A stretch of DNA of 64,000 nt from Syncephalis plumigaleata (taxonomy: Eukaryota; Zoopagomycota; Zoopagomycetes; Zoopagales; Piptocephalidaceae), in contig JAIXMF010000005.1 in assembly GCA_025201365.1 (NCBI GenBank), positions 682,001-746,000 on the forward strand, read 5' to 3'. Of the stretch, positions 1 to 64,000 are shown piece after piece (position 1 is the first letter of the stretch; every line of letters begins with the position of its first letter). The notes beneath the pieces are model-generated. The model was not told where the DNA came from. It did not search any database and saw only the letters and a list, made by a program, of their open reading frames with translations. The translations under genes and the position numbers were made by a program.

Positions 1-861
1 ATCTATTATCCACACGAAGAAACATCTACGATAATGATGAGTTTGACCTATTTACACACACTGCACTTGATCACAAACGAGTCTATCAAGGAAAACGAGA
101 GTGAGTGTGATTATACGTTATTATTTGACATATTGCTTACACTATGATTTAGTATGAATTCAGAATTAAAGGATGACGCAGCATTGACTCAAGCCTACAA
201 ATCACGTATTATCGAGCGTGTTATGGCAAGCGATGAAGATGAATATGATGACACGTACGATGGTATCTATACCAATGGTGAAGATGTTACCACCACAGGA
301 GAGACAATCACTAGTGGTGATGGTCAGTCCACATCATCGACCACTTTCAAGCAATCATCATCTGCTCTTGCAACAGATCCTACATTAGTGCATGAACCGG
401 TACTAATACAGCAGTACATTTCAAATCCTAGTCTATTTGATCGATCGGCAGCATCACGTAAAAGTGCAGAGCGAACACAATTACGCGATGCTACCGGATT
501 ATCGAATGAACAAATCGAAGGATGGGCCAGTCAATTGGCACGCGATGTAAGTTCATCATTATAATTAGAGTGGTCATTGTATACAAGTAATATTAATTGC
601 ATCTTTATAATAATTCATCTACTCTAGTCTAAACGACATCAAAATCTAGTCAATGATACAGCATGGAGAGGTGAACAAACGTCTATTGCATCGACGACAC
701 CTGTTGTTTCTCAGTCATCAGAAACCGCGTCAACGCCATCACAGGCACCATCACAAACACGACGCAATTACGCGTTTAAAGATCGACACAAAGCTCAACG
801 AGCTAATCACAATCGTAAACGAGGTTATGCTCGTAAAATGCGGGATACACTACCGCAATAA
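1..861 (+). CDS. ASCC2: ASCC2/Cue3-like ubiquitin-binding ribosome-quality-control factor, C-terminal part
   Basis: The gene enters from the left edge, so its CUE domain lies outside. Three exons are visible: 1-100, 153-546 and 628-861, with GT-AG introns, giving about 242 residues to a TAA stop. Seen: an acidic segment NIYDNDEFDLF, a later EDEYDDTYDG stretch, the segment RDAASRKSAERTQLRDATG followed by EQIEGW, and a basic tail KAQRANHNRKRGYARKMRD. These match, in order, conserved blocks of the C-terminal half of animal ASCC2 and yeast Cue3, notably the RANHNR tail. In known systems this protein binds K63-linked ubiquitin and works with the ASCC3/Slh1 helicase on collided ribosomes or alkylation damage. 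Family assignment is firm; the function is inherited from the family. Confidence 0.85.
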
Positions 862-955
862 TAATAATATATCAATATATTAATATACATACCTATCTTA
901 TATGAATATAATCATTAGACATCAACTATTAATTATTATTTATAGTTATACTTTA

Positions 956-2274
956 TTAAAAATAAAAGACTTGAGTTGAAATAGCTGTATTGGAAGTGGC
1001 ACGACTATTGTTGGTTGATGCATTGTCATCGGCTGATGAAGGTGAGACCATCGATATTGGTGTTGACTGTGATACGCCTTCATTTTGAGTATCTGAGGTG
1101 GTTGTCGTAGCCGATGAGTTTAGTATATCCGTTAACTTTGGATAATTAGCGCGTGCATCAAGTTCTCGTTGAGACCAGAATAGCGTATGCAATAAGGTGG
1201 GCAGTTTTGAATTCTGCGGTAGACTCTGAGCTGCCAACATGGCCGCATTCAATTCACTGGCCGTTTGTTGTCGATGTGCCTCTTGCATTAAATGGGCAAG
1301 CGGTGACTGTTGAGCATCCTCGAATGCAAACAATGCCATTGTACGCTCCAACTCTTCTAATAATGCAGGCTATAAATATACACATATATATGCATATGTG
1401 GGTATAACAATGATACATTACTATAAGTAGACAACAAGTAAATGAAGAATGCTACACCTACATTTTCAATGCCTCGTTGAGCTAATTCTTCCTGAGCAAA
1501 TGTCAATGCCTCTTGTATTTTGTCTTGACGTAGATACTCTATCAATCGTTGTTGTTGCAATTTAAAATACAAATCTGCTTGTGCATCCAGCAACTATAGA
1601 GGATTATAATAATAACAGCAATAATAGCAATAATAGTAATAAAGACAATGACATTAACATAGGATCAATTAAGCAATAAATAGAAAAGTATAAAATATAT
1701 AGGCAGATTTAATCATAGATACAATAGAGCAGAGTAGAGAGTAGAGATTAAATGTGAAAATAGTATACGAGTCAAGAATGTTCAACTTACCTCAGGATCC
1801 TGCTCGTTAATACGTTCAATGGCATCTTCAATGTGACCCTGTTGGATTGCTTGTCGTATTTCCATACGTGCCTGGATTGAATCCAATTCAACAGCTGGTC
1901 GAACATTGGTGGTTCTGGCCAATGCTTCAGCGGCATCCTTGTATCCTTCCACCAGTAGATAGTGCATAACAAGACGATTTAGTTCACTATAACAAATAGA
2001 TATTGTTAGTTATTATGTCATTGTGTATATATCCAGTTCAATTGAATAGCAAGCTATTATAATAGATCAGTATCAAGATTCAAGTACTCCACAAATATTG
2101 TATAGGATTAGTATACTTCAGAGAGATTCCCAACTTGATGAGTGCATCATTTCTCGTATATAGAATAGGGGTATTGCACGCATATTATAGTTTGAAATAG
2201 ATTACTTACTCTTTACTAATATCGACATTGTCCAACTGTTGTTGCCATTGTTGATTCAGATCGAGTTTCGGCAT
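956..2274 (-). CDS. GID8: GID8/TWA1-like subunit of the GID/CTLH E3 ubiquitin ligase
   Basis: Four exons on the minus strand (2210-2274, 1791-1986, 1462-1593, 956-1369) join in frame to about 268 residues. The N-terminus MPKLDLNQQWQQQLDN is followed by a LisH motif (DELNRLVMHYLLVEGYKDAA) and a CTLH region (AIQQGHIEDAIERINEQDPE). A CRA-type segment follows, with LFFKLQQQRLIEYLR-like and LEELERTMALFAFED-like blocks. This domain order and the LVMHYLLVEGYKDAA block are typical of GID8/TWA1, a scaffold subunit of the GID/CTLH ligase that degrades gluconeogenic enzymes in yeast. The Ser/Thr-rich C-terminal tail of about 50 residues is extra relative to the core family and looks disordered. Family assignment comes from direct reading; the role is by homology. 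Confidence 0.9.
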
Positions 2275-2315
2275 AATGACATGTACAATATAAATGGATA
2301 GATGACAAGTTAAGT

Positions 2316-2368
2316 AGATGGATGGATGGATGGATGTATAGATGGATAGATGGATAGATGGATAGATG
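2316..2368. repeat. GATG/GATA tetranucleotide microsatellite
   Basis: Repeated GATG and GATA units lie in the short spacer between the GID8 start (2274) and the PBDC1 stop (2608). Nothing else is recognised in this spacer. Confidence 0.85.
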
Positions 2369-2607
2369 CACAGAATAAAGAATGGCTTTGTGATAGAACA
2401 AGGAAAGAGATGATACGATTACAGAGATTAGTGTGGTTAATGGTGACGATGCATCATGTTAATTATTATTTATGTGAGGGTAGTGAGGGAGAAGGTGATA
2501 ATGTTTTGATTTCAAGAATGTGTTTATATACATTTAGGATCATATATAGGTTGCATAATTGAGTATTTATTCAATGACGACGCTACTATACGGGCTCATT
2601 ATATGAT

Positions 2608-3257
2608 TTAGGCTTTTTTATATAAAAATGAGTTAAGACCCTCTCGATTACGAGCAATTTCAATGCAAAGGAACTAGATAATAGGAATATTAGTAAATAC
2701 AGTAGATTCACTGATAATTAATGCAACTACTTACTTGTGTACGCATTGCTAATATCATATATATGTATATGTATAATAGTCGAGGATGGTGTATAATGAG
2801 TATATCATATAATCTATAGCAATTGATATCACTTACCGAACATCGTGTTCTCCTCTGTATAATCCTTTGTAACATCAATGCGTAAGAGAGAACCAAAGTT
2901 ATAGTCGGTAATTCGTTTCTCGTAAGGCATGATCATTTCACGCCACTTCTTTTTGGCATCTTCAGTCTTGAAATCTTCCTCGTTTAGCATGCGTACATCC
3001 ATGTCAGGGAAATTAGTACGGAAATCCGCTAAAAGTTCATCATCGATACTACGTGTACACAAGTTAGTTCGTATTATCACGACTATTTCATTCATGTAAT
3101 AATATAGAGTGGGTACCTACTTGGTGAGACGTAAATTGGCACCGTCCATAACTTGCAATAGATTCATGTAAGTTTCAGCGTGGTGCATAGCTTTGACTGC
3201 CCATTGCTTCTCAATTTCTGGCAGCTGTCCTAATTCCTCAGGTTTTGGTAGTGACAT
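2608..3257 (-). CDS. PBDC1: PBDC1 family protein
   Basis: Four exons (3121-3257, 2837-3048, a 14-nt exon at 2735-2748, 2608-2673) join in frame to about 142 residues. The start MSLPKPEELGQLPEIEKQWA leads to MDGANLRLTK and then a core ending ITDYNFGSLLRIDVTKDYTE. The C-terminus is TQFLCIEIARNREGLN. These blocks match the PBDC1 family (human PBDC1, yeast YPL225W), including the YNFGxLLRxD and EIARNREGLN signatures and the usual length. Recent work on the yeast protein links it to chaperoning of eEF1A. The 14-nt exon is needed to keep the conserved TQF-IEIAR junction in frame, which supports it. Divergently arranged with the IF2 gene. Confidence 0.88.
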
Positions 3258-3580
3258 ATTGACGACGTAAAACTAAAGAAAGAAGAAGGGTAAACGTAAA
3301 CTTGTAGGTGTGTGAGTGAGAGAGTGAGTAAACAAGTAGAGGATGAAAAAATAAAATAAAATATAACTGGCGTAGAATGCGTGGATTATAGGACTTTCCT
3401 ATTGCTTACACTTTCACGTATTCCATTGTGTGTGCGTGCGTGTGCGTGTACTTTATGCACTCCTTTCTAACTATCTATACTACAGTTCAATTCTAGCGAG
3501 ATATATATATATAAATAGATAGTTGAACGATATTTATTGGATAATAGAAGAGAAACGAACTATACCGACCTTATTACACC
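3258..3580. promoter_or_regulatory. Divergent intergenic region between PBDC1 and mitochondrial IF2
   Basis: About 320 bp between two divergently transcribed starts. It holds short GT-rich and (TA)n runs but no ORF or motif that could be assigned. It must contain both promoters. Confidence 0.5.
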
Positions 3581-6500
3581 ATGTTGTGCACGTCAGTGAG
3601 TTCGCCCTTATTACGAGCTTGTCATGTTCGACGAGTAGTAGGCATTACTAGTCAGTATCGTCGTGGACTAGGTCAGTTTACTCGAGTAAGTAGTAATAGT
3701 GGTCAAGTATTGAAATCTATCTATAACTATTATTATTGTTGTTGTTGTCTATGCTTGAAAAGGTATCGGAACAAGCTGCGCAAGCTAATGCTACTGCTCG
3801 ATCAACTGAAAGATTACGCTACCACAATAGTAATAACAGGAATCAGCAATCCTCACAATAACGCGAATGCAAGTCAGAATAATGCGCAAATGTCAGCTCA
3901 GGATCGTTTAGCACTACTTAAATCGATGCAATCGAGTAATAAATGGGCTAAACCTACTATTCCAGATACAGCAACACCAAATAATCACTTGCCGTATACA
4001 AAGACGGTACGCGATCGTGGTCATGCTCCCGTTACTAGTCAGTGGACAAACACGGAGAGTCGGCGTAATCCGGAATCGGTGAATGAATCGCATCCACCGG
4101 CTAATAAGCATCATAGCAATCCTAGTAATTCAGCAAGAAGTATGTTTAATCATATAAATCAACATAGCGGTAGCAATAGCAATCATCAACAGGATAGTCA
4201 GGCAAGCCATTGGGCTAAACGGAAACAGTTGGATCGTGAACGACAAGCACGTCGTAATCAATCCTCCCGTATTAAGCCATACGCGAAACATAATGGCGAT
4301 GATGTCGATCACGATAGTTCAATAGTGGCGGAACGACACAAGGAGAAAACAACAAAGAAGCAACCGGTTGTGAAATTGCTCCAGCATACGTGAAGTATTC
4401 ATTCCTGATATGATTAGCGTGGCCAATCTAGGACGATTACTGGTGCTCGTACTCGTAAGTAGTCATTAAATGTGAGGGAATGAGATGGACGATTAACCAC
4501 ATTGATTTGTAGAACAATTAGCGGAGCGTATGAACTCGACTGGATTAACGGTGACGGCACATGATCATGTACTCACGGCGGATGAGGCCAGTCTTGTAGT
4601 TATGGAGTTTGGCTACACGCCTGTACTGAATAATGAGGCAGCGTTCGATCTATACCCACGACCGTGCCAACGGACATGTCCCAGTATCCGTTACGTCCAC
4701 CGGTGGTCACAGTAATGGGACATGTCGATCATGGCAAGACCTCATTACTGGATGCACTACGTAAAACATCGGTGGCAGCAGGAGAGGCGGGTGGAATCAC
4801 TCAGCACATTGGTGCATTCTCTGGTAAATAATAATAGTACGCAATGTATTCATTACCCATTACTAATGATGCATCGTTTGTTTACGTGCTATTCTAGTGA
4901 TGCTACCCTCAAAGCAACGTATTACATTTCTAGATACACCAGGTCATGCAGCATTCTGTGCCATGCGAGCTCGTGGTGCTCATACCACGGATATTGTTGT
5001 ACTTGTCGTAGCAGCCGATGATAGTGTAATGCCACAAACGATTGAGGCCATTGAGCATGCACAAGCAGCCAAAGGTAAGTTGTGTCAATACATGTATGTA
5101 TGTATATAGATATATGTATTAATGATTTTCAATAGTACCAATCATTGTGGCTATCAACAAATGTGACAAGGAAGATGCAGATCCGGTAGGATATTTTTAT
5201 TGAGTAATGATATCAAGTCTAATTTCGTGTATTCCAATAGAGCAAAGTGAAAAATGACCTGCTTCGATATGGAGTTCAACTGGAAGAGCACGGTGGTGAT
5301 ACGCAAATAGTTGAAGTATCGGCTGTGACGGTTAGTTTAACAAAAAGAAAAGAAAACATCATGCTAGCATGAGCGAATATTGACAATAAGGCAAATATGA
5401 CATGATTAGGGTAAGGGATTGGAGGAACTTGAGGAAAACATTCTCGTACAAGCAGAGTTGTTGGATTTACGAGCTGAAGACAGCATTCCAGCCGAGGGAA
5501 TTATCCTTGAATCAGGTGTCGATAAAGGATTGGGGTAATATTATAACATAGGCTAATATGCTAGATATTCAATAACTAATGAAATATTTCTAGTAATGTT
5601 GCCACCGTTCTAGTAAAGCGTGGTGTTTAAAGCCTGGTATGACGGTGTTGGCTGGCACGGCACACGGACGTGCTCGTGTTATGATCAACGATCAAGGTGC
5701 AACCGTCAAGGAGGCAGGACCGGGAACACCCATCAAACTGACAGGTTGGCGGAATTTGCCTGCAGCCGGAGACGAGCTACTAGTGGCAGACTCGGAGGTA
5801 GGTTGATCGTATTATACTAGCGCAGTACAGTATTGTTGATTAACGAGTAATCCGATCGATAGGAACTTGCGAAAAAGGCTATTCAAAATCGAATGGAACG
5901 CATTGAAAGACAAAAGGAACTGCAAGACTTGGAGGCGATCAATGAGAAAAGACGTATATTACGCGAGGAAGAGAATGAAGATGGCGGCGATGTCGTTGAG
6001 ACGCAGACATCGACCATTCCCGAATTGCCATTAGTGATTAAGGGCGATGTTAGTGGTACCGTTGAAGCGGTTGTTAGTTCACTACAAGGACTACCAGCGA
6101 ATAAGGTTCGTCTCAATGTCATACACGCGGGTGTGGGTGCCATCACCGATTCGGATGTCGATTTAGCGGCCACAGCACAGGGTATGATATTTGGATTTAA
6201 TGTCAAATACGACAAACGAGTGCAATCACATGCACGCGCCAGTAATGTCAAGATAGTTACGCAGACGGTGATCTATCGATTGATCGAGGAGGCGAAGAAA
6301 CAACTGATTGCCTTATTGCCAAAGGTGTATGAGCCCAAGGTCAATGGCGAGGCACGCGTTTTGCAGCTTTTCTCGATTAACACTAAAGGACGACAATACG
6401 CCAGTGTTGCCGGTTGTCGTGTCACGAATGGTGTGATCAAGCGGGGAGAGAAGGTTCGCGTGCTACGTGGGCAAGATACGGTCTTTGATGGTCAATTGGA

Positions 6501-6642
6501 AACGCTCAAGAATGTAAAGAAAGACATCGATGAAGCGGGCAAGGGATTGGAGTGTGGCATGTCATTTATCGGTTTCCAAGATTTCCAACCGGATGACATA
6601 GTGCAAAGTTATGTTATGGTCGAGAAGGAGCAGACATTGTAG
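3581..6642 (+). CDS. MTIF2: Mitochondrial translation initiation factor IF-2 (several frame breaks)
   Basis: About nine exons (from 3581-3685 to 5863-6642). A basic N-terminus suits mitochondrial import. The N-terminal IF2 block [14 protein letters not shown], the G1 motif [16 protein letters not shown], the switch [13 protein letters not shown]3 DTPGHAAF, G4 NKCDK, the EF-Tu-like domain 2 and the intact C-terminal domains ([20 protein letters not shown]) are all visible in order. The factor places fMet-tRNA on the mitochondrial small subunit. Odd: the conserved sequence continues across at least four frame breaks, near 4.38, 4.45, 4.67 and 5.63 kb, and probably one near 3.84 kb. Most behave as one missing base. 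Because amino-acid conservation flanks each break, I favour assembly undercalls over a dead gene, but a young pseudogene is not excluded. Confidence 0.88.
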
Positions 6643-6728
6643 AATAGTCACTAGTAGTTGTTTATTTTATTGAATAAAGCCTAGTTGTTGAATTAAATAG
6701 TAGATCAATAATAGTGTTGTCTATTTCA

Positions 6729-8762
6729 TTAGAAGTGCTGCGCGTCTTGATACGATACAACTTGCACCGAGACTGTTTCCGATACAATAACACTGGTTTG
6801 CCGTTTGAACTTTTCGCTTATTCTTGATAATGTACGCGCTAACGGTGCTGCCAATGCCCCATGATCATCATTGACGAGTGTTGTGTCGGTGGCACCAATG
6901 GTTGTCATTCCATTGAGCGGCGTATGATGTGTTGTAGTCTCGCGTAACTTCGGCCAAGCAATGCCCATAATCGAGAGGCAAACAATGATACGTATAACGA
7001 GTGTGGCATGCCTTGAAATAGCGAAAATGGCCCAATCACTTACGGTCATCCCTGTGTATTTGGTATGTATACCAAGTAGGATACAATAGTAATGGCACCA
7101 GAAGTTACTCCCGTTAGTGTAGCAAGTCCAGTAAACATTGTTAACTAGGATGATAGTAAAAATAGCACATTAGTGATTGTTTCAATTTGTAGTCTACATG
7201 TATCGATAGCTACCTGAATAAAACGCTTATATGGTTTACTATGCCTTCTCACTCTATACGCGCATAGACTAAACCAAATTGCTATACAAAAAACAGGATA
7301 TAAATAGTGTAAAGCATTGCATCTCCACATTGACTTACTAAAACCAAGCAATAGGATTATGTTTGCTGTTACGGAAAATATCTTTATAGCTTTGAAACCC
7401 TCGTCGATTCCCCATTTATAGATTGTTTCAACACTCCATATTTGAAAACATAGGCCAATGATTGACGTGGTCATTTCAACGGTGAATATACAAACGACTG
7501 AAACTCGAAAAGATACGACTAGAATTAGCGAGAATACATGTCTGGCATGAATAGACCTAGATGTCCATGAGTTAGCTTTGTCTTCCCCCATTCAAATAAT
7601 AAATAGCATTTACCAATATATAAATAGTAGCAGGTAGTTCAGTATTGTTGTTGACACAAGAATGATTTGTAGCACGACATTATAGTAAGTGTAAAGTGGT
7701 GTGTTCAAATACATCATGAAGACTATGATAATAATGGAATAAATCGACAAAGCTACGGAATAAGTTGATGCAATACATCGTTACTTACCTATACTATCCA
7801 TTACCGCCAATGTAAATATAACCATGCGCATGTTAAGGATAAGCTGTTTTCGTATTGCAAGTAGCACTATACGCGAGCATGTGTAGATTAAAGCTAGCAA
7901 TACCTATGATGTGCATTCGACTGGTTATAACGTAAATACATCATTAGACACTTGTTTACTTACTAGCACAAAGCAAATCCATTTGTGAGCCAGGTAGCCG
8001 GATGATAGGAAAACTTCATTAACAGGGCCCGGTTCTATTATCATTGTTATTATCATCATTATGCGTTGCTTCCATTTACTCGGCATCTAAGTGTTATACT
8101 GACCTGGTTCGGCATGGAAACCTGTACCGGAAACATGTTTACCAGTGAATTCTAGAAAGTCAATGCTTGATACGCTATCTACAAAGGTGGTGGCAATAGA
8201 AGGTGGTCCCTCTGGCTTGCTGGATGGTTTGTCTGTCACATATGCATTCGAATTCGAGCCCCATACCATAGGACCTGCATCACCAGGAAAGACAAAAACA
8301 AGCAATTTGATGGGAGGCAGCCTAAGTTGATCGAATTGTCGAGCGAGTTTCTCCACCTCTTCACCAAACTAATGATAGCTTTAGTGTTGATTAATCACTG
8401 ATATGCCACTAGCTTACTTGTGCAATGGTGATATGTTCAGGATACGTAAAGTATTCCCCATAGTTGATGTAGATAGCGGTAGATTTGAATCTATTAGACT
8501 GCTTCTTGAATTGAACAAAGAATGGATCGGACATATTGACGGGCCATGGTTTGACGGTGCCTGCACCCACATCCCAGGTCCAATCGTATAGTATGCCGCT
8601 ATAGTTATAATATGACTGATCATGCTGGAAATAGTTCATAGTTGGCAGTGTTAATGTTCGACCGCCACGAATTAACGTGATCTTTGCCGATACATTTCCC
8701 AGCTGAGTTGCCAGATAAAAGAGCACCAACTGCGCATAAACAAGCATGCTATAAAACTTCAT
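6729..8762 (-). CDS. Secreted-ectodomain seven-transmembrane protein of unknown function
   Basis: A multi-exon minus-strand gene. The first exon (8762 to about 8420) starts with signal peptide MKFYSMLVYAQLVLFYLATQ. A predicted extracellular domain rich in Tyr, Trp and N-glycosylation sites continues through 8356-8104. Downstream exons near 8.03-7.97, 7.91-7.79, 7.73-7.61, 7.59-7.15 and 7.14-6.73 kb encode about seven hydrophobic segments, then a cytoplasmic tail ending YQDAQHF. The layout resembles receptor-like 7TM proteins, but no known family could be named. The last helix (IRIIVCLSIMGIAWP) and the preceding IWFSLCAYRVRRHSKPYKRF segment resemble the partial gene at the right edge (IRALMFLSIFGIAWP), so the two are probably paralogues. 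Exon borders after the second exon are approximate. Confidence 0.6.
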
Positions 8763-9388
8763 GTTACGTACGTACTTGCGTGTATGTCAATAAGCAAATA
8801 ATGAGACTAAAGAATTGGCGAATTGGTGTCGAATGTGATGTGTTTTTATTAACGCAATAATGGCGAGAACAATGCAGCAGGTCATGCTTCTTATAGCCCA
8901 TCTGTGCCTAAGTTTGTTTGACAATAAACGTAGAATGGAAGTGTACTTCATTGTTGAGCGTACAAATATAACAATTGTATTGCAACAATGATATACATTA
9001 GTGTCCCATTAATGTAGGCCTATTGATAGTTCATTGTGTTGTTTCACGCATCATATGGTTGTATATTGTAAATAGCCATTCAAATTATTGTACCTGTACC
9101 ACGTCTCCATTTAGAATGAAGATTGAGCGTAACAATACGATAGTCAATCCAATCATCATCTTCTCGTTACGCCATTGGACAATGCGTTAATTTGAAGCAT
9201 TCGCTTGCGTAGTCTTTCGCACGTTAATCTTCCACTTCTTTCACTTTATCACACTAGTCCTTTCATCTCTCTCTCTCTCTCCCCCTATTTATACCGTTGT
9301 TTGCTGCCGTTATTATTGTTATTATTTGCTATTTACCGCGTATAAACACCGCTTCTTGTTCTTTCTTTTTCTTGTAGAAACCTTCAAT
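8763..9388. promoter_or_regulatory. Intergenic region upstream of the 7TM gene and alkaline phosphatase
   Basis: About 630 bp between divergent starts. A CT-rich run and a TATTTATA element (9286-9293) lie about 100 bp before the phosphatase ATG, with a possible 5'-leader 3' splice site (CTTGTAG) at 9371-9377. Short minus-strand hydrophobic ORFs near 9.16 and 8.95 kb could be extra 5' exons, but no join was convincing. Confidence 0.45.
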
Positions 9389-11153
9389 ATGTCGGATAAT
9401 GTCGATAGTCGCTGGGAGGAGGAGCAGCGTCTTTCGGGTCGAGCACTTACCGAACGCGATCCTCTTTTGCTTGGAACGCAGACTCCAGAGAATAAACGAG
9501 TATGTAGTCATAATTACTAGAAATGATATGCATATAGATAGCCTAACCACGTAGTAGAATCAACGTCTAGTACTTGCCGGTCTAGCTGTTATGGTTGTAC
9601 TCGCTACAACAGTGGCCATAAGTGTTTTTACAATGTCTGGAGCATCAGGTGAGTTCCTCCCTTCTCGAAATAGCACAACTTGTAGCAAGTCTTACCAACT
9701 AGCGTTGTACGATATAGCGAAAGCACCACGTCGCAACGTAATTATGATGGTATCCGATGGTTTTGGCCCTGCCTCACAGACATACGGTCGATCGTATCAG
9801 CAATATGTGCATAAATTGCCCGTAAACTATATGACACCGCTTGATACCATTCTAGTTGGTGCATCACGCACTCGATCGGCGTCCAGTCTAGTGACTGACT
9901 CGGCGGCAGGAGCCACTGCATTCTCTTGCGCTCTCAAGACTTACAACAACGCGGTCGGCGTGGATTCCGATCAACGTCCATGTGGAACCGTACTAGAGGC
10001 AGCCAAGCTTAAAGGGCTAAAGACCGCCCTGGTAGTCACGAGTCGAGTGACCGATGCGACACCTGCCGCCTTCAGCTCGCATGTAGTATGGCGTTCTATG
10101 GAGTCGACCATTGCTCAACAGCAAATTGGAGACTATCCGCTGAATCGCACGGTAGATCTCATGTTTGGCGGCGGTCTTTGCTTCTTCCAGCCAAACACGA
10201 CCAGGGGCAGCTGTCGTAACGATGATCGTGATCTACTTGAGGAGGCACGCAAGTATGGCTGGTCCTCAGTATCCGATCGTAAGGAATTTGACGAGCTATC
10301 GGCCACCGCTTCACTGCCGATTCATGGCCTATTCACGCGACACAACATGGCCTACGAAATTGATAGGGATGCTGCGAAAGAGCCGGCGCTACATGAAATG
10401 GCTCAGAAGGCATTGGATATCATGGCACACGCCACTCGTGACGACGAAAATGGATTCTTTATGATGATCGAGGGAAGTAAGATCGATCTAGGTGCGCATA
10501 GCAATGATCCAGCCGTGCATGTCCACGAGATTACCGCGTACTACAAGACGATAGAGATGGTCAAGGCGTTTGTCGATGCCAATCCGGGTACAGTCATGAT
10601 ATCGGTTAGTGATCATGAAACGGGCGGATTTACCCTAGGTCGCCAGATTGGATCCGACTATCCCGAGTATATCTGGAGGCCAGAGGTAATTCATGCCGTT
10701 CAAAACTCGACCGCCCTAATGGCCGATGCAATTGTGACGGTCGACGGCAAGGGTAGAAGGCAGTACATTAAAGAGATGATCCTGTCGAACTGGGCGGGTC
10801 TTCGTAATATTACAGACGTAGAGATTGATTATATATGCGATCGTACACGTACACTCGAGGAGATACGTAATTACTTGGCAGATATGATCAGTAGACGTGC
10901 TTCCCTCGGCTGGACTACGCATGGTCATACCGGAGTCGATGTTAACTTGTACGCGTATGGCGAGGCAGCCGTCAAGCATTTACGCGGCAACCACGAGAAC
11001 ACGGATATCGGTGACTTTATCGCTAATTACCTCGATCTATCATTGGAGTCCGTCACTAATCTATTGAGGACGGCCAAGCCATTCATGCCACCAATGAAGG
11101 ATCGTTTCACGATGCAATCCACGGTTGCTGATCCATACCATGGAGCTGCTTAG
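9389..11153 (+). CDS. PHO8: Vacuolar-type alkaline phosphatase (Pho8 family)
   Basis: Two exons (9389-9499 and 9558-11153) give about 568 residues, the length of fungal Pho8. A short cytosolic N-terminus with acidic residues and DPLLL precedes one membrane anchor (about residues 40-60), a type II topology as in yeast. The catalytic domain shows the metal-binding MMVSDGFGPAS, the nucleophile motif TDSAAGATAFSCALKTYNNA, the metal ligands SDHETGGFTLG and the THGHTGVDV motif. All expected catalytic residues appear present, so the enzyme is probably active. It hydrolyses phosphomonoesters in the vacuole. The second exon is an unbroken 1.6-kb ORF. Confidence 0.95.
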
Positions 11154-12585
11154 TGCTTCTCTGTTATGTAATGCAACTAGTAATTAGTTATTATACCGAT
11201 ACAAGCATTGACTAACAGACATTTATTCAATAAAGTACTGGTGTTCTCGTATGTAAAATCACTTGTATGTGTATCGAATCGTGTTTTCACCAATACCACT
11301 GATCGCTGTTGTCATCACTCACTTCCATGCTGTTGTATCGTTCAAGCATTAAAGTATAGGAACGTAGACGTTGTCTTTGTTCCTAGCATTACAGCAACAC
11401 TAGACATGGTTATGACATGTTGTAATCCAAGTGTAATGACAACGTGTAGGAAGCATAGTTCTAAGGATACTGACATATGTGATGAAATAGCACTCGTGTA
11501 ATCAATATTCGACGACCTCACTCGATATACAATGCTCATTCATGGTACACGATAAGTAATAAGCATAGCTGGAGTAGAAGAAAGAATCGAACGACGAATA
11601 GAGTAGAAGAATGCCATATAGCATTACACATTTATTCAATCAATGATTAATATTTATGTAATAGGACCATGGATGAATAGACGTAAGGGACTTGTAGATA
11701 TACTACACGATAACTTCCAATAATGGAGCGTGCATGTAATTATTATTCTGACTTGATTGTCACATTCATACAAATGCTATTTATTATCATGACATCTACA
11801 TGACATGTTCATTTGTATGTCATCTATCATTGTTCATTCCATTGTCATTGACATGATCGATACTGATTGCAATGCATCACGACATGTCATCGAATGATCC
11901 TACAACCATATGGACATGAATATGTTGATGTATCTATAATGCGATACGACGTTCATCCAATCAATACAATATATTATCATTATTAATTACACTGTATAAA
12001 CCAGCATACTTGATGATCTAATAAATTCATTCATTTACATACACATGCAGTTTACTCTACCAACAGCTTCTCCAATTGCTCATAGACTTGTGTAGCACAT
12101 ACTGAATCCTACTAGTACACTTATTAGCAATACTCAACATTATACCACCATCCTTTGTTGCTTTATCTGTTTGTTGCTGAGCTATAAGCGGCATCATACC
12201 ATTGCAGCAAAGTTACAATGGTATTAAATGATACGAAGCTTACATTGCCGTATTCGCGATACATACTCGAATAAACATAGATATTATGCATTTTGCACAA
12301 TTGTTAGCACCATTATCGCATTGCTATTAATATTGGGTAGCTGTCATGGTATAGCAGTTGATGGTTATCGCTTCTACACATAAAATACACAAGTATTATT
12401 ACCATAACTATTATTTATTAGTAAAACAAAAGGCTAGCTGCGTTAATCAGAAGGAGAAATCCTATATCTGATCATCAATCTATCAATCAATAATTTCATA
12501 TTCCCTCCTCCTCCATTCGAATACTATTCACACCAGCATTGTTCTATTTATTCTATTTGCTAGTCTGCCATAATCGATAAATATC
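11154..12585. other. Gene-poor spacer
   Basis: About 1.4 kb, AT-rich, with scattered short ORFs of no recognisable similarity and many ACATG/CATGT words around 11.76-11.92 kb. It must include the phosphatase terminator and the MMADHC promoter. No RNA gene or repeat array was recognised. Confidence 0.4.
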
Positions 12586-13578
12586 ATGAGCGTTGAACAG
12601 CCGCAGGTCGATAAAACTCATGGTCTTGACACGCCAACCGTCAATGTACCTATCTACAGCACGAATGCCGGACAAACTTGTAGTAATAGTAAGGGTAGTG
12701 AAGATGGAAACACGGACAGTAATGGACGTGCAGTAAAGATTGGTCGGAGCCGTCCACCACTCCTCGTAAAACCTACTAGTCGTTTAGTGCGTAGTCAACA
12801 ACCAACTGACGAGCAGGGGAGTGTGCTTTCGCCGTTTAAAGCAAGCAATACCAATCATTCGTCGCGAGCTTTTATTAACAGCAACAACAGCGACCAGAGT
12901 AGTTCTGACTTGTTGCTGTCAATGCCAAGTACCGAATTCGAATATTCCGTGCATGGAGCAAACGAAACATTACGCGACGAGTTAAGCCGCGTATTTCCCT
13001 TTGAAGAACTGGCAGTGGCAGAGCGTAATAACCGATGGACATCTATCAAGATTATCATGACTTTTCAACGATGTCGCAATGATCTAGTGGGTATAGGACC
13101 ACAAGTTGAGCTGGAGAAAGATGAACGATTAGAAACGGTAAGCAGAAGAAGCGTCATTACAATAGTATGATGATAGTGTATTAACAATGTCTACATTATC
13201 GTATAGTTCTTTCAAATTGCCGAATCTGCATGTCGTTTACTAATAAAACATGGCTACTGGGCAGATTTTACCGATCCATCATCGGGTTATCCGGTAAGTC
13301 ATCTCATCATATACTTTTATCTGTTTAAAGACTAGTTAGCTTATAGTGAATGACGAATTTAGGTATATTCACCGCGTGGACCCACGTATTTTCCTGATGT
13401 CGTTGCTTCCGAACTCTTGCTAGGTTACGACGCACTATGGACCGGTTGTTGTAAAGTGTTAATTCATCCACGTTGGGATGCAAAGGTATACCCAGCGAGT
13501 ATTTTCAGTAATGCACCTGTAGATGCCATCAAGGAGGCCATGGACGAGGCATGCGGCTATCGATCATCGCGTAGTTAA
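12586..13578 (+). CDS. MMADHC: MMADHC (cblD) cobalamin-trafficking protein
   Basis: Three exons (12586-13137, 13207-13293, 13363-13578) join in frame to 284 residues. The first 110 or so residues are low complexity. The C-terminal domain has ELSRVFPFEELAVAERNNRW, then LLIKHGYWADFTDPSSG, YFPDVVASELLLGYDALWTG, CCKVLIHPRWDAKVYPASIF and SNAPVDAIKEAM. These align with the nitroreductase-like C-terminal domain of human MMADHC, whose GYWADFIDPSSG and CCKVIRHSLWG motifs are distinctive. The protein partitions cobalamin between methionine synthase and methylmalonyl-CoA mutase. Its presence implies B12 use, known in some early-diverging fungi and absent from yeasts. A shorter isoform or organellar targeting cannot be judged from sequence. 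Confidence 0.92.
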
Positions 13579-13756
13579 ACGTGTAGTAATTGCAATCTGG
13601 CTGATTATTGTACTTTTATTGATCTATAAAAGATTGACAGACAAGCTAATGAGTGTGATAGCTGTTATAAATAAAGAGATGATCGAATGAAATCAATGAA
13701 TAGAATATAAACATAATGAGCATTATTATTATATTGTAATTAATAAGTTTTATAAG

Positions 13757-14794
13757 CTACAGTGATAACGGTGAGTTTATTAACACAAAATGTAGGTGTA
13801 GTTGTTTTACCAATGACGGTGTGATACTGATGATGATATGATTAATCCTTGACATGTACATCATGAATACCGCAATAAGCCTGCACCCATGGTGAATCGT
13901 TGTCCTAGGTCTGCCGACAATCTTGATGTAGTAATGATGTTCTGGATTCAACTCACCAACCTTAGCCTCGAGCGTGTAATGGATGCCATCATCGGTAAAG
14001 TCCTCATCGTTGACCGCCTCACAAAGAGTCGATACAAATCGATCATGTGGATGCGCGATAATCCATAGTTCTACTATGTATTTAAAGTCTCTATGAGCCA
14101 GTGGACGAGGCACCACCCATGACACATCGAATTCCGAGTGGGATTCAATTTTATCAGGCGACACAATCTCAATGTTTCTTGGACAGAATGGTGGTGGTGG
14201 AACAGGCTCTGGTGGTGGTGGTGGATGTGGCACTGGATGATGATGTGATGGTACCTCGGGACAGTTTACGCCAGCAACACAAGTAGGTCCTGGTGAGGAT
14301 GGACCTGCTTGTTGAACCCCGAGACAATTAACGCCTGTGATGCATGTAGGCCTGGGTAGGAGTGGACCTGGCTGTTGAACGTTATTACAATTGACACCGG
14401 CAATACATGTTGGTCTTGGTAAGAGTGGGCCCGGCTGTTGGATATTATTGCAATTAACACCAGCGATGCAAGTAGGTCTCGGTAAGAGCGGACCCGGTTG
14501 CTGATTGTTGTGGCAGTTAACGCCCGAGATACAACTGGAATCGAATGGCGGTATAAATTGATCCTTGCCTACGTCAGCGCCAGTTGATTGCTTATCGTCA
14601 AGCGGCAATGATTGCGTAGCGTCTGGCTGATCTTGCGGTGCCGGGGTATTGGCTAGTACTTCGCCATTAGGAGATGTCAGCTGGGCTACCGGTGCGGTCG
14701 ATCCTGGTGTGGTTGTGTCCGAAAGAACTTGTGTGGCACAAGCCAATGTCCATAGGAGCAGTATTGAGAAATTGGTAGTAGTACTAGTCCGCAT
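13757..14794 (-). CDS. Secreted cysteine-repeat protein with C-terminal Kre9-like domain
   Basis: The start at 14794 is chosen because it gives signal peptide RTSTTTNFSILLLWTLACAT just after Met; an upstream in-frame Met is less likely. After a Thr/Pro/Gln-rich stretch come five tandem copies of a 21-residue unit (CIAGVNC...QQPGPLLPRPT), then a Pro/His linker. A beta-sandwich-like domain follows, with FDVSWVVPRPLAHRDFKYIV and AKVGELNPEHHYYIKIVG. That resembles the Kre9/KNH-type domain of fungal cell-wall proteins, here at the C-terminus. The annotated frame runs on to 13757, but after about 13.9 kb another frame (SPWVQAYCGIHDVHVKD, stop) looks better, suggesting one missing base. Function is unknown; a cell-wall or adhesive role is inferred. 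Confidence 0.65.
   Translation of the reverse strand: MRTSTTTNFSILLLWTLACATQVLSDTTTPGSTAPVAQLTSPNGEVLANTPAPQDQPDATQSLPLDDKQSTGADVGKDQFIPPFDSSCISGVNCHNNQQPGPLLPRPTCIAGVNCNNIQQPGPLLPRPTCIAGVNCNNVQQPGPLLPRPTCITGVNCLGVQQAGPSSPGPTCVAGVNCPEVPSHHHPVPHPPPPPEPVPPPPFCPRNIEIVSPDKIESHSEFDVSWVVPRPLAHRDFKYIVELWIIAHPHDRFVSTLCEAVNDEDFTDDGIHYTLEAKVGELNPEHHYYIKIVGRPRTTIHHGCRLIAVFMMYMSRINHIIISITPSLVKQLHLHFVLINSPLSL
14262..14530 (-). repeat. 63-bp coding tandem repeat (five copies)
   Basis: Five in-frame 21-codon units, each opening with a Cys-x-x-Gly-Val-Asn-Cys motif. The middle three are closest; the outer two have diverged. The last is partial. Confidence 0.85.
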
Positions 14795-15246
14795 GTTTTT
14801 TTTACTAAGATAAAGATGATTATACAAGGTAAGAATGGTAAGTTGTCCGCTATTCCAGGCGGGCTTTATGTACTAGTTCTGCGACAGAATCGGCCAATAC
14901 TACAAAACATATAGGTCGTTGATATGTTTTAGTATCGATAGGGTAAACATGCGGAATTGATTGATCTGTCATTAGTTTAGGATGTTTGAGTAGATTTAAA
15001 CACAAACAAATGGAGGCAAGCTGTTGTCGTCATTCATGCCGCACTCAAACCGTATCACTGGCAAGTACATAGTAAGATAGCAGTCGATTATACAGAATAG
15101 ATAATAGCGTAATATTTGGATCATAATAAGCACATGTGAAACATAGCATTGTAAATGATAAAGGATTGTATGACCATTTATTAGCATACTACCACATCAC
15201 ATATTGTAATTAGGTCGGCATTTTGTAAGCATATAATAACTGCTGT

Positions 15247-15898
15247 CTAATTGCCAGGATATGGTGCTGGGGCAGGAGCAGGAGCAGGAGCCGGAGCAGG
15301 AGCAGGAGCCTCACCGCCTGGTGCTTCACCATCACCCGGATATGGAGCAGGAGCAGGAGCAGGAGCCGGAGCAGGAGCCGGAGCGGGCGCAGGTGCTGGT
15401 GCAGGAGCCTCACCGCCTGGTGCTTCACCATCACCCGGATATGGAGCGGAGCAGGGCAGGGCAGGAGCGGAGCGGGGCAGGGCGGGGCAGGTGCAGGAGC
15501 TGGAGCTGGAGCCTCACCACCTGGTGCTTTGCCGCCATCTGGATATTGCTCTGGTGCACCATCATCATCTGAATATGGTTCTGCACCTGAAGCTAGAGGT
15601 TTCCTACCACGATATGGCTTTGGCTTAGGTGGTCGTTTCCCGTGATAATAAGGTGGCGGGCCATAATGATAAGGCGGTGGACCATAGTAATAGTAAGGTG
15701 GCGGGCCATAATGGTAGGATGGTGGACCATAATGATGATACGAGTCCAAATCAGCAGATGCAGTATTACGGTTGTCAACATTTTGCTGCTGCTGCTCTGA
15801 CGCTGTATTGCCGTTATTTCTAGACCGGCAGTGGCAGCAGCTACGGCTGCAATACCAAAGGCGAGGTATGCTAATGAATTAAATGCAAAGTACTTCAT
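15247..15898 (-). CDS. Secreted Tyr-Gly-Pro / Pro-Ala repeat protein
   Basis: Starts at 15898 with signal peptide MKYFAFNSLAYLAFGIAAVA. After a one-base frame change near 15.81 kb the protein has a Gln/Asn-rich stretch, then repeats of the type YHYGPPPYYYYGPPPYHYGP, a basic KRPPKPKPYRGRK segment and long Pro-Ala runs. The Pro-Ala block recurs with the spacer PYPGDGEAPGGEA and a second frame change in GC-rich sequence near 15.44-15.49 kb. It ends YPGN. Both frame changes fit base-calling loss in repetitive DNA. The composition suggests an extended, secreted or wall-associated structural protein. No family recognised. The Gly-Ala reading on the opposite strand is its antisense shadow. Confidence 0.55.
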
Positions 15899-16446
15899 GA
15901 CGATAATGCTAAATGCTAATAAGTGAACATCGTCTTTATTCCCCTCCTGTAATTTGCTATTTATATATAATTATCATGTTTAATGAGGATCAAGTTCGAT
16001 AGACCTTAGATGACACGATACAAGTGACAGGTGGCTGAACGGAGGCCGAGACGATTCACAAAAGTCATACCAATCCGTGTTTAGGCCGAGTCAACGTGTG
16101 ACATTGCTACTATTCGTCTGAACTTTGAACAGAATCAAGTGTCTACTATGGTAGAAGCTGTTAATTGCTAATGGATTCAAGTAAATACCATTATTACTAT
16201 TAAGATGCTTGGTATTAAATATAGATTTATTGCGTAATTTAATCCAAGATATTGAAATATCTATGTAACGTTTGCCACTTGACGAATACCTCAATCAATA
16301 AACTTAATGATTTGTATGAGCAAAAAAAGCGCGATTTTAGTGTAATAATTTAATGTGCGTTACGCGATTTATTTAGGAGAGAAAAACACACACAAATGAT
16401 TTTATTGTTGTTGCATACTTCTTTAATCGTACTAGTACCAGCATAA
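15899..16446. other. Spacer between secreted-protein gene and helicase gene
   Basis: About 550 bp, AT-rich. No ORF, repeat or RNA gene recognised; must hold two divergent promoters. Confidence 0.4.
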
Positions 16447-19400
16447 ATGAGCACAGCAACCAGCAACACGTCAGTAGTGACTTATGAAGTACTATTTACG
16501 CATCAGAAGACCAAGAAGGCGAAGACGTGGCAAGATGGTAAGCATTACAAGTGTTCTGCCACAATTCTTACTGACAATCTATTCAGGTTTTATAACTGCT
16601 TGCTCGCAAACGTCAAAGGTTCGTCAGTGACAGTCGCGTTTTACCGCCGAGCTAATCAGTGTATATATAGGTTGTATTATACGATAATGATAAGGCACGG
16701 TTAAGTAGGTGGGTACACGTCATTCTATGCACGTATATTACTCTAGCTGAGAACTTGACAACTATTTAGCCTGTTTTTTCATGGTAAAGCGATCGAGTTG
16801 GGAGAGCAATACGACATGGATAGATACCTAGTACAAGTGGAGGGCGTACTATCATCTCCCATAACAAATAGCAACGTGTCAACCAAGGAGAACACAGACA
16901 AGGAAATAAAAGACACGCCAGCAGTAACTCGAAATAAGGTGATTGTCATACGAATACATATGTGTATGCTGAGCATCATACCTAATCCTAAATATTAGCC
17001 GAAACTATTGAAGGGCCGATTTAAGCCGCCCAGTTTTACATCAGCCAAGCCTTCCTCTATTCCAACGAGTAGTGCCAATAATGCTATGCAAACTAGTAAC
17101 GTATGCTTTTGTTGACTATTCACATTCATCGTAATAGTAATAATAAGACATATTTATCTACTTTATTACATAGCAGAATAATCAGAAACCCAATAGAGCA
17201 GCATGTACTAGTGGAGACACACCAGTTGGCACTGAAACTGAGGACATACAAAATGTCGTTGTTGTCAAGAAACGTAAAGTAGGATTAACACGTCCAGTCT
17301 CATTGAAATTGGAACGAACACATAGCATTGATACGCATACGAGTGATCAACCGAAACATGATGCAGCAACGAATGATGCCAGTACAGCAGCGATTAAACC
17401 CGCGATAATTATGGATTCACAGTAAGTAATAGGACTACATTGAGTCAAAATGATAATGTGACCATACAAAACCGCTTACTGCCTTCAATCTAGCTTGTTC
17501 TTCCCGTCAAATGCTTCTGTACTAGCGGGCATGTCATTGGAGAAAGCTACAACGCATAATGCGCGAGTTGGTACACTAAAACGACAACTAAAGGCACCGT
17601 TAAGATATGTAAGAAGTGTATATCATCGAATTATGCGTAGATCTCATCTAGATGCAATCAATGATCAATTAGGCATCTATTTCCGCATATCGCAAGATAT
17701 TTACCCGACTGATTTACGAGCATCTACAAGTAAGTATGATGTATAAGAAGCAATATATATATATATATTTATACGATATTATTGATCATTAGGTATTACT
17801 AGGAGAGTTATCTGTTCGTTTCCATGCAGTTGCACTTGATAATCGATACTCGGGTCAGAATGCAATGGAGAAGTTCTATCGTTCTCGCGGTATATCATTG
17901 TATACGCAATGCTTACTCAATGGTCATTATTCGGTAAGAGATATCTCGATTTACTCAATAATCCACGTACAACTACTCAAACATTAATGGACATTAGGCA
18001 TCACGTCATTCGAGTATGGCCAATGACTCATTCTCGTTAAAATTGAATCAATATGAAGCATCGACAAGGTGAGTCAATTGTATAATATCTAATGCTGTAC
18101 TAATTGACTAAATCTTATATATATATATATAGCTATGCTAAAGGTTATCTCACTCTATACATATAAATGATTTACAAAGTTATTGATACTATTAGCTAGA
18201 TGATTTATGGATTCTATCCAAGGATCGATTCTTTAAATTAGAGTCAACCTTTCTGGCACGTAGCACATTTTATGGTCCTTCCTCTGCCACTGGACAATAC
18301 AAGTAATGCCCGACTGCACAGCATACGTATCTATTGTTTACTAATTCCCTACAAGTTACGTAGTATAAATGAAGGAGACATACCAAGAATGCGACAGTTC
18401 CAAGTGGAGAATGCGGAACTCTATGCCATTCGTGCGTTTAATGCAAGTAGCGAGTATACCATGCTAGGTAGAGAGAGGGAAAAGTCAAAATACTAATCAA
18501 CAATGCTAATTGAACATTAACGCGTATACCGTAATTGACAAAGACACACTCGAGAATGAAACAGTATTAGAGAATACACCAATTGTATCGGCAATCCTAT
18601 CACATACCATTCGATCGACGAATACCTCAGATACAGCTGTGTTTACAGAGTCAGAAGAGGATGATGATGCAAATAAGCTAACGGATATAATAATGAAGCG
18701 TACATCATCATCTGTGCAAGATTCATTGAAATCATTAATGAAAAATATAATCTAAATGAGGATCAACAAAGGTAAAAGTGAAAGAGTAGGAGAGGAAGCA
18801 GTTTGATCAATGTAATGAAACATGTCATAACCTTGTTAATACTATTAGAGTAATGGTGTCATTCGCGGATATGTTAACTCAACCGAAACATCGTACAATT
18901 GCACCATTATTGGTTCACGGTAATTGCAATCTAACAACTGGATTGGAGAATAGCTAACATCCATCGTGTTCAGGTGTATTCGGTGCAGGCAAAAGGTAAG
19001 TGCTAGTTCATTGCATCTATCTACACGGGTCTAACCAATCTATATATCATCATGATGATCTAGTTTTCTAATTGGTATCATAGTGCTGTTTATTGTAAAT
19101 ATTTTGAATCCATGGCTAGACAGGAAGGCAAACCACCACATCGTTTATTAATTACAGCTATGACGGTAATTGTTACTGTTCTCGATATATATGAGCTTGT
19201 ATAATGATTTGTTGTAGAATGTAGCTGTAGATAACATTTTGGAGGTATAGTTATCCCATTACGTACTACGATACAAATAATTGATTCTTCAATATTAGGG
19301 ATTGATCCAAATTGGATATCATGAGTTTGTTAGAGTGGGAAGGTAAACAACTTGTCATATGATGTGCAAACACGTATTAATCACTTACACGTATTGAAAA

Positions 19401-21343
19401 GTTTAAAGAAAATTAACAAAAAGATTCTACCGTATACAGCACACGCTAGTAGTGATCCTAATAAAGGTCAGTTAGACTATAGATGAAAGCATATTAATAT
19501 TAATAATGCACTTGTAGAACAACAAGAACTGAATGAACTACTGCAAACTATGCCGAAAGAAGAGAATGATGACAATATTACCGCATCTATACTTGACCCG
19601 TCGAATCATCGTAAAGATCGAATTCAAAAGGCATTGATTGTTGGTATGTAGCTAATGAGTTATACTATTACCATTAGTATGTATTGACTTGTATTTATTA
19701 GGTACAACTTGCTTGGCTACTACATTGCCTGTGTTTGATGGACAACGATTCGATGTGGTTATACTCGATGAAGCGTGTCAGATTATGGAACCAATGTCGC
19801 TTCTACCATTAGTACGCTTTAATAGTAGTAGGGCGGTATTGATCGGTGATCCATTACAGGTAAGCGATAGCAATGTGAACACGAGCCGATTCAGTTAAGA
19901 ATGACGTTGGTATAGTTGCCACCAACAGTGGAGACTCGATGTGATAATCAGATATTGGGACACGGACTTGATCGATCATTATTCGAACGATGCATGGAGG
20001 TTGGTAGTGCTACGGTGATATCAATATCGTGCATGTAGACTAATCTATTAATTGTACAATACTAGATGGGTATCAAGGTAATAGATTGATGGTGATGGTG
20101 ATGTAAGCAGGAGATCCTATTTTATATTAACTGGTAGTTAGCCGATTATGTTGCATACACAATATAGGGTAGGTGTAGACTACTTGCTTATATGCTATAA
20201 TACTGATAAACAATGCAATCATATCTAGTGTCATCCACGTATTGCAGCCATTAGTAATGATCTTGTTTATCGAAACTGCTTGATAAATGGAGTCACTCCG
20301 GCTCAACGTGATCCAATTTTAGATCAACTATCTACACTGGCATTTATTGATGTCCCAGGAGAGGTAAATGCTTATTATTAAGCGTATTCATCCTCGTTAA
20401 TACGTCTACAAAACTAGGAGTGTCAAGCAAGTAGATCGGGATCACTTTACAACGAGATGGAAGTGACTATTATTGTTCAAACGGTTCGTCAACTGCTGCA
20501 ATCAGGAGTGGCCGCTCAGGATATCGGTGTCATTTCATTGTGTAAGTTATGAATGAGATAATAGACAACAAACAACCGTCTATTGTAAGTATTTGCTATA
20601 TTTGAGCAACAATTGTATAGACAAGGCTCAAGTGGAACGAATTGAATCGCGTCTAGGATTACACGATTGTTTGACAAACAAGTCTACAGGCTCAAATAAA
20701 GGAGCATTACAAGTAAGTGACACGAATATTATCACATAATAATCACATCTAATTCATTATTAGGTGAGCACTGTTGATGCATTTCAAGTAAGTCAATGGT
20801 AGTGCTTATAGGAACACAGTTGTTAACATGATATTTAGGGAGCCGAACGTGAAATTATAATATTGTCATGTGTGCGCACTAAATATATTGGATTTCTATC
20901 GAATTTACGTAGGATTAACGTGGCATTTACGAGGGCTAAACGGTAATCATGATCGTCTAGTTAATGTTGTCTTATGAATTAATGCATTATCTATTTATTT
21001 ATTTGTTTGTTAGACATTTGCTTGTTATGGGTCGTTCAAATCTATTGAGTACTCACAGAATATGGCGTCAATTTATCGAGCAGCATTGTAAAGGTAAGCG
21101 TGTTACAATGCTAGTCGTTAGATTATACTCATAGATTGTCTATATATATATATATATATAGCATATCCTCATGGATATTATTCGTCATCGCAATTCCAAA
21201 AAACACTTGCGCAACTTGCGCCATCTGATACACTAGTTACATCTTCACCACATGAATCTGATCAAGTAATTACTCCTACAACATCATTTAGTCAAGACAT
21301 TCAACATGAGACACCATCATCCATTAGTAAAGAGGAAACATAG
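16447..21343 (+). CDS. ZGRF1: ZGRF1-like superfamily 1 DNA helicase with N-terminal DUF2439 domain
   Basis: A gene of many small exons. Exon 1 (16447-16537) encodes VLFTHQKTKKAKTWQDG, matching the opening of the DUF2439 domain of human ZGRF1 and yeast Mte1. That domain continues near 16.77 kb (GEQYDMDRYLVQVEG). After a Ser/Thr-rich linker comes an SF1 helicase core. Its parts are Walker A GVFGAGKS (22-nt exon 18974-18995 plus the next), Walker B VVILDEACQIMEP (about 19.76 kb), IGDPLQLPPTVET, QYRCHPRIAAIS, TVDAFQGAEREIIILSC and INVAFTRAKRHLLVMG. ZGRF1 is a 5'-3' helicase that stimulates RAD51 strand exchange. No GRF zinc finger was seen. At least three frame changes (near 16.6, 19.1 and 21.3 kb) fit missing bases. 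An acidic tail may continue past the given stop. Confidence 0.82.
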
Positions 21344-21689
21344 AAGATATGACAACAATAGACGAATTGGACGAGTATGACGATGACACTATTAATGATG
21401 ACGATGATGATACTACTAAAACTACAGCCTCTACTACCGTGCTAATCCATTGTTTCTATCTCTATTGCAGCAAATGAATCAACATGCATCTGCTAAGAAA
21501 TAAAACAGCAATAGATCGATCAAATCGTAATCAGTAGTCATTCGATGTCTTCATATTAGCAAGAGAGCATTCGTTAAACATTATCGCATCAGTTACAAGA
21601 CACATTAGATAATAAATGTATTTATCTTTGATTCATCATCATAGTAAACTGCTTATATAAGCTACATTGACTTGTATAGTTGTATCAAA
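21344..21689. other. Convergent 3' spacer
   Basis: Lies between the helicase stop and the DAD1 stop. A second frame near 21.35-21.46 kb reads as an acidic stretch and may be the true tail of the helicase. Confidence 0.4.
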
Positions 21690-21950
21690 CTAATTAGTAC
21701 CGTCGGATACAATTGAATTACGAAAACTAGCCCATAACTCGGAGATATGTTCAAAGTCGCGTCCTAGTGTAACGATATTTTCGAGATTCTTATTCAGCAG
21801 ATTCATGTTTGCAATAACCTCCTCCATAGACTACAAGAATATCACTGTGAGTGTGCTTTACGATAGACTACTAGAATAGTCAGGCCTTACTTGTGCAATC
21901 TCATTGATAAGATTGTCGCGTTCACGTTCAAAAGTGCCTGGGCTCTCCAT
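21690..21950 (-). CDS. DAD1: DASH complex subunit Dad1
   Basis: Two exons (21891-21950 and 21690-21830) give 66 residues. The N-terminus ESPGTFERERDNLINEIAQ and the following SMEEVIANMNLLNKNLENIV and RDFEHISELWASFRNSI match fungal Dad1 in order, length and the FERERDxLIxEIAQ motif. Dad1 is part of the ten-subunit DASH/Dam1 ring that couples kinetochores to microtubule plus ends. This small gene is a strong indicator of fungal origin. A TTTCAG just before the ATG may be the 3' splice site of a leader intron. Confidence 0.9.
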
Positions 21951-22167
21951 TCCTGAAATGTTAAAGTACAAGCCTAATAATAATGGTAGAAATGATAGGT
22001 GAAATTGAAAGAAATGCTAATTCATTTCATTCTATTTGTCAACCCTTTGTTATCATATCCACGTCTTCTTTCTATTGTTCCATCTTTATCTGTTATCCTT
22101 TTTCTATTGATTTCCAAAGCAATTCTACTTGCCATGGCTGATTCTAACAAGATTCGGTTAGTAGTAT

Positions 22168-23034
22168 ATGTCAAATAGCATACCTGAATATTATTGGATG
22201 ACTTATAAATGGGATATTAACGTAAACAATACTAGACATGACTGGTATCAAAGTGAGGAATACGTCACGGTTGAGGTGTTTGCTAAACAACTATCAACTA
22301 ATGATGTGAGCGTGGATATTGGAGAGCGATCGGTAAGGGGTATATCATATGGGAGCACTATCCACATCATATAGATATTGACACGACATTCGCCTTTATG
22401 CTCTATTTAATCAATAGTTATCCGTGAACGCTCGTCTACCCAGTGGATCGGAATACGTGTTGGACCTCGAGCCACTTAATCATCCGATTAATAAGCAGGA
22501 TAGTTCATTTCGCGTACTTGGGTCGAAGATTGAAATACGTCTTAAGAAATCGGTAGCCGGTACGAAATGGAATAAACTCGAAGGAGTTGACGATGCGGAC
22601 ATCAAGTCATTTGCTACGGGTTCATCAAGTGGTAAGTTAGATTGTCATAGGAGCATACATTGAGACTAGAACCATTTACATTGCTATGCTATGCGATAGG
22701 TGTGCCACCTGCTTATCCTTCATCGGCGCGTAAGAATACCGACTGGGACAAGTTGGCGCGGGAAGCAGAGAACGACAAGGACGGCGAGAGTGATGCAGTA
22801 AACCAGCTGTTCCAGCAGATCTACGCGAATGCAGATGAAGACACGCGACGTGCCATGATAAAGTCGTTCACAGAGAGTGGAGGCACGTCGCTTAGCACTA
22901 ACTGGGCCGAGGTCGGTCACAAGAAGGTTGATGTAGTGCCACCGGAAGGCATGCAAGAACGCAAGGTGAGTTGCCTCTTTGGTGAATTCGATGGATTAAC
23001 AGGGCTAATACCGCGACATCAGTATGAATACTAG
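22168..23034 (+). CDS. SGT1: Sgt1 co-chaperone (CS + SGS domains, no TPR)
   Basis: Four exons (22168-22332, 22418-22631, 22700-22965, 23023-23034) give 218 residues. The CS domain runs from HDWYQSEEYVTVEVFAKQL to FRVLGSKIEIRLKK. The SGS domain has NTDWDKLAREAENDK, VNQLFQQIYANADEDTRRAM, KSFTESGGTSLSTNWAEVG and a PPEGMQERK-YEY end, matching the Sgt1 family ending. Sgt1 bridges Hsp90 to Skp1/SCF and kinetochore assembly. The N-terminal TPR domain of yeast and plant Sgt1 is missing. The last exon has only four codons including the stop; its 57-nt intron is a multiple of three and open, so retention would add 19 residues. An ATG at 22134 would need a 22-nt intron and is less likely. Confidence 0.88.
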
Positions 23035-23334
23035 GCTGTGTGTAATAAAAAAGGACATTATTAAACGTAAGCAATGATATAAATATGTATATATGTATGT
23101 GTGTATATATTTGTTCAATGTATTTATTATGTTAAAATCAATGGAAAACTGTTGGAATACGTGTTTATAATGAAGCAGAAATATGTATATATATGTATAT
23201 ATGTATATGTATATTACGATAAATAACAATTGTATACGAATGATATGAATGTTATATTAACATTATGCGCAGAGAGATAGAGAGAGAGATGAGTATTTCA
23301 GGTCAATCATACGAATTATTGACCATGAATAGAT
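23035..23334. other. Convergent 3' spacer with (TA)n/(TG)n runs
   Basis: About 300 bp of AT-rich simple sequence between the convergent SGT1 and 7TM genes. Nothing else seen. Confidence 0.4.
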
Positions 23335-24371
23335 TCATAAATACGTTAGCGTGTTCGTCTTTTGCGTGGCGAACATGTCGGTTTCTATGTCGGTTTCTAT
23401 GTCGGTCAAGGCGATACTAGCCGGAAACACATGGCCTATTCTATGCTGTACCGGTATCTTTTCTACGGCAGGTGCCGTGGAACGAGACGAGATCGACATG
23501 TCCTTGGTATTCTTAACGAGTAATGTCGTGGTAACCGCCCTAAAGTATAGGATAGCAAATAAAGAATATCATTAAGTTAGCATTAATGAGTAAGGAGGAG
23601 CAAGTGTTACAAGTAGCGTGCAACTTACCAGTCAATGACGTATAAATAATCGGTAGTCTCGCCCAAAACATAGGTGACATTACCGATGAAACAGATGAGA
23701 TTCGACGTGATAACAAGCATCATCACGAGAATGCCATCGTGAGCTAGTCTGGCCCAGCATCTACCGCCGTAATGGCAATATTGCCGATAAATAACCGTGA
23801 TGAACAAGAGCGAGAACACAATATTGGGCGGTGCATCGACAGCGGCACGAACATAGGGAAAGTAGCCGGGATAGTCCGCGTAACAGGCAGCCGTATGACT
23901 GAAGATGGCACGATTAGCGATCCAGTTCAGGTAGATGAGTATGGGAGCGGGTGCAATCAATAGGACACCGAGTATCAATACCCAACGATTACGGCAATGC
24001 GCGAGGTAGGCACGTTCAAGGAGCACGGTGTTGACGGCCATGGTCGATATGGTCAGACAGGAGATGGAACACCAAATAACCTGAATGCAAGATGGACCAT
24101 TCGGCAAGTGGTGTAGCATGGTGAACACACCGAAGAAGATGACACCGATGGCGCTCGATATGAGGCAGCACCAAGGAGCGATTTTATTAGAGTACAGATG
24201 CACCATTTTTATGGAACATTGCGTATTATGAAGGAATAGCATGAGTAGCATGACATTAGAAACGATTTGCATATGGACGGCGTTAGAACGTTCACGAAGA
24301 ATTTGCATATCAGGACTGTTTTCCAGATATTCTATTCCGTTTAATGTACCTGGAACTTCTTGAGTATCCAT
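23335..24371 (-). CDS. Seven-transmembrane protein of unknown function
   Basis: Two exons (23629-24371 and 23335-23539) join in frame to 315 residues. After a 35-residue cytosolic or luminal start, seven hydrophobic helices are readable. The first is IVSNVMLLMLFL, a middle one is WVLILGVLLIAPAPILIYLN, and the seventh (YVIDWAVTTTLLV) spans the splice junction. The tail of about 65 residues carries a short repeat (TDIETDIETD). The layout is receptor-like, but no GPCR or fungal receptor family motif was recognised. It does not obviously resemble the 7TM genes at the two ends of the window. Confidence 0.65.
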
Positions 24372-26220
24372 TTTACATTAGTGAACAAGTAAAAGAACAA
24401 ATAAAGAAACAAATAAGGTTGGTGTAGGAATACTGATTTGATTTGAATAACCAACTAATAGTAGGAAGTGTTTTTATAAATAGAGGAAATGTACGTTAAA
24501 TAAGGTATAATCAATGAAACTATAGTAGAGAGGGAGAGGGAGGAAGAGGGGAGGTAAAGAAGGAAGGTGAAGCGAAGCACACCAATGCTGTTATAGAAAG
24601 CGTATAATAAAAAAGTAACAAACTATAGAACAATACGTTGTATATATCAATAAAGTAGAAAAAAGAAGTAATATTGAGCGAAAGAGTAGGAGAGTAGGAG
24701 AGTGAATAGGTAAGCAAGTGTAGGGATGTAAAGAAGAGATGGTCGACGACAAGCATGTCCATTCAAGTAGCATGCAGTGGTGATGCTATAGAAATCATTC
24801 ATTATTATACGGGAGCGTCACTTTCCTCGCTATTTTTCCTGGATGATACATACCTATGTCGTGCATTAACCGCTCATTGCTACTGCAGCTACCGTTTCTC
24901 ACCGCCTGCCTAACAGTTGTGATGGGTAACATGTGCATATCCAAAAACGAATCATGTATGGAACATATAGACAATAGCAATGATGATATGATGATAATGA
25001 TGATATGATGCTGTTATGCTCCACCTTAGCTACTCGCGACACATGATGTATACGCACGATTTCATATAGCGGAGTTATAGAACACACGATTGGTACTGAT
25101 GCTGCCACTACCCTCGGCCTAGTATGATATCATTGTTCTCAACAATCAAGAATGCTAGTTGGTGTATCCGGATTTTCTGAAGACAAAGAGGCATCTAGTG
25201 GCATTTAGCCGCATCACTTAAATGGCACTTCTTTGCAATATCCTGTTTATTCACTACTTGTTCATCCAAAAAGAACATATCCGTACACACCCACACACCC
25301 ACACACCCTCATACGCATTGGTACATGCACATAGACATGTGTACAATACTTTGAGGGGAGTGCAAAGTCAGTGCTTCTGCATGGTTGACAATATTAAGGG
25401 GAAGTCCGTGTAATGTATACATACACGCTACATGTAGTATAGTAGTACAACCGTGAATAATGGGCATTCCTTAGCATAGACGATGGACACTACGGCTATT
25501 CCTCTTTCCCTATCTACCACTTCTGTATCATTTACTCTGTAGTAAACATGCACTAATATACGCAATAATGGTATTCCTTTGCCTCACTCCTTGTACCGTC
25601 AATCAGCTAGTCTACATACGACGACGATGTTGCTGTTATTTGTTGTAGACAAGTCATGTGAAGGTAGCCGGTTTCCATACTTTCTTGACATGCACACGTA
25701 GCATCATGTGAATTATCATAGTGCTTCCACTTGATTATTATCCAATTTCTCCACTTCAGTAAGAGTCATGCGCTATCGAATAGACTTGCCGTGAAATAAA
25801 CAAGCTGCGGCGTGTTCAGCATGATCGATAAGTCAAGGCAAATAGTATGACATGCGTTGAATCAATGAATGAACGATATATGCCACGTAGATCTCTGGTA
25901 TGCCAAGTCATGATATAAGCTGGTAAAGTAAATACATGACTTTCTATACAATATTTATAATATCTATAGGCATGCTTTCATTGCACAGGTAGACGTACAG
26001 TAGATCATAAAACAATGGCAACTACTAATACTGCTACCAGTTGTTATCATGATTAAAGCGTCACGTACACACACACACGCACGCACACATTTATGGTGGA
26101 TGTGATGTGTACGCTGATTGGTCGAGTAACCATCTCACATTGAGTGGTGTCTTGCATCCAAGCGTGATTCCGTCTTTCTCCCCTCTCCAATTTCAGCTTC
26201 TCCTTTAACTTAGCGAAGCA
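24372..26220. other. Long spacer between 7TM gene and RPL29
   Basis: About 1.8 kb with short CA-rich runs (near 25.29 and 26.07 kb) and no convincing ORF. It must contain the divergent promoters of the two flanking genes. No RNA gene or transposon recognised. Confidence 0.4.
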
Positions 26221-26530
26221 AGGTCGAACGTCAGTTCCATCAGGTAATTATCAAGCCACAATATATGCAGACTATACAAATGAGCAAATGAACAGATGGA
26301 TGGATGGATGGATGGATGGATGCATTGATTGCTGTAAGAACAACATCGAATGTAAATGGATGCTTGTAGAATGGGAACAATCTATGCATAGATGATAAGA
26401 GATATCCGCTGATTCCATTAATGCGCTATATTAACGCGTAACATATCATTTGTATGGTCTGCATATATACTAATATATACATATACATACTAATATATTG
26501 TATAATATTCAATTGACACGAATAGACGTC
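26170..26530 (+). promoter_or_regulatory. Pyrimidine-rich promoter and probable 5'-UTR intron of RPL29
   Basis: A CT-rich tract (26173-26205) precedes a likely leader exon ending ATCAG before a GTAATT donor at 26243. A GAATAG acceptor lies at about 26519-26524, seven bases before the ATG, with a CTAAT branch-like site upstream. A leader intron is common in fungal ribosomal protein genes; the splice is inferred. A (GATG)n run sits inside it at about 26296-26330. Confidence 0.5.
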
Positions 26531-27051
26531 ATGTCCAAGTCCAAGAACCATACCAATCACAACCAAAGTAAGTAGTATGCTAATTGTTGTTGTTTTTGTA
26601 AAATGAAATTATCATGTATATTTGACATTGAACAAGTGTACTAACCAGTCCATGCTCTACATAGACCGCAAGGCGCACCGTAACGGTATCAAGCGTCCTC
26701 AGAACTTCCGTCACGCCTCCAGGAAGGGTGTAAGTAGTAGTAGTAATAATAATAGCAATGATAATGCATAACAGTCAAGGATGCAACTTGCATGTGAACT
26801 AGTCAGCTGTATTCTTTGCTCACTTACTAGTTAGCTAAGCTGATTTCATGCATTTACATTCCTTGATGATGAAATATATGTATATTGTCATGCTCATCAT
26901 TGTTATCATTTCTAATTCACATATGGTTGTCACTTTCCCATCCTCTCTCTCTCTCTAGGTTGACCCAAAGTTCTTGCGTAACCAACGCTTTGTCGTGCGC
27001 GGTACTCTTGCCGCTCTCGAACGCAAGCGTCAAGCCGCCAAGTCCGAGTAA
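26531..27051 (+). CDS. RPL29: 60S ribosomal protein eL29
   Basis: Three exons (26531-26567, 26665-26729, 26959-27051) encode 64 residues. The sequence MSKSKNHTNHNQ-NRKAHRN, GIKRPQNFRHASRKGVDPKF and LRNQRFVVRG is the conserved eL29 N-terminus, with the short basic tail typical of fungi. The protein binds 25S rRNA on the large subunit. Codons are strongly biased (AAG, CGT/CGC, GCC), unlike neighbouring genes, as expected for high expression. The second intron (229 nt) is long for this region and was scanned for a box C/D snoRNA; a C-box-like TGATGA occurs but no paired D box. Confidence 0.96.
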
Positions 27052-27333
27052 ATAGCTGAATATAGCTTGCATTAAATCTTTTGCAATTATTATTCTAGGC
27101 TACTATGGCCATTTTAACAGAGTAAACGCGTATCATGGTGCGATCAATTGTTCTTCTTGGACGCGACGTGTATGTGCGAGAGAATAAACGGAAGTAAACC
27201 ACCCGTTATTTTATATTACATCTTGTTACTAGAATTATTTTATTACTTTTAAATATGCCATGTACACACGTATATACATGAATGAATGAATGAGTAAATG
27301 AAGCTAATCGTATGTGTGAGAATGTTCATTCAT

Positions 27334-28346
27334 TTATGCATGACATGCCATTTGAATGAGAAAAGTTAATACACCTGTGGTATATCCAATGGTTGCACCA
27401 AGTACAGATGGAATGGGCCATACCTATTACATGACGCATCTATTGATTAGTATTGAGCACATTGGTAAACAGCTTGAGAATAGACGCATGTTCTAATTGC
27501 ATTGCATATCTAAATAGGTGCATACATGCTATCCCACTCTCTAATATAGACTCTCACCTGCCATGGACGATCCCAATCAGTGGAAGTACTAGTCCACCCA
27601 TCCATGCACCTACGACAGCCAACACCAATGGGTAATATACATGTTGTTCACCTGTATTCTCTGGTCTATATGTCTTGTTATTAGTATACAAATGATGAAC
27701 TAGATCATTTCATATACTTACTTGTGCTCTCCAAAAACACGTAACCAATCGAGCCATCGATAATTGAAATGGATTACAGCAGGTGTAATCGCCATGAATG
27801 ATACAAATAGTGCGCCATACCATGTTTGTGAAAATTGACTAGTAGTAATATGTAAATAGAGCATTACAACTATGTCATTAGTAGTATACAATTGCTTACT
27901 TTAAATATGAGCACCGAATAATACAGCTAGGATATGTAGAATTGTGGCACCAACAAATGTTATGCCCAATGTTAGCATGCATGTCTATTAGCGACATCAT
28001 ATCATTCATGATGAGTATTTGTTAATGAGGATAAGCTGACATAGATGTATCTATCAATGACGTTACCTGCCACCATGGATCATGTTCATGACGACCGGTT
28101 GTCGGTTGTATACGTCCTATTAGTCTTCCCTTTGCACTACGACGAACACCACTACTACTGCTACTATTGCCAGTGTTGTTCTTACTTGCTTGTATAGATT
28201 GCACTACGCGAATTATACCTAATAGTAGGGTGGCGACGCGTAATCGTCCAACTGGATCGTCAAGTAGACGTGGTCCAACAGGACTGCATAGAACAATCCA
28301 GATGAGACACAACTGACCAAGTGTCGATAATACCTGCACTGATCCT

Positions 28347-28377
<31 letters not shown>

Positions 28378-28459
28378 ACAAAGATCCAGATTCATATTCG
28401 TTCTTCTCATTGCTCATAGATTCCGTCGTATGTCGACGTCTATTCAGTGTAGTAGCCAT
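27334..28459 (-). CDS. PIGF: PIG-F/Gpi11 GPI-ethanolamine-phosphate transferase subunit
   Basis: A five-exon minus-strand gene. Exon 1 (28067-28459) has a poly-Thr stretch and two hydrophobic segments. Later exons give LGITFVGATILHILAVLFGA, WYGALFVSFMAITPAVIHFN, WLRVFGEH, VVGAWMGGLVLPL then DWDRPWQ, and VWPIPSVLGATIGYTTG. FGA near the fourth helix, WLRVF, the GAW-G-LPLDWDRPWQ block and VWPI..LGA are signatures of PIG-F, the stabilising partner of PIG-O/PIG-G that adds ethanolamine phosphate to GPI anchors in the ER. Two frame changes (near 27.91 and 27.58 kb) each fit one missing base; the second interrupts the invariant LDWDRPWQ motif, so it is probably a sequence error. Confidence 0.88.
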
Positions 28460-28836
28460 GATAAAGGAGCGAGTACAAGTAATAGATATTTCGTGTGATG
28501 ATTATGAATAACAAATAGATAGATAGATAGATAGTGGAAAGGAGTAGTGTAAACACAAACAAATAAACAAATAAACAGACAGATAAGCAAACAAAGCGAT
28601 ATCGTAATAGCATCGATTGAATAGATTTCCTTATACTACTACATTATAGCAATTGATACAGTATAATGACTAGTATGAATGAATAAACGAATGAATGAAC
28701 CAAGTAATATTAAACTTGTATCTATCTCTGATGAATAAACAGCTATACGTCTATGTATACAATACTACGAATGTATTATGTATAATATCATTGCTTAATA
28801 ATAAAATTAATAAATTGTAATTATTTTATGACTATA
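28460..28836. other. Spacer with GATA and AAAC-type simple repeats
   Basis: About 380 bp between the PIG-F start and the DR1 stop. It contains (GATA)n near 28517-28534 and AAACAAAT runs. No gene seen. Confidence 0.4.
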
Positions 28837-29625
28837 TTACTCGGATACAGGTGGTTGTGGCTCGGATGTACCACCTTGGTTTGCTTGCATTCGCTGTCTA
28901 GCTTGGTTGAACAATTCTTGCTGCATTCGTAGTAGTTCCTCTTCGGACATGCCAGATTTCGTCAGTTTAGATGATTTACGCTCGCGTACCTAGAATGCGA
29001 GTACACACACATATAGATATCAATAGATATCGATCAGTATTAATCCAGTAGATAGTTCGTTCATTTACTTTTTGATGTTGACGATGTTCCTCGCATGCCT
29101 CTTGCACTCATCTAGATACTTTTCAAATCCCAGTGACTATATGTCATTACATCATCGTATAGACAAATAAATAATATGCGTTAATATCAGTTAAACAAAT
29201 GAATTGTAACGGTAGTTCATTTTTCGTTTACCTTGAGTGCCGATAAAACATGCTCAGGTGCAATAGTCTTCTTGGCTTCCTTCTCGCAGATCTCGTTGGA
29301 TTCCGATGCAATCAATGAATGAATTCTAAAGGATATTCGATGAGTTAGCAATAGTCATTGCTAAAGAAAGAGTGTATCTATCTAACGTTAACAACTTACC
29401 AACACAGCATTCAATGAGTAAATCGCGTGTTTCTTTAGCACAAGCAATGTCTGGCGGCATCATTTCATTGATTAACTTTTGTACGGTGGCTATTCAGCAA
29501 TATGCTCATTAGTATAAGCACTTATATATATATATAGGTAATGACGACTATGGAACGTATGTTGAATTACCTTTTGGCAATGAAAGATCATCATCTAGTC
29601 CTCCCGACCCTTCAATGTCACTCAT
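28837..29625 (-). CDS. DR1: DR1/NC2-beta (Ncb2) transcription regulator
   Basis: Five exons (29571-29625, 29400-29489, 29232-29325, 29069-29136, 28837-28989). The histone fold reads LPKATVQKLINEMMPPDIAC, AKETRDLLIECCVEFIH, ASESNEICEKEAKKTIAPEH and VLSALKSLGFEKYLDE. It is followed by EACEEHRQHQKVRERKSSKL and SGMSEEELLRMQQELFNQAR, matching NC2-beta throughout. With NC2-alpha it binds TBP-DNA and represses or tunes RNA polymerase II promoters. The conserved text continues across two frame changes (near 29.31 and 29.11 kb), each consistent with one missing base. The Gln-rich C-terminal tail is short. Confidence 0.9.
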
Positions 29626-30154
29626 GGCTATATGTGTTTATATAAAGGGACGGTAGTTCTGTTACAAGGTAGAGAAACGAATGCTGAAGGTAAGGATCAC
29701 CACTGGTAACGCTTTCTGATATAAATAAGTTGTAGCAAAATAATAAGAAAAAATTGAAATGCTTGTGTGTGTATTCATTTTTAATATTGATATACACAAC
29801 AGATAGCACCATAATTGGCATTGTTTCTAATGATGTTGACGTCATCTGTAATGCTATATGACATTGGCCTTGTTTGTCTAGCTAACAACAACAGTGTATA
29901 TTAGTAGTAATAAATGTACTATATGAATAAGATATGATTCATAATAGAATATTGATCTTGCATTATTGCATGACATCATTAATCATTGAATATTACTAAG
30001 CAAGTGAGTAATACATAACTCGTATAAATCATCGTTCAGTGTCATTTCATTTGTATCAAGTGGCCAACTTCTTTACTCTTTCCACTCACTCTTTTGGTGA
30101 TTCCTTTTCCTGATACTGCTACTACTACTACTACTACGATTGTTACTATCAAAC
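29626..30154. promoter_or_regulatory. Divergent promoter region of DR1 and quinone oxidoreductase
   Basis: About 530 bp between divergent ATGs. A CT-rich stretch and (ACT)n run lie just before the oxidoreductase start. No specific factor site could be assigned. Confidence 0.4.
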
Positions 30155-31705
30155 ATGGAGGCTGTTCTTGTTAAACAACCAGGTAATATATCAATCGATA
30201 TTGATGGAATACAAATACTCATGGCTAATATATATGTATGTATATATACTTGTATATAGGTGATGCTAGCCAGCTTTACATTGGATCGACGGATAAACCG
30301 ACACCTCGTGACAACGAACTATTAGTTCGCGTTAAAGCATGTGCACTTAATCGAATGGATATATTGCAACGACATGGCAAGTATCCAGTGCCTCCACAGG
30401 CTAGTCCCATTCTAGGTGTGGAGATGGCTGGTATTGTTGATACATGTGGATCACAAGGTAATCACAACCATTGCAAATAGCGATGATGTAAACAATGTTT
30501 ACGGTCATTATCATCGATACTAAGAAGAATGATGCATGCTAGTGACAAAGTTCAAACCAGGCGATCGAGTCTTTGGTCTAATGCTAGGTGGTGCCTATGC
30601 TCAGGTAGCTTATATTACTATTCCCTCTACTAGCTCTTTAGTATGCATTTGACTAATGATCTATCACTAGTATTGTGTTATTGATGAGGCAGCAGCTATC
30701 GTAATACCCGAGTCATTGTCATTTGAAGAAGCGGCAAGTTTACCAGAGGTAAGTGTAGCAGCATAACTATTCGATAAGCATTATTGGTATTAACAATTAC
30801 TACTACTATAATATATAAATCAAGGTATGGTATACCGCTTATCAAGCTTTACATTTTATCGGTGGCCTACAACCGGAACAAGATGTGCTTATTCATGCTG
30901 GTGCCAGCGGTGTAGGAATGGCAGCGATACAAATAGCCAAGCTAGCTAAAGCGTAAGTTTACAGTCTAATCAACTATCAAATGTATTATAACGATGAGCA
31001 TTGTTCGATATTGCAGACGACGCATTATTGTCACGTGTGGATCAGAGGAGAAGATGGAGTTTTGTAAAAGTCTAGGCGCTACTCACGCCATCAACTACAA
31101 GACAGAGTCATTCTATCCAAGGTATTCATTGGATGAACCTATGTTCATTATTCATCATACACATGCTCATTATTCATTTAGATCATGGATTTGACAGATG
31201 GTCGAGGTGTCAATCTTGTCATTGACATGATAGGTGCCAACTATTGGAATGACAATATTCAATTGTTAGCCCTCGATGGACGTCTAGTTCTATTGGCCTT
31301 CATGTCAGGTAAATTGATTATCATCATTCGTAACACTTGATGGAATACACTAAAGTAATGATGATAATATATCGATTAGGCACTAAAATAGCCGATTTTG
31401 ATATTGCTCCACTTTTACGTAAACGATTAAGAGTAAGTAATGATACTAGTATACTATATATATCATTGATTGCAAAACAATTAACTTGTCATTCATAGCT
31501 TGAAGGAACCACATTACGCTCACGCTCTCTATCCTACCAGTGTGAATTGCGTGATTTATTCAGCAGTCAAATTCTACCACATATCGTTGATGGCAGTCTC
31601 AAGCATAATGTAGATCGAGTCTTTTCATGGCGACAAGTCATTGATGCTCATCTCTACATGGAGAGCAATCAAAGTCGTGGTAAAATTGTCATGACAATCG
31701 ATTAA
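30155..31705 (+). CDS. PIG3-type NADPH quinone oxidoreductase (MDR family)
   Basis: Nine exons from 30155-30182 to 31499-31705, about 330 residues. The N-terminal GroES-like domain has [20 protein letters not shown] and LGVEMAGIV. The Rossmann domain has [20 protein letters not shown], the NADP-binding AGASGVGMA loop, [20 protein letters not shown], and [20 protein letters not shown]. The C-terminus has [16 protein letters not shown]. The [14 protein letters not shown] and TTLRSRS blocks point to the PIG3/TP53I3 branch of zinc-free quinone oxidoreductases, which reduce quinones with NADPH. One frame change near 31.12 kb, at the start of the [11 protein letters not shown] block, fits a missing base. 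A close enoyl-reductase relative cannot be excluded. Confidence 0.88.
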
Positions 31706-31850
31706 GCCGTAGACACACTCATGCCTATGCTCTGCTTGTTTAATGTGATCGCGTATCATTGGAAATAAATCAACAACTGATTAGCAACACGGTGATAACA
31801 GTTTATAATAAAAACTACAAGTGTAACATGAATTAGAAATGTTAAGCATA

Positions 31851-32261
31851 TGTCACGTTTTAACTGGTACGTGTTAATCTTTAGAGCGATGTTCACACAT
31901 AGCTCCGTAACCGTAGCTTCTTAGCAGTGCCAATAGGCCTTCGGTTGATACGTTAGGATTCTACAATAATAAATATACACATAAGATAATACGGGTTTAT
32001 TATGAGAAAAGGGAATCGGCGTCTTGTTCTTTTGTTCTTGGGGCATCGAGTTTGCCTTGGTCTTTATAGGCGTCGTCCTTGCTATCTATGCGCCTTGCCA
32101 TGGGAGTTCCTCGGTTCGTGATACACCATCTTTTCCGTAACGCGAGAAGATATTGATAAGCAAGTGCTTCTACCGAGCTGTCGCTACAGCAAATACGATA
32201 AATCCGCTATTCCGATATTGACACGGTATGATTTACTTGTCTACACAAAAATATCGTCACA
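31851..32261 (-). repeat. LTR (left copy)
   Basis: 411 bp, begins TGTCACG and ends CGTCACA on the + strand. Matches the right copy in length and, by eye, in sequence. Confidence 0.9.
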
Positions 32262-34432
32262 TAACCCCCTCCAGCATTCGCCTCATCGTCCCGATTGCGA
32301 ATGCTATCACGCTCGTAGCGACACCAGGTCGTACAATACGCAATATATATACTCAATGGCAACACTATCTTGCCCAATCTACTGCAATGTAAAAACGGCA
32401 CCTCGCCAAAGCGATTCAAATTAATGTCGAGTTAAATCATCGTTCTTCGTCGTAAGTGGGTGATCAGTCCACTTGTAATTTCAGGTAACGATAATTTACA
32501 GACATAACAGAGTATAAACTAAAAAAAATCACAGGCCACAAAACGAGTAGGGCCACAGTTAACCGCGCGTAGCCAATACACTACGCGTATCCGCGATATG
32601 TTATCACAAGTCGTAACATATAAAATCATGATTGTACCATCTTGACAATCCAAACGTACTCGCGCATTCTCATGAGATAATCTGTCCATCCCTACTAATA
32701 CGGGTTACAGCACCATGCCGAGTCTACGTTTCTAACTAGCTGAAACACTAGCGGCTTTCCTTTCCAGCACGCAGTCTCCTCGAAATTGGATACTTTACTA
32801 TCCACTAACCGTACCTGCGAACCAACATTTTTCACCACAAATGCGAAGACAAACGTTTCACATTCATTAACTATGAGGGCGGTATGCTGAGCTCCGGTGA
32901 CCGGTAACATCCATATCCGCATCCTGCCGATACTGCCGTTAACAAATGATACGCCGTGGCTAGGGGCGTAGGTTGTAATAGCGACCGAAGAGTTGGATTA
33001 AATACAGGTGAGTGCTATGTCCTCATCAACCGTCTAACCTTCCGTATCCGCATACTATCGATACAACTGTTAACAAGTTATACGCCGTGGCTAAGGGCGT
33101 AAGTTGTAATAGTGACCGAAGAATTGGATTAACTACAGGTGAGTGCGATGTCCTCACCAACCATCTAATTTTCTACTGCGTAATTCTTCCACTTCAAACC
33201 TTGGAGAAGAGTATTTTCCACCATTACAAAATCTTCTTCAGAATAAACGATACTTTTACGCTTCCTATTATATCGTGCAGACTAACGTTGTTGTACCTCA
33301 ATAATTATAATAGCTGTGCACTGACTAACATCTTCCAAGCGTCATTATAATTCTCCAATGTACACACTATATTCTTCTCGTTTCCGTACGTGTCGTATTC
33401 CTACGGGTCGAACACCTTTGTCGGCAGCGCCAAGCAGTTGACGAGCTTCCTGACCATACAAAAGATGAGAAGGTGAGTGACCGGTAGAAGTTTGTGTCGT
33501 AGTTCGATAGGCGAATAACAAGTGTGATATATAATCGTCCTAATCATTTCCTTGTTGGTTAACAAACGTTACCAGCATACTAGCTAATGTCTTGTTGAAC
33601 CGTTCCACCAGAAATGGGTCTTTAAAAATTGAACTGCTGTAGGTGCTAAGGGATCAGAAATCGTAACTGCTTCGATCCATCAGGTAACGTAATCGGCACA
33701 AGCAGCTACATATCAATTTCCATTTTCCGTACGTTCGAAGGGACCGACGAGGTCGATAACTATAAGGTCGAAAGGTCGCTCTGGGACGAGAATAGACTAC
33801 AATAATCCAGATCGTATAGTGCGTCCACATAATCAACCACAGGTTAAACAGGGCATAACATAATCGTGAACATCTCGGGAGACAGAGGGCTACCAGTATC
33901 CTTGTTGAATACGAGCGAGTGTTTTACCGGCACCCATATGACCAACAATTGGTGTGTCGTGATTATGATATAAAACTGTAGATCGGTAACGAGCGGACAC
34001 AACATCTGATAAAACGTTATCTTGTTTCTTCCTCTTTGCTATCCTGAATGAACGACCTTCTTGCTGATTATCATCCTCGATTGCGATGTGAGATAGTCAT
34101 CAGTATCTCCTCTTGAAACTCATTGAATCATCTGCCATCCATGATACGATAACCGAGTACAGATCGATTCCGAAGTCGGCTTCACTTCGTCGTTCACTTC
34201 TCCGTTTACTTCTTCCTGGGTGTCGGTGAATGGATCTTGTGACTCTTCCAATTCACTAATGGGCTGACATCCCCATAACTGTTTCACCTTGCGGTTTAAC
34301 ATGCTTCGTTAAGTTGTCGTAAAAATGCGAGTGTAATGAAAATACAAACAGGGAAATATATTCACACATATATGTATAAGTATTAATGCAGAATAAACGT
34401 ATTAGAGTGCCACGCCCGGGTTCTCCACCAAA

Positions 34433-34843
34433 TGTCACGTTTTAACTGGTACGTGTTAATCTTTAGAGCGATGTTCACACATAGCTCCGTAACCGTAGCT
34501 TCTTAGCAGTGCCAATAGGCCTTCGGTTGATACGTTAGGATTCTACAATAATAAATATACACATAAGATAATACGGGTTTATTATGAGAAAAGGGAATCG
34601 GCGTCTTGTTCTTTTGTTCTTGGGGCATCGAGTTTGCCTTGGTCTTTATAGGCGTCGTCCTTGCTATCTATGCGCCTTGCCATGGGAGTTCCTCGGTTCG
34701 TGATACACCATCTTTTCCGTAACGCGAGAAGATATTGATAAGCAAGTGCTTCTACCGAGCTGTCGCTACAGCAAATACGATAAATCCGCTATTCCGATAT
34801 TGACACGGTATGATTTACTTGTCTACACAAAAATATCGTCACA
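34433..34843 (-). repeat. LTR (right copy)
   Basis: 411 bp. It ends 72 bp before the start codon of the downstream phosphatase gene. Confidence 0.9.
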
Positions 34844-34915
34844 GCATACGAACGTCATTGAAATTATTTACTTGTTCGTTTATTTACTTGCTCGTTCACC
34901 TAACTCAACTTGAAC

Positions 34916-36549
34916 ATGCTGTCCATATCAGGTTCCTATTCCATTTGGTTAGTGATAACTACCAGTGTTGTAGTACTGCTTGCATTATACAGTTCATTTT
35001 TACTATCAAATCAGCCAACTGCACCGTACATCTCAGACTTATGGTCGTCTAAGCATCGCACCGATTATTCCCTATGTCAGGCTGGTGTTCCCACTTGGTC
35101 CAACTATACAGTGCCCGTAAGAGAACGTTAAATCACATAGCAATACATCAATCACTATCTAATGGTAACTCGTCTACCCTATCTCTAGAGTAATGCTCAA
35201 CTAGTGCATATCCAATTGGTTACACGTCATGGGGATCGTGCCCCTCTACTTGGTATATTCCCTTACGAACAAGTGGACTGGCAGTGTAACGACGCTGAAG
35301 AGGCCATTATATCGCTAGATAACGATAGTAATGACAAGGATCATCGAGTGACCACTGGCTACATACGACGAGTTACCGTACCGTCGAAGAAAGCCTATCC
35401 TCATGCCATATGGTCATCGGGTACTTGTGCCCTTGGTCAATTGACGCGTAAGGGAATACGACAACATGAGATGCTAGGCAGACATTTACGTGACATTTAT
35501 ATCGATCAACTAAAGGTGCTACCCGATCAACTAACTAGTCAATCATGGCTGAACTCATCGGTTCGCGTGCGTAGTACGGACACGCAGCGTACACTTGCCT
35601 CGGCATCCGCTTTACTTCGTGGATTATGGCCGACAACTAAGCGTGACACTGAATCGCAACTGGTTCCCATTAGCGTGTATCCAAGTGTCGCCGAAACGAT
35701 GTGGGGACAAACGTCGAGTTGTCCACGAGCACTTGAACTTGCTCTACAACTACGCACTACATCAAAAACACATGTAGATATGCTTGAGCAATACCAGCCA
35801 TTACGTCATCGTTTAGAGCAGATATTAGGTACGAAACATATGCCATCCTACCAGAATGATGTACGATACTTTATCGAGTATATGGATCCACTGTATACGC
35901 GAATCTGTCATGAAAAACCATTACCATGTCATGACCAACATGGTTGTATCACGAAGGATGACGTTGAGGCCTTGCTCGTAGGTACTAGTGAATCATACGC
36001 ACTACTATGGAATAGTCAGGGATCAGCGGAAGCAGCCGAGTATACTCGACTTCGAATGGGATATTTCCTCGGTGAACTACGTGATCATCTCACCTCTGCC
36101 ATTCATTCATTGGCGACAAATAAATCGACAATGGGATCGATACCGCATTTCGAGTTATTCTCTGGACACGACAGTACTATTTACGGTCTTATTGGTGCGT
36201 TGAACGTGTCAGATCTACGATGGCCACCTTATGTAAGTTAATTGTTGTATATAAGTAATCGTCTATTCCGGTATACAACTAGCTCACTATCATCATCAAT
36301 GATTAGGCATCCAATTTACTGTTTGAAGTTTGGCAATCTGACTCGTATCTTCATAATGATGATGATCACGATGACACATCTACATCCAATTACTTTATAC
36401 GTATTCTCTATAATGGACATCTATTACCATTATCATGGTGTAATCATCAGTCATACTGTCCATTATCCGTTTACTTGAATCATATTAATTCATTAATTCC
36501 AATCAATCTGCTACAAGAATGTAAATCCACGAAAAAGACTAGCGAGTAA
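34916..36549 (+). CDS. Membrane-anchored or secreted histidine acid phosphatase
   Basis: Three exons (34916-35116, 35189-36232, 36307-36549) give 495 residues. The N-terminus has one hydrophobic segment (SIWLVITTSVVVLLALYSSF), a signal anchor or signal peptide. The active-site motif LVTRHGDRAP (RHGxR) and the C-terminal FELFSGHDSTIYGL (HD proton donor) mark the branch-2 histidine phosphatase superfamily. GTCALGQLTRKGIRQHEMLG and VRSTDTQRTLASASALLRGL fit acid phosphatases of the ACP2/PXYLP1/ACP6 type. Paired cysteines support a luminal or extracellular fold. Substrate cannot be set from sequence. An LTR ends 72 bp upstream of the ATG, so promoter and 5' leader may be altered by the insertion. 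Confidence 0.88.
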
Positions 36550-36593
36550 TAAATGTCGATCTTTATTATCATGATCAATGTTCAACATGTTAA

Positions 36594-39861
<3,268 letters not shown>

Positions 39862-42800
39862 TTAACGCGGTAGCTTATTCTGTTTTGTTCTGCCCTTCCT
39901 AATATAAGGAGGTGCAACTCGTTTTGACTTTCTAACAATATCCGCTCGCGATAGAATGGTTGTACTAGCTATGCTCGCACCACTCGTATCTGTATCGTGT
40001 GTCGTGTCATTGTCATTACGTTCGTCATTTGATCTAACGGTCTTCTTGATCATGCCTGCATCCTGCAAGCATTTAATGAGCATTGGCTTTGTTTCACATT
40101 GTTGCGCCTGTAAATAAACTAAATGTCGCTTCTTATCATATTCGCTTAATCTAGTCGTAGCTTGCTTATCCAGCGATAAAGATGATCTCTTGGTGAATTC
40201 TAAGCGTGGCTTCCCAAGCTCGCCCTTTGTCAAGTCGAGTAACTCTGTAATGGTTAATTTCTCACCCGGCTCAATTGGATGTGGATTGGACGGTGTCACA
40301 CAATTCATGTCGACTTCCTTGCGTAGAACATGATCAATATCGACACATGAGAAAAATGCTACAGACTAAATGCAACATAAACAGATTAGTTATGCATTTA
40401 TATAGGTTATCCAGTCATACTTACTTGAGGTAGATCATTAATACCAAGCTTGTAACTAAATAATGCACGCGTCCATAAATTGCTGATTTGCAAGGCCAAT
40501 GCCGCGCGATACTTGTCCTCCTCCTTTACTAAATATCGTATTTCATCGTGAACTGATAGCATAAATCGAGCATCAATATCGTAGCATTTGATCAAATAGG
40601 CCATTGCCGTGATTAACAAGTGTAGATAGTCAACACCCGATGACTGTACCACCCAATTGATACGCGATGTCATAAACTGAATAAAATAATAAAAACAATA
40701 ATTAGTAATCACACTAATGTACCTAACGAGTAACTTACCTGCTTCTCCGTATACTCTGGTGTAAGTGCATCGGTAATGGAACAGCCAAGTACCGGTGTTT
40801 TCGGTGATTTCGAGGTGGCAATATTCTCGAGTGCATTGAATACGTAACTTTCACTGCCACCGAACCAGAATCCCCTACCGAATGGTGTATCAGAGTGCCA
40901 TTTGTTACCTTTGGTAGCCGCGTACAAATCCCATGCTCGTTGCTGAGCCGTTTCCTCGTCCATATTCGGATTGAATTGCATTAGTAATTGTGTAGCGAAT
41001 TTAATACCGGCACCGTAAATTCGTCCGTAATTAAATATCTTGGCATGATCCCGATTAATCCCTAGGATACTCGCTGTTTTCGAGTGCATATCCGTACCGG
41101 CTGATTTCGTGCCTTGCAGCGTCATCCACCCGAAGGCGGTTGCACCGTGTGCACCAAATTGTGCATCACCGATCAAACTAGAGATCCAAAGTTCCTCCGA
41201 GTCAACATCAGCACCGATAATACGATAACCGGGTGGTGCGTGTACCGTTGATTTCAACTCGGATCCAATACGATTCTTCTTCGCGTTACTCGCCGTCATC
41301 CAGGTGGGCTCGACCGCTCGACGTGTAATGGTGCCCATAGTACTGATTTGCGGTAGAATCATACCTTTCCCCGTGCCTGGACCACGAGAGGGTGTACCAA
41401 AATGAATGGCCGGTGTACATCGTACATGAGGTACTGTCAGTGTCGTGTCACTACTGTCGGGCGCTGTTGTATCCGATAATTTATCGATTCTTCCCGCTAC
41501 ACTTGGACATCCTAGTTCATTTGTAATGGCGATGATACTGTTGTCGATGGCTGTAACATCGGTCGTATTATCCCATACGACAAATTGTGAACGTACACGT
41601 TCGCGTGCACTAATCCAATAGGAACAAGACGCGTTCATGGCGAGTGCCTCGCTTGCCAATGGATACTCCGAGGTCAGAGTGCCATCTTCGAATGCACTAA
41701 TATAATTCTTGGCCAATGGATTGCCGCATCGTGCTGCTTCGCCATCTTTGTGTGGGATCTTATAGTAAATACCATCAGTGTCCTCGGCGGGAATAGGCTC
41801 ATACTCGGCATTGGCTAGTTCAGGATCCAGGGGTGTGTCCTCTTCGACTGGCAACAGAAACAATGGAGTATCCTTATCATTATTATTGTCATCAAGCGGT
41901 GGTTTCGGCGGGAATTTCAACGGTGTCAATTTGGTATTGAAATCGGCGTCTCGTGGTACTCGAAATGTCCAGCCATGCAACTGACTGTAATACAACGGGT
42001 AGCCATTCCACTTCAACTTGAGTAATAAGGGAGCGATCCTCGATCTTGTCGTTAGTTTCGGTTGTTTAGTCGTTCGATCGCATAGATCGCGATACCATAA
42101 CGGATAGCCCGGCATGAATTGACGAGCCACCGGACGTGGTTCCCCATTCTTGGCATAGCTGCCATCCTTGCGATACTTTGCCTTCGTCATACGTAATTCG
42201 GGTCTTGTCCAATCCAATTGTTTCAGCCATGGATCTTGCATGGGATTCGACTCGTTCAGCGCCTCCAATGCTAATTCACGTAATTTGGACTCCACATGCT
42301 TCGATCTCTCCTGGTAGATGCACTCGGATCGAGCAATGTACTGGGGCCAGCCCTCGTCGACCGTAAGGAACGAGCTACCCATCTGTAGCATACCAAAGAA
42401 CGCGACGGGATGTGGACATTTCTTAAGGTATTTGGGAAATACCTCGCAATAAACGTTGTAGGTTGCCTCGACATCAAGTGCGCAGTAATGCATTAAAGCT
42501 TGGAAATTCGATTGCACATCAAATAGCGTGCCCTCCACGAAAATGTTACGCTGCTCCTTGTCCAATTCAATTTGACAATGGAATCGTGCCACCTCACGTA
42601 GACTGTTGACCGAACTGACGTCAAAGTATTTCATCGACTCGTGGTGTTCCCTCAAGTATTCCATGTCACCTTGATCGACCGCTTTAGAGAATTTCAACCA
42701 TCCATTACGCTGTCGAGTGCATAACCCGCTCACCGCCACATGCAAACTCATCGTGTCGATGTAGCCGATACTCGATGGCTTGAGACTGTACTCGTCAAGA

Positions 42801-43670
42801 ATACGCGCTCGATCATACCCCACGTTATGTCCGATAATTACTCGTGCCGATTTGTCAGGTCCACCGCCCATAGGTATCAAGTGTTCACTCGTATCGGATT
42901 CATTAGTCAACCACGGTGATATCCATCCGTACCATGCCTCCGAGGATGCTGCGCAAGCTAACACGGCATGATGACTTTCACGCGGCAAGGTTTCCACGTC
43001 AAACACGAGTATATCCTCCGAGGGCCATGACACTGGTGTTGCCCGTCCATCCGACGTGTAACGCGTCCATCCCGACTTGAATAGCCATCGATCAGGTCGT
43101 TCGGGTAGTTTAGCCTTCTCGACAAATAGTTTCGCCATTGACAAGTAGGGATGAGCTAGCTCCGCGCCAACATTCATGATATGCTCCTCGATCGTTGATC
43201 CAACCAGTGGTGGCAATGAAAATGGCGTGTCATCCACCGGCTCACCCACCTTCTCCCATATACCTTGTTGTTGCAAGTGTCGTTTGGCAACTTCGAATTC
43301 TTCAGCATCCAATACCTCGCCTTTCCGATTCCTCTGACCGAACAATTGTTTCCACAGTGATGTCGTCAGCATTTGCACGCCAAGCTTATTCATACGTTTT
43401 TCTAAATGATATATATGTATATATGCATATATTCAGTTAGTTCATTGCATCTAATGTCGATCATATATAGTAAATACCCGGTAATGTAGCAGCAATATCA
43501 TTTTCTTGGCGAGATACAGTATCGCTGGCTATTTGTGTACTATAGCCATGGGTTTGTATAGCGGGAAAACATAGTCTACCGGATAGTTCATAGCGTGTTG
43601 ATCGTAATCTACTACCGTAATGCTTATTGGCGAGGATCGCCGAATGACAATGCTTTACTGCTGACCACAT
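39862..43670 (-). CDS. MIP1: Mitochondrial DNA polymerase gamma (Mip1)
   Basis: Four exons (43478-43670, 40739-43401, 40425-40676, 39862-40365) join in frame to about 1,203 residues, close to yeast Mip1. The N-terminus is basic with no acidic cluster, fitting mitochondrial import. Proofreading motifs are VFDVETLP (Exo I), [12 protein letters not shown] (Exo II) and [13 protein letters not shown] (Exo III). Polymerase motif A is [16 protein letters not shown], motif B is [13 protein letters not shown] and motif C is [10 protein letters not shown]. All catalytic acidic residues are present. The C-terminal extension beyond motif C is long and basic, a feature of fungal Mip1. It replicates mitochondrial DNA. 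The large exon is unbroken over 2.6 kb. Confidence 0.95.
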
Positions 43671-44485
43671 TCACTAGCAATTCTATATATTATTTATTGC
43701 CGCTGCTGATATACGTTCTACTCGTACTGTATGAAGAAGTGTTAAACACACACACACACACACTATTCGCGTCTACAATAGCATACGTCTAAACAACAAA
43801 GCAAATAGAAACGTATCTAGACGTCAAGCGATACTCAGAATAAATAGATCGCGTGAAAGAAGCAGTGTTATTATTGCTGAATTACAAAAAGAGCAAAAAG
43901 AAATGAACAATAATAATAATCGACTAGGTCAAATGTGTTTCCATATATCGTACACGTTTAGTAAATTGTTCCTTAACATTTGTCTATCAACATGATAATG
44001 ATATGGATTGATTTACATTTAGGTATATTCATATACATGATGTTCAATACAATCATTTCAATAGAATATAACCAGCTATGATGGTTGTAACAGGTGTACG
44101 CATCATTGTTGATGGAGTATTTTGAAATGATGATGATGTATAGATTCAGACAATTGACAGAGCATGCGGTTACACGACATGACAGACATTCATTCATTCA
44201 TCTAATTGGTACTATCTGTTCGGTGTACCATCTACAAGCAATGAATTGACCATTCAGCTATACTAATATCCGCCATCATCATCTTGGCTATAAATCGAGC
44301 ACTTTTTGACACACTTGACTTGCCATCTTCATACTCGCTCTTCTACTCTACTCTATTCTAGCTACTATCTACTACTACTCGTATATACCACTGCCTTATA
44401 GTCTCGTTCTATTCTACTCTCACTACTTTCTACTCTCGTTCTAGTCAGCTTATCTGTCTATCCATTCCACTAGGCCAACATCAAC
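43671..44485 (+). promoter_or_regulatory. Upstream region of the micro-exon gene, with TATA box
   Basis: About 800 bp. The left part shows (CA)n at 43747-43762 and no gene. A TATAAAT element at 44289-44295 is followed by a CT-rich stretch (about 44325-44470), a typical strong-promoter layout. The ATG lies about 190 bp downstream of the TATA element. Confidence 0.5.
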
Positions 44486-45646
44486 ATGAAGTTCTCTGCC
44501 ATTATCGCTATTGCCGTCGCCGTTGTCGCTGTCGCCAGTCTGGTCGCCGTTGAAGCTAGTCCCGTCCTGGATCGTCGTGGTATGTCTGGCCGTGACCCTA
44601 TCAATTGATGTACTAATTGTAGTCTATTGTTTCATTGTCTACCGATGATTACCGATAGCTCGTAAGCTCATGTGTATCAAATGGTTGTTTTGACATGTTA
44701 ATCACACTATAATGTTTATTATACCTATTAATTTGTTAATAATAGCTGGTAAGTTATCCTATTAACCATAACAAGTACTATGCTAACAGTAGTATACATC
44801 AAAATTATATGTGACTACTATTCCAAGATCATGTAGGTTATAATATAATTGTAATGGGCAGCGCACTAACCACAATACCCCATGTAACCTATATGCTCCT
44901 GTATGTTAGCATGTAAGCTACTATTATGACTGCAGCAAGCGAGGCACTAACCATACTATGACATATGATCTACGTATGTTTCTGTATGTTAGCATGTAAG
45001 CTACTATTCTGACTGCAGCAAGCGAGGCACTAACCATACTATGACATACGATCCATTTATGTTCCTGTATGATAGGGTGTAAGTCATTATTTTGATCGTA
45101 ATAAATGATACACTAATCATGCTATGGCTCATGATCCACGTATGTTTGTGTATAACAGCATGTAAGTCATTATTCTGACCTTAATGAACGTGGTACTAAC
45201 TATAGTATGGCACATGATCCACGTATGTTCCTGTATGCTAGCATGTAAGTTACCATTCTGATTGCAATGCATGGTTGTGCTAACCACGCTATGGCTCATG
45301 ATCCATTTATGTTCCTGTATGATAGGGTGTAAGTCATTACTCTGGTTGTAATGAATGATACACTAACCACGCTATGGCTCATGATCCATTTATGTTCCTG
45401 TATGATAGGGTGTAAGTCATTATTTTGATCGTAATAAATGATACACTAATCATGCTATGGCTCATGATCCACGTATGTTTGTGTATAACAGCATGTAAGT
45501 CATTATTCTGACCTTAATGAACGTGGTACTAACTATAGTATGGCACATGATCCACGTATGTTCCTGTACGATAGCACGTAAATTACCATTCTAGTTGTTA
45601 CCTATGAGGCGCTAATCACATATGAATTATTATATTTCTACAGTGA
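44486..45646 (+). CDS. Predicted secreted His/Gly-rich peptide encoded by an array of single-codon micro-exons
   Basis: Exon 1 (44486-44579) encodes signal peptide MKFSAIIAIAVAVVAVASLV then EASPVLDRR, a dibasic Kex2-like site, and ends in codon phase 1. Twelve micro-exons follow. Their bases and positions are CTC 44659, CTG 44746, ATCAT 44828, CAT 44910, CAT 44993, GGT 45076, CAT 45159, CAT 45242, GGT 45326, GGT 45409, CAT 45492 and CAC 45575 (first base given). A 12-nt exon begins TGA at 45644, and the last exon starts at 45708 with AATAAA at 45856. Introns of 66-84 nt have GTAAG, GTATG, GTAGG or GTAAA donors, an AG, and CTAAC/CTAAT (TTAAT once) about 33-41 nt in. Splicing gives a 44-residue product ending APDHHHGHHGGHH. 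Skipping the 5-nt exon instead leads to another open tail ending EQDKDIIK; skipping everything does too. Role unknown; metal binding is a guess from composition. Confidence 0.6.
44828..45643 (+). repeat. 83-bp tandem repeat, each unit an intron plus 3-nt exon
   Basis: Unit period is 83 bp (once 84), measured between successive AG|NNN|GTAAG cores from 44910 to 45577, with degenerate units at both ends. Units 45079-45241 and 45412-45574 are nearly identical, 333 bp apart, showing a later block duplication of four units. Recognisable words are CACTAAC, ATGATCCACGTATGTT and CTGTATG. Confidence 0.9.
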
Positions 45647-45869
45647 CATTAAGCGGTAGGTAATAATCCACAATGATCATAGCCATACTAATCCATTATG
45701 ATTACAGAGCAAGACAAGGACATCATCAAGTAGATATTATAGGTATTCAAGTCAAGAATGGATTGGTGCAAGACCCTCATTTAGTGTCCATACCATTCAA
45801 GTCATTATTCCTTGGATCAAGAAATATATCTACAAGATCATTCAAGCATTCATTGAATAAATCTATGTG

Positions 45870-46670
45870 ATATTCTGATCATCTTACCTTATAGTCTGAC
45901 CGGACTTCTTGCAATAATTGAATGCACCATTACAACTTTCTTCCAGAAAGTTAAAATGGCCAACACTGAAATGGTAATAATTTGTTTCAATCGTATTATT
46001 ATGAAGCAAATCATTCATCTCTCGTTATATCCCAACTTGCTTGTTTCATAGAAATAAACGATTATTATCAACGAGCGAATGCATGCTTTATTCCAATTAT
46101 CGTTAGATGTCTATATCCCTGTATTTATAGTGAGCATCAAATAGACAAAGACCATCGTCTATAGTATTGCTAAACAATCCGAGTGCATCCGTGACAAATG
46201 GCCAACTATCATTTACATGCTTTCTTTTTGACACTTTCAACTTTGTTTATTCATTCAATTGCTCTTACAAAAAAACCAGTAATTTAATTATTGCGTTCAC
46301 CCAACCAGCTCTATCCAACTATCCTCACTCTTTCTTGCTACTACTCTATCTACCGTCTTTACTCTTGTTAGGCTGAAGTCACTTTACTCCTCTTCTTCTT
46401 TCAGACTAATTGCAACATTTCACTTTACAGCTTTGGCCAAGTGCGTGCACCGAGTCGTTATTTGTTCCATTGTTTGTTTATCGCAATACACGCACTCGCC
46501 CACTCACACATAAGCTCATTCCTTCACAGCAGCTAGGTCTGCTAATATATACGTCTATTGTTCCATTTCTTATTGTAGTGAGCAGCTCACTCATCTTTCT
46601 GGACTAGCATCTACCTTTTCATCTGGCATTTCATTCCTTTTCCGTGACCGTTATTACACTCAAAGAAAAG
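45870..46670. other. Spacer upstream of the coiled-coil protein gene
   Basis: About 800 bp, with CT-rich stretches increasing towards 46.6 kb, as in other promoters here. No gene recognised. Confidence 0.4.
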
Positions 46671-48580
46671 ATGCCAACTTCCATTCCCGAGTATTCTGAG
46701 GCAAGTATATTAACTCTTATGGTCGGCGTTTTGATATTTCTATTACGTACATCCAATGTTATATGAATACTATCCCTTCCTCCCTCCCTCTCCCGTTGGT
46801 TTGCATATCTGCGTGCACGGCATTAAAGGATTCAAAAAAGGGGAGAGAGAGCGAGCAAGCACGGCAAAAGAATCAGTGTGATATAGGTGGATGTTTCATT
46901 TTCCTGCTATTATTGATGCTCATTACCAGTTCCATGTCATTGCTTACCTGTATTTATCACGAGATTGATGCAATAGCAGCAGCAATAATAGTAGCAGCAG
47001 ATATGTAGATTAAGTGAATATCACAGTTATTAACTTTGGTTATGTTATGTCATCGTATAGTCACACTCAACTACTAGGTATCATAATGATAATGAAGAAG
47101 CAAACAATTTGATACTTGCCAGCAATGAAATCTCGGATCATCATCATGGTGTAACAACAACAACAGCTCAGTGTGAATTGGATATAAATTCAACTTCTCC
47201 TCTAGCGGATATAGCCATCGACACCAATGATACGGCCGATTCAAGCGTAGTATTAACGAAAATATTCAGATCTGACACGGAGAACACAGCACGTAGCAGC
47301 TTATTAGAGGATTTCCTTCAATTAGTTGAACCGAGTAAATCGAATGATGATGATGATGATGATGGTACATGTCACCCTCCTTTACACGTATCAAGTAGCA
47401 TGGATACGGTCACGGTTAATTTGGACGATCATCTCGTGCAACAGCAATCGCCTGCCACGAAATTGCACACATCTGAATCGGTGTCATCGTCGACCGCCAT
47501 CATTAGTGACACGGCCGATCCTCGTTTGTTGCGTATTAAACCGGATCAACTGAAACCGCTAGCCACCCTGTTTACCGAATTCTATGAAGCGCAAGCTACA
47601 TCTGATACAGATATGTTACCGCAATACAAACAAGCAGTAGAAGCAATGCATAGTATACCGGTCGAATCACGTCAAGCACTCACCGAGGTGCTTAATGATA
47701 TCGATAGATTGGCAGTTATCACGGGAGATGCATTTGCCGATCAGCGCGTCACTCTATCGAATAATAAACAGGAAGAGATGGCCGCTATCGAATTGGCCAA
47801 ACGTATTATACGCCTATCAAAGCGTATGGACAGCCAACGTGTTGAACTACGTGGCACACGTCAATCGGCTCTAGTTGAACTAACTGACGCCATCGAGCGT
47901 AGCGGTCAGCAAATGGCCGATCAACGCGTGGCTATCGACAATGCATTGGATCGTCGTATGCAATTGGCACGCGTCACCGCCCTAGTCGAGAAGATGGATC
48001 GAACTCGTTTAACCGATCAGGTAAGCAGGATCGACGTAGAAGATGAATGACGATGAATGACGATGATAGATGAGCTAACTGTTATTATTACTATTAGGAC
48101 TGGTTGAATCCGCAACTACAACGAGAAGATGATATCTCACGTATTACACAGCAATTACAGCGTACACCCAGTGCATATATCCGTCAACGATACACGATGA
48201 GTGGGCAGAAACAGCGCGACATGTTCATTGATGGTATAATGACGCGTATTCGTCGATTGGACGAGTTGCGTATGAGTGACCAAGATGCGGAAATGCCGCG
48301 TATTTGGCAGCAACGCCATCAGAAACGCTACTCGATGAGTGACTACGAGGCAATCGAGCAAATAGTCTCATCGGCACCCGAACGATTTGAAGATCAACGA
48401 GCTAGTCGTAAAAGTACAGCATCCACTAGGACAAACAGTCGTGGTAGTAATCTTGCTAGTTCCACTGAAATAACACCATCTAATAGTGGTGGCACGCCTC
48501 GTAAAGGACATAGATCGGTACAATCATTGGATATTCGTCGTCGTCTCTCTAATGCAGCTGAATTCTTCCGTGCCAAATAA
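46671..48580 (+). CDS. Coiled-coil protein of unknown function
   Basis: The clear coding exons are about 47079-48018 and 48098-48580, joined by a short GT-AG intron. A first exon at 46671 (MPTSIPEYSE) is plausible but its join is uncertain; the base run after it (GCAAGT) would be a GC-AG donor. The N-terminal 130 residues are acidic and Ser/Thr-rich. A long helical region follows (ITGDAFADQRVTLSNNKQEE, KRIIRLSKRMDSQRVELRGT, DAIERSGQQMADQRVAIDNA), then a conserved-looking DWLNPQLQREDDISRITQQL and a basic Ser-rich tail with GTPRKGHRSVQSLDIRRR. The DQRV element recurs. No family recognised. The composition suits a cytoskeletal or signalling scaffold, which is only inference. Confidence 0.6.
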
Positions 48581-48889
48581 TCATCTCATTATTGACCTGT
48601 TCATATACACTTATACAATTAGTTAATTAATATTACTTGCATCCATTACTAATTGTCGTTGTCGTTTACTATTCCATCTTCATCTTCATCTTCATTATTA
48701 TCAGTAGGGTCTAGTATCTATTATAAATTATTCGTTTATTTCGTGTTTACAAACTATGTAAATGTATGAAATGTGTAACAACGAATCTTAATAAATATTT
48801 TGAATTTTTCTTTTTTTCTTCTTTTTTAACGATTACTTGGCTATTCTTTACTCGTTCACATCAAGTATACAACGGTACTCGTAGAGAGA

Positions 48890-51800
48890 ATGAAGACGAA
48901 TTACAAGGTAAATGACACATATACTAGTGTCACTATGTTGGCATGTCAATAACCTATTGATTATTGTCTAGTTTGCCAATTTATGTGGCACTGTCTATCG
49001 ACAAGGCAATCTAGTGTTTACGAAAGATGGTAGCACACTATTGAGTCCTGTAGGCAATCGAGTATCAGTCTACGATTTGGTAAAGTAAGTAGAGACTTGA
49101 CTAGTTATTGTAAAGGTGCAACATATAGCTTATTCAACTGTACTCTACAGTAATCAATCGTATACTTTGTCATATGAAACGAAGCAAAATATCGCTCAAA
49201 TAGCACTTTCACCTAATGATGCATTATTATTAGCTATCGATTTATGTAAGTGTTCATATTGTATTATTTGCTATATCAAATGATTGAATAACAATGATAC
49301 TAATAATAACAATTAGCGGGTCGAGCCATTCTGGTCAACTTTCAACGACGTGTTCTCCTAAGCGAGTTCAACTTTAAAAATCCTGTACGCAATGTACAAT
49401 TCAGTCCTAATGGAAAGTAAGTATTTTTGTATTTGTTTTTCCTTCATTATTGCTACTCTATACATGGATCAATCAACTATGAATTACTTGCTAATATTCT
49501 TGTTATCCTTGTTGTTAGATTCTTTGCCGTGACTATCGGTAAACAGATTCAAGTATGGCGTGCTCCTGGTTTAAATCCGGAATTCGCACCATTTGTTCAT
49601 TATCGAAACTATCCAGGTCATTTCGACGATGTCACATCTATTCAATGGTCGCCTGATTCACGGTAAATATTTACTAGTAATGATTGGTGGCTAGTATAAT
49701 ACTAACTAGCGAATACTATTGATGATTAGCTTTTTCGTGAGTGGATCAAAGGATATGACATGTCGTCTATATTCATTGGACGCCATTGAAGGATTCGGTG
49801 CTGTAACACTTACTGGACATAAAGCGGCCATTGTTAATGCTTTCTTCTCGAATGATCAGAAAACGGTAAGTTACTATGTCATGAATAGATAGTATCATGT
49901 AATCACATAATATGCAATGACTAATTGTGATATACACACATACATGTAGATTTACACAATTAGTCGTGATGCTCAACTATTTGCATGGCGATGTAAATTG
50001 AAGCGTAGACGTTACAAGAATAAATATGAGGATGATGAAAGTGAAGAAGATGAGGAGGAGGATGAGGATGAGGATGAGAAGGAAGAGGAGAAGAGTAACA
50101 ATACTGCTGCTACTGCTAATGGCGATGATGTTGATCCTGATGCAGCACGTATTACAGATGCTCGTAACTGGAAGATTACCGAGCGTCGTACGTTCAAACA
50201 GAATTACGCTCGTATTGTTTGTGCCACGTATCAGCCACGTAATGGATTGTTATGTGTTGGATTTGCCAGTGGTGTATTTGGCATTTGGGAGATGCCTGAC
50301 TTCAATAATATCCATACATTAAGGTATGTCGCTTTTATATAACATCTTAGTTATTTAGTAATTAAGCATTATTATTATTATTAGTATTTCACAGCATCGT
50401 ATTGATACTTGTGCCGTTAACAATACCGGTGAATGGCTTGCATTCGGATCGACTAAACTTGGTCAACTTCTAGTTTGGGAATGGCAATCTGAATCGTATG
50501 TGTTGAAGCAGCAAGGACACTACTACGACATGGATACACTTGCCTTTTCACCCGATGGACAGCATGTTGTAACGGGTGGTGCGGATGGCAAGGTGAAGAT
50601 ATGGAATACCGCTTCCGGTTTCTGTTTTATCACCTTTGCCGAACATACTGCTGGTGTGACGGCGGTTGAATTCGTTAAGCAGGGTCAAGTGGTGATATCG
50701 GCCTCGTTAGACGGTACCGTGCGTGCCTACGACATGACTCGCTATCGTAATTTCCGCACTTTCTTGACACCCGAACCGAAGCAATTCACCAGTTTAGCGT
50801 GCGATCCAAGTGGCGAGATTATTTGCGCTGGCACGCGTGACTCGTTCGAGATCTACGTGTGGTCGATGCAAACGGGTCGACTACTCGATGTACTCGCCGG
50901 ACATGAAGGACCCGTTAGCTCGTTGGCATTCTCGCCCACCGACAGTGTACTTGCCTCGGGCAGCTGGGACAATAGCGTACGCACGTGGGATGTATTCGGA
51001 CGAGGTCGAGCAGTTGAGGTGTTCCAGCATCAAGCGGAAGTGCTGGCCATCGCGTATCGCCCTGATGGTCGCCATATCGCTGCCACCACGCTTAACGGCG
51101 AGATTACATTCTGGGACGTTGAACACGGCCGACAACTCGGTGTCATGGACGTGCGTCGTGATATCGGCCTGGGACGTCGTCAAACCGATCGACGAGCCAC
51201 CGCTAATCGAGATGCCGATCGTTACTTCAATAGTATTTGCTACACGGCCGACGGACGTAGCATACTAGGCGGTGGCAATTGTCGATTCGTCTGCCTCTAC
51301 GATATCGACAGTCGAGCGTTGTTAAGACGTTTCGAAGTATCGCGTAACTTCTCCTACGATGGTGTACGCGCCATGCTCAATAGTAAACGAATGACCGAGG
51401 CCGGCTCCACGGACGTCATCAACGAAGTGATGACCGATAGCGAGGACGAGGAGGAGAAACGCGAGAATAAACGGCGCGGTCGTGGTATGCGTACACTACG
51501 CGATCAAGCGTTACCGGGCGTGCAATCGGGCGATTTATCATTGCGTACGGTGAAACCGGAAATGCGTACGAAATGGGTTCGATTCTCGCCTACGGGTCGA
51601 TGCTGGGCGGCAGCAGCCACCGATGGTCTCGTTATATTCTCGCTCGATGATATGGGCCAGTTTGATCCGTTGGAACTCGACATGGATCTAACGCCCGAGT
51701 CGGTTCTGGCCTCCCTACGCGAACAAGCCTGGCTACAAGCGTTGGCCATGTCAATTCGTCTTAATGACGTCGAGTTAATACGTCGCACTTACGAGACGAT

Positions 51801-52212
51801 ACCGCCCGCAGATGTGGCACTCGTGGCTAAATCACTACCTGTACGATATCTCGAGCGTCTACTACGATTTATAGCGGAGGAACTGGAAAGATCGCGTCAT
51901 CTTCATTTCCATTTAGTATGGTCGGTGGCATTACTTAATGAACACGCCACGTATCTACGTGATCACGCCAGTCGACTACAACCGACAATGCGAGCACTAA
52001 GGAAGGGATTGTCCCGTATGCATGAGGCATTAGCTAAAACGTAAGTGTTATTGCTCTTTTTATACTGGATATCAGATTAACCGTGTAATATTTATTAATG
52101 AAATAGATGCAACGAAAATACTTATTTAATTCGATATCTCCTCGATGAACGACAACGTATGCATCAATTAGAGACGAGTATGGAGACGATGCAATTGGAT
52201 ACAACATTATAA
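48890..52212 (+). CDS. PWP2: PWP2/UTP1, WD-repeat subunit of the UTP-B U3 snoRNP complex
   Basis: About ten exons, starting MKTNYKFANLCGTVYRQGNL. Two WD40 propellers are readable: FSPNGKFFAVTIGKQIQVWR, GHFDDVTSIQWSPDSR, SGSKDMTCRLYSLD, then after an acidic lysine-rich insert DTLAFSPDGQHVVTGGADGK, GHEGPVSSLAFSPTDSVLAS and SGSWDNSVRTWDVFGRG. The C-terminal helical domain includes ESVLASLREQAWLQALAMSI and LRFIAEELERSRHLHFHLVW. These match Pwp2, which acts in 18S rRNA processing and SSU processome assembly in the nucleolus. The acidic insert near 50.03-50.15 kb (EDDESEEDEEEDEDEDEKEE) sits between blades. The 1.5-kb penultimate exon is unbroken. Confidence 0.95.
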
Positions 52213-53028
52213 TTATTATGATTATGATTAATATATATAATAAACAATGCTGCTGCTGCTGCTGCTTCTTATATTCTTTATGTTCTATGGATTTGATTAA
52301 TAATAATTGAATAGCCATTAATGAACGGTAATCATCCTCATCAACTGACAAACTGATTTATTGTGCAACGATTAGTAATAGATTCGTTGCTTTAATAACT
52401 AATACTTATACTGCTGCTACTGCTATGGCTATTGCTCTTGTCATCATCATCATCATCAGAATATCGTCACCCGTAGCATTATGCCATATATAAGCATGCA
52501 CACACAAATACACACATAGACATAGATATATATGCACACGACGTATACATCCATACAAAACCATACTCATAACACATGCGTATATCCTCATATATATTTA
52601 CTAGTCTTTGCCATTTGATTATTACACGTCAATAGGCAGAAGAGAAAGTCACGAGAACTGGGGAAAACGAGCAAAAATAATGAAAGTCATTGAATAAGAA
52701 ACGCGAGAAATTGAAATAAGAAAAACGAAAGATAGGAAGTAAGGATGGAAGGTAGATAGATAGATAGGTAAGAGATAGAAGGAGAGAAGAAGGAAAGAGA
52801 GAGAAGGAGGAAAGAGAAAGAGAAAGAGAGAGTAAATAGGCGATAGTGATATAATAAACGTGTATCTCTTTTCTTCACTCTTTCTTTCTTTCTCTCTGTA
52901 TGTATGTATGTATATATGTATGTATATATGCATGCATGTATGTATGTGTATTTGTGTATGTATACGCATAGGATAGATATGAGAGATGGCACCGTCCGGC
53001 GGAACATGACACTAGCGATATTACTTTA
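52213..53028. other. Convergent spacer rich in simple repeats
   Basis: About 800 bp. Contains (GCT)n near 52249-52265, a purine-rich GAAAGAGA tract (52.7-52.85 kb) and a (TATG)n tract (52.90-52.96 kb). Long ORFs here are low-complexity artefacts. Confidence 0.5.
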
Positions 53029-54633
<1,605 letters not shown>

Positions 54634-57600
54634 CGGTATGCTAATAGAGATGGAGTAATAATGATAATAATAAAACGACCTGGTAAGTGTTTAACACGTA
54701 ACAACAATGAGGAACTGATAAGTTCTCCCACAAGGCAAGTAAGAGAGAGAGAGAGAGAAAAAGAGGAAGAGAAGGAGGGGAGAAAAGGAAGGAGAAAAAG
54801 AGCGAGCAAGTAAGCGAACGAGCAAGCAAATTTAAAAAAGACGAAAGAAAGAAGAAAGGAAAGAAAGAAGGAAGAAAGGAAAGAAGAAACGATGACTAAC
54901 TCTACCAATATGGTGATAGCGGTAGTGGTGGTGGTAGTAGCAATAGTAGTAGTGATAGGTTAGAGGTTAGGTTATCCGTCCACAAGGCCACACATGCACA
55001 CACACTACAATTCCAGAGTAGTGTTGCTTATTTGTAGGCGTACACTCACGCGCGCGTTACTACCCTAGAGAGAGAAAGAGGGAAAGAGAAAGAGAGTAGT
55101 AGTAGTGGTGGTGGTTTTACTGTTGTCTCAATAGATTGAATAACAGCCAAGGATTAGGTTATACTACTATTCAATCCACTATAGCTACTATTAGTAGTAG
55201 TAGTAGTAGTAATAGTACCAATAACTGAAGTGAGATGAAAGATGACAGAAAACGGGATGTCAAACTGATTAAAGGATAGGCAACCGCAAATGTGTGTGCG
55301 TATGCGCGTGTGGTGGTGGTGGTGTGTGTGTGGAGGAAGAGGAAGAACAACACAACTGAAGGAGGAGAAGGGAAAAGAAAGAGGAAAAGTCAAAGAAGTT
55401 GTTTTTTTTTGAAAAAGGAGCAATGTTGTGATTGTAAAGGAGAGCAATACCAATATAATACTAGCACGTCTACTCTAGATGGAATACGCGTATAACACGG
55501 TCAATACGATATAGAATAGGGTAAAGGTATGAAACACGTAGATTGGTGTAGAGTGCTAGTATACAGATGCAAAAAGATACTTGCTTATGAAGTAACGCGA
55601 CATAGGATGTACTCATTAGTTACTTTTACTTACCTTAAGCAGAGGTGGATTTCAACCCCGAATAACTAATACTATACTGATCAATGAAGGGATGGCACAG
55701 AGTAATCGAGAGTGAGGGCAGTAAGAAGGAACTACGATCAAGTAGCAAGAAAGTGTATAAATAGGAATCTATACACACACAATGCTGCCTACACGCATAT
55801 ACACATACACGCGCCAATAAGGATGGATCAAAGGAAGAAAAACACTGGCCAAGTAAGAGAGGAAGTGAGGAAGAGAGGGATGGTAACAATTATAAAACTG
55901 GATGGATGTGAAGAATTCGGATCCTCATCTTCTGATGGAGATGATCTATTATTAGCATTCATGAATTGTTACATTGTAATTAACGAGTATACAATACAAT
56001 ACAATGCAATACATTACATTATTGCTAGTAGTTTTATATATTAGATATATACATATGCTTATTAGTCAGTTGATTCAGTTGAATAAAGTGGGTAAAGAAC
56101 TCATCCACGTGGATCTGTATGGCCTTTGTATGGTTTCAATTGAGTGTAGATGTGTGCCTTTTTTTACTATTAAACTTCATTATACATTAGAAACTAGGTT
56201 GTTTACATCTAGATCTACTAATCTACTAATCGATTTATGAACCTGTTGATGGTTATCGTACACGTACACGCGTTCTATCCATTAAATCATCTTGTTGTTT
56301 ACGCAAATGGCAATGAATTCGTAGATACTTCAGCTACTCTCACGCTTGCATAGTCGACCAACCAGCATCGCTTCCCAATGAGATTACCTCCTTTCTACTG
56401 GTTCATTTTCACACTCACACTCACAGGATTAATACTACCATTAATGCTACTACTACTACTACTATTAGTCTCAGTGCCAATTACAAATTGTACCCCTGGT
56501 CTATGAGGGATAGAATTAATTGTTCATACACACATCATTGTTAAATGTGTACAAATTCTAATTTGCCTCTCGCTCTCTTTCTTGCTCTCTCTTGCTCTCT
56601 CCTTTTCCTTATCCTATTGCCACACTTTTTTTCATTCCGCAAACGCCCAGCTTTGCGTTTCGTTCCTTCTTCATCTCTCATCCTGCACGCACGCACGCAC
56701 TCTTACTCACTCACTCACTCACTCACACTTATACTCACTCATCAACAGCACACGTCTGTCCACACTTTCTTTAGTACAACAAAGAATATTGGGTTACGGC
56801 GTTCTTTCTTTTTTCTGTCCTCGTCTCGCCTCGTCCCGTCTCGTTTACTCCCACTTACTCACTCACACAATCACAATCTCACTCTACTCTCTACTCTCTA
56901 CTCTCTTTCGTTTCTCATTGTCATATTCGTACTACTACTACTACTACTACGGCCTGCCTGCGCGTCAGTCAGCTTGTCAGCCAGCCTGCTTTATCAAGTT
57001 TCTCTCTCGCTCTCGCTCTCGCACACTCACTCACTCACTCTTTCTATCCTTCCATTAACAACAAAAAACTAGCCAATCCCTTACAATATTGCACTCATCA
57101 TCTTTACATATTGGTTGGTGTGCACGCTTTGATCATCGCGCTACTGTTTCCATAGGTTTCACTATATTCTGTGCAGATTGACACGTTAATAGCTGTTGCT
57201 ATTAGGTGATATATTGCTTCGACTTACTGTGTGTGGTTGCTGCTGCTGCTACTAATAGTACTGCTACTGCTATTATTTGCTCGGCAACAGAGTCGCTGCT
57301 CTTCTTTCTCCTTCTTTCTATTGTCTTTCTCGCACCATTTATTTGCCTGCGCACGTGCGCTAGCCGCCTTGGACGCACTGCAGACGACGTCGATTGTCGT
57401 TCTTTTTATTTGCACTCTATCAAAGTCTGTGATCCGGTGATCCAGCTTCATACTACTACTACTACTACTACTACACTCTATTATTCATCCTGCTATCATA
57501 GTATTATATCTACTCACTCCTTCTACTCACTTCTACTACTACTACTACTAGCACTTTGAGTAGCATACTACTACTACTGGTTCGTGTACAGTCGTCTATC

Positions 57601-57732
57601 ACAAACGATTGACGGTCACGGTATCTTATTGGAAGAGGTGTCTATTGCCATCATAATTATTGTTATACCACACTATTACACAAGCGTGTAAATAGTATAG
57701 AATCTTGCTGCGGGACACAACTAGTCAACACC
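54634..57732. promoter_or_regulatory. Long divergent region between PP1 and VTS1
   Basis: About 3.1 kb with no convincing gene. It has purine-rich tracts on the + strand next to the PP1 gene (54.74-54.89, 55.07-55.1 and 55.33-55.43 kb). Pyrimidine-rich tracts (56.56-57.06 and 57.2-57.55 kb) precede VTS1, with (ACT)n runs near 56.45, 56.93 and 57.45 kb. Both flanking sides read CT-rich in their own sense, as in other promoters and leaders here. Long ORFs in these tracts are Ser/Leu-rich artefacts. Confidence 0.5.
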
Positions 57733-59920
57733 ATGTCTGCACAGCCATCGTCTATGCAGCGCCCTGTGTCAGATACATTCGCGTTCTCTGATATGGCGGC
57801 AGCAGTCAAGGAAGCAACTTCGAATAGCAAGGTCGACGCTAACATCAATGGTAGCCATGCAGCACATGTAACCAATGGAATGGCCATGGAACCCGGTGTT
57901 GTGCACCAGCGTCCAGTTTCGGAAATTATCCCAAAGGATATGCCAAAATCTTCTGAAGGTGAGTATCATTACTACTACAAGTGATAATGGCATAGTTGTT
58001 TGCACATACATACATACTACCATTAGTACATACTATTGATGATGTAAAAAAACAAATAATGAGTGGACGATGTTACATGGTGTGCACACATGTTTACTCA
58101 TATTCGAATCACACGACCTTGACTTGTAGTCGTGCGTCAGTATGAGCATGTGAAGATATCGCGCGATCTAGACTGTTATCTTTAAACATGTAGTAAGCAT
58201 GTAAGCATGCGTACTATGGTAGATCGACACTTGTACTTCATTTCCAGTATTGTTGTTGCACACGTGCTACCATATATCATATCACAGGCATTAATCAATA
58301 GTCGTATACTTTATTCGAAGAAAATAACGATGAATAGCTAGCTAACTAATTTATCTTTTTCTTCTAAAGCTGAAGCAATCGATCGTGGTATGATGATTTG
58401 ACCAATTATGAGGAAACCATGGAGGCTATGGCTCGGGCCAGTCTAGATCAAAACTTTAAAGATGAGTTGAACGCTATAGAACAGTGGTTCCAGGTGTTGT
58501 CGGAGGCAGAGCGTACAGCCACACTTTACAGTCTGTTGCAACATACCACACGAGTTCAACAGGGTTTCTTTGTGGCATTCTTGCAGCAATTGATTCGTCG
58601 TGAGAATGCGAATGCTGCCAGAAATGCCGCCGCTGATAAGAACAAAAATCGTAATCGTCGCGTACCTGGCAAGCCGCAACTTACCATCACAGGTACGAAT
58701 GAAAAGTACGCGCGTATGTTTGGCGAGGAACCGTCGTCCGATTACATGTCGCCCACACGAGCCAACGCCAATGCTCCCATGACCGCGCAACCATTCAAAG
58801 AGACGACAGCTCGTACGCCTGGTATTTACAACGCACGTCCCAAAACAGCGCAACTGGGTGGGTTCCCTCAACCGCAACAACAGCGTTGGTCGCATGCAGG
58901 TATTTCGCCAGCGGTGCGTTCTAGTGGATTGGACAGTGCAACCTACGGCGATCTATCATCGGCCATGAGTCGGTTGAACGGGGAGAGCCAAGAGTTGGAT
59001 GCCGCCACCGCAGCACCGCAGCAGCAGCCGCATCTGGCAAGTGGCAACCATTGACGCCCACCTTCTCCACCTTCTCCGAAATGGCCAAGACCATTGAACG
59101 CCCTCGTTCCGCGGCCGAAGCTGATCGACCAGGTGCTGCCACACCATCCTCGATGCAGAACGGCGGCGTGGCGATGAATCAGAATGCACTCAACGGCAAG
59201 AACTGGCCTCAGAGTGCCAAGTACGGTCAGGTATTCGCGTCGCGTGCTCCATTGGGTCCACCGCCAGCTGGTGGTGATCAGGATCGCAACTTCTTCATCC
59301 GTCCACCTGGCAGTGCTCGCACGCCTACCGGCAAGTTCATGCATCGCGAGCCATTAACCGCGGACCCCATTAGAAGTATGAATTTACGCTCGGCTGCCTC
59401 GCCCGCCCTACCACCCGGCTTGTTCTCCGGTGCCGCGCCCACCGCACCATCACCGGTGACGATGCACCACTGGGACCCGAATCCGAAAAAGTCCACCATG
59501 CTCCGTGACTTCTCGGCCGGTCTCCTATCGGATGGTCGCTTGATGGATACTAAAGTGAATAGCAAGGAGGCAGCAGCCATCAGTCGTATGCTAAGTAGTA
59601 AGAGTGCCAAACTCGGAATGAAAGACGCCAAGAAGCGTATCTCTACAGGTGAAACTGTGACAGAGGCCGCGGAGAAATCGCCAAAGCCTCAGGAACCTAT
59701 TGACTTTACTCTACTCGAGGATATCTCCGGTTGGTTCCGTAGCATGCGTCTTCACAAGTATACACCATTGTTTGAAACGATGACCTGGCGTGAACTGGTC
59801 AAACTTGATGATCAACAATTATCGGACAAGGGAGTGGCCGCATTGGGTGCTCGACGCAAGATGCTTAAAGTATTTGAGACGGTAATAGCAGAGGCAGAAT
59901 CCAAAGGTATCCAAATCTAG
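57733..59920 (+). CDS. VTS1: Vts1/Smaug-type SAM-domain RNA-binding protein
   Basis: Exon 1 (57733-57959) is followed by a 410-nt intron and a second exon from 58370. The N-terminal conserved block is AIEQWFQVLSEAERTATLYS, LLQHTTRVQQGFFVAFLQQL, typical of fungal Vts1. A long Pro/Ala/Gln-rich linker leads to the C-terminal SAM domain LLEDISGWFRSMRLHKYTPL, FETMTWRELVKLDDQQLSDK and GVAALGARRKMLKVFETV. The KGVAALGARRKMLK helix forms the basic RNA-hairpin binding face in the Vts1/Smaug family, which recruits deadenylases to mRNAs with CNGG loops. Two frame changes, near 58.39 and 59.04 kb, each fit one missing base; the SAM domain lies downstream of both. Confidence 0.88.
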
Positions 59921-60966
59921 AGTGAATCACATCGACATTATCAACATATCACACCGATAAATATGGATCCATGGTAGAGTTGTCATTTATAGATGTGTGT
60001 ATACATGATTAGATGAGTATATCCCCTCCTCCTCCCCTCCCCTCTTCTGCATCATTATATGTAAGCGTATGTATGTTTGTGTGTACGTATAGATGAATAA
60101 TGGAGATAAGAGGAGTATTTCATGAGATATATATAGACGTATGAGATATGATATGATATGATCATATTTGTATACGGATAAATGAGATGCCTTTTCTTTT
60201 CCTTATTATAATTATAATTATTATTAGTTATCTATATAACACAACAACAAACACTAATCATACGCGTTATCTCGCATATACTCTTCTAATCCTTACTACC
60301 ACAACTATGAACGATCTTTACTACGCTATTACCACTTTTACCACTTTCTACTACTACTACTACATCACTACTATTACATACAGCAACTGGATCCCATTGC
60401 TATTGTTTATTGATTCTTCAGATTTTCTCCAATTTCACTGTCTATCTTTACAATTACTTTATAACATCCTGCATTCGTCTATTCTATTTGCAGTCTCGAG
60501 GAGCATCTACGTCTCGTTTCTCTACAGCCTCACGAAGCCCGCCTTGATGGTCCGACTGGTGCGCTGGGGGTTTGTCTGTACGCGAAACGCGATATTGTTT
60601 CCTTTTTTTTAAGTGCAATTGAATATACGCTGTCATTGTCATCGTTCATCTTCATCATCATTATCATCATTATAGTTCAAATAACAATATCATTGATATG
60701 ATACTCGTACATTCTAGCATCATTCTATATTCATGCACAATAATTATTTACCATGTATAAAGTGTATTATCGTTTATCAACCGGCAAGCAGGTATAGACG
60801 AGGAGGAAAGTAAACGAGGAAATAGGAGTAGATATTGTAATGATATCATTCTATTAATCAACAACAAAACCAATATGAATTTGCCACATCGTGATTAGAT
60901 TAGTTGTGTGTATTTCTTCATATCCACTTTGTAGTCTCTTATACTCTCGCTAATAATCGTTATTCC
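59921..60966. other. Spacer between VTS1 and ALG2
   Basis: About 1.05 kb with (ACT)n and Tyr/Thr low-complexity ORFs that look non-coding. No RNA gene seen. Confidence 0.4.
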
Positions 60967-62802
60967 ATGAAGCAAGAACAACAACAACAGCAACAGGCAA
61001 CAACACCGCCACGCAAGCCGCTACAGATCCTTGTGCTTCATCCAGATCTTGGTATTGGTATGTTATTCACGAATTACACTATAAATATGATAGAATAGCT
61101 ATCTAATAATATATTCCGTATTCTTCTTATTACGCAGGAGGTGCAGAACGTCTTGTAGTCGATGCAGCGGTGGGTCTACAGTCAATTGGACATAATGTCG
61201 TAGTCTACACGAATCATCACGATCCTACTCATTGTTTCGAGGAGACTCGTGACGGTAACCACAACGAGACTCGCTAGTATTTCCACGTCTTCTTACTCAT
61301 CTCGTATGGCTTCTGTTCATATTAGGTACGCTGCAGGTACATGTTTATGGCGACTTTCTACCGCGTAGTGTTTTCGGTCGTTGTATGGTGTTATGCGCTA
61401 TCGTACGCGCCGTTTACCTAGCCATTGCCGTCACGTTGATTGGTGTCTTAAGACAGGCTGATGTCGTGTTTTGCGATCAAGTATCCGCTTGGATCCCCAT
61501 ACTCAAGTATGCCGGTGCCAGGGTAAGCATTGATATCAGTGCGTGTGTGTACTCGCGGAAAGGATGTCATCTATATGAATGTCTAATACACTGCTACTAC
61601 TGCTGCTGCTGCTACTAGGTCTTCTTCTATTGCCACTTTCCTGACCTGCTACTCTCGAACCGTGGCAGTATACTAAAGGCAATCTATCGCTGGCCTGTTG
61701 ATACATTCGAAGAGGTTACCACTGGTAATGAATAATTGGCCAATTGTACATTGGCATTGATAGGCACTCATTTGCTGATACCATCAGATTATACTAGGTA
61801 TGGCGGATAGCATTGCAGTGAATAGCAAGTTTACAGCGGATATATTCAAGCGTACCTTTACTCGATTATCGCATACACCGCAAGTACTCTATCCGGGTAT
61901 TCGTCTAGATGCTTATGATCGACCGGTTGATCCGACAACTGAAACATTAGCTCCATTAAAACGTAAGTAAATAGTATACACTCTCTGTATGAGCTACCAT
62001 AATAATAACAATAATATGTATAGTGAACGCACAACTATTGTATCGATTAACCGATTTGAACGAAAGAAAAACATAGCACTGGCTATTCGAGCATTTGTCA
62101 AATTAAGAGATGATGCCATCGTGTCGAATGATGAATTCCAACAATTACGACTTGTCATTGCTGGTTAGTTGATAAACTCGATGCTGATTACACGCCTCAC
62201 GCTAATCTTACTCGATAGGCGGTTACGACAAGCGTGTTATCGAGAATGTCGAGTATCTCGCCGAGCTAGATCAATTGGCCAAGATGGATTATAATCTCGT
62301 CACGTATACGGCATGGGATCATACGCTATCTACACCGGAACATGCGCAAGTAGTATTCCTACCGTCATTCGACGAGGTACAACGCAGCTATCTATTGGAT
62401 CAGGCACGATGCCTGGTTTACACGCCGAGTGGCGAGCATTTCGGTATTGTACCGGTAGAGGCAATGTACGCCAAATTACCGGTGGTTGCCGTGGCAGATG
62501 GCGGTCCCACCGAGACCGTTCTCAACGACGAGACAGGCTACCTATGTCAGGCTAATCCGACGGAATTTGCCACGGCCATCGGGCGTCTACTATCCAAGGA
62601 GGCATCGGCCACCATGGGGGAACAAGGTCGCGAATGGGTGCGTCGTCAGTTCACATTGACGGCATTCGTGGATAGACTCGACGAGATGCTGTCCAATCTG
62701 GCTGCACTGCCTAAATCGCGCGAGCACTCATTACTTGAACCGTTACTACTATTTGTTCTTAGTGTTCTAATGCCATTCTTCGTGTTTCTCTACTTTTATT
62801 AA
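60967..62802 (+). CDS. ALG2: Alpha-1,3/1,6-mannosyltransferase Alg2
   Basis: Seven exons from 60967-61057 onward. A poly-Gln start precedes [20 protein letters not shown], the GGAE glycan-binding loop of GT4 enzymes. Next come [20 protein letters not shown] (membrane-associated helix), [72 protein letters not shown], and the nucleotide-sugar motif [20 protein letters not shown] followed by GPTETV. The EX7E motif (EHFGIVPVE) is intact. A C-terminal hydrophobic segment ([18 protein letters not shown]) anchors it to the ER. Alg2 adds the second and third mannoses to the dolichol-linked N-glycan precursor. One frame change near 62.02 kb fits a missing base. Confidence 0.93.
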
Positions 62803-62927
62803 CCATGCTTATGGCGAGCATATTCATGCATTGCATGCCATACATCATGTATAAGAGATCTAATGAATAATCGACGAGATGCAAGATGATAACGGATACG
62901 AGGGTGATATCCACTGTTGTTATTCTA

Positions 62928-63516
62928 TTAATAAAGATGACGAAAGTTTATTTCATGTACCGTGTCAATTTGACTGTAGGCACCGGAGATAATCTGGACG
63001 GATGTCAAGTCTTTGGCAACATTCGGTTTTTTGTCGTAGTACTTTCGTATGAATTTGCCCTGCATCTTGCCATAGTCATGTCGATCGAGAATGTCCACCT
63101 TATTCATCTCATTCTGCAGTGCTGTCGTTGCCTTCGTCGTGTCGTCCTCTTCTTGACTAGGCCATGCAATGCCAAAGATTGACAGAAACATGAGGGCGCG
63201 AATAACGTAGCTCGTATCATGAATGACATGATCGATAGCGCTGCGCATGACATCAATCTTTTGCGTATTCGAAGTGTGCTTCTTCTCTATCTCGAATAGT
63301 ATAAATGTAAAACAGGCAAGTGCCGTGAAACATGTATACTATCATAGTATCACGATAAGTAACATGTCATGCACCTATTATGCTTGCAATGTCAAAAGTG
63401 AACATACCTGAATGAAGCGTGCCTTTATTACTAAATTCTTACGTAGTTGATATGTCTTCCAAGCGAACCATAATGCTAGCACATCAACATGAATTAGCCT
63501 GTCATTCATGTACATG

Positions 63517-63601
<85 letters not shown>

Positions 63602-64000
63602 GTGATGTCAATTCATCGTTGACTTACTAAATCCACCAAAGTTTATAATGCCCACGTAGTTGGTGCCTCGTGCCATCTTACTTAGATGCGTGCTGTTTTG
63701 CACTTTAGTCAGTGTAATGCCGTATAATGCTAGCATGCGAAGAACAAATGCAACAATGCTCACGAGTAGATCGATAATCACGAAGAGTCGGAAGCTCACA
63801 AGGGTTGGAAATGCAAATAATCGTTTGCCAAGAAATGACCTAATCACCATCTACGATTAATAACAATTGCTTACATAATGATATCGATTACTTGCCAGTA
63901 CAAAAGAATCAAGTCAAATGGTATTTTGGATAGTGTGTCATTAATGAGAGCAAGTACGTGCCCCGAGAAACTAATGTACGGCAAAGGAAGGTGGAGCATT
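62928..64000 (-). CDS. Seven-transmembrane protein, C-terminal part, paralogue of the 6.7-8.8 kb gene
   Basis: The gene runs off the right edge. Exons near 64.0-63.89, 63.85-63.63, 63.48-63.41, and 63.3-62.93 kb encode hydrophobic helices and a charged tail ending DTVHEINFRHLY. The segment LWFAWKTYQLRKNLVIKARF and the last helix IRALMFLSIFGIAWP line up with IWFSLCAYRVRRHSKPYKRF and IRIIVCLSIMGIAWP of the gene at 6,729-8,762. Both tails are about 90 residues and charged. This supports a small gene family; the function is unknown. The intron between the third- and second-last helices holds a long (GAT)n array. Confidence 0.6.
63516..63602. repeat. (CAT)n / (GAT)n microsatellite inside an intron
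   Basis: About 28 near-perfect CAT units within the minus-strand intron at about 63478-63627 of the right-edge 7TM gene. The poly-Ile and poly-His readings are artefacts. Confidence 0.95.

Follow-up and report, generated by a model that had tools for sequence, protein, structure and literature searches.

Predicted single-codon exon arrays in a large family of putative secreted-peptide genes of Syncephalis plumigaleata

The locus and its predicted gene

The stretch of DNA analysed here (the window, 64,000 nucleotides of the Syncephalis plumigaleata genome) carries on its forward strand a gene whose predicted coding sequence is divided into a signal-peptide exon and a series of micro-exons, most of them three nucleotides long (Table 1). 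NCBI places the source in the Zoopagomycota, Zoopagales, and Syncephalis is called mycoparasitic in the accessible text of one report (PMC10386755). The 13 introns that precede the stop are 66–84 nt long and have GT..AG ends, with a CTAAC or CTAAT branch site in 12 of the 13 and TTAAT in the other one. Joined in order, the exons would encode the signal peptide followed by APDHHHGHHGGHH, and then a stop. The preliminary description of this locus had listed exon 1, the introns, the micro-exons, the branch sites and the TGA, and all of them are present where it had placed them. It had also ended the array at the TGA; that codon is there, but it opens a thirteenth exon of 12 nt, which is followed by an intron in the 3′UTR.

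Table 1. Layout of the predicted small-secreted-peptide gene in the window, with the tandem repeat that it contains
Feature	Position	Strand	Remarks
Small-secreted-peptide gene	44486-45860	+	signal-peptide exon, 12 micro-exons, 12-nt stop exon, 52-nt intron, 3′ exon
Exon 1	44486..44579	+	signal peptide MKFSAIIAIAVAVVAVASLVAVEASPVLDRR, then the G that starts the following codon; ends ...DRR, then G
Intron 1	44580..44658	+	79 nt, GTATGT donor, CTAAT branch A 44616
Micro-exon 1 CTC	44659..44661	+	phase 1
Micro-exon 2 CTG	44746..44748	+	phase 1
Micro-exon 3 ATCAT	44828..44832	+	5 nt; phase 1 to 0
Micro-exon 4 CAT (His)	44910..44912	+	
Micro-exon 5 CAT (His)	44993..44995	+	
Micro-exon 6 GGT (Gly)	45076..45078	+	
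Micro-exon 7 CAT (His)	45159..45161	+	
Micro-exon 8 CAT (His)	45242..45244	+	
Micro-exon 9 GGT (Gly)	45326..45328	+	
Micro-exon 10 GGT (Gly)	45409..45411	+	
Micro-exon 11 CAT (His)	45492..45494	+	
Micro-exon 12 CAC (His)	45575..45577	+	
Last coding exon TGACATTAAGCG	45644..45655	+	12 nt; in-frame TGA, then family TAA in conserved TAAGC[AG]^GT
3′UTR intron	45656..45707	+	52 nt
3′ untranslated exon AGCAAGACAAGGACATCATCAAG...	45708..45860 (end provisional)	+	family-conserved
83-bp tandem repeat	44892..45592	+	copied intron+codon units, ~8.4 copies

Taken by itself, the window is weak evidence for such a gene, because an 83-bp repeat would on its own copy the string AG-CAT-GTAAG. Most of the units are tandem 83-bp copies, and therefore splicing and copying are inseparable from the window alone; introns 1, 3 and 13 score 5.4, 7.5 and 13.7, vs 20–33 for the others. 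The same stretch could be read as a minisatellite inside one long intron, in which exon 1 joins downstream exons only and the recurrent AG-NNN-GTAAG is a by-product of tandem copying. The exclusion of chance rests on the gene family and not on the window copy.

Elsewhere in the window, an ORF on the reverse strand (13757-14827) has a hydrophobic N-terminus and a tandem repeat of 63 bp, whose units encode C(I/V)(A/T)GVNC...PGP, and may be another repetitive secreted protein. The window also contains a perfect CAT repeat of 28 copies (63517-63601) and a tandem duplication of 131 bp with 86% matches (32910-33168).

A genome-wide family of arrays

The gene in the window belongs to a large family, of which it is a modest example. 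Across the assembly (32.6 Mb, 383 contigs), exon 1 has at least 150 scored matches among 173 candidates, near-identical duplicate loci counted in. Forty of the best 44 matches were fetched with their downstream DNA, the others being the window itself and three loci cut by contig ends (C274, C130, C189); none of the remaining 106 of the 150 was deliberately sampled. The 40 loci hold 42 copies of exon 1, of which 32 have a donor directly after exon 1 (30 from the main set, plus L046 and L048, which stayed outside the chaining) and 10 read on without one and are called intronless here. A hydrophobic signal-like segment is encoded by exon 1 in the 40 listed copies of the fetched loci, as judged by eye. 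Among six near-identical locus pairs that were compared, several combine a long and a short contig, and such pairs may be haplotypes.

Exons were chained by dynamic programming on donor, branch, acceptor and intron length, together with an exon-length prior that favours 3 nt, then 2 and 5; AG and GT were obligatory, while donor, branch and acceptor were scored. This gave chains for 31 array genes, 20 of which attain the family last exon and 11 of which are incomplete (L009, L013, L014, L015, L019, L020, L021, L031, L038, L042 and L043). Removal of five near-identical copies left 15 complete non-redundant genes with 10–49 exons per chain; in all, 334 of their internal exons measure 3 nt and 30 others measure 2, 5, 6, 9 or 12 nt. 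The longest chain, L026, has 49 exons after exon 1, including 45 consecutive phase-0 single codons that read CNPINGSMDYVYWKPIVPGYWGPINPGLCCYRTPSMEKEECAPEK. Thus the array seen in the preliminary description stands, but its scale had been understated, since arrays reach 45 single-codon exons, exon 1 recurs at the number of places given above, and the encoded sequences extend well beyond His and Gly.

The introns between 3-nt exons (431 unique) are uniform in layout. Their commonest length is 80 nt (149 introns), and a branch motif is present in 424 of them (CTAAT 252 times, CTAAC 108 times), its branch A lying most often 37 nt from the donor (200 of 424) and 43 nt from the intron end. When the same chain finder was applied to both strands of the remaining window sequence, or antisense to the 15 genes, it made at most one intron-exon step in each case.

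Genome-wide, the pattern GTAAG-N62-80-AG-NNN-GTAAG occurs at no fewer than 2795 places, vs 404 for a reversed-pattern control; with a 4-nt exon it occurs at 108 places vs 539 for the control, and the reversed pattern is therefore a rough and poorly matched control. Three donors in a row were found 2029 times (control 11). A permissive filter on the fetched loci (29 loci, with 7 near-identical copies removed) returned 469 sites with a 3-nt exon vs 0 with 4 nt, while exons of 1, 2, 5, 6, 7, 8 and 9 nt gave 28, 31, 22, 12, 7, 7 and 33 sites. Two of the 469 sites hold a stop triplet, one of which (in L049) is a misreading that overlaps a real donor.

Other forms of the architecture were also noted. 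L049 (G000:C1:1410900-1417800, reverse strand) represents a second array type, in which the chain is very long, the introns have diverged further and the 3′ exon is the same, and its characteristic TAT-exon units recur at 20 or more places. L050 (G000:C1:2255400-2257200, forward strand) has, by eye, about five short exons, several of them 3 nt, behind a different signal peptide (MKFSVVIIVAFVMAMAIIMSSADATPVAA...), and the architecture is therefore not limited to one exon 1. In L051 (G000:C1:1383200-1385000, reverse strand), also an array gene, exon 1 seems broken by small indels, perhaps as a pseudogene or through assembly errors.

Coding signatures, reading frame and intronless relatives

The bases of the 3-nt exons are uninformative, with 0.03, 0.05 and 0.10 bits at the three positions (n = 334); the neighbouring GTAAGT has 1.5–2.0 bits per base, although splice-site information is high partly by construction because sites were picked by score. 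The triplets nevertheless avoid stops. Among 310 phase-0 single-codon exons there is one stop (TGA in L022), whereas 22.3 would be expected at the rate seen in intron triplets and 9.8 at the base composition of the exons themselves, for a nominal probability of about 2e-9 if independence is assumed. These units are mostly not recent copies of one another: the 310 form 292 clusters at 85% identity of the flanking introns, with 1 stop in 299 codon-cluster pairs. A similar contrast is seen throughout the genome, where exons reading TAA or TAG occur at 10 places (control 107) and those reading TAT or TAC at 100 (control 10); copies of two L049-type units account for about half of the TAT/TAC places.

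The frame is kept as well. A micro-exon with a length of 2 modulo 3 moves the phase from 1 to 0, in third position in 13 of the 15 chains, in second position in L028 and in seventh position in L022. The TAA of TAAGC[AG] is then read in frame in all 15 complete non-redundant chains, with an earlier in-frame stop in the window gene and L022 (TGA) and in L034 (TAA). A last exon of two nucleotides (CA/CG) joined to a translated 3′ exon (...QEWIG..., ...VIIPW...) was also considered and ruled out, because the exon is longer (NNN...TAAGCA) with its TAA in frame in 15 of 15, and because intronless copies stop before the 3′ exon.

Pyrimidine-ending codons have a share of 0.68 in the micro-exons and 0.67 in seven intronless bodies, vs 0.50 in eight window ORFs and 0.53 in introns. 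Codon usage alone is not strand-specific, because the reverse complements of the micro-codons are as CDS-like as the codons (0.494 vs 0.447 bits) and likewise include few stops (1 in 310; in window ORFs the figure is 4.6%). Within the six near-identical pairs, exons differ at 4 of 603 positions and intron interiors at 107 of 10611, a comparison with no power to detect selection.

Upstream, the 10 intronless copies find their best matches among array genes at 76–90% identity over 71–200 nt. The residues ...DRR-APQE are contiguous in intronless L017, as in spliced L011, and ...DRR-APQF in L045, as in spliced L009, so that AP, APQE and APQF are uninterrupted in intronless paralogues and are formed across the first junctions in array genes; the match covers the first two or three junctions and not the single-codon part. 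At the other end, the 3′UTR junction TAAGCA^A[AG]CAAGAC is already joined in L017 and L023, two of the eight distinct intronless copies, and is unclear in the others. Such joined copies fit either never having had introns or having lost them via spliced RNA. When the spliced string of L011 was searched against the genome, no intronless copy of it was found, a result that says little.

These observations are difficult to reconcile with a minisatellite in one long intron. The triplet enclosed by AG and GT varies freely but tends not to spell a stop, TAR and TAY exons contrast genome-wide, the frame reaches a shared TAA in every complete non-redundant chain, the flanking introns of most units have diverged, and intronless paralogues hold the residues of the first spliced junctions. 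Although the window units are tandem copies and two of the public models discussed below (P0003 and P0012) include no micro-exon, we consider this explanation very improbable.

Three protein searches returned 13 public proteins, of which the 12 with a source name are all from S. plumigaleata. By longest common subsequence, P0006 follows 40 of the 45 phase-0 exons of L026 and P0007 follows 38 of the 41 of L010. P0006 skips five exons, of which four have non-GTAAG donors (three GTAGG and one GTAAA), and it includes one exon with GTACG and one with GTAGA; the skips fit either prediction or real skipping. P0002 has seven codons of L012 and then reads through an intron. The public models, which may be ab initio, are not proof, because P0003 and P0012 run into intron 1, and because P0004, P0008 and P0009 have an extra predicted intron that deletes the stop of an intronless copy and leads to C-termini of the ...QEWIG/...VIIPW type. 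None of the 13 returned proteins is a model with the His/Gly tail of the window gene, and the search for the L032 product brought up no model that tracks its array.

The predicted tails are very diverse in composition and length, for example His/Gly in the window gene, Lys/Ala in L047 and Gly/Leu in L020. A C-Xn-CC-Xm-C pattern recurs in L012, L026, L027 and L044, that is, in 4 of the 15 complete non-redundant chains, and also in L021, while no Pfam family was found for any of six products at E<=1. It might be supposed from this diversity, and from the existence of family members with no introns after exon 1, that the micro-exons are spliced but noisily, with incidental peptides and with arrays that serve expression through intron-mediated enhancement or decay control. 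Stop avoidance, the kept frame and the recurrent cysteine pattern point instead to selection on the product, and we regard noisy inclusion as improbable.

How the arrays arose is a separate matter. Introner-like mobile introns might have been inserted between the codons of once-intronless genes, which would agree with the uniform intron size and with intronless paralogues that share homologous upstream sequence, and which is compatible with a coding function of the arrays. Duplication of whole units is favoured over such insertion by the visible 83-bp tandem array and by L042 and L043, two similar genes between which entire intron+codon units of the listed arrays are gained or missing (judged without alignment); an introner-like origin therefore seems unlikely, less so than the two alternatives above. 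L042 and L043 are near-copies, one of them on a short contig, and this suggests allelic length variation of the peptide.

Proposed splicing, precedents and significance

Taken together, we consider it very probable from the genomic sequence that translated single-codon exon arrays are real. Their architecture, the size of the family, the coding signatures and the frame are established, and it appears that numerous small secreted peptides of S. plumigaleata are encoded by genes that give almost each residue its own 3-base exon. The preliminary description had proposed codon-by-codon splicing, and this model gains strong comparative support from stop avoidance, from the frame that leads to a shared stop and from the uninformative exon bases; it is also matched by the intronless paralogues at the first junctions and by public gene models with dozens of exons. 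We infer that every exon is spliced.

In the mechanism that we propose, the mature part of the peptide would be encoded one codon per exon behind the signal-peptide exon, with each 3-nt exon riding on a module of about 83 bp, made of an 80-nt intron and one codon. Under intron definition, the intron is recognised as a unit. Exons of 3 nt make exon definition seem impossible, and therefore each intron would have to be recognised in this way, with the exon itself contributing no signal; the spliceosome would rely on a GTAAGT donor, which is strong, on a CTAAY branch site some 37 nt after it and on an AG roughly 43 nt past the branch. Because the complexes assembled at the donor and acceptor of neighbouring introns would overlap, removal is probably sequential. 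The frame would be set by an exon of 5 or 2 nt near the start of the chain, and the TAAGC[AG] exon with its stop would end the chain. Probably small and secreted, the products may be peptides of the mycoparasite that evolve fast and act on the host fungus or on competitors.

The modular layout has possible consequences for diversity. Since each codon would be a separate phase-0 module, recombination in introns can add, delete or swap residues with no frameshift, and such frame-neutral gain, loss and exchange of modules could diversify a large family. Skipping of any unit would likewise be frame-neutral, and isoform sets are therefore possible. It is conceivable, though we hold this only tentatively, that residues act as skippable cassettes in a genome with thousands of single-codon exons, giving combinatorial peptide sets together with codon-by-codon diversification by intron recombination.

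The closest analogues are two kinds of animal genes, both of which have in common with the arrays the layout of a fast-evolving, secreted parasite protein encoded in micro-exons, although neither is described as single-codon in the accessible text of the two reports (PMC4671649, PMC9168663). Schistosome MEGs encode small secreted parasite proteins, with the signal peptide mostly in a longer 5′ exon and with a centre, flanked by longer exons, that is made mostly of micro-exons (<36 bp), 26 of 33 of which are symmetrical in MEGs 26-32, as far as the consulted parts of that source describe them (PMC4671649). The arrays here are alike in the signal peptide carried by a longer 5′ exon (by eye in 40 copies) and in a centre of exons mostly divisible by 3 (334 of 3 nt and 30 other, as predicted). 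They differ from MEGs in their tandem units and in one exon 1 with its at least 150 matches; in the portions of the source available, MEG exons are not uniformly one codon. Schistosomes belong to another kingdom, and the likeness described here is one of architecture. Aphid bicycle genes are described in the available text as putative effectors that evolve rapidly and whose internal exons, many of them unusually small, share one phase, and a megacycle gene has more than 100 microexons (PMC9168663). According to the same text, bicycle internal exons nearly all start in phase 2, whereas the arrays here are in phase 0 after the shift exon; bicycle genes, too, belong to another kingdom, and the likeness is again described for architecture.

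Among fungi, the accessible parts of several reports describe a 1-nt exon of Fusarium CYP621A, two 3-nt exons in a lipS gene (PMC12940212, PMC5639578) and one switch microexon in Trichoderma Xlr2 (PMC11121469). In what these sources present, fungal genes can carry exons of 1–3 nt, as here, but there are one or two per gene and no arrays. Zero-nucleotide recursive splice sites, in which an acceptor adjoins a donor within an intron (AG^GU), are reported for long introns in the available text of another source (PMC13149111); as described there, nothing lies between AG and GU, whereas here 3 nt lie between AG and GT and the introns are about 80 nt long. No description of single-codon exon arrays was found in the open-access literature that we searched, as far as its text was accessible.

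If the arrays are translated as proposed, splicing would act on single-codon exons dozens of times in succession and thousands of times over in a single genome, near the limit of how finely genes can be split. They would test the recognition of exons with no sequence information of their own, and whether neighbouring introns that share a 3-nt exon need ordered removal. They would also mean that many secreted peptides of S. plumigaleata are absent or wrong in current gene models, and would bear on how parasites of separate kingdoms have put fast-evolving secreted proteins in micro-exon genes.
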